This document shows positions 1 through 64,000 of a stretch of 64,000 nucleotides of DNA, in pieces (within the stretch, counting starts at the first letter, position 1; each line of letters begins with the position of its first letter). The stretch spans positions 3,968,001 through 4,032,000 of the forward strand of contig NZ_CP081862.1 in the NCBI RefSeq assembly GCF_019797765.1, in the 5' to 3' direction. The stretch comes from Cellulomonas sp. C5510. GTDB taxonomy: Bacteria > Actinomycetota > Actinomycetes > Actinomycetales > Cellulomonadaceae. The notes under the pieces were generated by a model. That model was not told where the DNA came from. It saw nothing but the letters and a program-made list of their open reading frames with translations, and made no database searches. The position numbers were made by a program, and so were the translations under genes.

Positions 1-584
1 TCGACCACGAACGCGCCGGCGCCGATCGCGTGCGGCAGCCCCGCGGGCACCAGCACGGCGTCGCCGGGCTCCAGGTCGAGCACGTGCATCGCGTCGAGCA
101 TGCCCGCGGTGTCCTGGCGGTCCACCCACTTCCGCAGCTCGGCGGCGCCGACGTCGCGCCGGAACCCGAGGTGCACCGGGGCGGCGGTGAGCGCCACCCA
201 CGCCTCCGTCTTGCCGTGGGCGAGGCCCAGGTGCCGTGCCGCGAACGCCACGTCGGGGTGCGCGTGCACCGGCAGCCGCTCCCCCGCGTCGAGCAGCTTG
301 ACCAGCAGGCCGGCGTCGGCGCCGTACCGCGCGACGTGCTCGGGCCCGAGCCACGCGCTGGGGTCCGCGGCGACCGCGTCGGCGAGCAGCCGGCCGTCGG
401 GCAGCCGCGTGCGGCCGAGCTCGTGCTCGCCGAACAGCGTCGTGGTCGACCCCACCCAGTCCTCCGGCACGTGGTCGCCCGCGGCCGGGTGCCCGCCGGG
501 GCCGCGGAACGCCGCGATGCGGGCGCCGCCGGCGTAGAAGCGGTCGGCCGGCTGGTTGGCCGGCAGGGGGACGGGGCGGGTCAC
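1..584 (-). CDS. Class I mannose-6-phosphate isomerase-like protein (3' end outside window)
   Basis: Cupin-type zinc isomerase family that interconverts aldose and ketose phosphates such as mannose-6-P and fructose-6-P. The visible 194 residues contain the metal-ligand segment HAHPD, the GKTEAW segment and, near the edge, VPAGLPHAIG, all typical of class I phosphomannose isomerases. The GTG start is chosen because GGAGGA lies 6 bases upstream and the GTG overlaps the TGA of the upstream gene (GTGA). It is the last visible gene of a minus-strand run importer-aldolase-kinase-DUF4432-isomerase. The family is clear; the substrate is not, and a catabolic role on another sugar phosphate is as likely as housekeeping mannose metabolism. 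The C-terminus is cut off by the window edge. Confidence 0.8.
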   Translation of the reverse strand, partial: MTRPVPLPANQPADRFYAGGARIAAFRGPGGHPAAGDHVPEDWVGSTTTLFGEHELGRTRLPDGRLLADAVAADPSAWLGPEHVARYGADAGLLVKLLDAGERLPVHAHPDVAFAARHLGLAHGKTEAWVALTAAPVHLGFRRDVGAAELRKWVDRQDTAGMLDAMHVLDLEPGDAVLVPAGLPHAIGAGAFVV

Positions 585-1648
585 GGCTGCTCCTCCGGGC
601 GGGGATCGGGGTGGGGACCGGGGTGTGCGCCGGAACCGGCGGGCGCCGCGGCGCGGCCCGGGGACGCGGCGGGGTCGGCCTCCGGCGGCAGCACCTCGAC
701 GACGACGCCCGTCCGCCACGACTCCCCCGGCCCGAGCACCGGCGCACCGGCGTGCGGGCCGTCGCGCTCCGGCCCGAACAGCGGCGCGTTCGCCGGCTCG
801 ACGCCGAGCACCCACGCCCCGCGGGCCGGCCACGCCCACGTGCACAGCCGCGGCAGGGTCGCGGCGGTCCAGTCGACGGCCACCTCCGCGGCGCCGCCGG
901 TGAGGACCGCCCGCGCGCGCCCGTCCGTGACCGCCAGGTCCCGGTGCTCGCCCACGACCGCGTCGGCGCCGGGCGACGGCTCCGGCATCGCCAGGGCCTC
1001 GCGCCCCGGAGGCAGCGGTTCCCGCAGCCGGGTCCGGCCGGCGTCCACGCGCAGCCTGCCGCCGGGGGCCAGCAGCGGCGCGCCGAGGTTGACGTGGTAC
1101 AGCAGCGGCACGCCGACCGGGGCGTCGCCGTCGTTGCGCACCACGTCGCGGACCTCGACGCGCGGCCTGCCGGTGGTCGCGACGATCTCGCGCTCGACGA
1201 CGAGCCGCGTGCCGTACAGCGTGGAGAACCCCACGACCCCGCGGACGTGCACGGCGACCCCGGACGGCGTCACCTCGCGCCACCACCGGACCTCCGTGGC
1301 GGGCGTGAGGTGGTGGCTGCCGTGCTGCCCGGCCGTCGCGGTGGGCGGTCCGATGTTCTCCGGCCCGCACGTCACCACGAGGCCGCCGAGGAACCGCTCC
1401 TCCCACCCGGCGCCCGGCCCGGGGTCCGCGCGGTGCGGCGACCGCCACGCGAGCGGCACGTCCCCCCACCACGCCGGCCCGAGGTCGAGGCCGCGGTCGG
1501 GCCGCACGTCGAACGAGAGCCCGCCGGCCAGGCGGACCACCAGGAGCCGCTCCCCGCCCGGCCGGACCACGTCGAGCACCTGGGCGACCGCCTCCGGGAG
1601 CGCGACCAGGCCCTCGGTCAGCAGCTCCCCGGCCCCGCGGGCGGTCAC
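581..1648 (-). CDS. DUF4432 family protein (aldose 1-epimerase-like)
   Basis: 355-residue protein of the galactose-mutarotase-like fold family DUF4432. The segment TCGPENIGPP followed by QHGSHH resembles the family's TCGL.N.GPP...LHGR region, and the C-terminal half has the expected beta-rich pattern ending in a GPGESW segment. Family members are thought to bind or epimerise sugars at the anomeric carbon; the substrate is unknown. The GTG start overlaps the TGA of the kinase gene (GTGA), and the stop overlaps the next start the same way, so kinase, DUF4432 and isomerase are translationally coupled. The long in-frame extension upstream of this start overlaps the kinase in another frame and is not real. 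The last 40 residues are a Pro/Ala/Gly-rich tail. Confidence 0.8.
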   Translation of the reverse strand: MTARGAGELLTEGLVALPEAVAQVLDVVRPGGERLLVVRLAGGLSFDVRPDRGLDLGPAWWGDVPLAWRSPHRADPGPGAGWEERFLGGLVVTCGPENIGPPTATAGQHGSHHLTPATEVRWWREVTPSGVAVHVRGVVGFSTLYGTRLVVEREIVATTGRPRVEVRDVVRNDGDAPVGVPLLYHVNLGAPLLAPGGRLRVDAGRTRLREPLPPGREALAMPEPSPGADAVVGEHRDLAVTDGRARAVLTGGAAEVAVDWTAATLPRLCTWAWPARGAWVLGVEPANAPLFGPERDGPHAGAPVLGPGESWRTGVVVEVLPPEADPAASPGRAAAPAGSGAHPGPHPDPRPEEQP

Positions 1649-2832
1649 GGGGCCGCCAGGGCGGCCAGGAACCCGCCCACGAACGTGTCGCCGAGCCCGA
1701 TCGTCGTGGGCCGCGGGACGTCCAGCACGTACGCGGGCTCGCAGGCGACGTCGGCCGCGAGGGCCTCGACCTCCCGCGCGAACCGCGTCCCCGCGGCACC
1801 GGGCGTGCGCGCGGCCGTCGCGACGTAGTCGTCGCGCGTGAACGCGTCGCCGTGGACGTACCGCGTGCTGGCCATGTCGATGCCGCCCCGCAGGGCCGTC
1901 CGGAGCCCGGCCGCCCCGGCGCCGACGGCCAGCGCCCAGTGCTGGGTGTGCACCACGAGCGTGCGGGCGGGGACGGCCGCGTGCAGCTCCTCGAGGGCCT
2001 TCGCGACGTCCGCGGCGTCCAGCAGGTCGACGGCGCGGCCGGTCCACTCCTGGAGCTCGTCCTCGTTGACGGCCCACACGTCCACCCGCGGGGCGAGGAC
2101 GTCCCGCACCGGCTCCCGCAGCGCGGGCAGGTGGTAGCCGGCGTCCTCGAAGTACACGAACCCGCCGGGCGGCACACGGTCGAGGTCGGCGGCGAGGGTC
2201 GCGAGCCGCGCGTCCAGCGTGTCGCGCTCCTGGATGACGTTGAACCCGGAGACCAGCACCACGTCGGCGCTCGCGCACGCGTCACCCAGGGCCGGGTGCA
2301 GCACCAGCTCCCGGTTCGGCGGGTCGTTCACGTAGATGAGGCGGTTCGGGCGGGCGGCCACCACCTCGACGCCGGCGACCCGCACCGCGGACCCCGCCGG
2401 GTACTGCACGATGAGGTGCGGGTCGGTGGTGTCGCGGTCCGCCGAGCACAGGTAGGTGGTGCTCGCGGGCAGCAGCCGCCGCACGTCGTCGTCGATGCTC
2501 ACGAGGTGCACCAGGGCCGGCAGGCCACGCACCCGGTCCATGGCGATCGCCGCGCGCACGCACGTGCCGCCCAGCGTCACCCGCGACGAGAACCTCCGGG
2601 CGAACGCCTCGACGATCTCGGACGACGCGACGAACCGCTCGCCGCCCGCCCCGTCCCGGACGAAGCCGAGCAGCGAGCGCAGCAGGTCCCGCTCGCTGAG
2701 CACCGGGATGCGGGCGTCCAGCTCGTCCGCGCGCAGCCCCCACTCCGCGGCCAGCCGCTCGAGCGTCCCCGGGTCCCAGTCGATCTCGTAGTCGACGGTC
2801 CCGCCGAGTCCCAGGACGTAGCGCGTGCTCAT
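1645..2832 (-). CDS. ADP-dependent phosphofructokinase/glucokinase family sugar kinase
   Basis: 395 residues that look like the ADP_PFK_GK family of ribokinase-fold kinases, best known from archaea and vertebrate ADPGK, rather than ordinary PfkB or PfkA. Visible landmarks are NEDE at 256-259 (the family NxxE motif), VVHTQHW around 293-299 (the strand carrying the HxE-like site) and TIGLGDTF at 377-384, with Asp382 as the likely catalytic base in GxGD. Expected reaction: phosphorylation of a hexose or hexose phosphate, in the founding members with ADP as donor. GAGGAGG precedes the ATG with rather long spacing. A strong hairpin separates it from the aldolase gene upstream, while the two downstream genes overlap it. 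Substrate and nucleotide donor cannot be read from sequence. Confidence 0.75.
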   Translation of the reverse strand: MSTRYVLGLGGTVDYEIDWDPGTLERLAAEWGLRADELDARIPVLSERDLLRSLLGFVRDGAGGERFVASSEIVEAFARRFSSRVTLGGTCVRAAIAMDRVRGLPALVHLVSIDDDVRRLLPASTTYLCSADRDTTDPHLIVQYPAGSAVRVAGVEVVAARPNRLIYVNDPPNRELVLHPALGDACASADVVLVSGFNVIQERDTLDARLATLAADLDRVPPGGFVYFEDAGYHLPALREPVRDVLAPRVDVWAVNEDELQEWTGRAVDLLDAADVAKALEELHAAVPARTLVVHTQHWALAVGAGAAGLRTALRGGIDMASTRYVHGDAFTRDDYVATAARTPGAAGTRFAREVEALAADVACEPAYVLDVPRPTTIGLGDTFVGGFLAALAAP

Positions 2833-2894
2833 GGGCGGTGCCGGCCTCCTCGCCGTGGTGGTGCGGTGTGCTGCTGGTCCGGTGCGTGCGGTGC

Positions 2895-2931
2895 GCCGGC
2901 CGCCGCCGACCGGGGGTCGGCGGCGGCCGGC
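2895..2931 (-). terminator. Strong stem-loop between aldolase and kinase genes
   Basis: A perfect 16-bp inverted repeat (2895-2910 against 2916-2931) with a 5-base loop lies 7 bases after the aldolase stop codon. It has no U-tract, as is usual in high-GC actinobacteria. It may terminate the importer-aldolase transcript or attenuate it, so that the kinase, DUF4432 and isomerase genes are expressed at a lower level or from their own promoter. Confidence 0.7.
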
Positions 2932-2937
2932 ACGGGG

Positions 2938-3804
2938 TCAGTACAGCTCGGCCTTGCCGGCCGCGTCGAACAGCTCGATCTTCTGCGCGGCGACCACGTT
3001 CATGGCCTCGACCGCCGGGGGCTGGATCGTGTTCGGCTCGCGCAGCGTGAGGTCGGCCAGCACCTCCCGCATCCGGTCGTGGTAGGCCACCTTGATGTCG
3101 CTGGAGATGTTGATCTTGTTCACGCCCAGCTTGACCGCGCGGCCGATCTCGTCGTCCGGGTTGCCGGAGCCGCCGTGCAGCACCAGCGGGATCGGCAGGC
3201 GCGACTTGATCTCGGTCAGCAGGTCGAGCCGGAGCTCGGGCTTGAGGCCCTTCGGGTACAGGCCGTGCGCCGTGCCGATCGCCACCGCCAGGCTGTCGAC
3301 ACCGGTGCGCTGCACGAAGTCGACGGCCTGGTCCGGGTCGGTGTAGATGATGTTGGACACCGCCACGCCCGCCTCGGCCTGCTCGTCGAGCTTGCCGATG
3401 GTGCCCAGCTCGCCCTCGACGGACAGCCCGACGGCGTGCGCCGCCTCGACGACCCGGGCCGTGATCGCGACGTTCTCCTCGTACGGGAGCATCGACCCGT
3501 CGATCATGACGGACGTGAAGCCGATCTGGATGGCCGTGAGGACCTGCTCGTAGCTCCCGCCGTGGTCCCAGTGGATCGCCACCGGCACCGAGGCCTTGTG
3601 CGCGCGCTGGATCAGCGCCGGCATGACGTCGTGCCCGAGGTGGCTGACCTCGTCCGGGTGGATCGCGACCATCAGCGGGGCGCGACGCTCCTCCGAGATC
3701 GCGACGATCCCGTTGAACATGGCGTAGTCGCTGATGTTGAACGCCGGCACCGCGAAGCTGTGCTCGTTCGCGACGGCCAGCAGGTCCGCGCCGTTCATCA
3801 ACAT
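2938..3804 (-). CDS. Class II fructose/tagatose-bisphosphate aldolase family protein
   Basis: 288-residue zinc aldolase of the GatY/KbaY/Fba class II family that cleaves ketose bisphosphates to dihydroxyacetone phosphate and an aldehyde. Zinc and catalytic landmarks are present: IHWDH at 77-81, EGELGTIG at 130-137, GTAHG with His180, and VLHGGSG with His210. Length suits the GatY/KbaY branch. The ATG at 3804 is chosen because GGAG sits 7 bases upstream; a second ATG two codons later is possible. It follows the second permease by 65 bases and belongs to the same minus-strand run. Its place after an importer points to catabolism of a specific ketose; the stereochemistry of the substrate cannot be told from sequence. 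Confidence 0.87.
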   Translation of the reverse strand: MLMNGADLLAVANEHSFAVPAFNISDYAMFNGIVAISEERRAPLMVAIHPDEVSHLGHDVMPALIQRAHKASVPVAIHWDHGGSYEQVLTAIQIGFTSVMIDGSMLPYEENVAITARVVEAAHAVGLSVEGELGTIGKLDEQAEAGVAVSNIIYTDPDQAVDFVQRTGVDSLAVAIGTAHGLYPKGLKPELRLDLLTEIKSRLPIPLVLHGGSGNPDDEIGRAVKLGVNKINISSDIKVAYHDRMREVLADLTLREPNTIQPPAVEAMNVVAAQKIELFDAAGKAELY

Positions 3805-3869
3805 GGGGTGACTCCTTGTCGTGTCGTGGTCGTGCTGCGTGTGCTGCGTCGTGCCGCCGGGAACCCCGG

Positions 3870-4757
3870 TCAGACCTTCACGGCGCCTGCCGTCATCCCA
3901 CCGATGAAGTACCGCTGGAAGAACAGGAAGAGAACGAGGACGGGAATGCATCCCAGAATGCTCATCGCCATCATCTCGTTCCATTCGTACGAGTGCTGGC
4001 CCATGAGCAGCTGGATGCCGATCGGGACGGTCCGCATGTCCTCGGTGCGGGTGAGCGTGAGCGCGAACAGGAACTCGTTCCACGCGATCATGAACGTGTA
4101 GACGCCCACCGAGACCAGGCCCGGGACGGAGATGGGGACGAGAATGCGCCACAGGGCGGTCAGGGGCCCCGCGCCGTCCACCTTGACGGCCTCGTCCAGC
4201 TCCCGCGGGAGGGTGTTGAAGTACCCGGTCATCATGATGATCGCGTAGGGCAGCGTGAACACCATGTAGGTGAGGATCAGACCGGGGTAGGTGTTGTAGA
4301 GCCCGAGCGCCACCATGAGGCCGAAGTACGGGATCAGCAGCGTGATCGGCGGGACCGCCTGCACGCTGACGATGACCACGTTGATGACCTTCTTGCCCGG
4401 GAAGTCGTACCGGCTGAAGGCGTACGCCGCGAGCACCGCCACCAGCAGCGTCAGCAGCGTCACGCTGCCGGCCACCAGGTACGAGTTGCCGAAGAACCGC
4501 AGCTTCACGGGGTCGGTGAGGATCGTCGTGTACGCGTCGAGCGAGAAGCCCTCCGTCAGCAGCCGCGGCGGCGAGGCGAAGATCTCCGGGTTCGCCTTGA
4601 ACGAGCTGGACAGCATCCACAGCACGGGCAGGCCGGCGAACAGCGCGCCGACCACCAGCGCCGTCAGGACCAGCGCCTTCTGCCCGGTCCGGCGGGGCGG
4701 CGTGCGCAGGGCGGGCGCCCCGGGCCGGGCCGCGGGGGTGGTGGTGAGGGTCGCCAT
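3870..4757 (-). CDS. Carbohydrate ABC transporter permease (MalG type)
   Basis: 295-residue inner membrane permease of the CUT1 sugar importer class. About six hydrophobic segments are visible, starting near residues 28-50, and the cytoplasmic coupling loop ELDEAVKVDGAGPLTALWRILVP matches the EAA motif that docks on the shared ATPase. The typical GGMTAGAVKV tail is present. The start ATG lies 2 bases after the stop of the other permease gene. No ATPase gene is in the cluster, as is common in actinobacteria, where one MsiK-like ATPase serves many importers. Confidence 0.92.
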   Translation of the reverse strand: MATLTTTPAARPGAPALRTPPRRTGQKALVLTALVVGALFAGLPVLWMLSSSFKANPEIFASPPRLLTEGFSLDAYTTILTDPVKLRFFGNSYLVAGSVTLLTLLVAVLAAYAFSRYDFPGKKVINVVIVSVQAVPPITLLIPYFGLMVALGLYNTYPGLILTYMVFTLPYAIIMMTGYFNTLPRELDEAVKVDGAGPLTALWRILVPISVPGLVSVGVYTFMIAWNEFLFALTLTRTEDMRTVPIGIQLLMGQHSYEWNEMMAMSILGCIPVLVLFLFFQRYFIGGMTAGAVKV

Positions 4758-4759
4758 GA

Positions 4760-5770
4760 TCAGTCCCGTGCCTTCTGGTGCCGGACGTAGAAGAATGCGA
4801 GGACCATCGACGCCAGCAGCACCACGACCGCGGACGCGGAGGCCACGGAGAACTCGTACCGGCTGAATGCCAGCTTGTACGTGAAGGTGCTGAGCATCTC
4901 GGTCGCGTTGATCGGCCCGCCGCCGGTCGTCATCCAGATCAGCGCGAACTGCTGCGTGGTCCAGATGAAGTCCAGCAGCGCCATCGAGACGATGATCGGG
5001 CGCAGCTGCGGGACGGTGACGTTGCGGAACTGCTGGAAGGGCGTCGCGCCGTCGACGCGGGCGGCCTCGTACAGGTCGCGCGGGATCCCCTGCAGGCCGG
5101 CGAGCAGCGAGATCATGAAGAACGGGTAGCCGGCCCAGATGTTGATGAACGTGACGGCCGCGAGCGCCGTGCTCGGGTTCGCCAGCCACTCCGTCTGGCC
5201 GTCCGTGAGGCCGACCGTCCCGAGCAGGTAGTTCACGACGCCGTTCGGGTTGAGCAGCAGCCGCCACAGCACCGCGATGATCGCCACCGTGAACAGCCAC
5301 GGCAGCACGTAGATCACGCGGAAGAACGCCTTGACGCGGTGGCTGAGAAGCGGCGTGTTGAGCAGCATCGCGAAGCCGAGGCCGATCGCGAAGTGCGCCA
5401 CCACGCTGACCGTGGTGAACACGAGGGTGTTGCGCGCCGCCGTCCAGAACACCGGGTCGGTGAGCACCTCGGTGTAGTTGGCGAAGCCCACGAACGCGGA
5501 GTTCTTGGTGGTGATCACGCCGTCGAGCAGCGAGTACCAGATCACCATGACGATCGGCGTCAGCATGAGGATCGCCAGCAGCACGCCGGTCGGGCTCAGG
5601 AACCCGTAGGGGGTGAGGCGGCGCTTGAGCCGCTCCCACCCCGCCCGGGTGGACGGCGGGGTCGGGGCGGGCGGGCCGCCGGCGCCGGGCGCGCCGTCGG
5701 TGCGGTCGGCGCCCGTGGCGCGGGACGCCCCGGCGGTGGCCGGCGTCCGCTGCGCGTGCGAGGTGAACAC
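4760..5770 (-). CDS. Carbohydrate ABC transporter permease (MalF type)
   Basis: 336-residue partner permease of the same CUT1 importer. It has a Pro/Ala-rich cytoplasmic N-terminus of about 50 residues, then six membrane segments beginning at LLAILMLTPIVMVIWYSL, and the coupling loop DLYEAARVDGATPFQQFRNVTVP. The GTG at 5770 is chosen over an in-frame start 31 codons earlier because AAGGAGG lies 7 bases upstream of it and the earlier stretch overlaps the intergenic hairpin. It pairs with the downstream permease and the upstream binding protein. Confidence 0.9.
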   Translation of the reverse strand: MFTSHAQRTPATAGASRATGADRTDGAPGAGGPPAPTPPSTRAGWERLKRRLTPYGFLSPTGVLLAILMLTPIVMVIWYSLLDGVITTKNSAFVGFANYTEVLTDPVFWTAARNTLVFTTVSVVAHFAIGLGFAMLLNTPLLSHRVKAFFRVIYVLPWLFTVAIIAVLWRLLLNPNGVVNYLLGTVGLTDGQTEWLANPSTALAAVTFINIWAGYPFFMISLLAGLQGIPRDLYEAARVDGATPFQQFRNVTVPQLRPIIVSMALLDFIWTTQQFALIWMTTGGGPINATEMLSTFTYKLAFSRYEFSVASASAVVVLLASMVLAFFYVRHQKARD

Positions 5771-5791
5771 GGTCGGTCCTCCTTGACCGAG

Positions 5792-5830
5792 GACCGCGCC
5801 GGGCGGGTCAGGGGCACGCCCGGCGCGGTC
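5792..5830 (-). other. Intercistronic stem-loop between binding protein and permease genes
   Basis: Perfect 14-bp inverted repeat (5792-5805 against 5817-5830) with an 11-base loop, just after the binding-protein stop. Hairpins here typically stabilise the upstream mRNA or attenuate read-through, giving excess binding protein over permeases. No U-tract follows, and the permease has its own good ribosome binding site directly after the hairpin. Confidence 0.65.
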
Positions 5831-5844
5831 GCTCTCGGGGTGGG

Positions 5845-7140
5845 TCAGAACTCGCTCTCCCACGACTTCTGGGCGGCGGTCAGGGCGTCGTCGACGCTCT
5901 GGTCGCCGTTCAGAGCCTTCTGGAGCTGCTCGCCGAGCTGGCGCATGAGCTCCTCGGCGACGGGGAGCCCGGTGAACTCGTTCGCCGGGTAGCCGTCCTG
6001 GTAGATCTCGAACGCGGTGGCGAACAGCTCGTTGTCCTCGACGAAGTCGGGCACGGACTCGGTGTTGCCCGGGAAGGCGTTCGCGATGGACGACAGCTGG
6101 GCGTTCGTCTCCTCGCTCATGAGGAACTCGACGAGCTTCATGGCCTCGGCCTTGTGCTCCGAGTTCTCGGCGACGCCGATGCCCCAGGAGGCGTAGGGGA
6201 TGCCGCGCTCACCGGTGTAGTCGTCCTCGGCAGGGATCGCCGAGATCGAGAAGCCGAGGTCGGGGTTCGACTCCTGGATCGTCGTCACGTGCGCGAGGGA
6301 GTCGATCATCATGCCCACGCGGCCGTTCGTGAACTCCTCGACCTTGTCCTGCTCCTTCATGGTGAAGGAGCCCGGGGCCACGACGCCCGCGTCCCACAGG
6401 TCGGCGACGAACTGGATGCCGCTCTCGACGTCCGGGTTGTCCGTCAGCGCCGGCTGGCCGTCCGCGAGCATCGACCCGCCGGACGCCCACACCCACGACA
6501 TGACGTCGTTCTGCACGCCGTTGGGGGCCTCGAGCGACAGCGGGAGCACCCAGCCGTACGTGTTGTCGCCGAGCGCCGTCACCGCCTCCGCCGCGGCCGC
6601 GAACTCGCTGCGGGTGCTCGGCGGCGCGTCGACGCCCGCCTGGGCCAGCAGGTCGTCGTTGCTGAACATCGGGTACACGAAGTTGACGACCGGGATCATG
6701 TACGTGCTGCCGTCCACCTGGACCTGGCTGACGAGCTGGCTGTCGTCGAACCCGTCCTCGGACATCAGCGCCGACAGGTCCGCGATGGACCCCTGCTTCG
6801 CGAAGTCGTTGACCCAGGCGCCGTCGAGGCCGACGACGTCGGACATCGTGCCTGCGGCCGCCCCCGCGAGCACCTGCTCCTTGGTCGAGGCGTAGGGGCC
6901 GCTCAGCAGCTCGACCTTGATGCCGGGGTTCTCCGACTCGAACGTGTCCATCAGCTCGCGGAACGCGCCGTCGGGGAGCTCGGGCTCCCACCACTGCGCG
7001 AACTCGATGGTGACGTCGCCCCCGGACGATCCCCCTTCTGCGGCGTCGCCGCCGCCGCTGCCGCACGCGGTGAGGAGCAGCGCCGCCGCGCCGATCACCG
7101 CCGTGCCGCCCAGGTACCGCATCCGAGCTCCGTTGCTCAT
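5845..7140 (-). CDS. Sugar ABC transporter substrate-binding lipoprotein
   Basis: 431-residue extracellular solute-binding protein (family 1) that would capture a sugar and hand it to the two permeases encoded downstream. The signal sequence ends in a lipobox LLLTAC with the lipidated Cys at 26, followed by a Gly/Ser/Asp linker. The mature part shows the usual pattern of this fold, including GRVGMMIDS around 290 and the C-terminal alpha-helical region. GGAGGGAG lies 4 bases before the ATG. It is the first gene of the minus-strand sugar cassette and is divergent from a DeoR regulator, which probably controls it. The ligand is unknown. Confidence 0.9.
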   Translation of the reverse strand: MSNGARMRYLGGTAVIGAAALLLTACGSGGGDAAEGGSSGGDVTIEFAQWWEPELPDGAFRELMDTFESENPGIKVELLSGPYASTKEQVLAGAAAGTMSDVVGLDGAWVNDFAKQGSIADLSALMSEDGFDDSQLVSQVQVDGSTYMIPVVNFVYPMFSNDDLLAQAGVDAPPSTRSEFAAAAEAVTALGDNTYGWVLPLSLEAPNGVQNDVMSWVWASGGSMLADGQPALTDNPDVESGIQFVADLWDAGVVAPGSFTMKEQDKVEEFTNGRVGMMIDSLAHVTTIQESNPDLGFSISAIPAEDDYTGERGIPYASWGIGVAENSEHKAEAMKLVEFLMSEETNAQLSSIANAFPGNTESVPDFVEDNELFATAFEIYQDGYPANEFTGLPVAEELMRQLGEQLQKALNGDQSVDDALTAAQKSWESEF

Positions 7141-7422
7141 GACTCTCCCTCCAGGGTTGCCGCTTCTTGCGGCCGAGTGCGCATCTCTGCGTGTTTGAGC
7201 ACGGTAGTGCGGGGTTGTGCGGGCGTCAAGGGGTTCCAGCCACGCATGGGGACGCACGCGCGGCGGACCGCGGATGGGAGCGCGACCGCAGGCGGAGCGC
7301 GATCGAGCCCCTCCCGCAGGGCCGCGCCGGAGGCTCCGCCGGGTGCCGCAGCGCCTGCGGTGCTGTGCGCGGCGAGCTGCGTTCTTCCTCCGGACTGCGC
7401 GTTTTTGTGCTAGAAGTTTCGT
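7141..7422. promoter_or_regulatory. Divergent promoter region between importer operon and deoR-type gene
   Basis: 282 bases without a gene. A similar element faces each gene: GTGCTCAAACAC on the minus strand (7191-7202), facing the importer, and GTGCTAGAAGTTTC on the plus strand (7407-7420), facing the regulator. They share GTGCT..AA, and the regulator copy ends two bases before its ATG. This is a candidate operator for the DeoR protein, based only on similarity and position. No clear ribosome binding site precedes the regulator ATG. Confidence 0.35.
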
Positions 7423-8232
7423 ATGTCGTCCTCCGACAGCACCCCCCGCCGCCTCCCCGCCGGGCGCAAGGCCGAGCTCGCCGCCTTCGTCGCCGACGCG
7501 GGCGAGGTCACGGTCGCGCAGCTCGCCGAGCGCTTCGAGGTGTCGGCGGACACGATCCGCCGCGACCTCGACCAGCTCGACGCCGACGGCGTGCTGGTCC
7601 GCACCCACGGCGGTGCCGTCGGACTGTCCGCCGCCCCCCGCCCGAACACCGAGCTCGACGTGCGCATGCGTCTGCAGACCCAGGCCAAGGAGCAGATCGG
7701 CACCCGCGCGGCCGAGCTCGTCCGAGACGGGCAGGCCGTGATCGTCAACGCCGGGACCACGACCCTCGCGCTCGTGCGGTCGCTGGCCGACCACCGGGAC
7801 CTGACCGTGGCCACGAACAGCCTGCGCGGCGCCACGGAGCTCGACCCGAAGGTGTACCGCGACCTCTACGTGTTCGGTGGCAGCGTGCGGCTCATGGACC
7901 AGGCGACCCTCGGGCCGGTCCGCCTCCCCGCGTGGACGCACCAGCCGGAGGTCGACATCCGCTGCGACCTCGCGCTGATCGGCGTGGGCGCCGTCTCGCC
8001 CGACGTCGGCTTCTCCACCAGCAACCTCGTCGAGGCCTCGATGATGGGCGAGATGATGGACCGCGCCGACAAGGTGGCGGTGCTCGCCGACTCCTCCAAG
8101 TTCGGCCGCCGGCTCTTCGCGCAGATCGCGGAGCTCGCCCGCGCCGACTACCTGGTCACGGACTCCCCGCCCCCGCCCGACCTCGCCCGGGCGCTCGCGG
8201 AGGCGGGTGTCGAGGTGCTGCTGCCGCGCTGA
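7423..8232 (+). CDS. DeoR/GlpR family transcriptional regulator
   Basis: 269-residue sugar-phosphate-sensing repressor. The N-terminus carries a DeoR helix-turn-helix (VTVAQLAERFEVSADTIRRDL, about 31-51) followed by the family signature LVRTHGGAV. The C-terminal DeoRC domain resembles sugar-phosphate isomerases and includes NAGTTT near 106 and the conserved D.GFSTSNLVEA segment. Its divergent position next to the importer operon suggests it represses that operon and is released by a phosphorylated intermediate of the pathway. Confidence 0.9.
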   Translation: MSSSDSTPRRLPAGRKAELAAFVADAGEVTVAQLAERFEVSADTIRRDLDQLDADGVLVRTHGGAVGLSAAPRPNTELDVRMRLQTQAKEQIGTRAAELVRDGQAVIVNAGTTTLALVRSLADHRDLTVATNSLRGATELDPKVYRDLYVFGGSVRLMDQATLGPVRLPAWTHQPEVDIRCDLALIGVGAVSPDVGFSTSNLVEASMMGEMMDRADKVAVLADSSKFGRRLFAQIAELARADYLVTDSPPPPDLARALAEAGVEVLLPR

Positions 8233-8261
8233 GCCCGCGCGCCGGGTGCAGGATCGGAGCC

Positions 8262-8297
8262 GTGCGAGGAACCCGCGACGCCCCGGACCGCCCGTGA
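8262..8297 (+). CDS. Possible 11-codon leader peptide coupled to the Nudix gene
   Basis: Speculative. A -10-like CAGGAT (8249-8254) is followed after 7 bases by GTG at 8262, giving the 11-residue reading frame VRGTRDAPDRP, whose TGA overlaps the GTG of the Nudix gene (GTGA). The Nudix start itself has no Shine-Dalgarno sequence, so translation could enter through this leaderless mini-ORF and restart. Only spacing and overlap support it. Confidence 0.3.
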   Translation: MRGTRDAPDRP

Positions 8298-8776
8298 CCG
8301 CCGCCGCGCGCACCAGCGCCGGCCTGCTGCTGCACCGCCGGGGGCCCGACGACGCGCTCCAGGTGCTCGTCGGGCACACGGGCGGGCCGTTCTGGGCGCG
8401 ACGTCCCCGGTCCTGGACCGTGCCGAAGGGCGAGCCGCTGCCCGGCGAGGACCCGCTCGCGACCGCGCTGCGGGAGTTCGCCGAGGAGGTCGGCCTCCCC
8501 GCGCCCCCGGGGGCCGACGTCGACCTCGGGGAGGTCCGCCAGCGCGCGGGCAAGGTCGTGCGCGTCTGGGCACGCGCCACGGACCTGGACCTCGCCGCCG
8601 CGCGCGGACCGGTCAGCAAGGTCACGGTGGAGTGGCCGCCCCGCAGCGGGCGGGAGGTCACGTTCCCGGAGCTGGACGAGCTGCGCTGGTGCGGCCTCGA
8701 CGAGGCGCGCGGGCTCCTGGTGGAGGCGCAGACCGGGTTCCTCGACCGCCTCGTCGACGTGGTCGCCGAGGGCTGA
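8294..8776 (+). CDS. Nudix hydrolase
   Basis: 160-residue pyrophosphohydrolase of the Nudix fold. The Nudix box is complete at residues 46-68: Gly46, Glu52, then RE at 60-61 and EE at 64-65 followed by VG, which binds the metal and cleaves nucleoside diphosphate-X substrates. The N-terminus (SAGLLLHRRG..LQVLVGH) and the WTVPKGE entry into the box recall the AP4A-hydrolase-like branch; the substrate is not defined. The GTG at 8294 is chosen because upstream in-frame sequence overlaps the regulator gene. There is no ribosome binding site. Confidence 0.85.
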   Translation: MTAAARTSAGLLLHRRGPDDALQVLVGHTGGPFWARRPRSWTVPKGEPLPGEDPLATALREFAEEVGLPAPPGADVDLGEVRQRAGKVVRVWARATDLDLAAARGPVSKVTVEWPPRSGREVTFPELDELRWCGLDEARGLLVEAQTGFLDRLVDVVAEG

Positions 8777-8834
8777 CGCCGGGCTGCCCGGCCCCGCCCG
8801 GGGCGTGTCGGTGGTCGGTCGTACGGTGCTCCGC

Positions 8835-9056
8835 ATGAGCAGCCGGCCGATCGACCACGACCGCCTGACCGAGGTCAGCGCGCGCTACTTCGCCGCGCGG
8901 CCGCCCCGCACCGCGGCGGAGCGGGTCGAGCACCAGCGGCTCGAGGTCGAGATGATCGAGGCGATGGGCCTGACCCGCGACGAGTTCGACCGCATGACGG
9001 CCGTCTACCGCGCACGGACGTCGCTGCCGGACCGCACCCGGCGCCGCGCGAGCTGA
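8835..9056 (+). CDS. Small hypothetical protein
   Basis: 73-residue hydrophilic, charged, probably helical protein of unknown function, beginning MSSRPIDHDRLTEVSARYFAARPP and ending in a basic RTRRRAS tail. The start is supported by a -10-like TACGGT (8822-8827) ending 7 bases before the ATG, consistent with a leaderless transcript; there is no ribosome binding site. No domain is recognised. It converges with the amidase gene 4 bases downstream. Confidence 0.6.
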   Translation: MSSRPIDHDRLTEVSARYFAARPPRTAAERVEHQRLEVEMIEAMGLTRDEFDRMTAVYRARTSLPDRTRRRAS

Positions 9057-9060
9057 CCGG

Positions 9061-10536
9061 TCACCAGGCGGGCGGGCGGCGGTCCGGCCAGCGCAGCCGC
9101 TCCTCGAGCTGCGCCGCGAGCGCCAGCAGCACGTGCTCGCTCCCGGGGCGGCCCGCGAGCTGCACGCCCATCGGCAGTCCCGCAGGCGCCGCGGCGTCGG
9201 GCTCGGTCCACCGCACCGGGACGGTGACCGCGGGGAGCCCCGCCACGTTGAGCATCGAGGTGTACGGCGTGTACGCGCACTGCTGCGCGAAGCTCCGCTC
9301 CGGGTCCTCTGCGTCGTACCAGCCGAGCGGCCGCGGGGTCATCGCCATCGCCGGCAGCAGCACCGCGTCGTAGCGCTCGACGCGCGCCACCATCGTGCGC
9401 TCGAACCGCGCGAGGTCCGTCAGCGCCTGCGCGAGCGCCCGCGCCGGCAGCGCCCGGCCCTGCTCCACCAGCCAGCGGCTCAGGGGCTCCAGCAGCGCGA
9501 GCCGCTCCGGGTCGTCGAGCGGCACCGCGGACGCGCCGGCCATCCACAGCGCGCGGAACGCGGGCGCGTAGCGCGGGTCGGGGTCCCAGCGTCCGGTGTC
9601 CTCGACGTCGTGCCCGAGCCCGCCCAGCGCCGTGACGGCGTCGTGCAGCGCGGCCAGCGCCTCGGGTCCCGGCGCCACGTCGTACGCGTCCTGCCACGCG
9701 CTGAACGTGCTGACGCCCACCCGGAACGTCGACCGCCCGTCCGGCGTCGCGCCGTCCACCGCCGCCGCGAGGTACGACCCGGCCGGGCCCGCAGCGGTCC
9801 GCAGCGTGCGCGGGTGCGGCACCGTCCCGTCGGCGTCCCGCGGCAGCAGGCCCTCCAGCAGCAGCGCCGCGTCCGCCGTGGTCCGGGCGATCGGCCCGTG
9901 CACCACCAGCCCGCCCAGCGACTCCACCCCGCCGCCCGCCGGCAGCAGGCCCCGCGTCGGCTTGAGCCCCACCAGCCCGCACGCCGCCGCGGGGATCCGG
10001 ATCGACCCGCCGCCGTCCGAGCCGGGCGCCACGGGCAGCAGGCCCGCCGCGACCGCCACCGCAGCGCCGCCGCTGGACCCGCCGGCGCTGCGCCCGGGGT
10101 CCCACGGGTTCCGGGCGGGCGGCCCGGTCAGCGGCTCGGTGGTGGCCGGGAACCCGAGCTCGGGCGCCGCGGTCTTCCCGATCGACACCGCGCCGGCGGC
10201 GTCCAGCACCTGGGCGACGTCACCGCTCACCTCGGGGACGTACCGGTGCTCACCGGCCCACGCCCGGGACCCGAACCCCGTCGGCACCCCCGCGCGGTCC
10301 CCCAGGTCCTTGTCCGCCAGCGGCAGGCCCCACAGCACCGCACCCGCCGCCGGCCCGTCCGCCGCGAGCGCCGACGCGCGCGCCCGCGCGGCGTCCGGGG
10401 TGATCGTCGCGAACGCTCCCAGGTCGCTCGCCGCGGCCCGCGCCAGGAAGTGGTCGACGACCGCCACCGGGTCGAGGTCGCCGGCGCGCAGGCCGTCACG
10501 CAGGTCGAGGGCGGTCCGGTCGTGCAGCGCGGTCAC
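9061..10536 (-). CDS. Amidase signature family protein
   Basis: 491-residue amide hydrolase of the amidase-signature family. The Ser-cisSer-Lys triad is visible: Lys76 in PLADKDLG, cis-Ser154 in [10 protein letters not shown] and nucleophile Ser178 in [14 protein letters not shown] family member of this length without a signal peptide would act in the cytoplasm. The GTG start at 10536 has no ribosome binding site but is preceded by TACGCT (10548-10543, minus strand) with a 6-base gap, which fits leaderless expression. The gene stands alone between unrelated neighbours. The substrate is unknown; it is not the GatA subunit, because no gatB or gatC lies nearby. Confidence 0.87.
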
Positions 10537-10542
10537 CCGGCC

Positions 10543-10548
10543 AGCGTA
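10543..10548 (-). promoter_or_regulatory. Putative -10 element of the amidase gene (leaderless)
   Basis: TACGCT on the minus strand, 6 bases before the GTG start, with no Shine-Dalgarno sequence. The same intergenic stretch (10537-10689) also holds a perfect 10-bp stem-loop (10590-10599 against 10606-10615), whose role is unclear because both neighbouring genes point away from it. Confidence 0.45.
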
Positions 10549-10689
10549 GGCGCGGGCGCCGGCGACGACGCCTGCCGCGCACCCCGGTCGCGGGGGCGGG
10601 CGCGTCCGCCCCCGCGCAGGCCGCGGGGACGGGCCAGAGTGGGAGACGGACGACGCACCCGGGCGCACCGGGTGGGAGAGGAGCCCGAC

Positions 10690-11085
10690 GTGGACCACCG
10701 CACGGCCGTCGCGCGCGTGCGCGCCGATCTCGTCACGGCCGCCGTCGACCCGCCGCGGCTCGAGGTGGTGGTGCTCGACGACGGGACCCTCGCGGCGGAC
10801 CCGGCGTGGCGCGCGTGGATCCCGGCCGACCAGGACGGGCCCGTCCGCGTGCTCCGCCTGGCGGAGAACCTCACGGCTCTCGACGCGGGCGACGAGGAGG
10901 AGCTGTGCGTGCAGGTCGCGGAGCTCGTGCAGCAGCACGTCGTCGACCTCACGCGGCGTCCGTGGCCGACCGCCGGCCCCCTCGGCGTCGTCCTCACGCC
11001 GGTGCTCGACGGTGGCGGCCGTGCCGTGTGGGCGGGGCGCGGCGTGCCGTCCCGGCCGGTCGGCGGGCTCGCCCCGGGTGTCTGA
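10690..11085 (+). CDS. Hypothetical protein
   Basis: 131-residue soluble protein without a recognised domain. It begins [32 protein letters not shown] and alternates predicted strands and helices. AGAGGAG lies 6 bases before the GTG start, a good ribosome binding site. It lies 66 bases before the esterase gene in the same orientation but probably is not part of the xylan locus, as an intervening -10-like TATCGT (11108-11113) suggests a separate promoter for the esterase. Confidence 0.7.
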
Positions 11086-11151
11086 CCTGGACCGTCACCC
11101 GCGCACCGATATCGTTCTCCCGTCCGTGACGTCGCCGATGACGGGAGTGCC

Positions 11152-12114
11152 GTGTACCTGGACCTGGCCGAGCCGCAGCTGTGGGAGCACGTGTCCACGC
11201 TGGTGGACCCGGAGGACTTCGACGTGTTCTGGGCGGGCACGCTCGCCGAGAGCCGCGGGCGCGGCGCCGCGACGACGGTGGAGCCGGTGGCGACGCCGCT
11301 GACGACGGTCGAGCTGCACGACGTCACGTTCCCGGGCTTCGCGGGCGACCCGGTGCGGGCGTGGTACCGCCGCCCCGCCGGGGTGGACGGCCCGCTGCCG
11401 GTGGTCGTGCAGTACGTCGGCTACGGCGGCGGCCGCGGCGAGGTCACCGAGAACCTGCTGTGGGCCTCCGCGGGCTTCGCGCACCTGTACGTCGACACCC
11501 GCGGGCAGGGCGCCGGCTGGAGCCGCGGCGCGACGCCGGACCCCTGGGGCACGGGCCCGCAGGTGCCGGGCGTGATGACGCGCGGCATCGAGGACCCGGC
11601 CACGTACTACTACCGCCGGCTGTTCACCGACGCGGTGCTCGCCGTGGACGCCGCCCGCGCCCTTCCGGGCGTCGATCCCGACCGGGTCGCGGTGGTGGGC
11701 GGCAGCCAGGGCGGCGCGATGGCGCTCGCGGCGGGCGCGCTGGCGGACGGCGTGGGCGCGGTCGTCGCGAACGTGCCGTTCCTGTGCGACATCGCGCGGG
11801 CGATCGGCATCACCGACGCCAAGCCGTTCTCGGAGGTCGTCGAGTACCTCGCGATCCACCGGGACGCCGCCGAGCAGGTGCTGCGCACGCTGTCCTACGT
11901 GGACGGCGTCGCGATGGCCCGCCGGGGCACCGCCCCCGCGCGGTTCTCGGTGGGCCTGATGGACCCCGTGGTGCCGCCGTCGACCGTCGTGGCGGCGCAC
12001 CGCGAGTGGCGGGGCCCGAAGGACCTGCGGGTCTGGCGCTACAACGGGCACGAGTCCGGGGGGCCGCAGGAGGACCTGGAGGCCGTCGAGTTCGTCCGGG
12101 CGACACTGGGCTGA
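11152..12114 (+). CDS. Carbohydrate esterase family 7 acetylxylan esterase / cephalosporin-C deacetylase
   Basis: 320-residue alpha/beta hydrolase of family CE7, which removes acetyl groups from xylo-oligosaccharides and also from cephalosporin C. The catalytic triad is visible as Ser185 in GGSQGG, Asp271 in GLMDPVVPPS and His300 in NGHESGG; the family RGQG motif is at 117-120. No signal peptide is present, so it acts inside the cell, as expected for CE7. GGGAG lies just before the GTG start. It converges with the GH43-GH3-importer operon, and its job is probably to deacetylate imported oligosaccharides before the glycosidases act. Confidence 0.93.
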   Translation: MYLDLAEPQLWEHVSTLVDPEDFDVFWAGTLAESRGRGAATTVEPVATPLTTVELHDVTFPGFAGDPVRAWYRRPAGVDGPLPVVVQYVGYGGGRGEVTENLLWASAGFAHLYVDTRGQGAGWSRGATPDPWGTGPQVPGVMTRGIEDPATYYYRRLFTDAVLAVDAARALPGVDPDRVAVVGGSQGGAMALAAGALADGVGAVVANVPFLCDIARAIGITDAKPFSEVVEYLAIHRDAAEQVLRTLSYVDGVAMARRGTAPARFSVGLMDPVVPPSTVVAAHREWRGPKDLRVWRYNGHESGGPQEDLEAVEFVRATLG

Positions 12115-12119
12115 GACAC

Positions 12120-12153
12120 GAGGCGCGGCGCCCCGACCGGGACGCCGCGCCTC
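12120..12153. terminator. Bidirectional terminator between CE7 and GH43 genes
   Basis: Perfect 11-bp inverted repeat (12120-12130 against 12143-12153) around a 12-base loop in the 58-bp gap between convergent genes. Position and symmetry fit a shared intrinsic terminator. Confidence 0.75.
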
Positions 12154-12172
12154 TGCCGTCGTGCGGCGGCTG

Positions 12173-13747
12173 CTACCGCGGGTGGTCGAGCAGCACCTCG
12201 CGGACCCGCACCACCGACGTCGTCGGCCGGCCGGCGCTCGTCGCGTGCACCCCGAGCCACACGCCGAGGAACCCGCCGGTGGTGACCGAGTCGAGCCACC
12301 GGGCGTCGGCGTGCCCGACGAGCACGGGCTCGGCGTCGCCGAGACCCGCGTGCAGCGCGTAGTCCGTGCCCCGGGCGCGCAGCAGCAGCGTGACGGGCGC
12401 GTCCGCCGGGCCGGTGAGGGTCGCGGCGCCCAGCTCCGTCTCGTCCTCACCCGCACGGTGCACGAGCACGGCCCGCCGCGAGCCGTCCGGCTGCGCGGCG
12501 CCGACCGACAGCCGGACGTGGTGCCGCTCGGACTGCCGCGCCGCGAGGCCGGCCTCCTCGCCCTCGGCCAGGTCCGCCTCGAGCGTCACGCGCAGGTCGA
12601 GGTCGGTGCGCTGCTGGCGCAGACCCAGGAACGCCGGCACCTCCACGTCGCCCAGCCCCGCCGGGCGCACGGGCAGGACCCACGCGTCGCCGTCGGCGGT
12701 GGCGACCTCGGACGGCAGGGCGCGCACCGCGGTCCACCGCAGGTCACCGGCCGGGACGGGTCCGGGGGCGGCGGCCTGGACGGCGCCGGGGTGCCACGCG
12801 CCGGCACCCGCCACCTCGACGTGGTCCGGGACGCGGCCCAGCCCCGGCGCGAACACCGGCCAGCCGTCCTCCCACGTCACGGGCACCAGGAACGTCTCCC
12901 GCCCGAGCGGGTAGTGGTAGCCGCCGTAGGTCCGCATCGCGAGCGCGACCGCCCACCACGTCCCGTCGGTCGCCTCCAGCAGGTCCGCGTGCCCGACGCC
13001 GACGACGTCCGTGCCGCGCCCCAGGTGCCGGTGCGTGAGGACCGGGTTGCCCCGGTTCCCGGTGTACGGGCCGGTCACGTGGTCGGCGCGCGCGACGCTG
13101 ACGGCGTGGTGGAACTCGGTGCCGCCCTCCGCCGCGAGCAGGTAGTAGCGGTCGCCCACCCGGTACAGGTGCGGCCCCTCGGCCCAGACGGCACCGCGCA
13201 CGGCCCCGGACCACACGACGTGCTCCGGGCCGGTCAGGCGCAGCGTCTCCGTGTCGAGCTCGCGCACCCAGACCTCGGTCTGGTCGTGCCACTCGGGCTC
13301 CCGCGCCAGGCGGGTGCCGTGCACCCAGACGCGGCCGTCGTCGTCGAACAGGATCGACGGGTCGATGCCGTCCTCGTCCAGCCACACCGGGTCGGACCAC
13401 GGCCCGGCCGGGTCGGCGGCGGTCACGAGGAAGTTGCCGCGGCCGGGCTCCCGGCCGGCGGCCGCCTGGTCCACGAGCGTGCAGATGACCCAGAACCGGC
13501 CGTCGTGGTGCCGGATCGTCGGGGCGTACAGGCCGGACGAGGACGCCAGACCGGTGTAGTCGAGCTGCCCGGGGCGGTCGACGACGTGCCCGATCTGCTC
13601 CCAGCTCGCGAGGTCGCGGCTGTGGAACACCGGCAGACCCGGGAGGTACTCGAAGGTCGACGTGACGAGGTAGTAGTCGTCCCCGACCCGGCAGACCGAC
13701 GGGTCCGGGTAGCAGCCGGGCAGCAGCGGGTTGGGGACGGTGGTCAC
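12173..13747 (-). CDS. Glycoside hydrolase family 43 beta-xylosidase / alpha-L-arabinofuranosidase
   Basis: 524-residue GH43 enzyme: five-bladed propeller domain (about 1-310) followed by a C-terminal beta-sandwich module (about 330-524) of the kind that shapes the active site in xylosidases. The three acidic residues are Asp15 (base, YPDPS), Asp129 (GIDPS) and Glu190 (WAEGPH, acid). There is no signal peptide, so it would hydrolyse imported xylo- or arabinoxylo-oligosaccharides in the cytoplasm. The GTG start overlaps the TGA of the GH3 gene (GTGA). Whether xylosidase or arabinofuranosidase activity dominates cannot be decided from sequence. Confidence 0.92.
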   Translation of the reverse strand: MTTVPNPLLPGCYPDPSVCRVGDDYYLVTSTFEYLPGLPVFHSRDLASWEQIGHVVDRPGQLDYTGLASSSGLYAPTIRHHDGRFWVICTLVDQAAAGREPGRGNFLVTAADPAGPWSDPVWLDEDGIDPSILFDDDGRVWVHGTRLAREPEWHDQTEVWVRELDTETLRLTGPEHVVWSGAVRGAVWAEGPHLYRVGDRYYLLAAEGGTEFHHAVSVARADHVTGPYTGNRGNPVLTHRHLGRGTDVVGVGHADLLEATDGTWWAVALAMRTYGGYHYPLGRETFLVPVTWEDGWPVFAPGLGRVPDHVEVAGAGAWHPGAVQAAAPGPVPAGDLRWTAVRALPSEVATADGDAWVLPVRPAGLGDVEVPAFLGLRQQRTDLDLRVTLEADLAEGEEAGLAARQSERHHVRLSVGAAQPDGSRRAVLVHRAGEDETELGAATLTGPADAPVTLLLRARGTDYALHAGLGDAEPVLVGHADARWLDSVTTGGFLGVWLGVHATSAGRPTTSVVRVREVLLDHPR

Positions 13748-16182
13748 GGCGCGGTGACCTTGACCTCGACCACGCGCTGGTCGGCGCCCGTCACCTCGTG
13801 GACCCCGCCGGTGACCACGACGGTGCGCCGCGGCGTCGCGGTGCCGGGCAGCGCGCGCTCCTCGCGGCCGCGGCTGTTGCTGATCGCCCCGCCCGTGGTG
13901 TCACCGAGCGCGTCGTGCGCGGACGCGTGGGCGTGCGACGCGACCCACACCTCGACGTCGCCGGGCTCGACCACCCGCACCAGCCGGCGGTCGGTGAACG
14001 CCAGACGCGTGGTCGGGACGCGGAACGTGATCCGGCGGGACTCGCCGGGCTCCAGGTCCACCCGGCCGTAGCCGAGCAGCTGCACGACGGGTCGGACCAG
14101 CGAGGCGTGCACGTCGCGCCCGTAGAGCTGGACGGTCTCCGTGCCCGCGACGTCCCCGGTGTTCGTCACCGTGACCGCGGCCTCGAACGACCCGGCCGAG
14201 TCCACCGTGGCGTCCACGGCCAGGTCCGAGTACGCGAAGGTCGTGTACGCGAGGCCGAAGCCGAACGGCCGCACCGGGGTCGGGTCGGTCGACGTGACGT
14301 CGGAGGGCCCGCCGAGCACCGGGTGCAGGTAGCGGTACGGCTGGGCACCGGCCGCGCGCGGCAGCGAGACCGGCAGCCGGCCGGACGGGTTCACGGCACC
14401 GGTCAGCACGTCGGCGATCGCGTCGCCACCGCCCTCGCCCGGGAAGAACGCCTGCACGACCGCGGCGGGTCGCGGGCCGGTGCCGTCGAGGGCCCAGCCG
14501 ATCGCGTACGGGCGTCCGGTGAGCAGCACCATGACGACGGGCGTGCCGGTGGCGACCAGGTCGGCGACCAGGGCCCGCTGCACGCCGGGCAGCTCGAGCG
14601 ACTCGACGTCGTTGCCCTCGCCGACCGTGCCGCGCCCGAACAGGCCCGCCTGGTCGCCGACGACGACCACGGCCACGTCGGCGTCCGCGACAGCGGCGAC
14701 CGCCTCCGCGAAGCCGGACCGGTCGTCGCCCTCGACGGTGCAGCCCTCGGCGGTCACCACGGAGGTGCCCTCCGGCAGCGCGGCCAGCAGCGCGTCCTGG
14801 ACGCTGCGGATCTCGAACCCGACCGGCAGCCCCGGGTGGTGCGCGAGCACGTGGTTCGCGAACGAGTAGCAGCCCATGAGCGCCTCGGCCCGGTCGGCGT
14901 TCGGGCCGACGACGGCGACACGCGCCGGCCGGGCCAGCGGCAGCACGCCGTCGTTGCTCAGCAGGACCACGGACTCCTCCGCGAGCCGCCGGGCCAGCGC
15001 CCGCTGCCGCGGGGAGTCCAGGTCGATGTCGGCCGGGGGCTCGTCCTCGAACGCGTCGGGGTCGAGCAGCCCGAGCTCCTCCTTCTGGGCGAGCGCACGC
15101 AGCACCGCGCGGTCCACGACCGCCTCGTCCACCTCGCCGGCGCGGATCCGGTCCGCGAGCTCGAGGTACGCGTCGCCGGTGGGCAGCTCGATGTCGATGC
15201 CGGCCTCGAGCGCCAGCGCGGCCGCCTCACCGCGGTCGGCCGCGATCCGGTGCATCACCTCGAGGAACGCCACGGCGAAGTAGTCGGCGACCACGACGCC
15301 GTCGAAGCCCCACTCCTCGCGCAGCACCTGCGTCAGGTACTCGGAGCTCGCCGCGAGCGGGACGCCGTCGATGTCGACGTAGGCGTTCATCACCGAGCGC
15401 GCGCCGCCGTCGCGGACCGCCATCTCGAACGGCGGCAGGTAGACGTCCGCGATCTCGCGGGGGCCGGCCTCGACCGGCGCGTGGTTCCGCCCCGCCGTGG
15501 AGGCGGAGTAGCCCACGAAGTGCTTGAGCGTCGCGTGGACGCCGGCCTCCTGGAGGCCGCGGACGTACGCGGTGCCGACGGTGCCCACCAGGTACGGGTC
15601 CTCGCCGATGCACTCGTCGACGCGGCCCCAGCGCGGGTCGCCGACGACGTCGAGCACGGGCGCGAGGCCCTGGTGGATGCCGAGCTCGCGCATCGAGTCA
15701 CCGATCGCGCGGGCGGCCTCCTGCACCAGGTCCGGGTCGAACGACGCACCCCAGGCGAGCGGCGTCGGGTAGGTGGCGGCCTTCCAGGCGGCGAGCCCGG
15801 TGAGGCACTCCTCGTGGACCAGCGCGGGGATGCCGAGCCGCGTCTCGCGCTTGAGGCGGCGCTGCTCGGCCCACAGCCAGGCGGCGCGCTCGGCCGGCTC
15901 CACCGGGCGGGTGCCGTAGACGCGGGTGTAGTGACCCAGGCCGTGCCGGGTGATCTCGGGGAGCTCCCCGGAGTCCTTCTGGCCGGCGGCCATCTCGGAC
16001 TGCATCGGCGCGACGGTGCCGTTCTGGTCGAGCCAGTAGCCGACGAGCTGGGCGAGCTTCTCCTCCAGCGTCATCCGGGCGTGCAGGTCGCGTACGCGGT
16101 CCGAGACGACGGGCCAGGCGGGCAGGGCGGGGAACGACGGGGCCACGCGTCCTGCGGGGCGGTCGGCGATGTGGTCGGACAC
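13744..16182 (-). CDS. Glycoside hydrolase family 3 beta-xylosidase / beta-glucosidase
   Basis: 812-residue GH3 enzyme with N-terminal TIM-barrel domain, second alpha/beta domain and C-terminal fibronectin-III-like domain. The substrate pocket signature includes HEECLTG (123-129), KHFVGYSA (220-227) and the nucleophile Asp300 in GFDGVVVADY (the family usually has SD here). A plausible acid/base is Glu522 in GEGND. No signal peptide is seen. The GTG start has AGGAG 9 bases upstream. The context (CE7, GH43, importer, LacI) favours xylo-oligosaccharides over cellobiose. Confidence 0.92.
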   Translation of the reverse strand: MSDHIADRPAGRVAPSFPALPAWPVVSDRVRDLHARMTLEEKLAQLVGYWLDQNGTVAPMQSEMAAGQKDSGELPEITRHGLGHYTRVYGTRPVEPAERAAWLWAEQRRLKRETRLGIPALVHEECLTGLAAWKAATYPTPLAWGASFDPDLVQEAARAIGDSMRELGIHQGLAPVLDVVGDPRWGRVDECIGEDPYLVGTVGTAYVRGLQEAGVHATLKHFVGYSASTAGRNHAPVEAGPREIADVYLPPFEMAVRDGGARSVMNAYVDIDGVPLAASSEYLTQVLREEWGFDGVVVADYFAVAFLEVMHRIAADRGEAAALALEAGIDIELPTGDAYLELADRIRAGEVDEAVVDRAVLRALAQKEELGLLDPDAFEDEPPADIDLDSPRQRALARRLAEESVVLLSNDGVLPLARPARVAVVGPNADRAEALMGCYSFANHVLAHHPGLPVGFEIRSVQDALLAALPEGTSVVTAEGCTVEGDDRSGFAEAVAAVADADVAVVVVGDQAGLFGRGTVGEGNDVESLELPGVQRALVADLVATGTPVVMVLLTGRPYAIGWALDGTGPRPAAVVQAFFPGEGGGDAIADVLTGAVNPSGRLPVSLPRAAGAQPYRYLHPVLGGPSDVTSTDPTPVRPFGFGLAYTTFAYSDLAVDATVDSAGSFEAAVTVTNTGDVAGTETVQLYGRDVHASLVRPVVQLLGYGRVDLEPGESRRITFRVPTTRLAFTDRRLVRVVEPGDVEVWVASHAHASAHDALGDTTGGAISNSRGREERALPGTATPRRTVVVTGGVHEVTGADQRVVEVKVTAP

Positions 16183-16225
16183 GCGGAGGTGCTCCTAGAG
16201 AGAAGGACGTGCGAGGGGGGCGGGC

Positions 16226-16263
16226 CCGGCGCCCCGGCAGCCGTGCAGCCGCCGGGGCGCCGG
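16226..16263 (-). other. Intercistronic stem-loop between permease and GH3 genes
   Basis: Perfect 13-bp inverted repeat (16226-16238 against 16251-16263) beginning 5 bases after the permease stop. It resembles the hairpin in the other sugar operon and could uncouple importer and hydrolase expression by attenuation or by protecting the upstream mRNA end. Confidence 0.6.
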
Positions 16264-16268
16264 TGGCC

Positions 16269-17156
16269 TCAGCCCTTGACGGCGCCGGTGAGCCCGCCGA
16301 CGATCCGCCGCTCGAACAGCGAGAAGAAGATCAGCGCGGGGATCATCGACAGCGACGTGAACGCCAGCACCCGGGCGGTGTCGACGGAGTACTGCGAGGC
16401 GAACGACTGCACACCCAGCGGCAGGGTGTACATGGACTCGTCGTTCAGGATGAACAGCGGCAGCATGTAGCTGTTCCAGCTCGCGATGAACGCGAGGATG
16501 CCGACGGTGACGACGCCCGGCACGGACAGCGGGACCACCATCCGGAAGAAGAACCCGAGTCGGCTCGCGCCGTCGATGGCGGCGGCCTCCTCGAGCTCCT
16601 TCGGGATCGCCCGCAGGAACGGCACCAGGATGATGATCGTCGTCGGCAGCGCGAAGGCGATCTGCGGCAGGATGATGCCGGCCAGGCTGTTCATGAGGCC
16701 GAGGCTCTTGATCATGATGTACAGCGGCGTGATGGCCACCGTCATCGGGAACATGAGGCCCGCGGCGAACAGCGAGTACATCGCACCGCGCCCGAGGAAG
16801 TCGTACCGGGCGAGGACGAAGCTGGCCATCACCCCGAGCACGACGACGCCGATGGTGGTCACGATCGCGGTGATCGCGGAGTTGCCGGCCTGCTGCCAGA
16901 ACAGCGAGCTGCTCAGCACGTCGACGTAGTTGCCGAACTCCCACGTCGAGGGGAAGCCCGACGGGTCCTGCGTGATCTGGGAGTTCGTCCGCAGGCCACC
17001 CAGGATGATGTAGAGCACCGGGGCGATGCACACCCCGACCAGGGCCCACGCGACGACGTAGACCATCGGGTTGACGCGGTCCAGCGACTTCCCGCGGCGC
17101 CGCGGGGCGGGGCCGGGAGCGGCGACGGGCGGCGCCTGCACGGCGGTGGCGGCCAT
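16269..17156 (-). CDS. Carbohydrate ABC transporter permease (MalG type)
   Basis: 295-residue CUT1 permease with six hydrophobic segments, the coupling loop ELEEAAAIDGASRLGFFFRMVVP and the usual GGLTGAVKG tail. The start is taken as the ATG at 17156, which overlaps the upstream TGA (TGATG) and has AGGAAG a few bases ahead; a GTG one codon earlier is possible. It forms the xylo-oligosaccharide importer with the next two genes upstream. No ATPase gene is present, as in the first sugar locus. Confidence 0.92.
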   Translation of the reverse strand: MAATAVQAPPVAAPGPAPRRRGKSLDRVNPMVYVVAWALVGVCIAPVLYIILGGLRTNSQITQDPSGFPSTWEFGNYVDVLSSSLFWQQAGNSAITAIVTTIGVVVLGVMASFVLARYDFLGRGAMYSLFAAGLMFPMTVAITPLYIMIKSLGLMNSLAGIILPQIAFALPTTIIILVPFLRAIPKELEEAAAIDGASRLGFFFRMVVPLSVPGVVTVGILAFIASWNSYMLPLFILNDESMYTLPLGVQSFASQYSVDTARVLAFTSLSMIPALIFFSLFERRIVGGLTGAVKG

Positions 17157-18178
17157 CACTTCTTCCTCTCCGTGAGCGCGCCCTCGGTGTCACGCCGGAG
17201 CACGAAGCGCTGGTAGGTCAGCGCGATGACCAGCGAGATGAGGAACAGGACGACCGCGACCGCGTTGCCGAAGCCGTAGTTCCCGGCGTTCCGGCCGTTG
17301 AGCACCATGTACGTGGCCATCGTCGACGTCCCCGCCGTGGCGGACACGTACTGGCCCCAGATGATGTAGACGAGGTCGAACAGCTGCAGCGAGCCGATGA
17401 TCGACAGGAACGCCCAGATCCGGATGGTCGGGCCGAGCAGCGGGAGCGTGATGCTGCGCTGCGCCTGCCAGTAGGACGCGCCGTCGATGGCGGCGGCCTC
17501 GTGGAGCTCCTCGGGGATCGACTGCAGACCGGCGAGGAACAGGATCACCGCGAAGCCGATGTACTTCCAGGTGATGATGATCATCAGCGACCAGATGGCG
17601 ATCTTCGGGTCGGACAGCCAGTCGACCGCCCAGCCCGAGAGGCCGATCTTGCCGAGCAGGTCGTTCACGGCGCCGCTGGTCTGGAGCATGAGGCTCCAGC
17701 CGGTGCCGACGATGACCTCGGAGATCACGTACGGGACGAAGATCAGCACGCGGATCAGCGACCGCCCGCGGATCTTGCGGTTGAGCAGCAGCGCCAGGAT
17801 GACGGCTGCGGGACCCTGCATGACGAGCGACATGACGACGATGAAGCCGTTGTGCCGCAGGGCGTCGATGAAGGTCGGGTCCTGGAAGATCGTGAGGTAG
17901 TTCTGCAGCCCGACGAAGTCGGTCGGGGGGCCGTAGCCCTTCCACTTGAAGAACCCGTAGTAGGCGGCCATGACGACCGGGAAGATCACGAACGCCAGGA
18001 AGATCAGGATGGCGGGGCCGGTCAGGAGGGTCACCTCGAGCCGTTGACGCCAGCTCCCCCTCTTCCGGCGCCGCGGCCGGGGGGCCGGGGACGGCGCCGC
18101 GACGGCACCGTCCCCGACACCCGAGCGACCCTCGGGCGACGTCGTGACCAGCGGGCCCACGCCCTGCGAGTCGCTCAT
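17156..18178 (-). CDS. Carbohydrate ABC transporter permease (MalF type)
   Basis: 340-residue CUT1 permease. A hydrophilic N-terminus of about 50 residues (PRPRRRKRGSW) precedes six membrane segments beginning at LLTGPAILIFLAFVIFPVV; the coupling loop is ELHEAAAIDGASYWQAQRSITLP. It starts 7 bases after the binding-protein stop and its stop overlaps the partner permease start, so the three importer genes form a tight operon. Confidence 0.92.
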   Translation of the reverse strand: MSDSQGVGPLVTTSPEGRSGVGDGAVAAPSPAPRPRRRKRGSWRQRLEVTLLTGPAILIFLAFVIFPVVMAAYYGFFKWKGYGPPTDFVGLQNYLTIFQDPTFIDALRHNGFIVVMSLVMQGPAAVILALLLNRKIRGRSLIRVLIFVPYVISEVIVGTGWSLMLQTSGAVNDLLGKIGLSGWAVDWLSDPKIAIWSLMIIITWKYIGFAVILFLAGLQSIPEELHEAAAIDGASYWQAQRSITLPLLGPTIRIWAFLSIIGSLQLFDLVYIIWGQYVSATAGTSTMATYMVLNGRNAGNYGFGNAVAVVLFLISLVIALTYQRFVLRRDTEGALTERKK

Positions 18179-18185
18179 GATCCAG

Positions 18186-19487
18186 CTACTCCTTGGCCGC
18201 CGCGGCGTTGACCGTCTCGACGATCGCGTCCGGGCTGCCGTTGCCCGCCAGCATGTCGACGACGCTGGTGTTCAGCGCGTTGCCGACGTTCTGGCCGAAC
18301 AGGGTGTCGAGCCACACCGACACGTAGGCCGCGTCGTTGTAGGCCGTGAGCACGTCCTTCAGGGCGGGGTCGGTGACGACGCCCTGCGCGTCCTTGCTCG
18401 CCGGCAGGGTCACGAACGCCGTGGCGTAGTTCTCCTGGTACTCCTTCTGAGCGGCGAAGTTGAGGAAGTCCGCGCACTCGGCAGGGGCGTCCACGTAGCA
18501 GCTGAAGCCGTCGACGCCGCCCATCATGGCGGAGGGGTCACCCTCGCCGCCGTCGACCGCCGGGAACGGGAACCAGCCGAGGTCGGCCAGCGGCTTCTGG
18601 TCCGGGGTCAGCGAGGCGATGACGCCCGGGTCCCAGGCGCCCATGAGCTCCATGGCGGCCTGGTGGTTGGCGACGAGACCGGCCGACGAGCCGGCGCCCT
18701 GCTGCGCGGAGGTGGTGAGGAAGCCGTTGTTGAACGGCTCGGTGCCCGCGAAGTCCTGCAGGTCCTGACCGGCCTTGGTCCAGCACTCGTCGTCGAAGCT
18801 CATGTCGGCGGCGGCCTGGGCCATCGTGTCCGCGGAGCACTCACGCAGCGCGAAGAAGTAGTACCAGTGGGCGGCGGGCCACGCGTCCTTGGCGCCCAGC
18901 GCGATCGGCTGGATGCCGGCGGCCTTGAGCTTGTCGACGGCGTCGTTCAGCTCGTCCATCGTGGTCGGCGTCTCGGTGATGCCGGCCTGCTCGAACAGGT
19001 CCTTGCTGTAGTACAGGCCACCGGGCAGCACGGCCGTCGGGACGCCGTACACCTTGCCGTCGATCGAGAACGCCGACAGCGACGCCTCGCCGAGCGCCGA
19101 CTTGGTCTCGTCGGTGAGCTTGTCGGTGAGGTCCATGGCCTGGCCCGCCTCGACCACGTCGGCGAGCTTGCCGCCGCCGCGCGCCATGAAGATGTCCGGC
19201 GCGTCGCCGGAGTTCAGGGCGGTCTGGAGCTTGCCGTCCATGTCCTCGTTCTGGATGGACTGGATCGTGATCGTGACGTTCGGGTTGGCCTCCTCGAACG
19301 CGGCGACCGTGTCCTCCCAGTACGCCTTGCCGTCGCCCGTCGTGGAGTTGTGCCAGAAGGTCAGCTCGACCTTCCCGTCACTGCTCCCGCCGTTCGACCC
19401 GGAGTCGTCACCACCGCCACAGGCGGCCAGGCCCATGGCTCCCACGACCACCGCGGCCGCGACCGCGAGTGTCTTGCGTGCCTTCAT
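18186..19487 (-). CDS. Oligosaccharide ABC transporter substrate-binding lipoprotein
   Basis: 433-residue family 1 solute-binding protein. The signal sequence ends in LAAC with the lipidated Cys at 23, followed by an Asp/Gly/Ser linker; the mature part starts VELTFWHNSTTGDG, typical of oligosaccharide binders. The ATG is preceded by GAGGACAG. First gene of the importer-GH3-GH43 operon and divergent from the LacI regulator. The ligand is inferred from the hydrolases to be a xylo- or arabinoxylo-oligosaccharide. Confidence 0.9.
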   Translation of the reverse strand: MKARKTLAVAAAVVVGAMGLAACGGGDDSGSNGGSSDGKVELTFWHNSTTGDGKAYWEDTVAAFEEANPNVTITIQSIQNEDMDGKLQTALNSGDAPDIFMARGGGKLADVVEAGQAMDLTDKLTDETKSALGEASLSAFSIDGKVYGVPTAVLPGGLYYSKDLFEQAGITETPTTMDELNDAVDKLKAAGIQPIALGAKDAWPAAHWYYFFALRECSADTMAQAAADMSFDDECWTKAGQDLQDFAGTEPFNNGFLTTSAQQGAGSSAGLVANHQAAMELMGAWDPGVIASLTPDQKPLADLGWFPFPAVDGGEGDPSAMMGGVDGFSCYVDAPAECADFLNFAAQKEYQENYATAFVTLPASKDAQGVVTDPALKDVLTAYNDAAYVSVWLDTLFGQNVGNALNTSVVDMLAGNGSPDAIVETVNAAAAKE

Positions 19488-19691
19488 GAGATCTGTCCTC
19501 TTCGTTGAGTTGACCGGAGGTCCTCCCCGGTGGGTCGGACCCGATGTGCCGCCAGGCCTCAGCCCACCGGCTGCTTCCCTTCGGCCTCGCCGACGCCGAC
19601 TGGTGCGCCAGTGCTCACGTCGGGCCTCCCTCGTCATCGCTGACCGGACTGCACGAGGGACTCTCGCAGGCGGCAAACCACCGTGTCAACC

Positions 19692-19722
19692 GTTGTCGAT
19701 AACGTTTTAGCAACCGTAGGAT
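19692..19722 (+). promoter_or_regulatory. Promoter and LacI-type operator of the xylan-locus regulator gene
   Basis: A promoter TTGTCG (19693-19698), 18-bp spacer and TAGGAT (19717-19722) ends 7 bases before the second in-frame ATG at 19730, implying a leaderless transcript. The imperfect palindrome GTTGTCGATAAC (19692-19703, 10 of 12 positions symmetric) overlaps the -35 box, and the adjoining AACGTT-centred GATAACGTTTTA lies in the spacer. This CpG-centred, AT-flanked shape fits LacI-family operators, so autoregulation is likely. The rest of the 242-base divergent gap shows nothing I can name. Confidence 0.6.
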
Positions 19723-19729
19723 GTCGGCC

Positions 19730-20770
19730 ATGGCACGCCGGGTGACGATCACGGACGTCGCCCACGAGGCCGGGGTCTCGGTGGCGACCGTCTCCAAGGT
19801 GATCAACGGGAGGGACGGGATCGCGCTCGCGACGGCGACCCACGTCCAGGCGGTCGTCGACCGCCTCGGGTACGAGTCGAGCCTCGTCGCGCGCGGCATG
19901 CGGTCGCACCGCACGTTCGCCCTCGGGGTGCTCGTCGCGGAGTTCGAGCCGTTCTCCACCGAGATCCTCAAGGGTGTCGGCGCGGCGCTCGCCGACACCG
20001 ACTACGCGCTGCTCGCCTACACCGGCGGGGGCGCCGGGCGGGCCGGCTGGGAGCGGCGCTACCTCTCGCGGCTGAGCGGCACGCTGATCGACGGCGCCAT
20101 CCTCGTGACACCGACGGTGGTCGACCCGGACGCGCCGGTGCCGGTGGTCGCCGTCGACCCGCACGCGGGCCCGGGCGCGATGCCGACGGTCGACTCCGAC
20201 AACCTCGAGGGCGCCATGCTCGCCGTGCGTCACCTGCTCGGGCTCGGGCACCGGCGGATCGGGTTCCTCGGCGGCCGCCGCGACCTGGAGTCGTCCGCGC
20301 TGCGCGAGGCCGGCTACGTCCAGGCCCTCATGGACGCCGGAGTGACGCCCGACGCCGACCTCATGCACGTCGCGGAGTACCGGCGCGGCGCCGCCTACGA
20401 GGCGACCGCCGCGATGCTCGCCCTCCCCGACCCGCCCACGGCCGTGTTCGCCGCCAACGACGTCTCCGCGATGGGCATCCTCGACGCCGCCGCCCGGTTG
20501 GGCGTCCGGGTGCCGGACCAGCTGTCGGTGGTCGGGTTCGACGACATCCCGGAGTCGGCCTCCACCACACCGCCGCTCACGACGGTCCGGCAGGAGATCC
20601 AGCAGCTCGGGTCCACCGCGGTGCGGCTGCTGCTCGCCGCGCTGCCCGCCGGTCCTGCGGCGGACGGCACGGCCGCCGGTGCGGCGGGGTCCGGCGTGCG
20701 CGGGCGGGCCGTGCACGAGCGGCTGCCCACCTCCCTGGTGGTGCGCGGCACGACCGCGCCGCGGCGCTGA
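19730..20770 (+). CDS. LacI family transcriptional regulator
   Basis: 346-residue repressor. Helix-turn-helix and hinge at the N-terminus (VTITDVAHEAGVSVATVSKVING), then a periplasmic-binding-protein-like sugar domain with HRRIGFLGG, AVFAANDVSAMGIL and the closing VVGFDDIPES segment. The start at 19730 is preferred over the ATG three codons earlier, because TAGGAT overlaps the first ATG and sits at the right distance for a leaderless start at the second. Divergent from the importer operon it probably represses in the absence of xylo-oligosaccharide. The C-terminus has an Ala/Gly-rich insertion around 307-320. Confidence 0.92.
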   Translation: MARRVTITDVAHEAGVSVATVSKVINGRDGIALATATHVQAVVDRLGYESSLVARGMRSHRTFALGVLVAEFEPFSTEILKGVGAALADTDYALLAYTGGGAGRAGWERRYLSRLSGTLIDGAILVTPTVVDPDAPVPVVAVDPHAGPGAMPTVDSDNLEGAMLAVRHLLGLGHRRIGFLGGRRDLESSALREAGYVQALMDAGVTPDADLMHVAEYRRGAAYEATAAMLALPDPPTAVFAANDVSAMGILDAAARLGVRVPDQLSVVGFDDIPESASTTPPLTTVRQEIQQLGSTAVRLLLAALPAGPAADGTAAGAAGSGVRGRAVHERLPTSLVVRGTTAPRR

Positions 20771-20814
20771 CCTCCCGACCTGCGCGCCCGCGCGGACGGG
20801 CGCAGGATGGCTGT

Positions 20815-21516
20815 GTGATACAGCCACATGTCCGCCGCACCGCCCTGACCGCCGGGCTCGCCGCCGGGCTCGTCACCGTGCTCGCCGGCTGCGGGCCCTC
20901 CGACGACACGGCCGGGCCCACCGGACCGGCCACCACGACCACCACCGCGCCGAGCACGCCCGCGCCCGGCGACGACGCCACCACGCCCGGCGCAGGAGCC
21001 ACCGGGGACGCGGGCGTCGACGGCGGGACGTCCGGGGAGGGGCCCGGCGGCTCGTCCGGCGACGAGGGCGCGGGCGACGGGCTCGAGCTCGCGCGCTGCG
21101 CCACCGGGGACCTCGCCCTCACCGTCACCGCGCAGGACGCCGCCGCCGGCAGCCGGCACGTCGACCTCGTCCTGACGAACACCGGCGGCGACGCCTGCTG
21201 GCTCCAGGGCTGGCCGGGCGTGTCGTTCGTCGGAGGCGGCGACGGGGAGCAGGTCGGGGCGTCGGCGACGCTCGACCGGTCGAGCGCCCACGACACCGTC
21301 ACGCTGGACCCCGGCGGCACCGCGCACGCGCCCCTGACCGTCTCCGTCGCGCAGAACTACCCCGCCGAGTCGTGCTCGCCCGTGCAGCCCGACGGGTTCC
21401 GCGTCTACCCGCCCGGGTCCACGGAGTCGCTTTACGTCCCGGACGCTGACCTCGAGGCCTGCGCGAGCCCGGACGTGACGCTGCTGACCGTCCAGGCGCT
21501 GCAGCCCGGCAGCTGA
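20815..21516 (+). CDS. DUF4232-domain lipoprotein
   Basis: 233-residue exported lipoprotein. The lipobox LAGC puts the lipidated Cys at 26; a long Thr/Pro/Gly/Asp-rich linker (about 28-90) leads to a DUF4232 domain (about 93-230) with the paired cysteines and the LTNTGGDACWLQGWPGVSF segment typical of this actinobacterial family. Function unknown. CAGGAT (20803-20808) ends 6 bases before the GTG, again suggesting a leaderless mRNA. It lies downstream of, but probably independent from, the LacI gene. Confidence 0.82.
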   Translation: MIQPHVRRTALTAGLAAGLVTVLAGCGPSDDTAGPTGPATTTTTAPSTPAPGDDATTPGAGATGDAGVDGGTSGEGPGGSSGDEGAGDGLELARCATGDLALTVTAQDAAAGSRHVDLVLTNTGGDACWLQGWPGVSFVGGGDGEQVGASATLDRSSAHDTVTLDPGGTAHAPLTVSVAQNYPAESCSPVQPDGFRVYPPGSTESLYVPDADLEACASPDVTLLTVQALQPGS

Positions 21517-21522
21517 CGACGA

Positions 21523-21560
21523 CGCCCGGCCGGGACGCGGTGCGCGTCGCCGGCCGGGCG
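21523..21560. terminator. Bidirectional terminator
   Basis: Perfect 11-bp inverted repeat (21523-21533 against 21550-21560) with a 16-base loop between the convergent lipoprotein and FtsX-type permease genes. Confidence 0.7.
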
Positions 21561-21588
21561 CCAGGTCACGGGTGCGGGACTCCGGGCC

Positions 21589-23529
21589 TCATGCCAGCAC
21601 CGCGGGGGCCGCGCCGCGCACCCCGCGCACGGCCGCCGCGACCGGCACCACCACCCCGATCACCACCACGGCAGCGGCCAGGCCGGCGAGCACGCCCACG
21701 TCCAGGACCGGCAGCGGGCTCCCGAGCAGCCCCTGCCCGACGCCCACCAGCGCCGGCAGCACGCACGCCACCCCGACCGCGAGGGCCGTCAGCGTCGTGA
21801 GCCCCGACTCCACGGTCACCATGGCCAGCAGCTGCCGGCGGGTGGCGCCCGTGCGCCGCAGCAGCGCCAGCTCGGGCGCCCGCGACCGCACCAGCAGCAC
21901 GAGGGTGTTGGCCGCCGCGACCGCGACGAACGCCAGCAGCGCGAGCAGCAGCCAGGTGGACAGGCCCTGCTCCCCCGCGGCGGCGTCGCGCACCTGGGCC
22001 GCGTAACCGGAGGCGTCCGTGACCTCGAGGCCGGCGGCCCCCAGCGCGGCGCGCACCGCCGGCGCCGCGTCCGGCGCGGTGAGGCGCACCAGCACCGCCC
22101 CGCCGGCCGGCTCGACACCGGCCGCCGCGGCGTCCGCGGCGACCCGCTCGCCCACCAGGTAGTCGCCGAGCCCGAGGCCCCGGTCGTACAGCGCGACCAC
22201 CGTGAGCTGCCGCTCCTGCCCGCCGATCCGGACCAGCACCTGCTCGCCCACCCGGGCGCCGCCGACGGCCGCCTCGCGGCTCAGGGTGATCGTGCCGTCG
22301 TCCGCCAGGCCGGCCAGGTCGCCCGCCCGGACGTCCGGGTCGAGCAGGCCGTCCCCCGCCGGGACGGTGCGCAGGGTGGTCGGCTCCCAGCCCAGCGCGT
22401 CCAGGAACGGCAGGTCCTCGTCGGGCTCGTCCACCATGACCTGCGCGGGGACGAGCGTCGTCGGCGCGGCGGCGGCCACGCCCGGGAGGGCGGCGACGCG
22501 GGCGGCGACGCGGGCGGTGGCATCGGACCCGTCCGGCCGGTCGGGCACCACGAGGTCCGCCGTCACGCCCTCCCGCACCTGCCCCTCCGCGGCCTCGACC
22601 ACCCCCACGTTGACGCCGGACTGGACGGTGCCGAGCGCGAGCAGCAGCGCCAGCGGCACGATCGCCCCGGTGAGGCGCCGCGAGAACCCGCGGGCGTTCG
22701 CCAGCGCCAGCGTGGTCACGGCACCGCGTCGCCCGAGCGCGAGCCCGCGGCGGGCCGCCCAGCCCACCAGCAGCGGGCCCGCGAGCGCGGCGGCCGTGAT
22801 GAGCAGGAACGCGGACGTGGTCGCCGCCGCGCTGCCCATCAGCCCGGGCAGCACGAACGGCACGCCGGCGGCGGCCAGCCCCACCCCCGCGAGGGCGAGT
22901 GCCGTCAGCCGGCGGCCCCGCGACAGCCCGGACCGCTCCACGGCCGAGCGCTGCAGCGCGGTCGCCGGGCTGAGCCGCGCGCTCTCCCGGGCGGCGACCC
23001 GCGCCGCGATCAGCGCGGTCGGCACCAGCAGGAGGAGGGTCGCCAGCACCGGCCACGGCGACAGCGTCATCGTGAACCCGTCGGGCACCACGCCCCCGGC
23101 GCGCAGCACCCCGGTCAGCCGCGGCGCGAGCAGCAGACCCGGCACGGTGCCGAGCGGCGCCGCGACCGCGAACACCAGCAGCACCTCGGCGGAGATCGAC
23201 GACCGGACCTGGGCGGTCGTCGCGCCGACCGCGCGCAGCAGCGCGAACTCCCGGGACCGCGGCCGCAGCGCGCCCGCGAACGTCGACGCGACCACCAGCA
23301 GGGCGATGAGCACGGCGGTGCCCGCGAACGACGAGGCCACCGCCAGCAGCATCGCCGCCGACGGGTCGGACCGGGCGGCGGAGGCCGCGGACAGCCGCGC
23401 GCCCGCCTCGACCCACGCGCCGGTCGCGGTCAGCAGGGCGGAGGCGAGCAGGACCACGAGGGCGCTGCCGGCGAGGCTCGCGCGGTGGACCCGCACGGCG
23501 GACAGGGCGGACGACCACATGCCGCTCAC
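21589..23529 (-). CDS. FtsX-like ABC transporter permease
   Basis: 646-residue membrane protein with two FtsX/MacB-type permease regions: TM segments near the N-terminus, four around 60-300, a large extracytoplasmic region (about 310-510) and a C-terminal bundle containing [16 protein letters not shown], the coupling motif; its counterpart [15 protein letters not shown] is in the first half. The start is taken as GTG 23529, which overlaps the ATPase stop (GTGA); ATG 23520 is an alternative. With the ATPase it forms a MacB/BceAB-like exporter, probably for a lipid, peptide or antibiotic; the cargo is unknown. Confidence 0.87.
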
Positions 23530-24293
23530 CGCCCCAGCCCGAGCATGCGGTCGGTGACCTGCTCGACGGTCGGCGCGTCCAGGTGGCCGACCACCAGGCC
23601 GTCCGCGAGGAACAGCACCCGGTCCGCCGTGGCCGCGACGCGGGCGTCGTGCGTCACCAGGACGAGGGTCTGGTGCAGGGTGGCCGCCGTGGTGCGCAGC
23701 ACGTCGAGCACCTGGGCGCCCGTGTGCGAGTCGAGCGCCCCGGTGGGCTCGTCGGCGAAGACCACCGCCGGCCGCGTGATGAGCGCCCGGGCGATCGCCA
23801 CGCGCTGCGCCTGGCCGCCGGACAGCTCGCCCGGGAGGCGGTCCTCCATGCCCTCCAGCCCCACGGCCGCCATGAGGTAGCGGCGCAGGTGCGGGTCCGG
23901 CGCGCGCCCGCCGAGCTGCAGCGGCAGCGCGACGTTCTCCGCGACCGTGAGGTGCCCGACGAGGTTGTACGACTGGAAGACGAACCCGATGCGCTCCCGG
24001 CGCAACCGCGTCACGGCGTCCGGGGACAGCGCGGTCAGGTCGTCGCCGCCGATCAGCACCTGCCCGCTGGTCGGACGGTCCAGGCCCGCCGCGCAGTTCA
24101 GCAGCGTGGACTTGCCGGATCCCGACGGACCCATGATCGCGGTCGCGGAGCCGGGCGGCAGCGCCAGGGAGACGCCCGCGAGCGCCTCGACGGTGCCGCG
24201 GCCGCTGGGGTAGGAGCGGCGCACCTGCACCAGCCGGACGGCCGGTTCGGTGCCCGCGGCGGGCTGCTCGGTGGTGGGTGCGGGGAGCGTCAC
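23526..24293 (-). CDS. ABC transporter ATP-binding protein (LolD/MacB type)
   Basis: 255-residue ATPase with complete motifs: Walker [11 protein letters not shown]-loop [20 protein letters not shown], signature [15 protein letters not shown], Walker [14 protein letters not shown] and the H-loop THD. The sequence type matches ATPases of MacB/LolD exporters. GGAGGA precedes the GTG start. It is cotranscribed with the permease. A 140-base gap separates it from the response-regulator gene upstream on the same strand, enough for its own promoter. Confidence 0.92.
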
Positions 24294-24433
24294 GGTGTCC
24301 TCCGGGGGTCGGCGCGAGGGGGTCCTCGTTCTCGCTCACCACGCTAGGAACCGGGGCCCGGGCCCTCCAGACGCCGACGACGCAACTCGACGGCGTGCAT
24401 CTTCCGACGCAAGCCGTGCCCCCCGGGACGGAC

Positions 24434-25105
24434 CTACGGCGGGCCCGGCACCGCCACGACGCGGTTCTGGTACGCCCACACGACGGCCTGCAGCCGCGAG
24501 CGCACACCGAGCTTCGGCATCATCCGCGCCAGGTGCGACTTCACCGTCGACACCTCCACGACGAGCGTCGCGGCGATCTCCTCGTTCGACATGCCCTGCG
24601 CCAGCAGCTGGAGGATCTCCCGCTCCCGCGCCGTCAGCACGTCCGCCCCGCGCTCCACCGTCACCGGCTGCAGCCGCCGGCGCCCGGCGAACTCCCGCAG
24701 CACGCGGTGCGTCAGCGCCTGGTCGAGCGTCCCGAGCCCCGCCGCGACCTGGCGCACGGCGTGCACGATCGTCTCCGGCTCGGCGTCCTTGAGCAGGAAC
24801 CCCGACGCCCCGGCCTCGAGCGCCCCGAAGACGTACTCGTCGAGGTCGAACGTGGTCAGCACGAGCACCGGCACGGGGTGCTCGGCGTCCGGGCCGCACA
24901 GCTCCCGCGCGACGGAGATGCCGTCGCGGCCCGGCATCCGCACGTCCAGGCACACCACGTCCGGGGTGGTGCTGCGGGCCAGCTCCAGGGCCTCGTCGCC
25001 GTCGGCGGCCGCCCCCACCACCTCGAGGTCCGGCTCGGCGTCGATCAGGGCGGTCAGGCCGGCGCGGACGAGGGGCTGGTCGTCGGCGACGAGGACGCGG
25101 GTCAC
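24434..25105 (-). CDS. NarL/LuxR family response regulator
   Basis: 223-residue regulator: receiver domain with acidic pocket VADD, phosphoacceptor Asp54 (CLDVRMPG) and switch Lys in LLKDAEPE, followed by a LuxR-type helix-turn-helix (LTAREREILQLLAQGMSNEEIAATLVVEVSTVKSHLARMM). The ATG overlaps the kinase stop (ATGA). Probably phosphorylated by that kinase; its likely target is the adjoining ABC exporter. Confidence 0.92.
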   Translation of the reverse strand: MTRVLVADDQPLVRAGLTALIDAEPDLEVVGAAADGDEALELARSTTPDVVCLDVRMPGRDGISVARELCGPDAEHPVPVLVLTTFDLDEYVFGALEAGASGFLLKDAEPETIVHAVRQVAAGLGTLDQALTHRVLREFAGRRRLQPVTVERGADVLTAREREILQLLAQGMSNEEIAATLVVEVSTVKSHLARMMPKLGVRSRLQAVVWAYQNRVVAVPGPP

Positions 25106-26529
25106 GGGGCGGCTCCGGGGGTCGGCGGGGCGGGTTCGGGCGACGAGGAGGCGGCGCGGGACGGCGGCGGCCCCGCGGCGGGTGGGGGCGGTGGCCCGTC
25201 GGCGGCCGGCGCGGCGGCAGGTCCCGCGCCGGGCGGCCGCTCACGGGGCAGCGTCAGCCGCACCTCCCACCCGCCGTCGGGCGTCGGACCGTGCCGCAGC
25301 GTCGCCCCCACCAGGTCCGCCCGCTCCCGCATCCCCCGCAGCCCGTGCCCGCGGTCGTCCCGCTCGGCCGGCGCCGGCACCGCATCGGGCGGGTCGTTAC
25401 GGACCGTCACCACCACGGCGTCGGCCCCACGGTCGTCGACCGTGACGCGGCAGGGCGCGCCGGGCGCGTGGGAGCGGGCGTTCGCCAACGCCTCCTGGAC
25501 CATCCGGTACGCCGTGAGCTGCCCGAGCGGACCCACGCCCTGGCCGAGCTCCCCGTCGGCACCGTCCGGGCGCAGCACCTCGACCGTCGCCGGCGTCCCG
25601 GCCACCGCGCCGGCTGCCGCGACCAGCCCCGGGACGGCCGCCAGGGACGCCGCCTCGGTCTCCGCGGCGTCGTCGGCCCGCAGCAGGCCCACCAGCCGAC
25701 GCAGGTCCTGCAGCACCACCCGGCTCTGGTCCCGGACCGCCCGCACCCCCTGGTGCGCCGCGTCGGGGTCGGTGTCGATCTGCCGGTCGATCGCCGAGGC
25801 CATGAGCGCGATACCCGACAGGTGGTGCGCCGCGATGTCGTGCAGCTCGCGGGCCATCGCCGTCCGCTCGGTGGCGACCGCCGTCCGCACCAGGGCGTCG
25901 CGCTCCCGGGCCAGGGCGCGCAGCTCGCCGGCCTGCGCCTCGCGGACGGCACGCCGGGACGCCACGACCAGCGCGGTCCCGAGCGGCAGCGCCACCAGGA
26001 GCACGGCCTGCCCGAGGGCCGCCGCCAGCAGCAGGGGGACGCTGCTCGTGAGGCCGGTGCCCCGGAGCGCCCCGTCGGCGGCGAGCAGCACGAGCACGAC
26101 GGGCAGCACCCCGCGCAGCCGCGTGAACGGCGCAGCGACGCCCGCCCGGTACACCGCCACCAGCACGGCCAGGCTCGTCAGCCCGCCGGCCCCGGCACCG
26201 GCCGCGAGCGCCGCCACCACCGCGGCGGCCGACACCCCGAGCAGGACCGCGCGCGGCCGGGACCGCACCCACGCCAGCGCGACCGCCTGCCCGGCGAGCG
26301 CGAGCAGCACCAGCCACCAGCCGGCCGACCCCACGGTCACGTCCGCCGGGACGCCGGCGTCCGCGACGGGGTCGGTGTCGAGGCGCGCGAGCAGCGGCAG
26401 CGCCAGCAGACCCGCGACCGCCGCGGCGCCGGTGACCGCCGCGGCCACGACGTCGCCACGGCCCGGCCGCTGCCCGACGGCGTCCGACGGCGTCCGTCCG
26501 ACGGCGTCCGGCGCGGGCGAGGTCACCAT
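25102..26529 (-). CDS. Sensor histidine kinase (HisKA_3 type)
   Basis: 475-residue membrane kinase. Several hydrophobic segments lie in residues 28-190, with little extracytoplasmic sequence, so it likely senses within the membrane. The dimerisation box holds His230 in MARELHDIAAHHLSG, the HisKA_3 motif; the ATPase part has NARSHAPGA (N box) and the GHGLRGMRERA region. Pro/Ala-rich tail. A -10-like CACGAT ends 6 bases before the ATG and no ribosome binding site is seen, so its transcript may be leaderless. Confidence 0.88.
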   Translation of the reverse strand: MVTSPAPDAVGRTPSDAVGQRPGRGDVVAAAVTGAAAVAGLLALPLLARLDTDPVADAGVPADVTVGSAGWWLVLLALAGQAVALAWVRSRPRAVLLGVSAAAVVAALAAGAGAGGLTSLAVLVAVYRAGVAAPFTRLRGVLPVVLVLLAADGALRGTGLTSSVPLLLAAALGQAVLLVALPLGTALVVASRRAVREAQAGELRALARERDALVRTAVATERTAMARELHDIAAHHLSGIALMASAIDRQIDTDPDAAHQGVRAVRDQSRVVLQDLRRLVGLLRADDAAETEAASLAAVPGLVAAAGAVAGTPATVEVLRPDGADGELGQGVGPLGQLTAYRMVQEALANARSHAPGAPCRVTVDDRGADAVVVTVRNDPPDAVPAPAERDDRGHGLRGMRERADLVGATLRHGPTPDGGWEVRLTLPRERPPGAGPAAAPAADGPPPPPAAGPPPSRAASSSPEPAPPTPGAAP

Positions 26530-26584
26530 CCCGGCATCGTGCCACGCGGCGGAGACGACCTCCCCGGGGGCGCGGTGGCCCGCC

Positions 26585-27394
26585 TCAGGCGGGTGCGGCC
26601 ACGGGCACGACGACCTCCAGCACGACGCCGGGGGCGCCCGTCCCCCACGCCGGCAGGTAGACCTCCCTGTTGTCCCCCCACGGCGTCGGCCCCCCGGCCG
26701 CCCCGGTCGACAGGTGGTCGTGCACCGCGACGAGCAGCTGCTGGTCGTCCGCCTGCCGCTGGTCGAGGCCCACGACGGCCTCGCGGTGGGCGGGGTCGAC
26801 CTCGAGCGCCGTGCCGGCGGGCGGCCGCAGGGGTGCCGGCACGGGCACGCAGACCACCAGGTCCGCGGGGAACGTCTCCGTGGCCCGGGAGCGGATCCGC
26901 ACGTGCACCGGGCCCGCGAGCGGGACGTCGGCCTCGGTCAGGTGCGCGAACAGCCTCCCGGTGGCGGCGGGCAGCACCTCCGCCATCTCGGAGAGCGTGG
27001 CGGAGGCGGCCAGGGTGAGCAGCAGGCGCTCCGGCACGTCGCGGTACGACACCGCGGCCGGCAGCTCCCGGGGCGCACCTGCCAGCACGGAGCGCGCGTA
27101 CTCCGCGGCGCCCGCCTCCCGGGCCCCGGCCCGGCGCCGCTCGCTCCACAGCGCGTCGAACACGGCCACCGGGTCGACCGCCCCCAGCACGGCCGCCACG
27201 TCGGCGAGCGGCACCCCGAGCCCGCGCAGCAGCGCGATCCGGCGCACCACCTCCACCTGGTCCTCGGCGAACACCCGCGCACCGCTGCCCGGGTCCCGGT
27301 CGGCGTGCAGCAGGCCGCGGTCCGCGTACAACCGCACCGCCTTCTCCGACACCGCCGCGGCGCGGGCCAGGTCACCGGTCGTCCTCGTCGTCAT
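26585..27394 (-). CDS. MerR family transcriptional regulator with GyrI-like effector domain
   Basis: 269-residue activator of the MerR family. The N-terminal winged helix (TTGDLARAAAVSEKAVRLYADRGLL) is followed by a coiled-coil dimerisation helix and a C-terminal domain of about 130 residues resembling the GyrI-like small-molecule-binding domain of BmrR-type regulators. Its own promoter has the MerR hallmark 19-bp spacer with a central palindrome, and the transcript appears leaderless. No multidrug exporter lies directly beside it, so targets other than itself are unknown. Confidence 0.87.
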   Translation of the reverse strand: MTTRTTGDLARAAAVSEKAVRLYADRGLLHADRDPGSGARVFAEDQVEVVRRIALLRGLGVPLADVAAVLGAVDPVAVFDALWSERRRAGAREAGAAEYARSVLAGAPRELPAAVSYRDVPERLLLTLAASATLSEMAEVLPAATGRLFAHLTEADVPLAGPVHVRIRSRATETFPADLVVCVPVPAPLRPPAGTALEVDPAHREAVVGLDQRQADDQQLLVAVHDHLSTGAAGGPTPWGDNREVYLPAWGTGAPGVVLEVVVPVAAPA

Positions 27395-27401
27395 GGCCGC
27401 G

Positions 27402-27432
27402 ACGCTAGGGGCTGCCCCAGGGGCAGGGGCAA
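27402..27432 (-). promoter_or_regulatory. MerR-type promoter with operator in the spacer
   Basis: On the minus strand TTGCCC (27432-27427) and TAGCGT (27407-27402) are separated by 19 bp, the over-long spacer typical of MerR-regulated promoters. The perfect palindrome TGCCCC-T-GGGGCA (27425-27413) fills it. The -10 ends 7 bases before the ATG. Strong case for autoregulation by DNA twisting. Confidence 0.7.
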
Positions 27433-27483
27433 ACGCCCGACGACAGGGGCCGTCGGACCCTCCCGCCGCGACCGGCCCCGGCC

Positions 27484-27489
27484 TAGCGT
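27484..27489 (+). promoter_or_regulatory. Putative -10 element of the small membrane protein gene (leaderless)
   Basis: TAGCGT, 6 bases before the ATG at 27496; no Shine-Dalgarno sequence. Confidence 0.45.
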
Positions 27490-27495
27490 GGGTGC

Positions 27496-27723
27496 ATGAG
27501 CCGTTCCCACACCCGCTGGTCGGACCTCCCCGCGTCCCGCCGGGTCGGCGCCGTCGTCGCCGGCCTCGCCCAGGTCACGCTCACCGCGGCGGCGTACCGC
27601 GACCTCGCACGCCGCCCTGCGGCCGAGGTGAACGGGACCAAGCTCGCGTGGGGGCTGGCGATCCTCGTCAACTGGGTCGGGCCGCTGGCGTACTTCGCGA
27701 AGGGGCGCCGCACGGCGGGCTGA
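27496..27723 (+). CDS. Small membrane protein, PLDc_N-like
   Basis: 75-residue protein. A hydrophobic stretch VGAVVAGLAQVTLTAAAY and a second one ALAILVNWVGPLAYFAKGRR-like at the C-terminus resemble the short PLDc_N (phospholipase D nuclease N-terminal) membrane module found as stand-alone actinobacterial proteins. Function unknown. Divergent from the MerR gene. Confidence 0.65.
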   Translation: MSRSHTRWSDLPASRRVGAVVAGLAQVTLTAAAYRDLARRPAAEVNGTKLAWGLAILVNWVGPLAYFAKGRRTAG

Positions 27724-27782
27724 CGCGGGCGGCGGCTGCGACCGCGGTCCACCCCGGTCGGCGCGCCTGCGAGGATCCACCC

Positions 27783-28292
27783 GTGACCCCGCGACGCACC
27801 CCGCCCGCCCCGCTCGACACCGACGCGGCGGAGGCGCTCTGGACCGCCTACGTGACCGCCCACCCCGAGGCCGTCGCCGCGGGCGACGAGCACGTCGTCG
27901 ACCGCTTCGGCGACTCGGTCGAGCTCAGCGACGAACTGCTCGGCCTCGTCCGCTCCGGCGCCAAGCGCGCCACCGCGGAGCTGGTCACCGAGTTCGCGCA
28001 CCGCGGCGAGCCGCTGCCCCGCGTCGGCACGCACTGGGTCGCGTGCGACGGGCGCGGCGCCCCCGCTCTCGTGCTCCGCACCGTCGAGCTGCGGATCGCG
28101 ACGTTCCGCGAGGTCGACGCGGACTTCGCGTTCGACGAGGGCGAGGACGACCGCAGCCTGCGGAGCTGGCGCGAGCAGCACCGGGTCTACTGGGAGCGCA
28201 CCTGCGCGGCCCGCGGCGCCCGGTGGAGCGAGTCGGACGAGATCGTGCTGGAGCGGTTCCGGGTGGTGTGGCCGCCGGAGCACGCGGACTGA
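27783..28292 (+). CDS. ASCH domain-containing protein
   Basis: 169-residue protein of the ASCH superfamily, related to PUA-like RNA-binding folds. Visible family features are LVRSGAKRATAELV (the GxKxxT-type motif), a central VGTHWVACDGRG strand region and FAFDEGEDDRSLRSWREQHRVYW, typical of the larger ASCH proteins. Suggested roles include RNA binding or hydrolysis of modified nucleosides. GAGGAT (27771-27776) ends 6 bases before the GTG, consistent with leaderless expression. The upstream gene ends 59 bases earlier. Confidence 0.8.
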   Translation: MTPRRTPPAPLDTDAAEALWTAYVTAHPEAVAAGDEHVVDRFGDSVELSDELLGLVRSGAKRATAELVTEFAHRGEPLPRVGTHWVACDGRGAPALVLRTVELRIATFREVDADFAFDEGEDDRSLRSWREQHRVYWERTCAARGARWSESDEIVLERFRVVWPPEHAD

Positions 28293-28430
28293 GGCTCTGC
28301 TGAGGCCTTCCTGACGGTCCGGGCGCGGCGGTTCCCCCGGGTGCCGGACCGGGTGATCCTGGCTCGCGGCCCCTCCTCCGAGGGGCACGGGGACCGCGTC
28401 CTCGGCCGCGCACCAGCCCGAGGCAGGCCC

Positions 28431-30098
28431 GTGAAGCGACACAGCACGCCGCCTGAGATCACCTCCGCCGACGACCACCCCGAGCCACGGACCCGCCGCG
28501 GCCCGAGCCGCCGCACGCTGCTGCGGACCGCCGGCATCGGCGCCGTGGGCGTCGGCCTCGGGGCGGCGGCCGGGCCGGCGTGGCGGGCCGCGACGTCCTC
28601 CGCCGAGCCGGCGCGGGTCCCGTTCCCGTCGGCCGACGAGCTGCGCGTCGACGGCGTGACGGTGGTCGACCCGCTCGACGGCAGCGCCACCGGGGGCCGG
28701 TCGGTGCTGCTGCGCGGCGGGCGGGTCGTGACCGTCGGGGCCGTCGGCGAGGTGACGTCGAGCCCCGGAGCCACCGTGCTCGACGGCGACGGGCGCTGGG
28801 CCGTCCCGGGCTACACGAACATGCACTCCCACGCGCTCCAGGCCGAGCACCCGGAGCTGCTGCTCGCCACGATGCTCGCCGAGGGCACCACCGGGTTCCG
28901 GCAGATGCTCGGGACGGACGACCTGCTGCGGTACCGCGCGGAGGACCGGCTGCCGCTGACCCCGCACGCGCCCGCCCTGCTGTCGATGCCGGGGCGTCTG
29001 GTGCTGCCGTTCACCGCCGGCTCACCCCAGGAGGCCCGCGACGAGGTCGCGCGGCAGTGGGACCGCGGCGCGGACTTCATCAAGATGGTCATGGTCGAGC
29101 GCGAGACGTTCTTCGCCGCGGTCGAGGCGGCGCACGAGCGCGGCATGCGGATCGCCGGGCACCTGCCCCCGTCGGTCGGCGTCGCCGAGGCCGCGGAGGC
29201 CGGGTTCGACTGCATCGAGCACCTCGGCACGGGGAACGCGGTCTTCATCGCCTGCGCGACCGACGAGGACGACCTGTGGGCGCAGCAGGACAAGACGATG
29301 CCGATCCCCGGCTGGGTGACCGGCCTGCCGTTCGTCGACAAGGTCTTCTCGGCGATGACGGACAAGCAGCTCATCAACCCGGCCGCGTTCGGGGACCCGG
29401 CCGGCGTCGCGCTGCTGCAGCGGGCGCTCGACGGGTTCGACGAGGACAAGGCGCGGGCGCTCGCCCGGACCCTCGTCGCGCACGGCACCTGGCAGTCGCC
29501 GACGCTCGTGCGGCTGCGCACCCAGTACCTCGCCGACTCCCCCGAGTACGCCTCCGACCCGTGGCTGCGCCGGATGTCGGCAGGTGCCCGGGCGGACTAC
29601 GAGGACGTGCTGGCGACGTTCCGGGCGCTCCCCGCCGAGATGCGCGCCACCTACCGCGAGGCGTACGCGCGGTCGGCGGACGTCGTGCGGATCATGCACG
29701 CCGAAGGGGTGCCGGTGGTGGCGGCGACGGACGGCCAGGGCCGCGTCCCGGGGCAGTGGCTGCAGCTGGAGCTCCAGGAGCTCGCGGCCGCCGGCCTGTC
29801 GCCGCTCGACGTCCTGCGGTCCGCCACGGTCGCGCCCGCCCGGTACCTGGGCCGCTCCGACCGGTCGGGCCGCCTGGTGCCCGGGGCGGACGCCGACCTG
29901 CTGCTCCTGGACGCCGACCCGCTGGCCGACGCCGCGCACCTGGGCAGCATCTCCGTGGTCGTGCGGGGCGGGCACCCATTCACGGCGGACGAGCTCGCCG
30001 CGACGGTCGACCGGCTGGACGCCGAGGGCCCGAGCGCGGCGGCGACCGCGGCTCTCGCCGGGGCGCGCCGCAGCACGGACCTGTGCTGCCGGCTGTGA
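28431..30098 (+). CDS. Tat-exported amidohydrolase family protein
   Basis: 555-residue metal-dependent hydrolase. The N-terminus has a twin-arginine motif SRRTLLR followed by a hydrophobic stretch ending AAAGPAWRAATSSAEP, so it should be exported folded through Tat. The amidohydrolase barrel shows MHSHALQ (the HxH metal site), FIKMVMV carrying the bridging-Lys-like residue, AGHLPP and IEHLGTG histidines and the C-terminal DGQG metal Asp; the composite beta-domain closes with LVPGADADLLLLDADPL. Resembles imidazolonepropionase-like or prolidase-like enzymes; the substrate is unknown. The GTG start is chosen because it directly precedes the Tat leader; the ribosome binding site is weak. Confidence 0.85.
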   Translation: MKRHSTPPEITSADDHPEPRTRRGPSRRTLLRTAGIGAVGVGLGAAAGPAWRAATSSAEPARVPFPSADELRVDGVTVVDPLDGSATGGRSVLLRGGRVVTVGAVGEVTSSPGATVLDGDGRWAVPGYTNMHSHALQAEHPELLLATMLAEGTTGFRQMLGTDDLLRYRAEDRLPLTPHAPALLSMPGRLVLPFTAGSPQEARDEVARQWDRGADFIKMVMVERETFFAAVEAAHERGMRIAGHLPPSVGVAEAAEAGFDCIEHLGTGNAVFIACATDEDDLWAQQDKTMPIPGWVTGLPFVDKVFSAMTDKQLINPAAFGDPAGVALLQRALDGFDEDKARALARTLVAHGTWQSPTLVRLRTQYLADSPEYASDPWLRRMSAGARADYEDVLATFRALPAEMRATYREAYARSADVVRIMHAEGVPVVAATDGQGRVPGQWLQLELQELAAAGLSPLDVLRSATVAPARYLGRSDRSGRLVPGADADLLLLDADPLADAAHLGSISVVVRGGHPFTADELAATVDRLDAEGPSAAATAALAGARRSTDLCCRL

Positions 30099-30127
30099 CG
30101 AGTGCCGTGGGCGGGTCGTGCCGGCGG

Positions 30128-31522
30128 TCAGCGACCGCCCGTCGTCAGGGCCGGCAGCTCGACCGTGAACGCCGTGCCGGCCTCCGGCGAGCTGGTCACC
30201 GAGACGCGGCCGCCGTGCGCCTCGACCAGCGACTGCGCGATCGCGGTGCCCAACCCCGAGCCCGCTGAGCCGGCGGTACGCGGCCGGCCGGGGTCGCCGC
30301 GCCAGAACCGCTCGAACACGTGCGGGAGCTGGGCGGCCGGGATGCCGGGCCCGGTGTCGGCGACGACGACCCGGTGGCGCTGGTCCCCCGGGACGACCCG
30401 CACCGTCACCACGGCGTCCGGCGGGGTGTGCTGGACGGCGTTCCCGACGAGGTTCCGCAGCACCTGCGCCAGGCGCGCGCCGTCGCCGAGCACCACCGCG
30501 GGCCGGTCGGCGTCGAGCCGGACCTCCCGCGCGGGCGCGACGACCCGGGTGTCGGCCACCACGTCACCGGCCAGCGCCGCGAGGTCCACCGGCTCGCTGT
30601 CCAGGGGTCGGCCGGAGTCGGTCCGCGCGAGCAGCGCGAGGTCCTCCACGAGCAGCCGCATCCGCACGAGCTGGCTCTCCACCCGCTCCATCGCGGCGGC
30701 CTGCCGGTCGGGATCGGTCAGCCCACCCCGCAGGTACAGGTCGACCCAGCCGGTGGCGGCCGTGAGCGGGGACCGCAGCTCGTGCGACGCGTCCGCGACG
30801 AACGCCCGGGTGCGCTGCTCGGCGTCCTGCTGGGCGTCGAACGCCGAGTTGACCATGCGCGCGACGTCCGCGACCGCCGGGTCGCCCCGGTCGTCCACCG
30901 GCAGCCGCACGCTGCGGTCACCGCCGGCGATGCGCGCGGCCCGTTGGGCCATGGCGGTCAGGGGCCGCAGCCCGCGGTCGACGATCGCCACGGCGACGGC
31001 GATGAGCAGCGCGATCGTGACGGCCGCCCCGACGGCGAGCGCCCCCACGATCGTCGCCAGCGTGGCCCGTCGCTGCCCGCCGTCGGAGACCAGCACCACG
31101 CGGTCGACCGCGACGGGAGCGCCGCCGACCGCGTAGGTGAGGAGGCCCGCCGTGTCGATCGCGGCCGCGAGGTCCCCGGAGGCGACCTCGACGGGCTCCG
31201 CTGACTCGACGGCGGCGACCGTCGCCGGGTCGGCGCCGAGCGGCGGCACGGAGGTGAGGACGTCCCCGGAGGCGCCGACGAGCACGACGCCGAGCTGGTG
31301 CCCGACCGCGTCGCCCAGCCGGTCGGACGTCAGGTCCGCCCCGCCGGCGGCGCGCAGGCTGCCGAGCACACGCGTGGCGGCGTCCTCGAGCGAGCGCCGG
31401 TCACGCTGGTCGAGCTGGTGCGAGGCCAGCGAGAACCCGATGACCGCCGACAGGACGATCGCGAGCGACGTGACGAGGGACAGCGTCAGCGTCAGCCGCG
31501 CCCGGATCGAGCGGGCCCTCAT
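30128..31522 (-). CDS. Sensor histidine kinase (HisKA, HAMP)
   Basis: 464-residue membrane kinase: TM1 about 10-35, a sensor region of about 120 residues outside the membrane, TM2 about 158-181, a HAMP-like linker (DRGLRPLTAMAQRAARIAGG), phosphoacceptor His247 in DASHELRSPLT, and ATPase boxes NLVGNAVQHTP (N), VADTGPGIP (G1), FERFW (F) and GSGLGTAI (G2). The ATG overlaps the regulator's stop (ATGA). Last gene of the minus-strand MMPL operon. Confidence 0.93.
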   Translation of the reverse strand: MRARSIRARLTLTLSLVTSLAIVLSAVIGFSLASHQLDQRDRRSLEDAATRVLGSLRAAGGADLTSDRLGDAVGHQLGVVLVGASGDVLTSVPPLGADPATVAAVESAEPVEVASGDLAAAIDTAGLLTYAVGGAPVAVDRVVLVSDGGQRRATLATIVGALAVGAAVTIALLIAVAVAIVDRGLRPLTAMAQRAARIAGGDRSVRLPVDDRGDPAVADVARMVNSAFDAQQDAEQRTRAFVADASHELRSPLTAATGWVDLYLRGGLTDPDRQAAAMERVESQLVRMRLLVEDLALLARTDSGRPLDSEPVDLAALAGDVVADTRVVAPAREVRLDADRPAVVLGDGARLAQVLRNLVGNAVQHTPPDAVVTVRVVPGDQRHRVVVADTGPGIPAAQLPHVFERFWRGDPGRPRTAGSAGSGLGTAIAQSLVEAHGGRVSVTSSPEAGTAFTVELPALTTGGR

Positions 31523-32208
31523 GCGGCCGAGGGGTCGCGCACCGCGTAGCCGAAGCCGCGGACGGTCCTGATGAGGGGGGCGTGGCCGTCGTCGACCTTG
31601 CGCCGCAGGTTCGACACGAAGCGCTCCACGACGTTGCCGTCGCCGCCGAAGTCGTACTGCCACACCGCGGCCATGATCTGGCCCTTCGACAGCACCCGGC
31701 CGCGCTGCTCCAGCAGCAGCTCGAGCAGCCGGAACTCGGTCGGCGAGAGGTCGACCGGCTCGCCTGCGCGGCGCACGAGGTGGTGGGCGCGGTCGAGCTC
31801 CAGGTCGGCGCACCGCAGCACGTCGTCGTCGGGCTCCGCCACCGACCCCCGTCGCAGCAGGGCGTCCAGCCGGGCGACCACCTCGGCCGCGCTGAACGGC
31901 TTCGTCACGTAGTCGTCGGCGCCGAGCCGCAGGCCCCGCACCCGGTCGTCGACGGAGTCCCGCGCGGACAGGAACAGCACCGGCAGCGCGGCGTCGCGCC
32001 GGCGGACGAGCTGGACGAGCTCGAACCCGTCGGTGCCGGGCATGGACACGTCCAGCACCAGCACGTCCGGCCGGTGCGCCCTCAGGGCCGAGAGCGCCTC
32101 GGTGGCGCCCGCCGCGACGTCGACGGTGAACCCGGCGAACTCCAGGGTCGACGCGAGCATCTCCCGGATCTCGGGGTCGTCGTCCACGACCAGCACGCGG
32201 GGGGCCAT
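31519..32208 (-). CDS. OmpR/PhoB family response regulator
   Basis: 229-residue regulator: receiver with acidic pair Asp10/11, phosphoacceptor Asp53 (VLDVSMPG) and KPFS switch, then a winged-helix DNA-binding domain ending ...VKFVSNLRRK-like and TVRGFGYAV. It lies 21 bases after the YhgE-like gene and overlaps the kinase start. OmpR-type proteins bind direct repeats spaced one helical turn apart; such a repeat is found before the first gene of this operon. Confidence 0.93.
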   Translation of the reverse strand: MAPRVLVVDDDPEIREMLASTLEFAGFTVDVAAGATEALSALRAHRPDVLVLDVSMPGTDGFELVQLVRRRDAALPVLFLSARDSVDDRVRGLRLGADDYVTKPFSAAEVVARLDALLRRGSVAEPDDDVLRCADLELDRAHHLVRRAGEPVDLSPTEFRLLELLLEQRGRVLSKGQIMAAVWQYDFGGDGNVVERFVSNLRRKVDDGHAPLIRTVRGFGYAVRDPSAA

Positions 32209-32229
32209 GGCGTCAGCCTCGCACGCCCG

Positions 32230-34143
32230 TCAGGCCGCGGGCATGAGGACGGGCGGCCGCGGAGCGGGCACGGCGGGGACCACGGGCACCGGGACGAGGC
32301 GCTGCCGGCGGATGCCCGCGGCAGCGAGCGCGAGGCCGGCCGCACCCCACGCCACCAGCACGACCAGGTCGGTCCCGAGGGCGGCGCCGGACCCGCCCGC
32401 ACCGCCGGTGGCGAGCGCGGCGGCCGCGTCGGCGAACGCGCCCAGGGGCAGCAGCCCGTGCAGTGCGGCGAGCGGGGCCGGGGCGGTCTCCAGGGGCACC
32501 AGGCCGCCCACCGCGGCGATCTCCAGCACGGTGAGGACGGCGAGCGCCGGCACGCCTGCCCGCGGGAGCGCGGTCACCGCGCCGGAGGCGAGCAGGGTGA
32601 ACACGAGGCCGGCCAGCAGCGCGACGCCGGCGAAGGGCAGCGGCTCCGCGACGGACGCGCCGCCGACCGCGAGGGTCGCGGTGCACGCCAGCGTCGCGAC
32701 CGCCGCCACCAGAGCCCGGGGCGCGAGCACGCGGCGGACCAGGCGCCGGGTCCGCACCGGCGCGTCGAGCTCCCGCCGGCCCGGGCGCCGTCCGACCAGC
32801 GCCACCGTGACGGCCCCCAGCCAGAGCACGACCGCGGTGACCGTCGCGGCGAGCCACCCGTCCGCCTCGGACCCGGCGATCTCGCTCACCGCCACGGGCT
32901 CGGTCACGACGTCGGCGAGCCGCTCGGCGTCCCCCCCGGCGACGGCGGGCACCTGGGCGGCCCCGGACGCGAGACCGTCGGCGAGCGACCGGGAGGACGT
33001 CGCCGCGGTGGCCGCCCCGGCTGCGACCTCGTCCGCGCCGGAGGCCAGGTCCGCGGCGCCGGACCCGAGCTGCGTCGCGGCGTCGGCCGCCCGGGTCGCA
33101 CCCGTGGCGAGGTCCGCCGCCCCGGACGCGAGGCCGGCCGCCCCCGACGCCACCTGGCCTGCTGCGTCGTCGACGCCCGCCGCACCCGCGGCCAGCCCCG
33201 CGGTGCCCGCCGCGAGGTCCGCACTCCCGGAGGCGACCGTGGCCGCGGCCCCGGCCGTCGCGTCGAGCTGGGCGCAGAACGGCTCCGACCCGGGCACGGG
33301 CGGGCACGCCTCGGACAGCGCCGCGAGCGAGGACGCCAGGCTCTGGCTGCCGGTCGCGAGCGACCCGGCGGCGGCGTCGACCGAGCCCGCCGCCGCCGCG
33401 AGGTCCCCGGTGCCGGCGGCCAGCGACGCGGCTCCCCCGGACAGGTCCTGCGCGCCGCCGGCGAGGGACGACGCCCCCGCGCTCACCGAGTCGGTGCCGG
33501 CGGCGAGCGTGCCGGCACCTTCCGCGAGGGACAATGCGCCGTCAGCGGCGGAGGCGGCCCCGCTGGTCAGCGCGTCGAGGCCGTCCGTCAGGTCGGACGC
33601 GCCCGCCGTCGCCTCGGTCAGCGCGCCGGACAGGTCGTCCATCCCCGCGTAGACCTGCGTGAGGTACGCCTCGGTGACCTGGTCACCCAGGCTCTGCGCC
33701 GCACCGTCGGCGACGGCACGGCTCGCGACCGCGCCGACCGTGGAGGACGCGGGGTCGGTCTCGAGCACCAGCTGCGCCTGCCGGGGGTCGTCGCCGCCGG
33801 AGGACAGCACGTCGGCCGAGAAGCTCTCCGGGATGGTGAGCACGGCGTCGTACGTGCCGTCGGCGAGGCCCTGCTCCGCGTCCTCGGCGGAGGTCAGGCG
33901 CCAGTCGAGGGAGGTCGTGCCGTCCTCCGGGTGGATGAGCGCGGACGACAGCGCCCGGCCCGCCGCCATGGGGGTGTCGCCGCGGACGATCTCGTCCTCG
34001 TTCACGATCGCGGCGGGGATCCGGTCCACGGCGTCCGCGCGGTCGGCGAAGCTCCAGATCAGGACGGCGGTCGCCAGGACGGGCAGCAGGACGGCGGCGA
34101 GCGCGGCGAGCGCCACCGCCCGCGTGCGGGTGGTGCGGGTCAT
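32230..34143 (-). CDS. YhgE/Pip-like ABC-2-type membrane protein
   Basis: 637-residue membrane protein. One N-terminal TM segment (about 9-31) is followed by a large extracytoplasmic region whose centre (about 170-410) is an Ala/Gly/Ser-rich heptad-like repeat of the pattern SGAA.LA.GA..LA, characteristic of YhgE/Pip proteins, and then five to six C-terminal TM segments (about 440-620). Members act as membrane partners of ABC ATPases or MMPL proteins and as phage-infection proteins in Gram-positives; the cargo is unknown. The ATG overlaps the MMPL stop (ATGA). In related operons a separate ABC ATPase often precedes this gene; here only a fused, degenerate one is visible. Confidence 0.82.
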   Translation of the reverse strand: MTRTTRTRAVALAALAAVLLPVLATAVLIWSFADRADAVDRIPAAIVNEDEIVRGDTPMAAGRALSSALIHPEDGTTSLDWRLTSAEDAEQGLADGTYDAVLTIPESFSADVLSSGGDDPRQAQLVLETDPASSTVGAVASRAVADGAAQSLGDQVTEAYLTQVYAGMDDLSGALTEATAGASDLTDGLDALTSGAASAADGALSLAEGAGTLAAGTDSVSAGASSLAGGAQDLSGGAASLAAGTGDLAAAAGSVDAAAGSLATGSQSLASSLAALSEACPPVPGSEPFCAQLDATAGAAATVASGSADLAAGTAGLAAGAAGVDDAAGQVASGAAGLASGAADLATGATRAADAATQLGSGAADLASGADEVAAGAATAATSSRSLADGLASGAAQVPAVAGGDAERLADVVTEPVAVSEIAGSEADGWLAATVTAVVLWLGAVTVALVGRRPGRRELDAPVRTRRLVRRVLAPRALVAAVATLACTATLAVGGASVAEPLPFAGVALLAGLVFTLLASGAVTALPRAGVPALAVLTVLEIAAVGGLVPLETAPAPLAALHGLLPLGAFADAAAALATGGAGGSGAALGTDLVVLVAWGAAGLALAAAGIRRQRLVPVPVVPAVPAPRPPVLMPAA

Positions 34144-36881
34144 CGGACGGTCTCCAGCTCCTGGGTGACGGGGGCGGCGGCGAGGTCGAGGCGGACGACG
34201 GTGGCGCCGTGGCGCAGGAGCGTCGCGGCGAGGCCGGCCGGGGCGTCGGTGAGGACGAGCAGCCGGGCGCCGCCCGCGAGCGCCACGGTGGCGGCCAGCC
34301 GCAGCCGGGCGGCGGGGTCCAGGGCGTCGGTCGGTGTGCCCAGGTCGCCGAGCACGGCACGCACCCGGTCGACCCGGGCACGGCGGACGCGGCGGGACCC
34401 GGGGCTCAGGGCGAGGGTCCTGCGCGCGTACTCCTCGGCGGTCGTGCCGCCGGGGACGTCCGCGGCCGTGGGGGCGGCGACCAGGCACCGCGCCTCCTCG
34501 GCCTGCTCGGGGAGGATGCGGCCCGCCACGGCCAGCTCGCCGGAGACGGTCCGGGCCCGCGCGGTCAGGGCCAGGGACACCGCGCGGGCGGCCGCCAGGT
34601 CCGCCACGGGGAGCGCCACCACGTCGCCGGCGTCCGCCCACACGTCCAGCGGGGCGTCCCCCTCCCGCACCACGAGCCCGCGGGCCACCAGCAGCGGCGG
34701 TCCGGCGCGGCCCGATCGGCTGCCGGCGACCACGTGCCGCTCCACCGCCTGGCCCTCCACGTCGACGACGGGCAGGACGCGGGCCAGCCGGCGCGGCAGC
34801 CACCACGCCCGGTCGCCCAGCAGCACGAGCACCGCCGGCACGAGCGTCATCCGGACCAGGAACGCGTCGACCAGCACACCCACGGCGAGGCCGAGGGCGA
34901 TCGGCTTCAGCGTGGCCGCGCCCGACGGCACGAACGCGGAGAACACCGCGACCATGATGACCGCCGCCGCCGCGACGACCGGCGCCGAGTGCCGGAACCC
35001 GTCCAGCACCGCCTCGCGGGCCGGCTGCCCGTGCGCGTACTGCTCCCGCATCCGGCTGACCAGGAACATCTCGTAGTCCATCGCGAGCCCGAACAGCACG
35101 CCCATGACGATGATCGGCAGGAAGCTGACGACCGGCCCCGGGCTCTGCCCGAACAGCAGCACCGGGAACCAGCCCCACTGGAACACCGCGACGATCGCCC
35201 CGAACGACGCGCCGACGGACAGCACGTACCCGACGGTGGCCTTGAGCGGCACCGCGACCGACCGGAACACCAGCAGCAGGAGCACGAACGACAGGCCGAC
35301 CACCGTCAGCCCGAACGGCAGCAGCGCGTCGGCGAGCTGCTCGGAGATGTCGATGTTGACCGCCGTGGTCCCGGTGACCCGCAGGTCGGAGACGCCGGTC
35401 GCGTCCTCGATCGCCGGCGCCCGCTCCCGCAGCTCGTGCACGAGGTCCACCGTGGCGGGGTCGGACTGCGCGCCCTCCGGGACGATGCGCAGCAGCGCGG
35501 TGTCGCCGCCCGGGTTCGGGGTCGCGGTGTCCACGGCGACGACGCCCGGGACGGCCGCGACGGCGTCCGCCAGCTCGTCGACCGTCGCGACCGGGTCGGT
35601 GCTCGCGAGGACGTCCGCCGTGATCAGCAGGGGCGCGTTCCACCCCGGCCCGAAGGTCTCGCTCACCGCGTCGAAGTGGTCGCGCTCCGGCGTGCCGACC
35701 TCCTGCGTGCTCGGGTCCGGCAGGGCCAGGGAGATGCGGAACGCGGGCAGCGCGAGCACGGCCAGCACCGCCACGACCACGCCGATCGTGAGGGCCGGCA
35801 CCCGGGTCACGAGGCGGACCCAGCGCTGCGACAGCGAGGGGCGGCCGGCGGCGGCACCGCGGCGGGCCGCGCCACGCCGCGGGCGGGGACGCAGGCGGTC
35901 GCCGGCCAGGAGGGCCAGCGCCGGCACCAGCGTCAGCGCCACGAGCACCGCGGTCGCCACCGCGAACGCCCCGGCCATGCCCATGCCGGTCAGCAGCGGG
36001 ATCCCCACCACCGCGAGGCCGGCCAGCGAGATGACGACCGTCAGCCCCGCGAACACCACGGCACTGCCCGACGTCCCCAGTGCCCGCGCCATCGACTCCC
36101 GCGGCGGCACGCCCTCGGCGAGCTGGTGCCGGTGCCGCGACAGGATGAACAGCGCGTAGTCGATGCCCACCGCGAGGCCGAGCATCGACGCGAAGCTCGG
36201 TGAGGTCGTCGACACGGCCGCGACCTGCGAGACCAGCCCCAGCAACCCGGTCGTCAGCAGCACGCCCACGCCGGCGGTGAGGATGGGCATCCCCGCGGCC
36301 AGCAGCGAGCCGAACGTCAGCACCAGCACCACCAGCGCGACCCCCACGCCGATGACCTCGGCGGTGTGGTCGAGCTCCGCCACGCCGTTGCCGAACGCCG
36401 AGCCCCCCACCGTCGAGGTCACGCCGTCCTCGTCGACCGTCGCGGCGTCCTGCGCCGCCTCGAGCACCGCGTCGTCCGGCTCCGCGTCCTCGAACTGGAT
36501 CGTCGCGAGGGCCGCGTCGCCCTCCTCGTCGACCCGCAGGTCCTCCGCGGCGGTCACGCTCGCGACGCCCGGCACCGCCCCGATCGCGTCGAGGCTCGCC
36601 GCCACGACGTCCGCCGCCGGCGCCGCCGCCACGTCCTGCCCCTCCGCGACGCGGTACAGCACCTGCCCGCTGGCGCCGGACGCCGCGTCCCCGAACCGCT
36701 GCTCCAGCACGTCCTGCCCCTGCTGGGACTCCGTGCCCGGGATCGTGTAGTCGTCCTGGTACGCCGACCCCACCGCGCGCGACCCGGCGACCACGCCGAG
36801 CGCGACGACGACCCAGAGCACGAGGACCAGCAGGCGGTGCCGGCCGATCAGGTGGCCGAGACGGTAGAGGGCGAGCGACAT
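34140..36881 (-). CDS. MMPL family transporter with C-terminal degenerate ABC ATPase-like domain
   Basis: 913 residues. Residues 1-700 form an RND-type MMPL lipid or drug transporter: TM1 at the N-terminus, an extracytoplasmic domain, a five-TM block (LAVGIDYALFILSRHRHQL), a second such domain and a second block (GLAMDYEMFLVSRMREQY). Residues about 730-913 instead resemble an ABC ATPase running strand for strand: a Walker A region reading GDVVALPVADLAAARAVSL without GxxGxGKS, a signature-like DPAARLRLAATVALAGG, and a Walker B-like LLVLTDAPAGL lacking the Glu. It therefore cannot bind ATP in the normal way. The ATG at 36881 is the natural MMPL start. First gene of a four-gene operon with YhgE-like protein, regulator and kinase. 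Confidence 0.88.
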   Translation of the reverse strand: MSLALYRLGHLIGRHRLLVLVLWVVVALGVVAGSRAVGSAYQDDYTIPGTESQQGQDVLEQRFGDAASGASGQVLYRVAEGQDVAAAPAADVVAASLDAIGAVPGVASVTAAEDLRVDEEGDAALATIQFEDAEPDDAVLEAAQDAATVDEDGVTSTVGGSAFGNGVAELDHTAEVIGVGVALVVLVLTFGSLLAAGMPILTAGVGVLLTTGLLGLVSQVAAVSTTSPSFASMLGLAVGIDYALFILSRHRHQLAEGVPPRESMARALGTSGSAVVFAGLTVVISLAGLAVVGIPLLTGMGMAGAFAVATAVLVALTLVPALALLAGDRLRPRPRRGAARRGAAAGRPSLSQRWVRLVTRVPALTIGVVVAVLAVLALPAFRISLALPDPSTQEVGTPERDHFDAVSETFGPGWNAPLLITADVLASTDPVATVDELADAVAAVPGVVAVDTATPNPGGDTALLRIVPEGAQSDPATVDLVHELRERAPAIEDATGVSDLRVTGTTAVNIDISEQLADALLPFGLTVVGLSFVLLLLVFRSVAVPLKATVGYVLSVGASFGAIVAVFQWGWFPVLLFGQSPGPVVSFLPIIVMGVLFGLAMDYEMFLVSRMREQYAHGQPAREAVLDGFRHSAPVVAAAAVIMVAVFSAFVPSGAATLKPIALGLAVGVLVDAFLVRMTLVPAVLVLLGDRAWWLPRRLARVLPVVDVEGQAVERHVVAGSRSGRAGPPLLVARGLVVREGDAPLDVWADAGDVVALPVADLAAARAVSLALTARARTVSGELAVAGRILPEQAEEARCLVAAPTAADVPGGTTAEEYARRTLALSPGSRRVRRARVDRVRAVLGDLGTPTDALDPAARLRLAATVALAGGARLLVLTDAPAGLAATLLRHGATVVRLDLAAAPVTQELETVR

Positions 36882-36959
36882 GGGGATCCCGTCGGGGTGG
36901 GGGGAGCACGACGGGGACGAGTCAACGGGGGGCGACCTGCCGGCGGACGGCGGGCGGAC

Positions 36960-36978
36960 CTGACGGTCGGCTGACGGT
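36960..36978. promoter_or_regulatory. Direct repeat upstream of the MMPL operon (possible OmpR-type binding site)
   Basis: CTGACGGT occurs at 36960-36967 and again at 36971-36978, an 11-bp period. A 7-bp repeat with 4-bp spacing is the classic PhoB/OmpR site architecture, and it lies about 80 bases before the start of an operon that encodes an OmpR-type regulator. No promoter hexamers were assigned. Confidence 0.45.
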
Positions 36979-37023
36979 GTACGGGGCGGCGGAGGCCCCG
37001 CCGGGCGGGCCGGCGAGGCCGGG

Positions 37024-37282
37024 TCAGGCCGGGGAGCGGACCGCCGCGACGGCGGCGTCGTACAGCGCGGCGAGGTCGCCGGTGCCGCCGCTGCGCGTCC
37101 ACTGCTCCCCGCGACGTCCAGGCAGGCGATGGCGCTGGCGACGATCGCGGGTGCCGCGACGGCGGCGTCGTGGCCGGCGTGCTCGAGCCGCGCCCGGACG
37201 TCCGGCACGAGGAGTTCCTGCCAGTGCAGGTGCTTCTCGATGCTGCGGGACCGCAGCGACGGCGTCTCGTACATCTCGTCGC
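37024..37282 (-). pseudogene. C-terminal remnant of a TetR-type regulator, frameshifted
   Basis: The minus strand reads MYETPSLRSRSIEKHLHWQ, then LLVPDVRARL and ASAIACLDVAG, the C-terminal ligand domain of a TetR regulator, then continues in another frame as GEQWTRSGGTGDLAALYDAAVAAVRSPA before the stop. The frame is restored by one extra G in the G4 run near 37110, so a single base is missing. The DNA-binding N-terminus is absent: homology stops at about 37282, where an SDR remnant begins on the other strand. Being just upstream of the MMPL operon in the same orientation, it may be what is left of that operon's regulator. Confidence 0.65.
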
Positions 37283-37474
37283 CGCCCCGACTTCGTCGCC
37301 CCCGGGGACCCGGTCGCCATGGCCACCGCGATGATCGACGCCGTCGACACCGAGCCGGCGCCGCTGCGCCTCGTCCTCGGGTCCGACGCCTGGGCCGGTG
37401 TCACGACGGCCCTGGAGGCGCGGCTGGAGCAGGTCCGCGGGCAGGAGGCGAGCGCGCGGCGGGGGGACGGCTGA
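37283..37474 (+). pseudogene. C-terminal remnant of a short-chain dehydrogenase
   Basis: The last about 62 residues of the plus-strand frame, PDFVAPGDPVAMATAMIDAV followed by APLRLVLGSDAWAGV and a charged helix, match the extreme C-terminus typical of actinobacterial SDR oxidoreductases (PLRLVLGSDA...ALEARL). The Rossmann fold and catalytic Tyr-Lys are missing. The upstream part of this open frame is antisense to the TetR remnant and has no sense of its own. Confidence 0.6.
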
Positions 37475-37574
37475 GCGGACGGGGTAGCGGGGTCAGACGA
37501 AGCCGTCCGGGACATCACTGCTCACCTCCACCACGGTGCTCAGCCTCATGCGGCCTGGCGTCAGGTCGCGCCGG

Positions 37575-37920
37575 TCAGCGGCCCTCCCGGGCGAGTACGG
37601 CTCGAGCGACACGGTCGCCGTGGGCCGTACTGGCGAGCCACACGATCGCACCGGGAGGCGGGATCTCGTCGCGTCACTCGGTCAGCCACTCCCGCGTGAT
37701 CCGCTCGACAGCCTCACCAACCGGGCACGGCCACGTGATGACCCTGTTCATCCACGTCGCCGGCGAGGACCCGCCCGCCGACGACGAGTTCCGCGATGAG
37801 CCCCAAGCCAGCGAGCGCCGAAGGGTCGGGTCCGACAGACCGCGCAGACGCGTGCTCCCGTAGACCCACCCCGCATCCGCCCAATCATCGAGTCCACCAA
37901 CGAGGATGTCGTCCCTCGGT
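37575..37920 (-). pseudogene. Multiply broken unknown gene
   Basis: Protein-like sequence can be followed on the minus strand through three reading-frame changes: DILVGGLDDWADAGWVYGS and GLSDPTLRRSLA, then a one-base shift to LGLIAELVVGGRVLAGDVDE and QGHHVAVPGW, a compensating shift to GEAVERITREWLTE, an in-frame TGA, and RDEIPPPGAIVWLASTAHGD to a final stop at 37575. It would be a protein of about 110 residues. I do not recognise the family. The compensating shifts and the nonsense codon point to long decay. A further short frame (37493-37549, minus, MRLSTVVEVSSDVPDGFV) lies beyond it; no role is assigned. Confidence 0.45.
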
Positions 37921-37934
37921 GACCGACGTGGATC

Positions 37935-38468
37935 TTGAACGGGTCCCGGCCCGGAACGCGGATGTCGATCGTCGATCCTCCGGACCGCGACATCACCGAG
38001 CACCCCACCCGCGAGGGCAAGCTCTACTGCTGCTGCGTCCTGGACGCCTTCAACCGGAGGATCATCGGCTGGTCGATCGACTCCACCCAGGACACCCGCC
38101 TGGTCATCAACGCCCTCGACATGGCCATCAGCAACCGAGACCCGGCCCCGGGCGGGATCGTGCATGCCGATCACGGGGCCCAGTTCACGTCCTGGGCGTT
38201 CGGGGACCGGATCCGGCAGGCCGGCCTCATGCCATCGTTCGGGTCCGTCGGTGACGGCCTGGACAACGCGACGATGGAATCGTTCTGGTCCTCGATGCAG
38301 ATCGAGCTGCTCAACCGACAGCGGTGGAACACCCGCGTCGAACTCGCGAACGCGATCTTCGAGAACATCGAGATCTTCCACAACCGCCGCCGCCGGCACT
38401 CCAGCCTCGGCTACCTCAGCCCGATCGAGTTCGAGCTACGCTCCGAACTGCCATCCATACCGGCCTGA
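37935..38468 (+). mobile_element. Truncated IS3-family transposase (orfB integrase core)
   Basis: The frame encodes the rve integrase core of an IS3-type OrfB: first Asp in DITEHPTREGKLYC, second in HADHGAQFTSW, and Glu in NATMESFWSSMQIELL, closing with HNRRRRHSSLGYLSPIEFE. All three DDE residues are present, but about 100 N-terminal residues and the whole orfA are missing, and the WVT normally found before DITEHP is lost. No terminal inverted repeat pair or target duplication was found. The first codons in the frame are not homologous, so the true gene start is gone. It is a dead remnant. Confidence 0.8.
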
Positions 38469-38681
38469 CCACCACGCCCACAGTGGTAACCAAGCCGTAG
38501 GGCAGGTCACGGTGTCAACCGACCCTGCAGCAGTCCCCCGACGTCGGGCGTCACAATCGCGTGAGGGAAGCTGGACTGACGTAAGGCCAGTTCAGACCGC
38601 CACACCGATGCGCGGAACGCCACAACCTCGCCACAAGACGGGCCCGGAAAGCACAACTTCTAGTCAGGACCTACAGCTTCC
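38469..38681. other. Intergenic region after the IS remnant
   Basis: 213 bases, slightly less GC-rich than the surroundings. It probably contains the right end of the IS3-type element just after 38468, but no inverted repeat could be matched. No convincing terminator for dnaB was seen. Confidence 0.4.
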
Positions 38682-40049
38682 TCACGCCTGCATGTCGACG
38701 AACCGCGAGTAGTGCCCCTGGAACGCCACCGTGATCGTGTCGGTGGGCCCGTTGCGGTGCTTCGCCACGATGAGATCCGCCTCGCCGGCGCGGGGCGACT
38801 CGCGCTCGTACGCGTCCTCGCGGTGCAGCAGGATGACCATGTCGGCGTCCTGCTCGATGGAGCCGGACTCACGCAGGTCGCTCATCTGCGGCTTCTTGTC
38901 GGTGCGCTGCTCGGGGCCACGGTTGAGCTGGGACAGCGCGATGACGGGGACCTCGAGCTCCTTGGCGAGCAGCTTCAGCGCGCGGGAGAACTCGGAGACC
39001 TCCTGCTGGCGGGACTCGACGCGCTTGCCGGAGGACATGAGCTGCAGGTAGTCGATGAGCACGAGCTTGAGGTCGTGCTTCTGCTTGAGGCGCCGGCACT
39101 TGGCGCGGATCTCCATGAGCGACATGTTCGGCGAGTCGTCGATGAACAGCGGCGCCTCGGTGAGCTTGCCCTGGATGGCGGCGAGCTTCTGCCAGTCGTC
39201 GTCGCCCATCTGGCCGGTGCGCATCTTCTGCAGCGGCACGCGGGCCTCGGCGGACAGCAGGCGCATCGTGATCTCGGAGCGGCTCATCTCCAGGGAGAAC
39301 ACGACGGACGCCTGGTGGTTCTTGATGGACGCCGCGCGGGCGAAGTCGAGCGCGAGGGTCGACTTGCCGATGGCGGGGCGGGCGGCGATGACGATCATCT
39401 GCCCGGGGTGCAGGCCGTTGGTGAGGCGGTCGAGGTCGGCGAAGCCGGTGGGGACGCCGACCATGCCCTCGCCGCGGTGCCCGGCGGACTCGATCTCGTC
39501 GAGGGTGCCGGCGACGACCTCGCCGAGGCGGTGGTAGTCCTCGGTGGTCCGGCGCTCGGTGACGGCGTAGACCTCGGCCTGCGCGTTGTTGACGATGTCG
39601 TCGACGTCGCCGCCGTCGGTGGCGTACCCGAGCTGCACGATGCGGGTGCCGGCCTCGACGAGGCGGCGCAGGACGGCGCGCTCCCGGACGATGCGGGCGT
39701 AGTACCCGGCGTTCGCCGCGGTCGGCACCATCGAGATGAGGGTGTGCAGGTACGGCACGCCGCCGATGCGCCCGATCTCGCCGCGCTTGGTGAGCTCGTC
39801 GGCGACGGTGACGGCGTCGGCGGGCTCGCCGCGGCCGTACAGGTCGATGATCGCGTCGTAGATCGCCTCGTGCGCCGGGCGGTAGAAGTCGTTGCCGCGG
39901 ATCTGCTCGACGACGTCGGCGATGGCGTCCTTCGAGATCATCATGCCGCCGAGCACGGACTGCTCGGCGTCGAGGTCCTGCGGGGGTGTCCGGTCGAACG
40001 CCGCGCGGCCTCCCGCGGGCGCCCCGTACTCCAGGTCCTCGATCGTCAC
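38682..40049 (-). CDS. dnaB: Replicative DNA helicase DnaB
   Basis: 455-residue hexameric helicase that unwinds DNA at the fork. N-terminal domain (about 15-120, PPQDLDAEQSVLGGMM...) for primase contact, then a RecA-type motor with Walker A ARPAIGKST, Walker B LKLVLIDYLQLM, and the DnaB signature segments SLEMSRSEI and LSQLNRGPEQRTDKKPQMSDLRESGSIEQDADMV. No intein, unlike some mycobacterial copies. The GTG start has a modest GAAGGTGGGG upstream. Normal length. Its upstream region carries a cluster of DnaA-box-like sequences. Confidence 0.97.
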   Translation of the reverse strand: MTIEDLEYGAPAGGRAAFDRTPPQDLDAEQSVLGGMMISKDAIADVVEQIRGNDFYRPAHEAIYDAIIDLYGRGEPADAVTVADELTKRGEIGRIGGVPYLHTLISMVPTAANAGYYARIVRERAVLRRLVEAGTRIVQLGYATDGGDVDDIVNNAQAEVYAVTERRTTEDYHRLGEVVAGTLDEIESAGHRGEGMVGVPTGFADLDRLTNGLHPGQMIVIAARPAIGKSTLALDFARAASIKNHQASVVFSLEMSRSEITMRLLSAEARVPLQKMRTGQMGDDDWQKLAAIQGKLTEAPLFIDDSPNMSLMEIRAKCRRLKQKHDLKLVLIDYLQLMSSGKRVESRQQEVSEFSRALKLLAKELEVPVIALSQLNRGPEQRTDKKPQMSDLRESGSIEQDADMVILLHREDAYERESPRAGEADLIVAKHRNGPTDTITVAFQGHYSRFVDMQA

Positions 40050-40200
40050 GCGCCCCGCCCCACCTTCATGTCGTCGCCCACGCCCCGCCGAACTCCCGTT
40101 CTACCGCCTGCCACCCACACCCCCGGCAGGACGGCGGACACCCGGACGGTTCGCGCGCCGACGCGAGGCTAGGCGCGACCGGAGGGGACCGGCAAGCGCG

Positions 40201-40353
40201 TCGTCCACAGGGGTTGTGGGCGAGGGTGTGGAAGGCTGTGGACACGCACCGGGTGACTGTCCACAGGTCGTGGACACAGGTGTGGATGAGGCCGGACAGG
40301 CCCGCGACCAGGACGTTCTCACCGGCGCAAACGCGGTGAACCGATGTGGACAG
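40201..40353. repeat. Cluster of DnaA-box-like 9-mers upstream of dnaB
   Basis: Five 9-mers within 153 bases differ by one base from TTGTCCACA or TTATCCACA: TCGTCCACA at 40201, reverse-strand GTGTCCACA at 40237-40245, CTGTCCACA at 40257-40265, reverse-strand TCATCCACA at 40281-40289 and reverse-strand CTGTCCACA at 40345-40353; a two-mismatch copy lies at 40269-40277. The stretch lies between the divergent dnaB and MATE genes and contains no gene. It may be a DnaA-binding or titration site, or regulate dnaB. Confidence 0.5.
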
Positions 40354-40387
40354 GACGAAGTTGGGCCGGATTTCACGCCTCGGACAC

Positions 40388-41704
40388 ATGCTGTCCACCG
40401 TCGACCGCCAGATCCTCGCGCTCGCCGTGCCGGCGCTGGGGGCGCTGGTCGCCGAGCCGCTGTTCGTGCTCGTCGACTCGGCGATCGTCGGGCGGCTGGG
40501 GACGACCGAGCTGGCGGGCCTGTCGCTCGCGTCGACGCTGCTCGTCACGGTGGTGGGCCTGTGCGTGTTCCTCGCGTACGCGACGACGGCGGTCGTCGCC
40601 CGGCGGCTCGGCGCCGGCGACCGCGCGGGCGCGCTGCAGGTCGGCGTCGACGGGCTGTGGCTCGGCGGCGGCCTGGGCGTCCTGCTCGCGGCGGTGGCGC
40701 TCGTCCTCGCGCCGTGGGCGGTCGGGGCGCTCGGTGCGACCGGGGACGTCGCGGACCAGGCCGTGGCGTACCTGCGCGCCTCGGCGCCCGGTCTCCCCGG
40801 GATGCTGCTCGTGCTCGCCGCGACCGGCGCACTGCGCGGGCTGCAGGACACCCGCACGCCGCTCGTGGTGGCCGGGACCGGTGCCGCCGTGAACGCGGTG
40901 CTGAACGCCGTGCTCGTCTACGGGGCCGGGCTCGGCATCGCGGGGTCGGGGCTCGGCACGGCGATCACCCAGCTCGCGATGGGCGCCGCCCTCGTGCTCG
41001 TCGTCGTCCGCGGCGCCCGGGCGGCAGGAGCGTCCCTGCGGCCCGCGGCGGGCGGCATCCTCGCCGGCGCCCGCACCGGCACGCCGCTGCTGCTGCGCAC
41101 GCTGTCGCTGCGCGCGGCGATCCTGCTGACCGTCTGGGTGGCGACCGGTCTCGGCCCGGTGGCGCTGGCCGGGCACCAGGTGGTCAACGCCGTGTGGGGG
41201 TTCGTGGCGTTCGCGCTCGACGCGCTGGCGATCGCCGCGCAGGCGCTCGTCGGGCACGCGCTCGGCGCTGCGGACGTGCCGCTCGTGCGGTCCCTGCTGC
41301 GCCGCACGCTGCAGTGGGGCGTCGGCGCCGGGGTGGTGCTCGGCGCCGTCACCGGGGGGCTGGGGTGGTGGCTGTCCGCGGCGTTCACGTCGGACCCCGA
41401 GGTGCGGCACGCGGTGACGGTCGCGCTCGTCGTCGCGGCGGTGCTCATGCCGATGGCCGGCTGGGTGTTCGTGCTGGACGGGGTGCTCATCGGCGCGGGC
41501 GACGGGCGGTTCCTCGCGGGGGCCGGGCTGGTGACGCTCGCGGTCTACGTCCCGGTCGCGCTGGCCGTCCGGGCGTGGGCCCCGGAGGGCTGGGCGGGGC
41601 TCGCGTGGCTGTGGGCGGCGTTCGCCGGGGTGTTCATGCTGGCGCGGGCGCTGACCACCGGGCTGCGTGCCCGCGGCGAGCGGTGGATGGTCACCGGGGC
41701 GTGA
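40388..41704 (+). CDS. MATE family efflux transporter (DinF type)
   Basis: 438-residue exporter of the MATE/DinF branch with about twelve hydrophobic segments in two pseudo-symmetric halves; it would extrude drugs or metabolites using a cation gradient. Recognisable elements are LALAVPALGALVAEPLFVLVDSAIVGRLG at the start and the counterpart VALAGHQVVNAVWGFVAFALDALAIAAQALVG in the second half. The ATG at 40388 places TM1 correctly; a GTG at 40346, inside a DnaA-box-like sequence, is an alternative start. The 3' end overlaps the convergent small gene by 14 bases. Confidence 0.88.
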   Translation: MLSTVDRQILALAVPALGALVAEPLFVLVDSAIVGRLGTTELAGLSLASTLLVTVVGLCVFLAYATTAVVARRLGAGDRAGALQVGVDGLWLGGGLGVLLAAVALVLAPWAVGALGATGDVADQAVAYLRASAPGLPGMLLVLAATGALRGLQDTRTPLVVAGTGAAVNAVLNAVLVYGAGLGIAGSGLGTAITQLAMGAALVLVVVRGARAAGASLRPAAGGILAGARTGTPLLLRTLSLRAAILLTVWVATGLGPVALAGHQVVNAVWGFVAFALDALAIAAQALVGHALGAADVPLVRSLLRRTLQWGVGAGVVLGAVTGGLGWWLSAAFTSDPEVRHAVTVALVVAAVLMPMAGWVFVLDGVLIGAGDGRFLAGAGLVTLAVYVPVALAVRAWAPEGWAGLAWLWAAFAGVFMLARALTTGLRARGERWMVTGA

Positions 41705-41978
41705 CGTCGGGCCCGTCGGGCCCGTGCGCCTCGGCTCCGGCCGGCGCGGCGGGTCCGTCGGGCGCTGCCGCCCCCGGCGCCGCCGAGCGGATGCTCAGGA
41801 CCATGAAGACGATCCCGACAGGCAGGAACGCGAACGCCGACGCCCGCATCGAGTCGTTCGCCAGGCCGGCGAGCCCGAGGACCAGGAACACGATCCCGAT
41901 CGGCAGGAAGGCGGCGTTCGGGTTGCCCGAGTCCTCCTCGTCGCCCTCGGGCGCGGGCGGGGGTGGCTGCTCGCTCAT
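41691..41978 (-). CDS. Small two-TM membrane protein
   Basis: 95 residues: acidic Pro-rich N-terminus (MSEQPPPPAPEGDEEDSG), two hydrophobic segments with matching ends (FLPIGIVFLVLGLAGLA and FLPVGIVFMVLSIRSA, an internal duplication) and a Pro/Ala-rich tail. Function unknown. TAGCGT (41990-41985, minus) ends 6 bases before the ATG, so the mRNA is probably leaderless. Confidence 0.72.
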   Translation of the reverse strand: MSEQPPPPAPEGDEEDSGNPNAAFLPIGIVFLVLGLAGLANDSMRASAFAFLPVGIVFMVLSIRSAAPGAAAPDGPAAPAGAEAHGPDGPDVTPR

Positions 41979-41984
41979 CCCTCG

Positions 41985-41990
41985 ACGCTA
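41985..41990 (-). promoter_or_regulatory. Putative -10 element of the two-TM protein gene
   Basis: TAGCGT on the minus strand, 6 bases before the ATG; no Shine-Dalgarno sequence. Confidence 0.45.
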
Positions 41991-42050
41991 CCGAGCGCGC
42001 CGGGCAGCGACCTCCCCCGCGGGACGGATCCCGTCCTCCCCCGGACGCAC

Positions 42051-42086
42051 GCACGCCCCGCCCCGGCGGACCGGGACGGGGCGTGC
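42051..42086 (-). terminator. Terminator of the rpsF-ssb-rpsR-rplI operon
   Basis: Perfect 10-bp arms (42051-42060 against 42077-42086) with further GC pairs inside (CCCGG against CCGGG), 13 bases after the rplI stop. Confidence 0.75.
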
Positions 42087-42099
42087 GGGTGGTGCTGGG

Positions 42100-42549
42100 T
42101 CAGGCCGCGACGACCTTGACGGTCAGCTTCGCGGAGACCTCGGCGTGCAGGCGGACCTGCACCTCGTACTCGCCGGTCGCCTTGATCGGCTGCGCGACCT
42201 CGACCTTGCGGCGGTCGATCGACGGGCCGCCGGCGGCCTTCACCGCGTCGGCGATCTCGGCGGTCGTGATGGCGCCGAACAGGCGGCCGGACTCGCCGGC
42301 CTTCGCCGTCACGGTCACCGGGTTGCCCTGGAGGGAGTCACGCACGGCGCGCGCCTCCTCGAGGGTCTCGATCTCGCGGGCCTTGCGGGCACGGCGGATC
42401 TGCGTGATCTCCTTCTCGGCGCCCTTCGACCAGGTGGTCGCGAGGCCGCGGGGGACCAGGTAGTTCCGGGCGTACCCGTCCTTGACGTCGACGACGTCAC
42501 CGGGAGCGCCGAGACCCGTGACCTCGTGGGTCAGGATGAGCTTGGCCAT
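42100..42549 (-). CDS. rplI: 50S ribosomal protein L9
   Basis: 149-residue two-domain ribosomal protein at the L1 stalk base. The N-terminal rRNA-binding domain has the L9 signature [21 protein letters not shown]; a long connecting helix (about 42-75) leads to the C-terminal domain ending in [17 protein letters not shown]. The ATG at 42549 is fixed by the [10 protein letters not shown] start. Last gene of the operon, 14 bases after rpsR. Confidence 0.97.
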
Positions 42550-42563
42550 CTTCGTGCTCCTTC

Positions 42564-42800
42564 TCAGCGCGCCGACGACGAGTACGGCAGGAGCGCCATC
42601 TCGCGGGCGTTCTTGACGGCCCGCGCGATCGCGCGCTGCTCCTGGACGGACACGCCGGTCACGCGGCGGGCGCGGATCTTCCCGCGGTCGGAGATGAACT
42701 TCCGCAGCAGGGCGGTGTCCTTGTAGTCGACCGACTCGATCTTCGCCGCCTTGAGCGGGTTCTGCTTCTTCTTGGGCTTCCGGACAACGGCCTTGGCCAT
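42564..42800 (-). CDS. rpsR: 30S ribosomal protein S18
   Basis: 78-residue S18, partner of S6 on the small-subunit platform. The conserved block [50 protein letters not shown] is intact. No zinc-ligand Cys pair is present (the N-terminus is [13 protein letters not shown]), so this is the zinc-free type; a second copy may exist elsewhere. Confidence 0.97.
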
Positions 42801-42827
42801 CGTGGTGCTCCTCTTCTACGTCTGGAG

Positions 42828-42851
42828 CCCGGGGCGTTGCCATGCCCCGGG
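42828..42851 (-). other. Hairpin between ssb and rpsR
   Basis: Perfect 8-bp arms CCCGGGGC (42828-42835) and GCCCCGGG (42844-42851) around an 8-base loop in the 109-base gap. It could be a partial terminator or processing site adjusting S18/L9 against SSB. A second weaker hairpin lies nearer the ssb stop. Confidence 0.5.
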
Positions 42852-42909
42852 ATGGGATGTGCTGGGCGGGCGCCGGCGGACGCGGGCCCGCCGGTGCCTC
42901 AGAGGTCGA

Positions 42910-43437
42910 TCAGAACGGGGGCTCGTCGGAGTAGCCGCCCGCGCCGCCGCCCGCGGGCGTGGCCCACGGGTCGTCCTGCGCGGCCTGGCCGCCGCCGTTG
43001 AAGCCGCCGCCCTGGTTGAAGCCGCCGCCGCCACCGCCGCCACCGCCGTTGAAGCCGCCGCCACCGCCGGACCGCTGGGTCCGGGTGACCTTGGCCGAGG
43101 CGTAGCGGAGGGACGGGCCGACCTCGTCGACCTGCAGCTCGTACACCGTGCGCTTCTCGCCCTCGCGGGTCTCGTACGACCGCTGGACCAGCCGGCCGCT
43201 GACGATGACGCGGGTGCCCTTGGTGAGCGACTCGGCGACGTTCTCCGCCGCCTCCCGCCAGATCGAGCAGCGGAGGAACAGCGTGTCGCCGTCCTTCCAC
43301 TCGTTGCTCTGGCGGTCGAAGGTGCGCGGCGTGGACGCCACGGTGAAGTTCGCGACCGCGGCCCCGGACGGGGTGAACCGCAGCTCCGGGTCGGCGGTCA
43401 GGTTCCCGATCACCGTGATGGTGGTGTCACCAGCCAT
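42910..43437 (-). CDS. ssb: Single-stranded DNA-binding protein
   Basis: 175-residue SSB. The OB-fold occupies residues 1-110 ([32 protein letters not shown]...), followed by a Gly-rich linker with repeated [10 protein letters not shown] units and the acidic tip SDEPPF, which recruits partner proteins. Located between rpsF and rpsR as in most bacteria. The Gly-rich repeat could be length-variable. Confidence 0.97.
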
Positions 43438-43517
43438 GCCAGCTCCTCGTTCTCGTCGAATGCTCGTCTCGGGCTGTGCCGCCCCTGGTCGGGGACGGTA
43501 CGCGCGCGGTCAGACAC

Positions 43518-43811
43518 TCAGGCGTCCTGGCGGAGCACCTTCGTGCGGAGGACGGCCTCGTTGAGGCCGAGCTGGCGGTCCAGCTCCTTGGCGGTGTCCG
43601 GCGTCGAGGAGAAGTCGACGACGGCGTAGATGCCCTCGGACTTCTTCTTGATGTCGTAGGCCAGGCGGCGACGGCCCCAGATGTCCACCTTGTCGACGGA
43701 GCCACCGTCGGTCTTGACGACCGACAGGTACTTGTCGAGCGACGGTGCGACCGTGCGCTCCTCGATGTCGGGGTCGAGGATGATCATGATCTCGTACTGA
43801 CGCAGGCTCAT
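43518..43811 (-). CDS. rpsF: 30S ribosomal protein S6
   Basis: 97-residue S6, first gene of the operon. Typical start [20 protein letters not shown], centre [25 protein letters not shown] and end [11 protein letters not shown]. The ATG at 43811 has GGAGGTGGGT upstream. It forms the S6:S18 pair with the rpsR product. Confidence 0.97.
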
Positions 43812-43930
43812 ACCCACCTCCTCTGGTCTCGGCGGCCACGGTCGTTCCGTGGCAGGAGGGTGTCGTGCGTCGCTGCGCCGTGCCGGTGTCGATCGGCGAC
43901 GCCGGCTGGGCACAGCAGCGCACCAGTCTA
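43812..43930 (-). promoter_or_regulatory. Promoter and leader of the rpsF operon
   Basis: TAGACT (43930-43925, minus strand) is a good -10 about 115 bases before rpsF. The resulting leader of roughly 105 bases holds a 7-bp hairpin (43835-43841 against 43847-43853) close to the ribosome binding site and a GC-rich structured part before it. Leaders of rpsF operons in many bacteria bind the S6:S18 pair for feedback control; whether this one does is inferred, not shown. Confidence 0.4.
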
Positions 43931-44030
43931 GCGGGTCGCGCAGGTCGTGCGGTACGCCCCGTCAGGACGCTGGACGGCACCGCCCGGCGGCGCCGCAGGA
44001 TCGGCGGGCGGCCGGCCCGTGGGCGCCGGG

Positions 44031-46424
44031 TCAGCCGTCGGTCGTGCCGCCCCCCGCGTCGGCACCGGGATCCGGCGCACCGGTCGGCGGCGGGTCCACC
44101 GGAGCCTGCGTCGCGGGCGGCTCCTGCGGCTCCGGGCCCTTCGACACCCGCAGCGACACCGTCGACCCGGGCGCCACCTGCGCACCCGGTCCGGGGCTGG
44201 CGGCGAGCACGGTGCCCGCGGGCGAGGAGTCGAACACCTCCGTGACCGCCGGCACGAGCCCCGCGTTCACGATCGCGGCCTGCGCGTCGCCGGACAGCCT
44301 GCCGACCAGGCCGTCGGGCACCGGGACGGTCGCGGGCTGCTCCGGCTCGGGCGCCTGCGTCTCGACCGGCGCCTCCGTCGTGGGGGGTGCGGTGGGCTGC
44401 CGGTTCGCGTTCACGTTCGCCCGCGGCGGGAACGGCGTCGGCGTGGCGTACTGCTCGAGCTGCAGCACAGGCGTCATGTAGTCCGCCCACAGCGCCGCCG
44501 GCCACGTGGACCCCGTCACCTGCGTCACGCGGCCCCACGGCGTGATCTCGGCGACGTCCTTGCCGTTCTCGCCGACCTGGCTGAGCGCCACGGCCGTCGA
44601 GATCTGCGGCGTGAAGCCGACGAACCACGCCGACTTGTTGTCGGTCGACGTGCCCGTCTTGCCGGCGATGTCACGGCCGATCGGCTTGATGTACGTCGAC
44701 CCGGAGCCGGCCTCGACGACCTGGGTCATCGCGTAGGTGGTGTCGGCCATGACGCCGGCGTCGAACTGCTGCGTCGGCTGGGTCTGCCCCGAGTACGCGA
44801 CGTCGCCGTCCGGGTAGGTGGCCTCCGCGACCATGTACGGCTTGTGGTACGAGCCCTGCGCGGCGATGGTCCCGTACGCCGACGCCATGTCGAGCGGGCT
44901 GACGTCGTCGGTGCCGAGCACGTTCGACGGCAGCGCGTTGACCGGCGAGGTGACACCGGCGCGCTCGGCGACGTCCGCGGTCTTCTCCGGCCCGATCTCG
45001 AGGTTGAGCTGGGCGTACACCGTGTTGACCGACTGCTCCGTCGCCTTGACCAGGTCGATCGTGCCGAAGTCCTGGAAGCCGAAGTTGTTGACCTTCCAGC
45101 CGTCGAACTCCTGCGGCGAGTAGCCCTGGTACGTGTCGGTGAGCGCCTTGCCGTTCTCCAGGGCCGCGATCAGCGTGAACGGCTTGAACGTCGAGCCGGC
45201 CTGGGCCTTGCCGCGGGTGGCGCGGTTGATCTGGTCGGCCAGGAAGTCCCGGCCGCCGTACATCGAGACGATCGCGCCGGTGGTCGGGTCGACGGACACG
45301 ATGCCGACCTTGAGCGCCTCGGCGGGCGTCGCTCCGTCGGAGAGCCCACCGCTGCGGAGCTTCTCGACCGAGGCGACGGCCTGGTCCTGCACCGGCTTCT
45401 GGATCGTGGTCGTGATGCGCAGGCCGCGGCGCTGCAGCATCTCCTCGGTGATCGAGCCCGTGGCGGTGAGCTCCTGCGTCACGTACTCGAGGAGGTACCC
45501 GTTGGGGCCGGCGAGCCGGTCGCTGCGCTCGTACGGGATCGTCTCGGGGAACGTCAGCGCGTCACGGTCGGCCTCGGTGACGTAGCCGTCGCGCTCCATG
45601 CCGTCGAGCACGTAGTTCCAGCGCTGCTCGGCCTTCTCGGGGCTGACCGCCGGGTCCCAGTTGTTGGGCGACGGGATCAGCCCGGCGAGCATCGCGGCCT
45701 GCGAGAGGTCGAGCTCGGCGGCGGGCTTGCCGAAGTACACCTGCGCGGCGGCGTCGATGCCGTAGGCGTTCCGGCCGAAGTAGATCGTGTTGAGGTAGCG
45801 GCCGAGGATCTGCTCCTTGGTCTCCGTCTGCGCGATCTTGATCGCCAGCAGGGCCTCCTTGGCCTTGCCGAGGTAGTCGGTCGTCGTCTGGCCGACGTAG
45901 TACCGCTCGACGTACTGCTGCGTGAGGGTGGAGGCGCCCTGCGTCTCGCCGCCGGTGACGTTGTTGAGGAGGGCACGCGCCATGCCGCGCAGGTCGATGC
46001 CCTGGTTCTCGAAGAACGTCTTGTCCTCGGCGGAGACGACGGCCTGCCCGACGTACTCCGGCAGCGACTCGTAGTCGACGAGGTTCCGGTTCGGGCCCTG
46101 GTAGGTGCCGAGCTCCGTGCCGTCGGAGTAGTAGACGGTCGACGCCTGCTCCTCGGCGAAGTCGTCGGGCGCGGGTACGTCGGTCAGCGCGTAGGCGGCG
46201 ACCGCGAGGCCGAGGCAGAGGAACACGAAGGCGAGGATGCTGCCGACCACGAAGCGCCACGAGGGCAGCCAGCGGTGCAGGCCGCGGTAGCCCCGGCGGG
46301 GGTAGTCGATGAGCCGCCGCCGGCCGCCGCCCCGGGCGCTGCCGGTGGCCGCGGTCCGGGACGCACCGCCGCGCGGCGACGTCCGCGCGGGAGCGGTCGA
46401 GGACCGTCGGGTGGAGCCTGCCAA
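44031..46424 (-). CDS. Bifunctional penicillin-binding protein (class A) with PASTA domain
   Basis: 797-residue peptidoglycan synthase. Basic cytoplasmic N-terminus, TM about 58-80, glycosyltransferase domain with catalytic Glu133 in SAEDKTF and GASTLTQQYV, then transpeptidase with Ser411 in STFK, SVN at 465-467 and KTGTS at 589-593. A Pro/Thr-rich linker leads to one PASTA domain (about 690-755), then a disordered tail. The TTG at 46424 is chosen as start: AGGAAGG lies 7 bases before it and no in-frame ATG or GTG fits. Its place beside rpsF matches PonA-like genes of actinobacteria. Confidence 0.93.
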   Translation of the reverse strand: MAGSTRRSSTAPARTSPRGGASRTAATGSARGGGRRRLIDYPRRGYRGLHRWLPSWRFVVGSILAFVFLCLGLAVAAYALTDVPAPDDFAEEQASTVYYSDGTELGTYQGPNRNLVDYESLPEYVGQAVVSAEDKTFFENQGIDLRGMARALLNNVTGGETQGASTLTQQYVERYYVGQTTTDYLGKAKEALLAIKIAQTETKEQILGRYLNTIYFGRNAYGIDAAAQVYFGKPAAELDLSQAAMLAGLIPSPNNWDPAVSPEKAEQRWNYVLDGMERDGYVTEADRDALTFPETIPYERSDRLAGPNGYLLEYVTQELTATGSITEEMLQRRGLRITTTIQKPVQDQAVASVEKLRSGGLSDGATPAEALKVGIVSVDPTTGAIVSMYGGRDFLADQINRATRGKAQAGSTFKPFTLIAALENGKALTDTYQGYSPQEFDGWKVNNFGFQDFGTIDLVKATEQSVNTVYAQLNLEIGPEKTADVAERAGVTSPVNALPSNVLGTDDVSPLDMASAYGTIAAQGSYHKPYMVAEATYPDGDVAYSGQTQPTQQFDAGVMADTTYAMTQVVEAGSGSTYIKPIGRDIAGKTGTSTDNKSAWFVGFTPQISTAVALSQVGENGKDVAEITPWGRVTQVTGSTWPAALWADYMTPVLQLEQYATPTPFPPRANVNANRQPTAPPTTEAPVETQAPEPEQPATVPVPDGLVGRLSGDAQAAIVNAGLVPAVTEVFDSSPAGTVLAASPGPGAQVAPGSTVSLRVSKGPEPQEPPATQAPVDPPPTGAPDPGADAGGGTTDG

Positions 46425-46683
46425 CGCACTGCCTTCCTGTGGACCGGTGAGGGGGCGTCGAGCGGCAGGAGCCGGCCGGGCCCGGATCAGTATGCGCGAG
46501 CCGGTGGCGGCGGCCCGGGGCGGGGTCCCCCGGGCCCGCGGACCTTCACGTGATCGCCACGAGGCCTGCCGCTGGGCTTCCCGACCCGACGAGGATCCTC
46601 GCAGCCCCGGCGCCCGGGGGCACGCGAGCCGCGCGGGAACCACCGCATCGGGGGTCCGCGACGCGCCGGCCGTGACGTCGCTC
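46425..46683. other. Intergenic region between PBP and PadR genes
   Basis: About 260 bases without a credible gene. A 12-bp palindrome CGAGGATCCTCG lies at 46590-46601 and a short tandem repeat of GGATCGCCC at 46690-46707 adjoins it. The PBP promoter should be here but was not assigned. Confidence 0.4.
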
Positions 46684-46738
46684 TTGCCCGGATCGCCCGG
46701 ATCGCCCTACGCTCCCCGATGTATCAGTTCGATACATC
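46684..46738 (+). promoter_or_regulatory. Promoter with PadR-type operator upstream of padR-ino1
   Basis: TTGCCC (46684-46689), an 18-bp spacer and TACGCT (46708-46713) form a good promoter. Directly downstream, over the start of transcription, is a perfect inverted repeat: GATGTATC (46718-46725), 5-base spacer, GATACATC (46731-46738). ATGT...ACAT ends are characteristic of PadR-family operators. A repressor bound here would block both regulator and ino1. Confidence 0.7.
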
Positions 46739-46768
46739 GTCGTGCGAACAAGCGGGAGGAGGGGTCCG

Positions 46769-47425
46769 GTGCGCGCCAAGTCCGACGTGCTCGAGTCCGC
46801 CATCCTCGGGCTGCTCCACGACTCCCCGATGCACGGGTACGAGCTGCGCAAGCGGCTCAACCTGCTGCTCGGCTCGTTCCGGGCGCTGTCCTACGGGTCG
46901 CTGTACCCGGCGCTCAAGTCGCTCGTCGCGCGCGGACTCATCGCGGGGTCCGACCCGCAGCAGGCGCCCGCGCACGGACTCGCCGGCAAGCGCGCCCGGA
47001 TCGTCTACCAGCTCACCGCCGAGGGCAAGGAGCAGTTCCAGCACGTGCTGGCGTCCTCCGGCCCGGCCGCGTGGGAGGACGAGAACTTCGGCTTCCGGTT
47101 CGCGTTCTTCGGGCAGACCGACGCCGAGACGCGGCTGCGGATCCTCGAGGGCCGGCGCACCCGGCTCACCGAGCGGCTGGAGACGATCCGCGAGTCCGTC
47201 ACCCGGACCCGCGTCCGCATGGACGAGTACACCCTCGAGCTCCAGCGTCACGGGCTCGAGCAGGTCGAGCGCGAGGTGCGCTGGCTCGACGACCTCATCG
47301 ACCACGAGCGCAGCAACCGCGGCGCCCGTCCCCAGGGAGACGGCCACCCGGCCGCCACCCGCACGAACGCTGTCGAGGATGACTCCATCGTCGCGGCACA
47401 ACCCCCTCAGAAGGAGCGAGGATGA
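46769..47425 (+). CDS. PadR family transcriptional regulator
   Basis: 218-residue PadR protein. The winged helix has the family signature [19 protein letters not shown] and [18 protein letters not shown], followed by [11 protein letters not shown]; the C-terminal half is a long dimerising helical region typical of the PadR-s1/Vir-type branch. The GTG start at 46769 has a strong GGAGGAGGGG before it. Its stop overlaps the ino1 start (ATGA), so the two are translationally coupled and the regulator very likely controls inositol synthesis. Confidence 0.92.
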
Positions 47426-48516
47426 CTGCCATCCGCGTTGCGATCGCGGGCGTGGGTAACTGCGCCTCGTCGCTGGTCCAGGGCGTGCACTACTACGCCG
47501 ACGCCGAGCCGGGCACCAAGGTGCCGGGCCTCATGCACGTGCAGTTCGGGGACTACCACGTCTCCGACCTGGAGTTCGTGCTCGCGTTCGACGTCGACGC
47601 CAAGAAGGTCGGGTTCGACCTGTCCGAGGCGATCGTCGCGTCCGAGAACAACACCATCAAGATCGCCGACGTCCCGCCGCTCGGCGTGACCGTCCAGCGC
47701 GGCCCGACCCTCGACGGCATCGGCAAGTACTACGCCCAGACCATCGAGGAGTCCGACGCGGAGGCCGTGGACGTCGTCCAGGCGCTCAAGGACGCGAAGG
47801 TCGACGTGCTGGTGTCCTACCTGCCGGTCGGCTCCGAGGAGGCCGACAAGTTCTACGCCCAGGCCGCCATCGACGCGGGCGTGGCCTTCGTCAACGCGCT
47901 GCCCGTGTTCATCGCGTCCGACCCCGAGTGGGCCGCGAAGTTCGAGGCGGCCGGCGTGCCGATCGTCGGCGACGACATCAAGTCCCAGGTCGGCGCGACC
48001 ATCACGCACCGCGTGCTCGCCCGCCTGTTCGAGGACCGCGGCGTCATCCTGGACCGCACGTACCAGCTGAACGTCGGCGGCAACATGGACTTCAAGAACA
48101 TGCTCGAGCGCGAGCGCCTGGAGTCCAAGAAGATCTCCAAGACGCAGGCCGTCACCTCGAACCTCGAGGACGGGCCGCTGGCCGGCAAGAAGGACGACCG
48201 CAACGTCCACATCGGCCCGTCGGACTACGTGGCCTGGCTCGACGACCGCAAGTGGGCGTACGTCCGCCTCGAGGGCCGCGCGTTCGGCGAGGTGCCCCTG
48301 AACCTGGAGTACAAGCTCGAGGTCTGGGACTCCCCGAACTCGGCCGGCATCATCATCGACGCCGTCCGCGCCGCGAAGATCGCGAAGGACCGCGGCATCG
48401 GCGGCCCGATCCTGTCGGCGTCGACCTACTTCATGAAGTCCCCGCCGGTCCAGCACGAGGACCAGCACGGCCGGGAGCTCGTGGAGAAGTTCATCCGCGG
48501 CGAGATCGAGCGCTGA
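47422..48516 (+). CDS. ino1: Myo-inositol-1-phosphate synthase
   Basis: 364-residue NAD-dependent synthase converting glucose-6-phosphate to inositol-1-phosphate, the first step to phosphatidylinositol lipids and mycothiol. N-terminal Rossmann segment [20 protein letters not shown], the catalytic-domain segments [32 protein letters not shown] and [22 protein letters not shown] are all conserved, and the length fits the actinobacterial short form. GGAGCGAGG lies just before the ATG. Coupled to padR; followed by a strong terminator. Confidence 0.96.
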
Positions 48517-48572
48517 CCCGCCCGTAGCGGAGCGCAGGATCAGCGCGACCACGAGATCGAGCGCTGACCCGC
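48501..48572 (+). repeat. 21-bp direct repeat spanning the ino1 stop codon
   Basis: The 21 bases at 48501-48521, encoding the last codons EIER and the stop, recur exactly at 48552-48572 after a 30-base gap. The second copy is outside any gene. It looks like a small duplication between gene end and terminator. Confidence 0.85.
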
Positions 48573-48575
48573 GAC

Positions 48576-48610
48576 GAGGGGCCCGGCACCACATCGGTGC
48601 CGGGCCCCTC
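48576..48610. terminator. Terminator between ino1 and the convergent gene
   Basis: Perfect 15-bp inverted repeat (48576-48590 against 48596-48610) with a 5-base loop. Serves ino1 on the plus strand and probably the convergent gene as well. Confidence 0.85.
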
Positions 48611-48635
48611 GCGCGTCCCCGGGGACGAGGCGTCG

Positions 48636-49121
48636 TCAGGACGCGGCGATCTCCGCCCGCAGCGCCCCGAGCAGCGTCTCCAGGTCGTCCGCGAGCGCCT
48701 CGGCCTGCGCCTGCGTGGCGGTCGCGGACAGCGTCCACACCGTCGCGGGCGCGCCGTCGGCGCCGGGCCGGGCGACGAACTCCTGCACCTGGGTGAGCCG
48801 CACCGGCTCCCCGTCGATCGTCGTGGTGAAGCGCACCTCCTGCGCGAGCGCGGGCGTCGTCGCGTCCCCGGCCTGCTCGCGCCGGTGCAGCGCGACGTCC
48901 TGCTCGGTGGCCTGGATCGCCCGGAGCGCCTCGGCGCCGAGCGTGAGCACCAGTCCCGGGTCGGCGGAGCGCTGCACCCCGACGGTGACGTTCGCGGTGA
49001 AGCCGGCGTCCGGCACGTCGTGGGCGGCGGCGAACGCGATGCCCGGCGTGCCGAGCCGGTCCGGCGGGATGGTGCGCCACCCGTCGGGCAGCGCGCCGGC
49101 GTCCTGGGGGTCGGTGCTCAT
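48636..49121 (-). CDS. Hypothetical protein, possibly LpqN/DUF1795-like fold
   Basis: 161-residue soluble protein without signal peptide. The pattern PDGWRTIPPDRLGTPGIAFAAAH, followed by paired strands ending in a helix LADDLETLLGALRAEI, recalls the Mog1/PsbP-like fold of the LpqN/DUF1795 group. This is a weak resemblance; function unknown. GGAG precedes the ATG, and a -10-like TAGACT lies just upstream. Confidence 0.65.
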   Translation of the reverse strand: MSTDPQDAGALPDGWRTIPPDRLGTPGIAFAAAHDVPDAGFTANVTVGVQRSADPGLVLTLGAEALRAIQATEQDVALHRREQAGDATTPALAQEVRFTTTIDGEPVRLTQVQEFVARPGADGAPATVWTLSATATQAQAEALADDLETLLGALRAEIAAS

Positions 49122-49169
49122 GGGTCTCCTCGGTCGGCTGGCCGCACCGAGTCTAGGAGGAGCGCCCGT

Positions 49170-49175
49170 TAGCCT
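49170..49175 (+). promoter_or_regulatory. Putative -10 element of the MFS gene (leaderless)
   Basis: TAGCCT, 6 bases before the GTG at 49182; no Shine-Dalgarno sequence. Confidence 0.4.
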
Positions 49176-49181
49176 GGCCCG

Positions 49182-50477
49182 GTGCAGGTGGTCTCCGATC
49201 TGAAGCAGCTGTGGCCCCTGGTGGACTTCCGGCGGCTGCTCGCCGTGCGCCTGGTGAGCCAGTGCGCGGACGGCCTGTTCCAGGCGGGGCTCGCGACGCT
49301 GTTCTTCTTCTCGCCGGAGAACGCCACCACCGCGACCGGGGTGGCGGCCGCCTTCGCGGTGCTGCTGCTGCCGTTCACCGTGGTGGGGCCGTGGGCGGGC
49401 GTGCTGCTGGACCGGTGGCGCCGGCGACAGGTGCTGCTGGTCGGCAACCTCGTCCGCACGGGGCTGACGCTGCTGACGGCGCTGGTGATGGCGACGGCCG
49501 GCGTCGCCCCCGCGGTCTACGTGCTGGCGCTCGTGACGCTGTCGGTCAACCGGTTCCTGCTGTCGGCGCTGTCGGCGTCCCAGCCGCGGGTCGTCGCCGG
49601 GCCGCTGCTGCTCACGGCGAACTCGATCACCCCGACGCTCGGCACGGTGTCGTCCGGCGTCGGCTGGGGCATCGGGTTCCTGCTCGGCCTGGTGCTGCCG
49701 GGGGGCACCACCCGCGACGTGGCGTCGCTGGTCGCGGCGGCGGTGCTGATGACGACGGCCTCGCTCGTCGCGACCCGGCTCGGCAAGGACCTGCTGGGTC
49801 CGGACGTCCGGGCCGACGCGTCGGAGATGCGCCGCGCGCTCGGCACGCTGGCCCGCGGCCTCGTCGGCGGGGCCCGCTACCTGGTCCGGCGCGGCACCCC
49901 CGCCCGGGCGCTCGGCGTCATGGCCGTGCACCGGTTCCTGTACGGCGCCGTCTTCATCGCGAGCCTGCTGATCTCACGCAACCTGCTGTCGGACCCCGCC
50001 GACGCGCGGGCCGGGCTGGTCACGTTCAGCACCGTGGCCGCGGTGACCGGGGTCGGCTTCGCCCTGGCGGTCGTCGCGACGCCGATCGTGTCGCCCCTGG
50101 TCGGACCGCAGGGCTGGATCTCGATCTGCCTGGTGCTGGCGGCGGCGACGCAGGCGCTCCTCGCGGTCACCGTCGCGTTCCCCGCGGTCCTCGCCGGGTC
50201 GTTCGTGCTGGGCCTGGCGGCGCAGGGCGCGAAGATCGCGGTCGACACGATCGTGCAGCGGGACACCGCGGACGCGTTCCGCGGCCGGGCGTTCGCGCTG
50301 TACGACGTGCTGTACAACGCGGCGTTCGTCGGCGCCGCGGCCCTGGCGGCCGTCGCGCTGCCGGACACCGGGTGGTCCCGCGGGGTGTTCGCCCTGCTGG
50401 CGCTGGCCTACCTGGCGGCGGCCGCGGTGTACCGGACTCGCGCGACGGTCCCCGAGGCGGTGCCGGCCGCGGCCTGA
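49182..50477 (+). CDS. MFS transporter
   Basis: 431-residue membrane protein with about twelve hydrophobic segments, of the major facilitator superfamily. The loop after TM2 reads WAGVLLDRWRRRQVLLVGN, the typical A-motif equivalent. N-terminus LWPLVDFRRLLAVRLVSQCADGLFQAG. Cargo unknown; in actinobacteria this gene often sits beside the CCA-adding enzyme and the murJ block, so it may be part of the conserved origin-proximal order. It converges with cca. Confidence 0.88.
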   Translation: MQVVSDLKQLWPLVDFRRLLAVRLVSQCADGLFQAGLATLFFFSPENATTATGVAAAFAVLLLPFTVVGPWAGVLLDRWRRRQVLLVGNLVRTGLTLLTALVMATAGVAPAVYVLALVTLSVNRFLLSALSASQPRVVAGPLLLTANSITPTLGTVSSGVGWGIGFLLGLVLPGGTTRDVASLVAAAVLMTTASLVATRLGKDLLGPDVRADASEMRRALGTLARGLVGGARYLVRRGTPARALGVMAVHRFLYGAVFIASLLISRNLLSDPADARAGLVTFSTVAAVTGVGFALAVVATPIVSPLVGPQGWISICLVLAAATQALLAVTVAFPAVLAGSFVLGLAAQGAKIAVDTIVQRDTADAFRGRAFALYDVLYNAAFVGAAALAAVALPDTGWSRGVFALLALAYLAAAAVYRTRATVPEAVPAAA

Positions 50478-50493
50478 CCGAGCCGGCGCGACG

Positions 50494-52047
50494 TCAGCCC
50501 TGTCGCTCGGCCCACCAGGCCAGCAGCTCCTCGCGGGCGGCCTCCTCGCCGAGCGGGCCGCGCTCCATGCGCAGCTCGAGCAGGTACCGGTACGCCTCGC
50601 CGACCACGCGGCCGGGGCCGACGCCGAGCGCCGCCATGATCTGCGTGCCGTCGAGGTCCGGGCGGATGGCCGCCAGCTCCTCCTGCTCCCGCAGCTCCGC
50701 GATCCGGCGCTCCAGGTCGTCGTAGGCCTGGGACAGCCGGCGGGCCTTGCGGACGTTGCGGGTCGTGCAGTCCGATCGGGTCAGACGGTGCAGGCGCTCC
50801 AGCAACGGGCCCGCGTCGGTGACGTACCGGCGGACCGCGGAGTCGGTCCAGGCACCGTCCCCGTAGCCGTGGAACCGCAGGTGCAGCTCGGTGAGCCGGG
50901 CGACCGCCTGGACCGTCGCCTTGTCGAAGTGCAGCGCGCGCAGCCGCTTCGCGACGAGCTTCGCGCCCACGACCTCGTGGTGGTGGAACGACACCCCGCC
51001 GCCGGACTCGAACCGGCGGGTCGCCGGCTTGCCGATGTCGTGCAGCAGGGCGGCGAGCCGCAGCACCAGGTCCGGGCCGGGCACGGCCCCGTCCGGGCCG
51101 GTCTCCAGGGCGATCGCCTTGTCGAGCACCGTCAGGGAGTGCTCGTAGACGTCCTTGTGGCGGTGGTGCTCGTCGATCTCCAGCCGCAGCGCCGGCAGCT
51201 CGGGCAGCACCTGCTGCGCCAGGCCCGTGTCGACCAGGACCCGCAGGCCCGGGCGCGGCTGCGGCGACAGCAGCAGCTTGACCAGCTCGTCGCGCACCCG
51301 CTCCGCGGACACGATGGCGAGCCGCTCCGCCATGTCCGTGGCTGCTGCGAGCGCCGCAGGGTCGACCGCGAACCCGAGCTGTGCGGCGAAGCGGGCGGCG
51401 CGCATCATCCGCAGCGGGTCGTCGTCGAACGACTGCCGCGGGTCGACCGGCGTCCGCAGCACCCCGCGCGCGAGGTCCTGCAGGCCCTCGAACGGGTCGA
51501 CGAAGGCGAGCTCAGGCAGCCGGATCGCCATCGCGTTGACGGTGAAGTCGCGGCGCGACAGGTCGCCCTCGAGCGTGTCTCCGAAGACGACCTCGGGCTT
51601 GCGGGACGTCGGGTCGTAGGCGTCGGTCCGGTAGGTCGTGACCTCGACGACGACGTCCGGCGCCCCGCGACGCCCGTGCCGGCGGGCGCCGATGGTGCCG
51701 AACGCGCGCCCGATGTCCCAGTGCGCGTCCGCCCAGCCGGCCAGCAGCCGCTCGGTCTCGTCGGGCGTCGCCGAGGTCGCGAAGTCGAGGTCGGCGCTCG
51801 GTCGGCCGAGGAACGCGTCGCGCACCGGGCCGCCCACCAGTGCCAGCTCGTGACCCGCGGCGCGGAACAGCCCGCCCAGCTCGAGGGCAGCCGGGGCGAG
51901 TCCGGCGATCACGCCGAGCGCGCGCTTCTGCAGCGCGACCAGCGCCTCGGGGTCGGCGGTGCCCGCGGCGGCGGGGCGGGGGGTCAGGTCCTCGGGCGGC
52001 ACGACGCCCAAGCCTGCCAGATCGGCGCGGCGGCGGTCCCCGTCCAC
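50494..52047 (-). CDS. cca: CCA tRNA nucleotidyltransferase
   Basis: 517-residue class II nucleotidyltransferase that adds or repairs the 3' CCA of tRNA. The head domain has GGPVRD (72-77) and catalytic DLD (86-88), then RRDFTVNAMA and DDPLRMMRAARFAAQLGF; the C-terminal half carries an HD domain (LLHDIGKP, FHHHEVVGA), as usual in actinobacterial CCA enzymes. A GGAGG precedes the GTG start. Divergent from the Nudix-DUF6049-murJ operon, the conserved actinobacterial arrangement. Confidence 0.95.
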   Translation of the reverse strand: MDGDRRRADLAGLGVVPPEDLTPRPAAAGTADPEALVALQKRALGVIAGLAPAALELGGLFRAAGHELALVGGPVRDAFLGRPSADLDFATSATPDETERLLAGWADAHWDIGRAFGTIGARRHGRRGAPDVVVEVTTYRTDAYDPTSRKPEVVFGDTLEGDLSRRDFTVNAMAIRLPELAFVDPFEGLQDLARGVLRTPVDPRQSFDDDPLRMMRAARFAAQLGFAVDPAALAAATDMAERLAIVSAERVRDELVKLLLSPQPRPGLRVLVDTGLAQQVLPELPALRLEIDEHHRHKDVYEHSLTVLDKAIALETGPDGAVPGPDLVLRLAALLHDIGKPATRRFESGGGVSFHHHEVVGAKLVAKRLRALHFDKATVQAVARLTELHLRFHGYGDGAWTDSAVRRYVTDAGPLLERLHRLTRSDCTTRNVRKARRLSQAYDDLERRIAELREQEELAAIRPDLDGTQIMAALGVGPGRVVGEAYRYLLELRMERGPLGEEAAREELLAWWAERQG

Positions 52048-52090
52048 ACGTCCTCCACGCGCACGCGGCCGGTCGCCAGGGCGGAGTCGT

Positions 52091-52096
52091 TACAGT
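52091..52096 (+). promoter_or_regulatory. Putative -10 element of the Nudix-DUF6049-murJ operon (leaderless)
   Basis: TACAGT, 7 bases before the ATG at 52104; no Shine-Dalgarno sequence. Confidence 0.45.
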
Positions 52097-52103
52097 GGCC
52101 TGC

Positions 52104-52652
52104 ATGCCCGAGCCCGTGAGCGCCCTGCCACCGGAGGGCGTGCCCGCCCCTCCGGGGGGCCACGCGCTGCGGATCGACCCGCGGACGACCCGGGTCCGGC
52201 ACACCCAGCTGCCCGTCGTCGAGGAGACCTCGGCGGGCGGCCTGGTGGTGCGCCTGGAGGGCGGCGTCCACGTCGCGGCGGTCATCGCGCGCCGCAACCG
52301 CGCGGGCCGGCTCGAGTGGTGCCTGCCGAAGGGCCACCTCGAGGGCGAGGAGACGCCGGAGGAGGCAGCGGTCCGCGAGATCGCCGAGGAGACCGGCATC
52401 GTCGGGCGGATCGTCCGGCGGCTCGGCGTCATCGACTACTGGTTCACGGGCGACGACCGGCGGGTGCACAAGATGGTGCACCACTACCTGCTGGGCGCGG
52501 TCGGCGGTGAGCTGACGGTCGAGGGCGACCCCGACGGGGAGGCCGAGGACGTGGCGTGGGTGCCGGTCCTCGAGCTGCCGGCGCGGCTGGCCTACCCCAA
52601 CGAGCGGCGACTGGCCGAGACCGCGCACGTGGTCCTGGTCGGCCAGGCATGA
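52104..52652 (+). CDS. Nudix hydrolase
   Basis: 182-residue Nudix protein. The box is complete at 77-99 (Gly77, Glu83, RE 91-92, EE 95-96). The start TSAGGLVVRLEGGVHVAAVIARRNRAGRLEWCLPKGHLE is characteristic of the Nudix gene that sits between cca and murJ in many actinobacteria (mycobacterial MutT4 position). The substrate is not known here. The stop overlaps the DUF6049 start (ATGA). Confidence 0.9.
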   Translation: MPEPVSALPPEGVPAPPGGHALRIDPRTTRVRHTQLPVVEETSAGGLVVRLEGGVHVAAVIARRNRAGRLEWCLPKGHLEGEETPEEAAVREIAEETGIVGRIVRRLGVIDYWFTGDDRRVHKMVHHYLLGAVGGELTVEGDPDGEAEDVAWVPVLELPARLAYPNERRLAETAHVVLVGQA

Positions 52653-54994
52653 GGCTGCGGGGCACCGGGCGCCGGGCGCGCAGGGCCGCCGCCGCCCTCG
52701 TCGCGACCGCCGTGCTCGCGCTGCCGGCCCTGTCCGTGGCACCGGCGGTCGCCGCGGCGGGAACCGGGACCGCGCAGGCCGTGCCCGTGCCCGCAGCCCC
52801 CGCCACGGACGACCTTCCGGTCTCCGTCGCCGTGACCGACGTGGCGCCGCAGGTGCTGCAGCCCGGCGAGGACCTCACCGTGACCGCCCGGCTGCGGAAC
52901 GAGGGCGACGAGGCCGTCGAGCGTCCCCGCGCGTCCGTCCGCATCTACCGGTACCGGATGTCGTCGCGCGACGAGCTGGCGCGCTGGGCCGCGAGCGGCG
53001 CGTCCAGCCCCGTCGGCGACGTGGCCGCGACCACCGTGCTCGACGACCCCCTCGAGCCCGGGCAGCAGGTGACCGTCGAGGTCACGGTGCCCGCCTCCGC
53101 GATCGGGCTGCTCCGCACCGACGACGCCTGGGGTCCGCGCGGCATCGCGCTCGACGTGTTCGACGGCTCGTCCCGCGTCGGCATCGAGCGCACGTTCCTG
53201 CTGTGGCAGTCCGCGGAGGACGTGCCGGCGACACGGCTCGGCGTGCTCGCGCCCGTCGTGGGACCCGCGACTGACCCGGCGAGCACGGCGGCGAGCACCA
53301 CGGCGGGCGAGGACGACGGCGAGGACGAGCACGGCGGCCCGGGGGCCACCGGCGCGCCGGAGGCGACCGGCTCGCCCACCCCGACCTCCTCACCCACCGG
53401 TGGCGCGGGGGCCGGGTCGGGGACCGACGACGAGGGCACGACCGACGACGAGGGGTCTGACGCCGCGCTCACCGCCCTGACCTCCGCGGGCGGCCGGTTG
53501 AGCCGCCTGCTGCAGGCCACCGCCGAGCACCCCTCCGTCACCTGGGCCGTCGACCCCGCCCTCGTGGAGGCCGCCGCCGCCGGGTCGCGGGCCGACCGGG
53601 CCTGGTTCTCGTCCCTCGAGGACGCGGCGGGGTCCCGGGAGGTGCTGCGGCTGCCCTGGGCCGACCCCGACCTGGCGGCGATCGCGCACGCGGGCGAGCC
53701 CGACCCGGACGCGGACCTGCTGCAGCTCGCCCAGGAGGTCACCGGGTCCACCGAGGACAGCGCGCTGTGGTCGGACGCCCGGCCCGTGCTGCTGACCGCC
53801 GACGACGTGCCGGACCTCGTGACCGCCGCCCGCGCCGCGAGCTCGGCGCCCGGCGTGCCGCTCGTCGTCGGGTCCGCCGCGCTGCCGCCGCTCGGACTCG
53901 CCCCCGTCGGTGCACGGGCGTCCGTGGCGACCGACGGCGGGGCGGTCTCCGCGCTGGTCCCCGACGCGACGCTCAGCGCCCTGCTCGCCACCCCCTCCGC
54001 CGTCCAGCCCGGCGCCACCGCGGCGACCACCGCGCAGCGCGCCCTCGCCGAGACCGCCGTGCTCGCCCGCGCCGGCGACGACGAGGGCGTCGACGTGCTC
54101 GCCACCCTGCCGCGCGACTGGCAGCCCTCCGCGACGCTGACCTCCGCGGCGCTCGACGCGCTCGAGGCCGCGCCGTGGGTCGACACCGTCGGCGTCGGGG
54201 AGCTCGCGACGGGCACCGACACCGCGTCCGAGCGCGGGGCCCTGCCCGCGTCGAGCCGCGCCGGCACCGAGCTCACCCCCGCGTGGGTCAACGCGCTGGC
54301 CGCGGACTGGCGCGCCGCCGGCGAGTTCGCGAGCGTGGTCGAGGATCCCGCCGCCCTGCTCGACGGGCTGGACGCCGCGCTCGTCGCCCCCCTCGCCGTG
54401 GCCTGGCGCGACGACCCCGAGGGGCGCGCCACCGCCGTGGCGGACGCGCGCCGCGAGGCCACCGACCGGCAGTCCGGGCTGGTCGCGGTGCTCAACCAGC
54501 AGTTCACCGTCATCTCGTCGTCCGCGCAGATCACGGTCGCCGTCCGCAACGAGCTCGACCAGGCCGCCCGGGTGCGGGTCGAGCTGCGCCCGCACAAGGG
54601 CTGCCTCGACACCGCGCGGTCCGACCTCACGACCGTCCCGCCGGAGCAGGAGACCTCCGTCGTCCTGACGCTGCGCGCCAGCGCCAACTGCGATGTCGAG
54701 GTCGACGTCAGCCTGGTGTCCGCCGGCGGGCGGGAGCTGGCGACGCCCGTGCAGTTCTCCGCGCGCGTCGCGCCGACCATCGAGAGCGTCGGCAGCTGGG
54801 TGATCGGCGTGCTGCTCGCTCTGGCGCTCGCCTTCGGCATCTGGCGCACGGTCCGCCGCGGGCAGACCGCCCGGCGCGGCGCCCGCGTGGTGCAGGACCC
54901 GGTCACCGCCCGCGCCGCGCAGCCCCCGGTGGGCACCGACGACGAGGACCCCGACGACGCTCCCGACCGGCCCGGACGACAGGACCCCTCATGA
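52649..54994 (+). CDS. DUF6049 family secreted/membrane-anchored protein
   Basis: 781 residues. Signal peptide (about 1-36, ending SVAPAVAAA), a beta-sandwich-like domain (VAVTDVAPQVLQPGEDLTVTARLRNEG, about 55-170), a low-complexity Asp/Glu/Thr/Gly-rich insert (about 210-265), a large alpha/beta domain (about 270-610), a second sandwich (ITVAVRNELDQAARVRVELRPHKG..) and one C-terminal TM (about 715-735) with a basic cytoplasmic tail. Members are always found before murJ in actinobacteria; function unknown, presumably linked to peptidoglycan precursor export. ATGA overlaps on both sides couple it to the Nudix gene and murJ. Confidence 0.87.
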   Translation: MRLRGTGRRARRAAAALVATAVLALPALSVAPAVAAAGTGTAQAVPVPAAPATDDLPVSVAVTDVAPQVLQPGEDLTVTARLRNEGDEAVERPRASVRIYRYRMSSRDELARWAASGASSPVGDVAATTVLDDPLEPGQQVTVEVTVPASAIGLLRTDDAWGPRGIALDVFDGSSRVGIERTFLLWQSAEDVPATRLGVLAPVVGPATDPASTAASTTAGEDDGEDEHGGPGATGAPEATGSPTPTSSPTGGAGAGSGTDDEGTTDDEGSDAALTALTSAGGRLSRLLQATAEHPSVTWAVDPALVEAAAAGSRADRAWFSSLEDAAGSREVLRLPWADPDLAAIAHAGEPDPDADLLQLAQEVTGSTEDSALWSDARPVLLTADDVPDLVTAARAASSAPGVPLVVGSAALPPLGLAPVGARASVATDGGAVSALVPDATLSALLATPSAVQPGATAATTAQRALAETAVLARAGDDEGVDVLATLPRDWQPSATLTSAALDALEAAPWVDTVGVGELATGTDTASERGALPASSRAGTELTPAWVNALAADWRAAGEFASVVEDPAALLDGLDAALVAPLAVAWRDDPEGRATAVADARREATDRQSGLVAVLNQQFTVISSSAQITVAVRNELDQAARVRVELRPHKGCLDTARSDLTTVPPEQETSVVLTLRASANCDVEVDVSLVSAGGRELATPVQFSARVAPTIESVGSWVIGVLLALALAFGIWRTVRRGQTARRGARVVQDPVTARAAQPPVGTDDEDPDDAPDRPGRQDPS

Positions 54995-56709
54995 CGACAC
55001 CCGCCCCCGGGGCGGCCGGGGCCGACCCGGACGGCACCGCCGGCGGCGGCACCGCGGCCACCGATCCCGCATCCGGCGACCCGGCCGCGGACGCGCCCGC
55101 GCTCCCGGCCCGCAGCGGGCTCGGACGCTCGTCGCTCATCATGGCGTCCGGCACGGCAGCGTCCCGCGTCCTCGGCTTCGTCAACACCGCCCTGCTCGGG
55201 TGGGCGATCGGCCTGACGGGCAGCGTGGCGAACGCCTTCTCCGTCGCCAACAAGCTGCCGAACACCCTGTACCTGCTCATCGCGGGCGGCGTGCTCAACG
55301 CCGTGCTCGTGCCCCAGGTGGTGCGGGCCTACCGGCGGCCCGACGGCCAGCACTACGTCGACCGGCTGCTGACCGTCGGCATCGTCGGTCTCGGCGGGCT
55401 GACCGTCGTGCTGACCGCGGCCGCCCCGCTGTGGGTGCTGCTGTACTCCGAGTTCCCCGACCCGCGCGTCACGGCGGTCGCCACGACCATGGCGTTCTGG
55501 TGCATCCCGCAGGTCTTCTTCTACGGGCTGTACTCGCTTCTGGGCCAGGTGCTCAACGCGCGCGGCTCGTTCGGGCCCTACATGTGGGCCCCCGTGGTCA
55601 ACAACATCGTGTTCATCGCGGGCCTGCTCGTCCTGGTCCGCACGTACGGCCCGGTCGACGAGCACACGCCGGTCGGGGAGTGGACGGGCGCCCAGACCGC
55701 GGTGCTCGGCGGAGCCGCGACCGTCGGCATCGTGGCGCAGGCGCTCGTGCTGCTGGTACCGCTGTACCGCAGCGGGTTCCGGTACCGGCCGCGCTGGGGG
55801 CTGCGCGGGTCCGGCCTCGGGTCGGCCGGGCGGGTCGCGAGCTGGACGTTCCTCGGCCTGCTGATCGGCCAGGTCGGCGTCTGGAGGATCAGCGTCGTCG
55901 CGTCGTCGGTCACCGGCGAGGGTCTCGCCGGCAACGCGGTCTACGACCGGGCGTTCCTGCTGTTCATGCTCCCGCACTCCCTCGTCACGGTGACGCTCGC
56001 GACAGCGCTGTTCACCCGGCTGTCCGGGCGGGCGGCCGCGGGCGACGCCGCGGGGGTCCGGGCCGACCTCTCGCTCGGCCTGCGCACCGTGGGCGTGTTC
56101 ACCGTGCTGGCCACGACAGGGATCGCGGTCCTCGCGTTCCCGCTGGTCCGCGCGATGTTCCCCACGCAGACCGACACGGCCGTCCACTCGCTCGCCGTCG
56201 TCGTCGTGGTGCTCCTGCTCGGCCTCGTCCCGTTCGGGATCTGGTCGCTGTGCCAGCGCGTGTACTACGCCTACGAGGACGCGCGCGGGATGATCCCCGT
56301 CCAGGTCGTCATGGCGGCCGTCGTCGTCGGGGGCACCGAGCTGGGGCGGGCGCTGCTCGCCGACCGGTACTGGGTCGCCGCGGCGTGCGCGTCGATGGCG
56401 CTGTCGTACCTGGTCGGGGCCGCCGCCGCGCTCGTGTCGGTCCGGCGGCGGCTCGGCGGTCTCGACGGCCGGCGGGTCCTGGTGCTGCACCTCAAGGCCG
56501 GCGCGGGGGCGGTGCTCGCGGCCGCCGCGGGGCTCGGGCTGCTGGCCGCGCTCGGCCCGGTGCAGACGTTCCGGGACGCCGTGGTCGCGTGCGTCGCCGG
56601 CGCGGTGCTGATCACCGCGGTGTACGTCGGCACGCTCGCCCTGCTCCGCGTCGGAGAGCTGGGTGTCCTGCTGCGGCCCGTGCTCCGCGTGGTGCGCCGC
56701 GGGCGCTGA
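54991..56709 (+). CDS. murJ: Lipid II flippase MurJ
   Basis: 572-residue membrane protein of the MviN/MurJ family, which flips the peptidoglycan precursor lipid II across the membrane. After a disordered Ala/Gly/Asp-rich N-terminus (about 45 residues) come fourteen-type TM segments: SLIMASGTAASRVLGFVNTALLGWAIG, then VANAFSVANKLPNTLYLLIAGGVLNAVLVPQV, the MurJ hallmark, and PHSLVTVTLATALFTRLS. The ATG overlaps the DUF6049 stop. In mycobacteria MurJ carries a C-terminal pseudokinase; here that part is a separate gene downstream. Confidence 0.95.
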   Translation: MTTPAPGAAGADPDGTAGGGTAATDPASGDPAADAPALPARSGLGRSSLIMASGTAASRVLGFVNTALLGWAIGLTGSVANAFSVANKLPNTLYLLIAGGVLNAVLVPQVVRAYRRPDGQHYVDRLLTVGIVGLGGLTVVLTAAAPLWVLLYSEFPDPRVTAVATTMAFWCIPQVFFYGLYSLLGQVLNARGSFGPYMWAPVVNNIVFIAGLLVLVRTYGPVDEHTPVGEWTGAQTAVLGGAATVGIVAQALVLLVPLYRSGFRYRPRWGLRGSGLGSAGRVASWTFLGLLIGQVGVWRISVVASSVTGEGLAGNAVYDRAFLLFMLPHSLVTVTLATALFTRLSGRAAAGDAAGVRADLSLGLRTVGVFTVLATTGIAVLAFPLVRAMFPTQTDTAVHSLAVVVVVLLLGLVPFGIWSLCQRVYYAYEDARGMIPVQVVMAAVVVGGTELGRALLADRYWVAAACASMALSYLVGAAAALVSVRRRLGGLDGRRVLVLHLKAGAGAVLAAAAGLGLLAALGPVQTFRDAVVACVAGAVLITAVYVGTLALLRVGELGVLLRPVLRVVRRGR

Positions 56710-56890
56710 CCCGGCCGGTCCGCGAGCCCTCCGTCGCCGGCCCGGCCGGCGGGGCGACGCGGTCCCCAGGGACCCCCGCGGATCCGCCGCCGCACCGGCA
56801 GCCCGTCTAGCATGACGGGGAGCCCGCGCCGGTGACGGCGCGGCCGACCGGCGGCAGACCCCACGACCCGACGACCCGACGGAGGACCAG

Positions 56891-59418
56891 GTGGCGCAGT
56901 CCCGACCCGGGGACCCCGGACGTCGCGGCGACCCCGCCGGCCGGTTCGGGAGCACCGTCGCCGGGCGGTACCGGCTGGACGAGCCGCGCCACGGGGACCT
57001 GCCCGGCGCCGAGCGCTGGACCGCCACCGACCAGATCCTGGCCCGGCGGGTCACGGTGACCCTCGTGACCGGGCCGCGCGCGGCTGCCGTGCTCGACGCC
57101 GCGCGGAGGGCCGCCCTCGTCGTCGACCCCCGCCTGGCCCGGATCCTCGACGTCGGGACCGCCGACGGCACGGGCTACGTCGTCACGGAGGCGGTCGACG
57201 GACGCAGCCTCGCGGCGCTCGCCGCCCGCGCCCCGCTCGCCCCCGACCAGGCGCGCGCGGTCGTCGGGGAGGCAGCCGCCGCCCTGGAGGTCGCGCGCCG
57301 CAGGGGCGTCCACCACCTCGCGCTGCGCCCCGAGACCGTGGTCCTCACCTCCGGCAGCCGCGTCGTGGTGGAGGGGCTGGCGGTCGACGGCGAGCTGCTC
57401 GACGCCGCAGGCGGGGGCGCGCACGCCATGAGCCGCACCGACACGGTCGGCCTGGTCCGGGTGCTGTACGCCGCTCTCACCGGGCAGTGGCCCGCCGCCA
57501 CGACCACCACCGCGCCCGTACCCACGTTCGAGGAGTGGGCCTCCAGGGCGCCCGACGGGCCCTCCGCCTCCGTCGACCCCGGGCTGCCGGCCGCGCCCGA
57601 CCACGACGGCTCCCCCACCGCACCCGCCGACCTGGTGCCCGGCGTGCCCGCGGACCTCGACACGCTCTGCGTCGTGACCCTCGGGCCGCACGACGACGGC
57701 CCGCACAGCCCCGGTGAGCTCGTCCGCGAGCTCGAGCCCTGGCGTGCCGTCCGCGCCGACGAGGTGTTCCGCGCCGCCGACTCCGGGCGCTGGCCCGCCC
57801 TCACCGACTCCCCCGTGCCCCCGCGCGCGGACGGTGGCACGCCCACCGGCACGACCACCGCACCTCCGACGGGAAGCAGCCCCATGAGCGACGACCAGCA
57901 GCGCACCAGCCCGACCGCGGACGGCGACACCCCGGCCGAGGGGTCTCCGGCGGCCGGGGCCGGTGGCGGGGCCGCGGCTGCGGGTGGGGCGGCGGGCGCC
58001 GCTGCCGCGACCGGGACCACCGCGGGCGCGACCGGCACCGGGGCCGTCCCCGGGGTCGGCGCTGCAGCGGCCACCGGCGAGGCGGCTGCCACGGCCGCGG
58101 GCGCAGGGGCCGGCGCGGCGGCCGGCACCGCCGCGGCGGGCGGCGGCGTGGCACGCCAGTCCGTGCGCTCCGCGTTCGGCGCGGCCCAGGGGCCGGGCAC
58201 CCGGCGCCCCGGGACGCCGCCCCCGCCGTCCCCGTCGGCTCGCGCACGTCCGGACCCGCGCCCGACGGCCCGTCGGACGCCCCCGGCGACACCCCGCCGT
58301 CCGTCCCGCCCGCCCGGTCCGGGTCGGCGGCCGAGCCCGCACCGGCGGCCGGACCCGACATGCCGCCGGCCATCCCGCCCGCCGGTCGTGGCGCGCCGTC
58401 CGGCGACCGCGAGGCCCGCCGCGAGCAGGACGACGAGCGCGACGACCGTCCCGCGGCGGGGGACGCCGCCGTCGCCGGTCTCGCCGCCGCCGCCGCTGCC
58501 GCGTCACCCCGGCCCGAGCCGGCACGCGCGTCCGCCCAGGACGCGAGCACGACCGGCAACGCCGGGGCCTCCGAGCCGTCCGGCCCCCCGGTCCGCCGGA
58601 CGACCTCGGCGTTCGCGACCGTGACGCCCGAGCCACGGCCGGCACCCGAGGCCGCGGCACGTGCCGCCGACCCGGAGCCCCTCGGCGCCGCGGACGCCCC
58701 GGGCGGTCCGGGCCACCCGGACTGGGACCTGCCGTTCGCCGCCGACGAGCCCTCCCGCGGCCCGGGCCAGCGCCGGTTCGACCCGACGCGCTGGGTCCTC
58801 GGACTGGTCGCCATCGGCGTGGTCGTCGGCGTCGTGATCGCCATCGGCAACGTGCTGCGCCCCTGGGACGGCGGCGGGGACGACTCCGCCGGGGCCGTCC
58901 CGGTGGTCACGCCGACGGTCACCGCACCGCCCGCGCCGGAGGACACGGGCGACGACGGCGCCGGCGAGGACGAGGAGGCGCCCGCCACCGAGCCGCCGGT
59001 CATCGCCACCGTCACCACCATCGACACGTCGGACGACGACGGCGAGCACGAGGAGCTCGTCGGGCGGCTCACCGACGGGGACCCGGCCACGGCCTGGTAC
59101 ACCCACACGTACAACCGCCCGGACTTCGCGGGCTTCAAGGACGCCGTGGGCCTGGTCGTCACGCTGCAGCAGCCCGCCACGGTCAGCGCGATCACGCTCG
59201 ACGTCAACGGGTCCGGCGGCAACGTCGAGGTCCGGTCCACCGACGGTGCCAACCCCACGGCGGGCGACGTCCTCGCGGCGGGCCCCCTCTCCCCGCAGAC
59301 CGTCCTCACCCTCGCCCAGCCGACCGAGACGCAGAGCATCGTCCTGTGGTTCACCGCGCTGGCGCAGGCACCGGACGGCGCCAACAAGATCGAGATCTCG
59401 ACCCTCTCCGTCTCCTGA
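56891..59418 (+). CDS. Pseudokinase linked to MurJ with C-terminal discoidin-like domain (frameshifted)
   Basis: One gene of about 842 residues split by a missing base. First part (from GTG 56891, with GGAGGACCAG before it): a protein-kinase fold without catalytic residues. The VAIK Lys is replaced (VTVTLVTG), HRD reads HHLALRPE and DFG is absent. It runs through an Ala/Gly-rich linker. Near 58190-58290 meaningful sequence jumps to the other frame ([22 protein letters not shown] onward), which continues through a TM ([20 protein letters not shown]) to an extracytoplasmic discoidin-like domain ([20 protein letters not shown]) and the stop at 59418. A lost G in the GGG run near 58210 is the simplest cause. 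Sequencing error or real decay cannot be separated here. Confidence 0.8.
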
Positions 59419-59438
59419 CCGCAGGCCCTCCCGGGCCC

Positions 59439-59465
59439 GGAACAGACCGGTCCGCCGATCTGTTC
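59439..59465 (+). promoter_or_regulatory. SigR/SigH-type promoter of trxB-trxA
   Basis: GGAAC (59439-59443), 18 bases, then GTT (59462-59464) match the thiol-stress sigma factor consensus GGAAY-N18-GTT known before trxBA in Streptomyces and Mycobacterium. It lies 40 bases before the trxB start. The same bases also form an inverted repeat (GAACAGA 59440-59446 and TCTGTTC 59459-59465). Confidence 0.6.
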
Positions 59466-59503
59466 TCCCGGCATCAGCTCGTCCCCCGACCCGAGGAAGC
59501 ACC

Positions 59504-60565
59504 GTGACCGAGACCCCCGTCCGCGACATCGTCATCGTCGGTTCTGGCCCCGCCGGGTACACCGCCGCGATCTACGCGGCGCGCGCGGGTCTGGCCCCCT
59601 ACGTCATCGCGGGGTCGGTGACCGCCGGTGGTGCGTTGATGACCACCACGGACGTGGAGAACTTCCCGGGGTTCCCCGAGGGGATCCTGGGCCCGGACCT
59701 GATGGACAACCTGCAGCAGCAGGCCGAGCGGTTCGGTGCGCAGGTGCTGTGGGACGACGCGGTCGAGGTCGACCTGGCCGGGCCGGTCAAGACGATCGTG
59801 ACCGGCGGCGGGCAGACCGTGCGTGCCCGCGCGGTGATCCTGGCCACCGGGTCGGCCTACCGCGAGCTCGGGCTGGCCGACGAGAAGCGGCTGTCCGGGC
59901 GCGGGGTGTCCTGGTGCGCGACCTGCGACGGGTTCTTCTTCCGTGACCAGGACATCATCGTGGTCGGCGGCGGGGACTCCGCGGTCGAGGAGGCCACGTT
60001 CCTGACCCGGTTCGGCAAGTCCGTCACGATCGTGCACCGCCGCGAGGAGCTGCGGGCCTCCAAGATCATGGCCGACCGCGCCAAGAACGACCCGAAGATC
60101 TCCTTCGCCTGGAACAGCGAGGTCGTCGCGATCCACGGCCAGGACAAGGTCACCGGCGTCACGCTGCGCGACACCCTCACCGGGCAGACCCGCGAGCACG
60201 GCGCCACCGGGGTGTTCGTCGCGATCGGGCACGTCCCGCGCACCGAGCTGCTGGTCGGGCAGGTCGACCTGGACGACAACGGGTACATCGTGGTCGAGGG
60301 CCGCTCCACCCGCACCACCCAGCCCGGTGTGTTCGCCGCCGGTGACGCGGTCGACCACACCTACCGGCAGGCCATCACCGCCGCCGGCTCCGGGTGCGCC
60401 GCCGCCCTGGACGCCCAGCACTACCTGGCTGCGCTCGGCGACGTCGACCCCGCCTCGCCCGCGGAGATCCCCGCCGCCGTCGAGGCCGCGGGCGTCGACG
60501 CAGGCGACGCGCTCGCCGCGCAGGGCGCCGACACCGCCTCGGGCGCGGCCGCCGCGGGGCACTGA
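59504..60565 (+). CDS. trxB: Thioredoxin-disulfide reductase
   Basis: 353-residue flavoenzyme passing electrons from NADPH to thioredoxin. FAD site GSGPAG (13-18), redox Cys138 and Cys141 in WCATCDG, NADPH site [10 protein letters not shown] (about 155-164) and the second FAD motif VFAAGDAVD. The last about 45 residues ([23 protein letters not shown]..) are an Ala-rich extension beyond the normal end. The GTG start is preceded by GAGGAAG. The trxA gene follows after 5 bases. Confidence 0.96.
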
Positions 60566-60570
60566 CCGGC

Positions 60571-60912
60571 GTGGCCGCGCCGCTCGCGGTGACCGCGGGC
60601 ACCTTCGACCAGGAGGTGCTGCGGTCGCCGCTGCCGGTGGTCGTCGACTTCTGGGCCGACTGGTGCGTGCCGTGCCGCATGGTGGCACCGGTGCTGGAGG
60701 AGCTCGCGCGGACCTACGAGGGCCGGCTGCGGTTCGTCTCGGTCGACACCGAGGCGGAGCAGGACCTCGCCGCCCGCTACGGCGTGGTCTCGATCCCGAC
60801 GCTGTACGTGTTCCACCAGGGTGAGCTCGTCCGCACGCTGGTCGGTGCACGCGAGAAGCGCGCCTACGCCGCCGAGCTCGACTCCGCGCTGGAGGACGTC
60901 GCCGCCGGGTGA
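60571..60912 (+). CDS. trxA: Thioredoxin
   Basis: 113-residue thioredoxin fold with active site WADWCVPCRMVAPV (Cys32, Cys35); the usual Gly of CGPC is Val here. The cis-Pro loop SIPTLYVF and the GAREKRAYAAEL end are normal. It starts 5 bases after trxB, with which it should be cotranscribed under the thiol-stress promoter. The Val may shift the redox potential. Confidence 0.93.
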   Translation: MAAPLAVTAGTFDQEVLRSPLPVVVDFWADWCVPCRMVAPVLEELARTYEGRLRFVSVDTEAEQDLAARYGVVSIPTLYVFHQGELVRTLVGAREKRAYAAELDSALEDVAAG

Positions 60913-61010
60913 CAGCGGGCCTCCTCCGGGTGGGGAGGTTCTGCGGGTGTGCGGCGCGCCCGCTGTGGACGGGCCACCGGGCGGCGCGAGTGGCGTGGCA
61001 CACTCGGAAG

Positions 61011-62351
61011 ATGACCGCTCTTGAGCGGCCCGACGGCACGGCGTCGGGCCCCCACCCGACCCCGGCCGCCGGCACGCGGCTCGACCGCTGGCTCGGCTCC
61101 TACGCCGAGCGGACGCACGGCATGCGCGCCTCGGAGATCCGCGCGCTGTTCGCCGTGGCGAACCGTCCCGAGGTGGTGTCGCTCGCGGGGGGCATGCCGT
61201 ACCTCGAGGGCCTCCCCCTGGACGTGATCGGCGACCTCGCCCGGCGCGTCGTCGCCACGCGCGGCACGACCGCCCTGCAGTACGGGTCCGGCCAGGGTGA
61301 CGAGACGCTGCGCGAGCAGATCCTCGAGGTCATGCGGCTCGAGGGCATCGAGGCGCACCCGGACGACGTCGTCGTCACCACCGGCTCGCAGCAGGCCCTC
61401 GACCTGGTGACGCGGCTGTTCATCGACCCGGGCGACGTCGTCGTCGCGGAGGCCCCCTCCTACGTCGGGGCGCTCGGGGTGTTCCGCGCCTACGAGGCCG
61501 ACGTCGTGCACGTCCCGCTCGACGCGCACGGCATCGTCCCCGAGGCGCTGGAGACGACCCTCGCCGACCTCACCCGCCAGGGCCGGCGCGTCAAGTTCCT
61601 GTACACGATCCCGAACTTCCACAACCCCGCGGGCGTGACGCTCTCCGCCGAGCGCCGGCCCCGGATCCTCGAGATCGCCGACCGGTACGGGGTGCTCGTC
61701 ATCGAGGACAACCCGTACGGCCTGCTCGGGTTCGAGGGCGACCCGCTGCCCGCCATGCGCGCCAGCAGCGAGGACGGCGTCATCTACCTCGGCTCGTTCT
61801 CCAAGACGTTCGCGCCGGGGTACCGGGTCGGCTGGGCGGTCGCCCCGCACGCCGTCCGCGAGAAGCTCGTGCTGGCCTCGGAGTCGGCGATCCTGTGCCC
61901 GTCGAACGCCTCGCAGCTCGCCATCAGCGGCTACCTGGCCACCTGCGACTGGAAGGGCCAGGTCAAGGCGTTCCGGGAGCTGTACCGGGAGCGACGGGAC
62001 GCGATGATCGGCGCGCTCGCCGAGCACCTGCCCGACGCCACCTGGACCGTGCCGGACGGCGGTTTCTACACCTGGGTGCGGCTGCCCGACGGCCTCGACG
62101 CGAAGGCCATGCTGCCCCGCGCGGTCACGGCACGGGTCGCGTACGTGCCCGGTACCGCCTTCTACGCCGACGGCCAGGGCACCGACCACGTGCGTCTGTC
62201 GTTCTGCTTCCCCACGCCGGAGCGCATCCGCGAGGGCGTGCGCCGGCTCGCGGGCGTCGTGTCGGCGGAGAGCGAGCTCGTGTCGCTGTTCGGCACGGGC
62301 GGCGCACCTCGCGGCGACGACGTGCAGTCGCCGGGCCCCGACCTGGCCTGA
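61011..62351 (+). CDS. PLP-dependent aminotransferase (class I/II, LysN/ARO8-like)
   Basis: 446-residue aminotransferase of the MocR-related group without a DNA-binding domain. Elements visible are MRASEIRALFAVANRPEVVSLAGGMP at the start, LQYGSGQGDETLREQI, the PLP-ring segment and Lys265 in GSFSKTFAPGYRVGW, the internal aldimine. Related enzymes act on 2-aminoadipate, aromatic or branched-chain amino acids. The ATG has GGAAG close by and a -10-like CACACT 6 bases upstream. No signal of operon with trxA, whose stop lies 98 bases earlier. Confidence 0.9.
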   Translation: MTALERPDGTASGPHPTPAAGTRLDRWLGSYAERTHGMRASEIRALFAVANRPEVVSLAGGMPYLEGLPLDVIGDLARRVVATRGTTALQYGSGQGDETLREQILEVMRLEGIEAHPDDVVVTTGSQQALDLVTRLFIDPGDVVVAEAPSYVGALGVFRAYEADVVHVPLDAHGIVPEALETTLADLTRQGRRVKFLYTIPNFHNPAGVTLSAERRPRILEIADRYGVLVIEDNPYGLLGFEGDPLPAMRASSEDGVIYLGSFSKTFAPGYRVGWAVAPHAVREKLVLASESAILCPSNASQLAISGYLATCDWKGQVKAFRELYRERRDAMIGALAEHLPDATWTVPDGGFYTWVRLPDGLDAKAMLPRAVTARVAYVPGTAFYADGQGTDHVRLSFCFPTPERIREGVRRLAGVVSAESELVSLFGTGGAPRGDDVQSPGPDLA

Positions 62352-62498
62352 TCCGGCGCTCCGCCCGGACCGTCTCCCGCGGTCGACCGGCCTCCGTCAG
62401 CCGGTACGGTCGGGGCGGGCGAGCCGCCGGATCCTCGCCCGTCCCGCACCCGCACCCGGCCGCCGCGGCGGCCACCTCGTCCAGGAGGACCCGACCCC

Positions 62499-63464
62499 GT
62501 GCCGCACGCAGCCACTCCCACCACCCCGCGCGTCGTCGTCCTGGCCGGCGGCCTCTCCCACGAGCGTGACGTCTCGCTGCGGTCCGGGCGGCGCGTGGCG
62601 GAGGCGCTGCGGTCCGCCGGGGTGGAGGTGTGGGTGCACGACGTCGACGCGGACCTCGTGCCCGCTCTCACCGAGACGCGCCCCGACCTCGTCTGGCCGC
62701 TGCTGCACGGCGCCGGCGGCGAGGACGGCTCGGTGCGGGACGTCCTCGAGCTGCTGGGCGTCCGGAGCCTCGGGACCGGGCCGCGCGCGAGCCGGGTGGC
62801 GTGGAGCAAGCCGATCGCCAAGACGTCGGTCACCCGCGCCGGCATCGCGACGCCGCAGTTCGTGACGCTCCCCCAGAGCCTGTTCCGGGAGCTCGGCGCC
62901 GGGCGCGTCATGGACGCGGTCGTCGCCCGGCTGGGTCTGCCCCTCGTGGTCAAGCCCTCCCGTGGGGGCTCCGCGCTCGGCGTGACGCTCGTGCGCTCCG
63001 CCGACGACCTGCCGCGCGCGATGGTCGCGTGCTTCGCCTACGGCGACACGGCGCTGATCGAACGGGCCGTGGAGGGCACGGAGGTCGCGGTGAGCGTCGT
63101 CGAGCTCGACGGCGAGCCGGTCGCGCTGCCGGCCGTCGAGGTCGTCACGGACGGGCCCTACGACTACGACGCGCGGTACAACCCGGGGCGGACCGAGTAC
63201 TTCGCGCCGGCACGCCTCAGCGAGGAGCACGCCCGCCGGGCGGCGGACGTCGCCGTGGCGGCGCACCAGGCCCTCGGGCTCCGCCACCTGTCCCGGACGG
63301 ACCTCATCGTCGACGCCGACGGCCAGCCGTGGTTCCTCGAGGTGAACGTCGCACCCGGGATGACGGAGACGTCCCTCTTCCCGCAGGCGGCCGAGGCGGG
63401 CGGGCACCACCTGCCCACGCTCTACCGACGCCTCGTCGAGGCGGGCCTCCGGGACGACGACTGA
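62499..63464 (+). CDS. D-alanine--D-alanine ligase family protein (ATP-grasp)
   Basis: 321-residue ATP-grasp ligase. N-terminal VVVLAGGLSHERDVSLRSGRRVAEAL, the central VKPSRGGSALGVTLV loop, and C-terminal EVNVAPGMTETSLFP metal-binding motif are those of Ddl, which makes the D-Ala-D-Ala dipeptide for peptidoglycan. Gly-Ser-Ala-Leu-Gly-Val loop is intact. AGGAGGA precedes the GTG. Slightly shorter than the main Ddl of many bacteria; a second Ddl may exist elsewhere, so it could also be a paralogue. Converges with parB. Confidence 0.87.
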   Translation: MPHAATPTTPRVVVLAGGLSHERDVSLRSGRRVAEALRSAGVEVWVHDVDADLVPALTETRPDLVWPLLHGAGGEDGSVRDVLELLGVRSLGTGPRASRVAWSKPIAKTSVTRAGIATPQFVTLPQSLFRELGAGRVMDAVVARLGLPLVVKPSRGGSALGVTLVRSADDLPRAMVACFAYGDTALIERAVEGTEVAVSVVELDGEPVALPAVEVVTDGPYDYDARYNPGRTEYFAPARLSEEHARRAADVAVAAHQALGLRHLSRTDLIVDADGQPWFLEVNVAPGMTETSLFPQAAEAGGHHLPTLYRRLVEAGLRDDD

Positions 63465-63500
63465 GCGCACCGAGCGGGCGCCCGGCCCGCGTGGCACGGC

Positions 63501-64000
63501 TCAGCCGCGGAAGATGCCCGGGTCGTCCGGTGCCAGGCTCGCGAGGATCCGGTTCAGGTCCTGCACGGACGCGAACTCGACGGTGAGCCGGCCGCGGCGC
63601 TTCCCCAGGTCCACCTTCACGCGGGTCTCGAACCGGTCCGAGAGCCGGCCGGCCAGGTCGTCGAGGGCCTCGTTCCGGATGCCGGCACGCGGCTGCTGGC
63701 GCTGACGGCGGCCCGCTCCGTCACCGCCGAGCGCGACGATCTCCTCGACGGCACGCACCGACAGCCCCTCGGCGACGATGCGCTGCGCGAGCCGCTCGAT
63801 GGCCGCGCCGTCCCCCAGCCCGAGCAGCGCCCGGGCGTGGCCCGCCGACAGCACACCCGCGGCCACACGCCGCTGCACCAGCGGGGGCAGCCGCAGCAGG
63901 CGCAGGGTGTTGGAGATCTGCGGGCGCGAGCGGTGGATGCGCTGCGCGAGCTCGTCGTGCGTGCAGCCGAAGTCGTCCAGCAGCTGCTGGTACGCCGCGG
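63501..64000 (-). CDS. parB: Chromosome partitioning protein ParB (5' end outside window)
   Basis: C-terminal about 165 residues of ParB, which binds parS sites and with ParA segregates the origin. Visible is the helix-turn-helix [31 protein letters not shown], then [13 protein letters not shown], and the C-terminal dimerisation domain [34 protein letters not shown] ending GIFRG. The N-terminal CTP-binding GERR region is beyond the edge. No parS consensus was seen in the window. Confidence 0.96.

Follow-up and report, generated by a model that had tools for sequence, protein, structure and literature searches.

YhgE/Pip proteins are phage-infection and envelope proteins whose function is unclear. 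Their N-terminal domain family is common to EsaA (type VII secretion), the Pip phage-infection proteins and the YhgE protein described here, and we know of no MMPL partner carrying a nucleotide-binding domain (NBD) for either EsaA or Pip. Exporters of the ABC-2/ABCG type need NBDs at the cytosolic TM2-TM3 loop of the membrane domain. In the ABCG/ABCH and ABCA exporters the NBD is carried on the membrane domain's own chain, whereas in the present locus it is part of another transporter and its motifs mark it as inactive. This transporter has the MMPL core and both Asp-Tyr pairs in common with MmpL3-type transporters, and to our knowledge MmpL3 carries no NBD. Actinobacterial pairs of a free-standing ATPase and YhgE/Pip (e.g., L145, L157, and L165) have the same NBD family and the same order, ATPase before yhgE. 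In these pairs, however, the NBD is a separate gene, mostly with a GR[ST] version of Walker A, and the stretches lack an MMPL gene, whereas here the NBD is an MMPL tail in which Walker A is erased. No description of an MMPL-NBD fusion or of an MMPL-YhgE unit was found in searches of the open-licence literature or in the YhgE passages of PMC12584985.

The window, a stretch of 64,000 nucleotides from Cellulomonas sp. C5510, encodes on its minus strand an MMPL transporter of the RND superfamily with a C-terminal NBD (34140..36881, 913 aa), followed by a YhgE/Pip protein (32230..34143, 637 aa), an OmpR-type response regulator (31519..32208, starting 21 bp past yhgE) and a sensor histidine kinase (30128..31531, start approximate). 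The start codon of yhgE overlaps the MMPL stop codon (ATGA). The MMPL core is ordinary and matched PF03176 in two stretches above the Pfam cut-off (E 9.3e-82, 275.1 bits) as well as, by sequence, the MmpL3 chains in PDB (best E 2.3e-47). The NBD-bearing protein is far from reaching the MmpL3 equivalog cut-off of NCBIfam (194.7 versus 1400 bits). Both halves of the core contain an Asp-Tyr pair (GIDYALF, residues 239-245, 36147..36167, and AMDYEMF, residues 600-606, 35064..35084, both on the minus strand), which we take to be proton-relay pairs as in MmpL3. A two-component system lies 3' of yhgE in all seven loci with enough sequence in the sub-clade of Microbacteriaceae, Demequina and the window (L026, a near-copy of the window, L027, L028, L030, L031, L032, and L188, which is the window itself), as would suit a system that reacts to envelope stress or amphiphiles. 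It was not found at seven Nocardioidaceae loci (L034-L040). Between the mmpl gene and a gene that resembles dnaB by eye, there is a piece of an integrase-core (rve) transposase (37935-38468, plus strand).

An earlier note on this DNA had read the last approximately 185 residues of the MMPL protein as an ABC NBD, and profile search, AlphaFold and structure search all assign this fold to the tail (about residues 726-913, 34143..34706, minus strand). Searched alone against Pfam, NCBIfam and PDB, the window tail (residues 697-913) gave nothing of value (best PDB E 0.48, unrelated); it scores below the gathering score of PF00005 and is assigned to no Pfam family, and the sole hit of a protein search with the tail region was 99% identical to the window protein. 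With a profile of the tail and 34 aligned relatives, the best 60 of 174 PDB matches were all ABC ATPases. Among the 35 individual tails, three reached ABC_tran at E up to 1 (best 3.4e-07), and the NCBIfam ABC families were reached, again at E up to 1, by up to 13 tails for one family. The AlphaFold model, for which the note had expected an NBD fold, is confident (pLDDT 84.6), and all 50 Foldseek and 50 VIA matches listed for it are ABC NBDs. Among 66 database relatives of the L044 tail, the precomputed Pfam assignments list PF03176 together with PF00005 for 43, and less eroded fusions are thus visible to standard tools; among those relatives that contain an MMPL domain, no listed source name mentions an ABC domain, and many are unnamed. 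Chance resemblance to ABC domains was ruled out by the profile, the structure search and the NBD tree described below. The possibility raised in the note that the tail is a common C-terminal extension of MMPL proteins without ABC kinship was ruled out by the PDB profile matches and the structure matches, and untailed MMPLs end 21-101 residues past the same reference point.

The motif alignment comprised 60 NBDs from fusions, 30 from free-standing YhgE-linked ATPases and 28 from canonical controls. Consistent with the erased Walker A and Walker B Glu that had been claimed for the window tail, its Walker A position reads PVADLAAA (residues 758-765, 34587..34610), and its Walker B position, ARLLVLTDAP (residues 872-881, 34239..34268), has kept the Asp and replaced the catalytic Glu by Ala (LTDAP). 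The signature (LSGGQ) position is likewise erased (LDPAARLRLA, residues 854-863, 34293..34322; all three on the minus strand). Among GxxxxGK[ST], LSGGQ, the Walker B Asp and the catalytic Glu, the Asp alone remains. Taking the partly motif-chosen controls as yardsticks, not as independent tests, GxxxxGK[ST] is present in 10 of 60 fused, 2 of 30 free-standing and 27 of 28 control NBDs. The corresponding counts are 0, 22, and 0 for the GR[ST] version, 0, 0, and 24 for the signature SGG, and 5, 1, and 28 for a Glu immediately following the Walker B Asp. The controls were found with a profile of motif-bearing ABC genes and, with the exception of L184, do not match the tail profile, and several are near-copies; the fused rows also include near-copies (e.g., L026, L107, and L003). 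The motif table was edited by hand, with L189 added and L149 and L184 excluded from the YhgE-linked rows.

The distance between Walker A and Walker B is bimodal in the fused NBDs (51-66 in 29 of 60, 105-133 in another 29, and 69 and 75 in the remaining two), and it is 110-137 in the free-standing YhgE-linked NBDs, so that about half of the fused domains have lost the helical subdomain. The window tail has the long form. Proteins from Mycobacteroides abscessus, Mycobacterium talmoniae and pseudonocardial species (P0016-P0065) include a fused NBD, and those inspected look short-form by eye and mostly have a GKS P-loop. Judged by their motifs, the free-standing YhgE-linked ATPases are a non-canonical ABC ATPase family that was already degenerate before the fusion (the degeneracy is seen, for example, in L139, L145-L148, L157-L159, and L161-L163). 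Since some fused P-loops are intact, capture of the domain preceded its full erosion in the line of the window.

Searching 394 genomes of the class with the tail profile gave 34 matches, in 32 genomes, that begin at the profile's MMPL end and have E-values of 2.6e-23 or lower; the lower-ranked matches include free-standing ABC genes. We inspected 14 stretches with 15 free-standing matches, comprising 14 of the 15 best-ranked (G241 omitted) and one lower-ranked. In all 15 cases yhgE is the next gene downstream, in agreement with the proposal that the tail occupies the usual place of an ATPase gene before yhgE, and no MMPL gene was found in any of the 14 stretches. An early search with 25 matches gave 18 fused tails and one free-standing ATPase just 5' of yhgE (L010). 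Six of its loci (L015, L019, L020, L022, L023, and L025) were dropped as tails for lack of an MMPL core, and the ABC genes of four were moved to the controls.

An independent search starting from YhgE (TIGR03061 over 198 genomes of the phylum, 41 of them with a match) reached the same kind of ATPase. The 40 yhgE stretches examined, together with L146, cover all 48 matches over the cut-off and 4 of 18 weaker ones. A free-standing tail-like ATPase lies directly upstream of yhgE in 14 of the 40 (L156-L165, L171, L186, L190, and L191) and a weaker one in L189; one further stretch is the window. No tail-like ATPase was detected directly upstream in the other 24, so the NBD is not always required. 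Eleven of these 24, from other lineages of the phylum, contain tandem yhgE pairs (L174-L180, L182, L183, L185, and L187). The genome of the window encodes both arrangements, the fused one (L188) and a second yhgE with a free-standing ATPase directly upstream that has a GPQGGGRS P-loop (L165, C1:1495600-1505100).

Of the 61 distinct tailed MMPLs identified, 59 are followed by 300 bp or more of sequence, and of the 59 distinct untailed MMPLs, 53 are followed by 2 kb or more. The co-occurrence of tail and YhgE that the earlier note had anticipated holds: YhgE is encoded on the same strand, no more than 200 bp away, in 58 of these 59 tailed loci, whereas none of the 53 untailed loci has it on the same strand. 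Because the tailed MMPLs are essentially one clade and the untailed ones more distant relatives (identity at most 51%), this linkage represents one event kept faithfully, not many independent tests. At the 59th tailed locus (L149), YhgE is in the same stretch, but the MMPL and YhgE frames run together, apparently through an assembly frame disturbance. Two further checks of the untailed MMPLs found no YhgE on either strand.

In the MMPL tree (90 rows), all 61 tailed MMPLs fall on one side of a branch with support 81. This tree leaves out L001, L002, L107, L052, L053, and L058, rows repeating another's stretch and rows of fewer than 430 core residues, and keeps only six of L073-L105. In the NBD tree, the fused and free-standing YhgE-linked domains separate from 27 canonical NBDs with support 99.7, a separation that, with controls partly chosen by motif, serves as a yardstick and not as an independent test; the truncated control L097 is outside this tree. 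The label 'fused' needs two changes in the NBD tree, and the 50 fused-locus rows likewise need two in the YhgE tree (111 rows). A further 30 fetched loci stayed outside all counts. Several independent fusions were rejected on the position of the 61 tailed MMPLs, though the support is 81 and all three trees are quick trees. The fusion of a YhgE-type NBD to the MMPL C-terminus thus probably arose once, and it is widespread in Actinomycetota, mycobacteria included. Four rows from one family, f91 (L186, L189, L190, and L191), have free-standing, strongly eroded YhgE-type ATPases. Their YhgE groups within the fused clade, where its long branch neighbours a second long one. No MMPL remnant was seen near the f91 loci, and the placement may reflect fission of a fused gene or misplacement in the tree.

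The YhgE protein of the window matched TIGR03061 with its N-terminal domain (114.5 bits, over the 96.15 cut-off) and Pfam ABC2_membrane_3 (47.5 bits, over 31.6), and stayed below the cut-offs of TIGR03062 with its C-terminal domain (62.8 versus 102.2 bits) and of the EsaA family TIGR03929 (46 versus 122 bits). Its predicted structure combines an ABCG/ABCA-like membrane fold with a long helical region that is probably extracellular; the model has a pTM of 0.47, and Foldseek alone gave no match for it at E 0.001 or better. The loop between TM2 and TM3 (residues 456-476, 32716..32778, minus strand) is positioned like the coupling helix of ABC-2/ABCG exporters and may have a coupling role here.

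We consider it probable that the tail originated as the NBD of an ABC-2 exporter of the YhgE type before its fusion to an MMPL pump, and that the MMPL-NBD and YhgE proteins form one coupled complex. Apart from the MMPL tail, these operons yielded no NBD of the YhgE-linked family. By profile, 23 of the 25 tailed loci of at least 5 kb have no other ABC gene, and in the two exceptions the gene is not beside yhgE (in L039 it lies some 2.4 kb 5' of the MMPL frame, in L149 on the opposite strand). Because ABC-2 exporters need an NBD and the tail is the sole candidate in the operon, the tail would bind YhgE, and pump and YhgE would then be one unit. In such a complex, a YhgE dimer would provide the ABCG-like membrane domain and the long helical region, and two MMPL chains would attach to it from the cytoplasmic side, their NBD tails contacting the TM2-TM3 coupling loop. 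Half of the fused NBDs lack the helical subdomain, which normally makes the coupling-helix contact, and must therefore dock in another way. The co-operonic two-component system would control the unit, and the cargo may be an envelope lipid, a glycolipid or a noxious amphiphile, which is a guess. As a counterpoint, the free-standing ATPase-YhgE pairs do without a nearby MMPL. A unit of this kind would link two transporter superfamilies that are usually treated as separate and assign to YhgE/Pip both a defined ATPase family and a partner pump.

Alternatively, the tail could serve the MMPL protein alone, as a regulatory or folding domain (a nucleotide or lipid sensor, or an oligomerisation domain), and make no contact with YhgE, the genes being merely co-transcribed. 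Loss of catalysis in the fused NBDs, and of the helical subdomain in half of them, is what could happen to a domain released from its transporter partner, and the forms with an intact P-loop (L044 and the mycobacterial proteins) could be nucleotide sensors. We regard this as unlikely, since YhgE follows the tailed MMPLs so consistently, the single deviating locus having YhgE in a disturbed frame, and since the nearest free-standing relatives of the tail that were fetched are themselves ATPases partnered with YhgE.

The coupled complex that we favour also raises the question of its energy source. The NBD in the lineage of the window cannot hydrolyse ATP by the known mechanism and would act as a mechanical or assembly coupler, close to the structural or regulatory adaptor between an RND-type pump and an ABC-2-like protein envisaged in the earlier note, which would leave the proton-driven MMPL core as the sole evident motor. 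The relatives that retain a P-loop may still bind ATP, and nucleotide may set their state. That the window encodes an ABC-2-type exporter working without ATP, in which the proton-powered MMPL drives YhgE by way of the relic of YhgE's own NBD that is fused to the pump, is conceivable but rather doubtful. If true, a single machine would unite RND and ABC transport, and the fused domains would trace an evolutionary path from ATP-competent domain to dead coupler. The natural series from intact P-loop through erased motifs to lost helical subdomain is a setting for asking how an ABC motor becomes a pseudo-enzyme. Conversely, the tail might still be an active or nucleotide-binding ATPase, possibly sharing sites with another NBD such as the GPQGGGRS ATPase encoded at L165 in the same genome. 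GKT or GKS is kept by the 10 fused relatives counted above, the window tail retains its Walker B Asp, and L039 and L149 do have another ABC gene, although away from yhgE. With the P-loop Lys, signature and catalytic Glu all missing from the window tail and no second ABC gene at nearly all of the longer loci, we judge this very unlikely.

The tail is under selective constraint, less so than the MMPL core. Nine pairs were compared by dN/dS, one of which (L134/L149) was dropped because the L149 tail is out of frame. Over the eight usable pairs, tail values range from 0.09 to 0.74 (0.74 against 0.18 for the core at most), lie at 0.09-0.31 in five pairs and are above the core value in each of the eight, far above it in three. 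The L026/L003 pair gave 0.90 for the tail and 0.62 for the core, from too few changes to mean much. A decaying reading frame was rejected on the tail values, with the weaker constraint than in the core noted for all eight pairs. That the tail is a functionless remnant, retained only through being in frame, would fit its strongly diverged sequences and its higher dN/dS, but is extremely improbable given the low values in five pairs, a frame open throughout in the window, the confident AlphaFold core and a YhgE partner retained across many families. Between the window and L003 (98% identical), dN/dS is 0.13 for the tail and 0.08 for the core.
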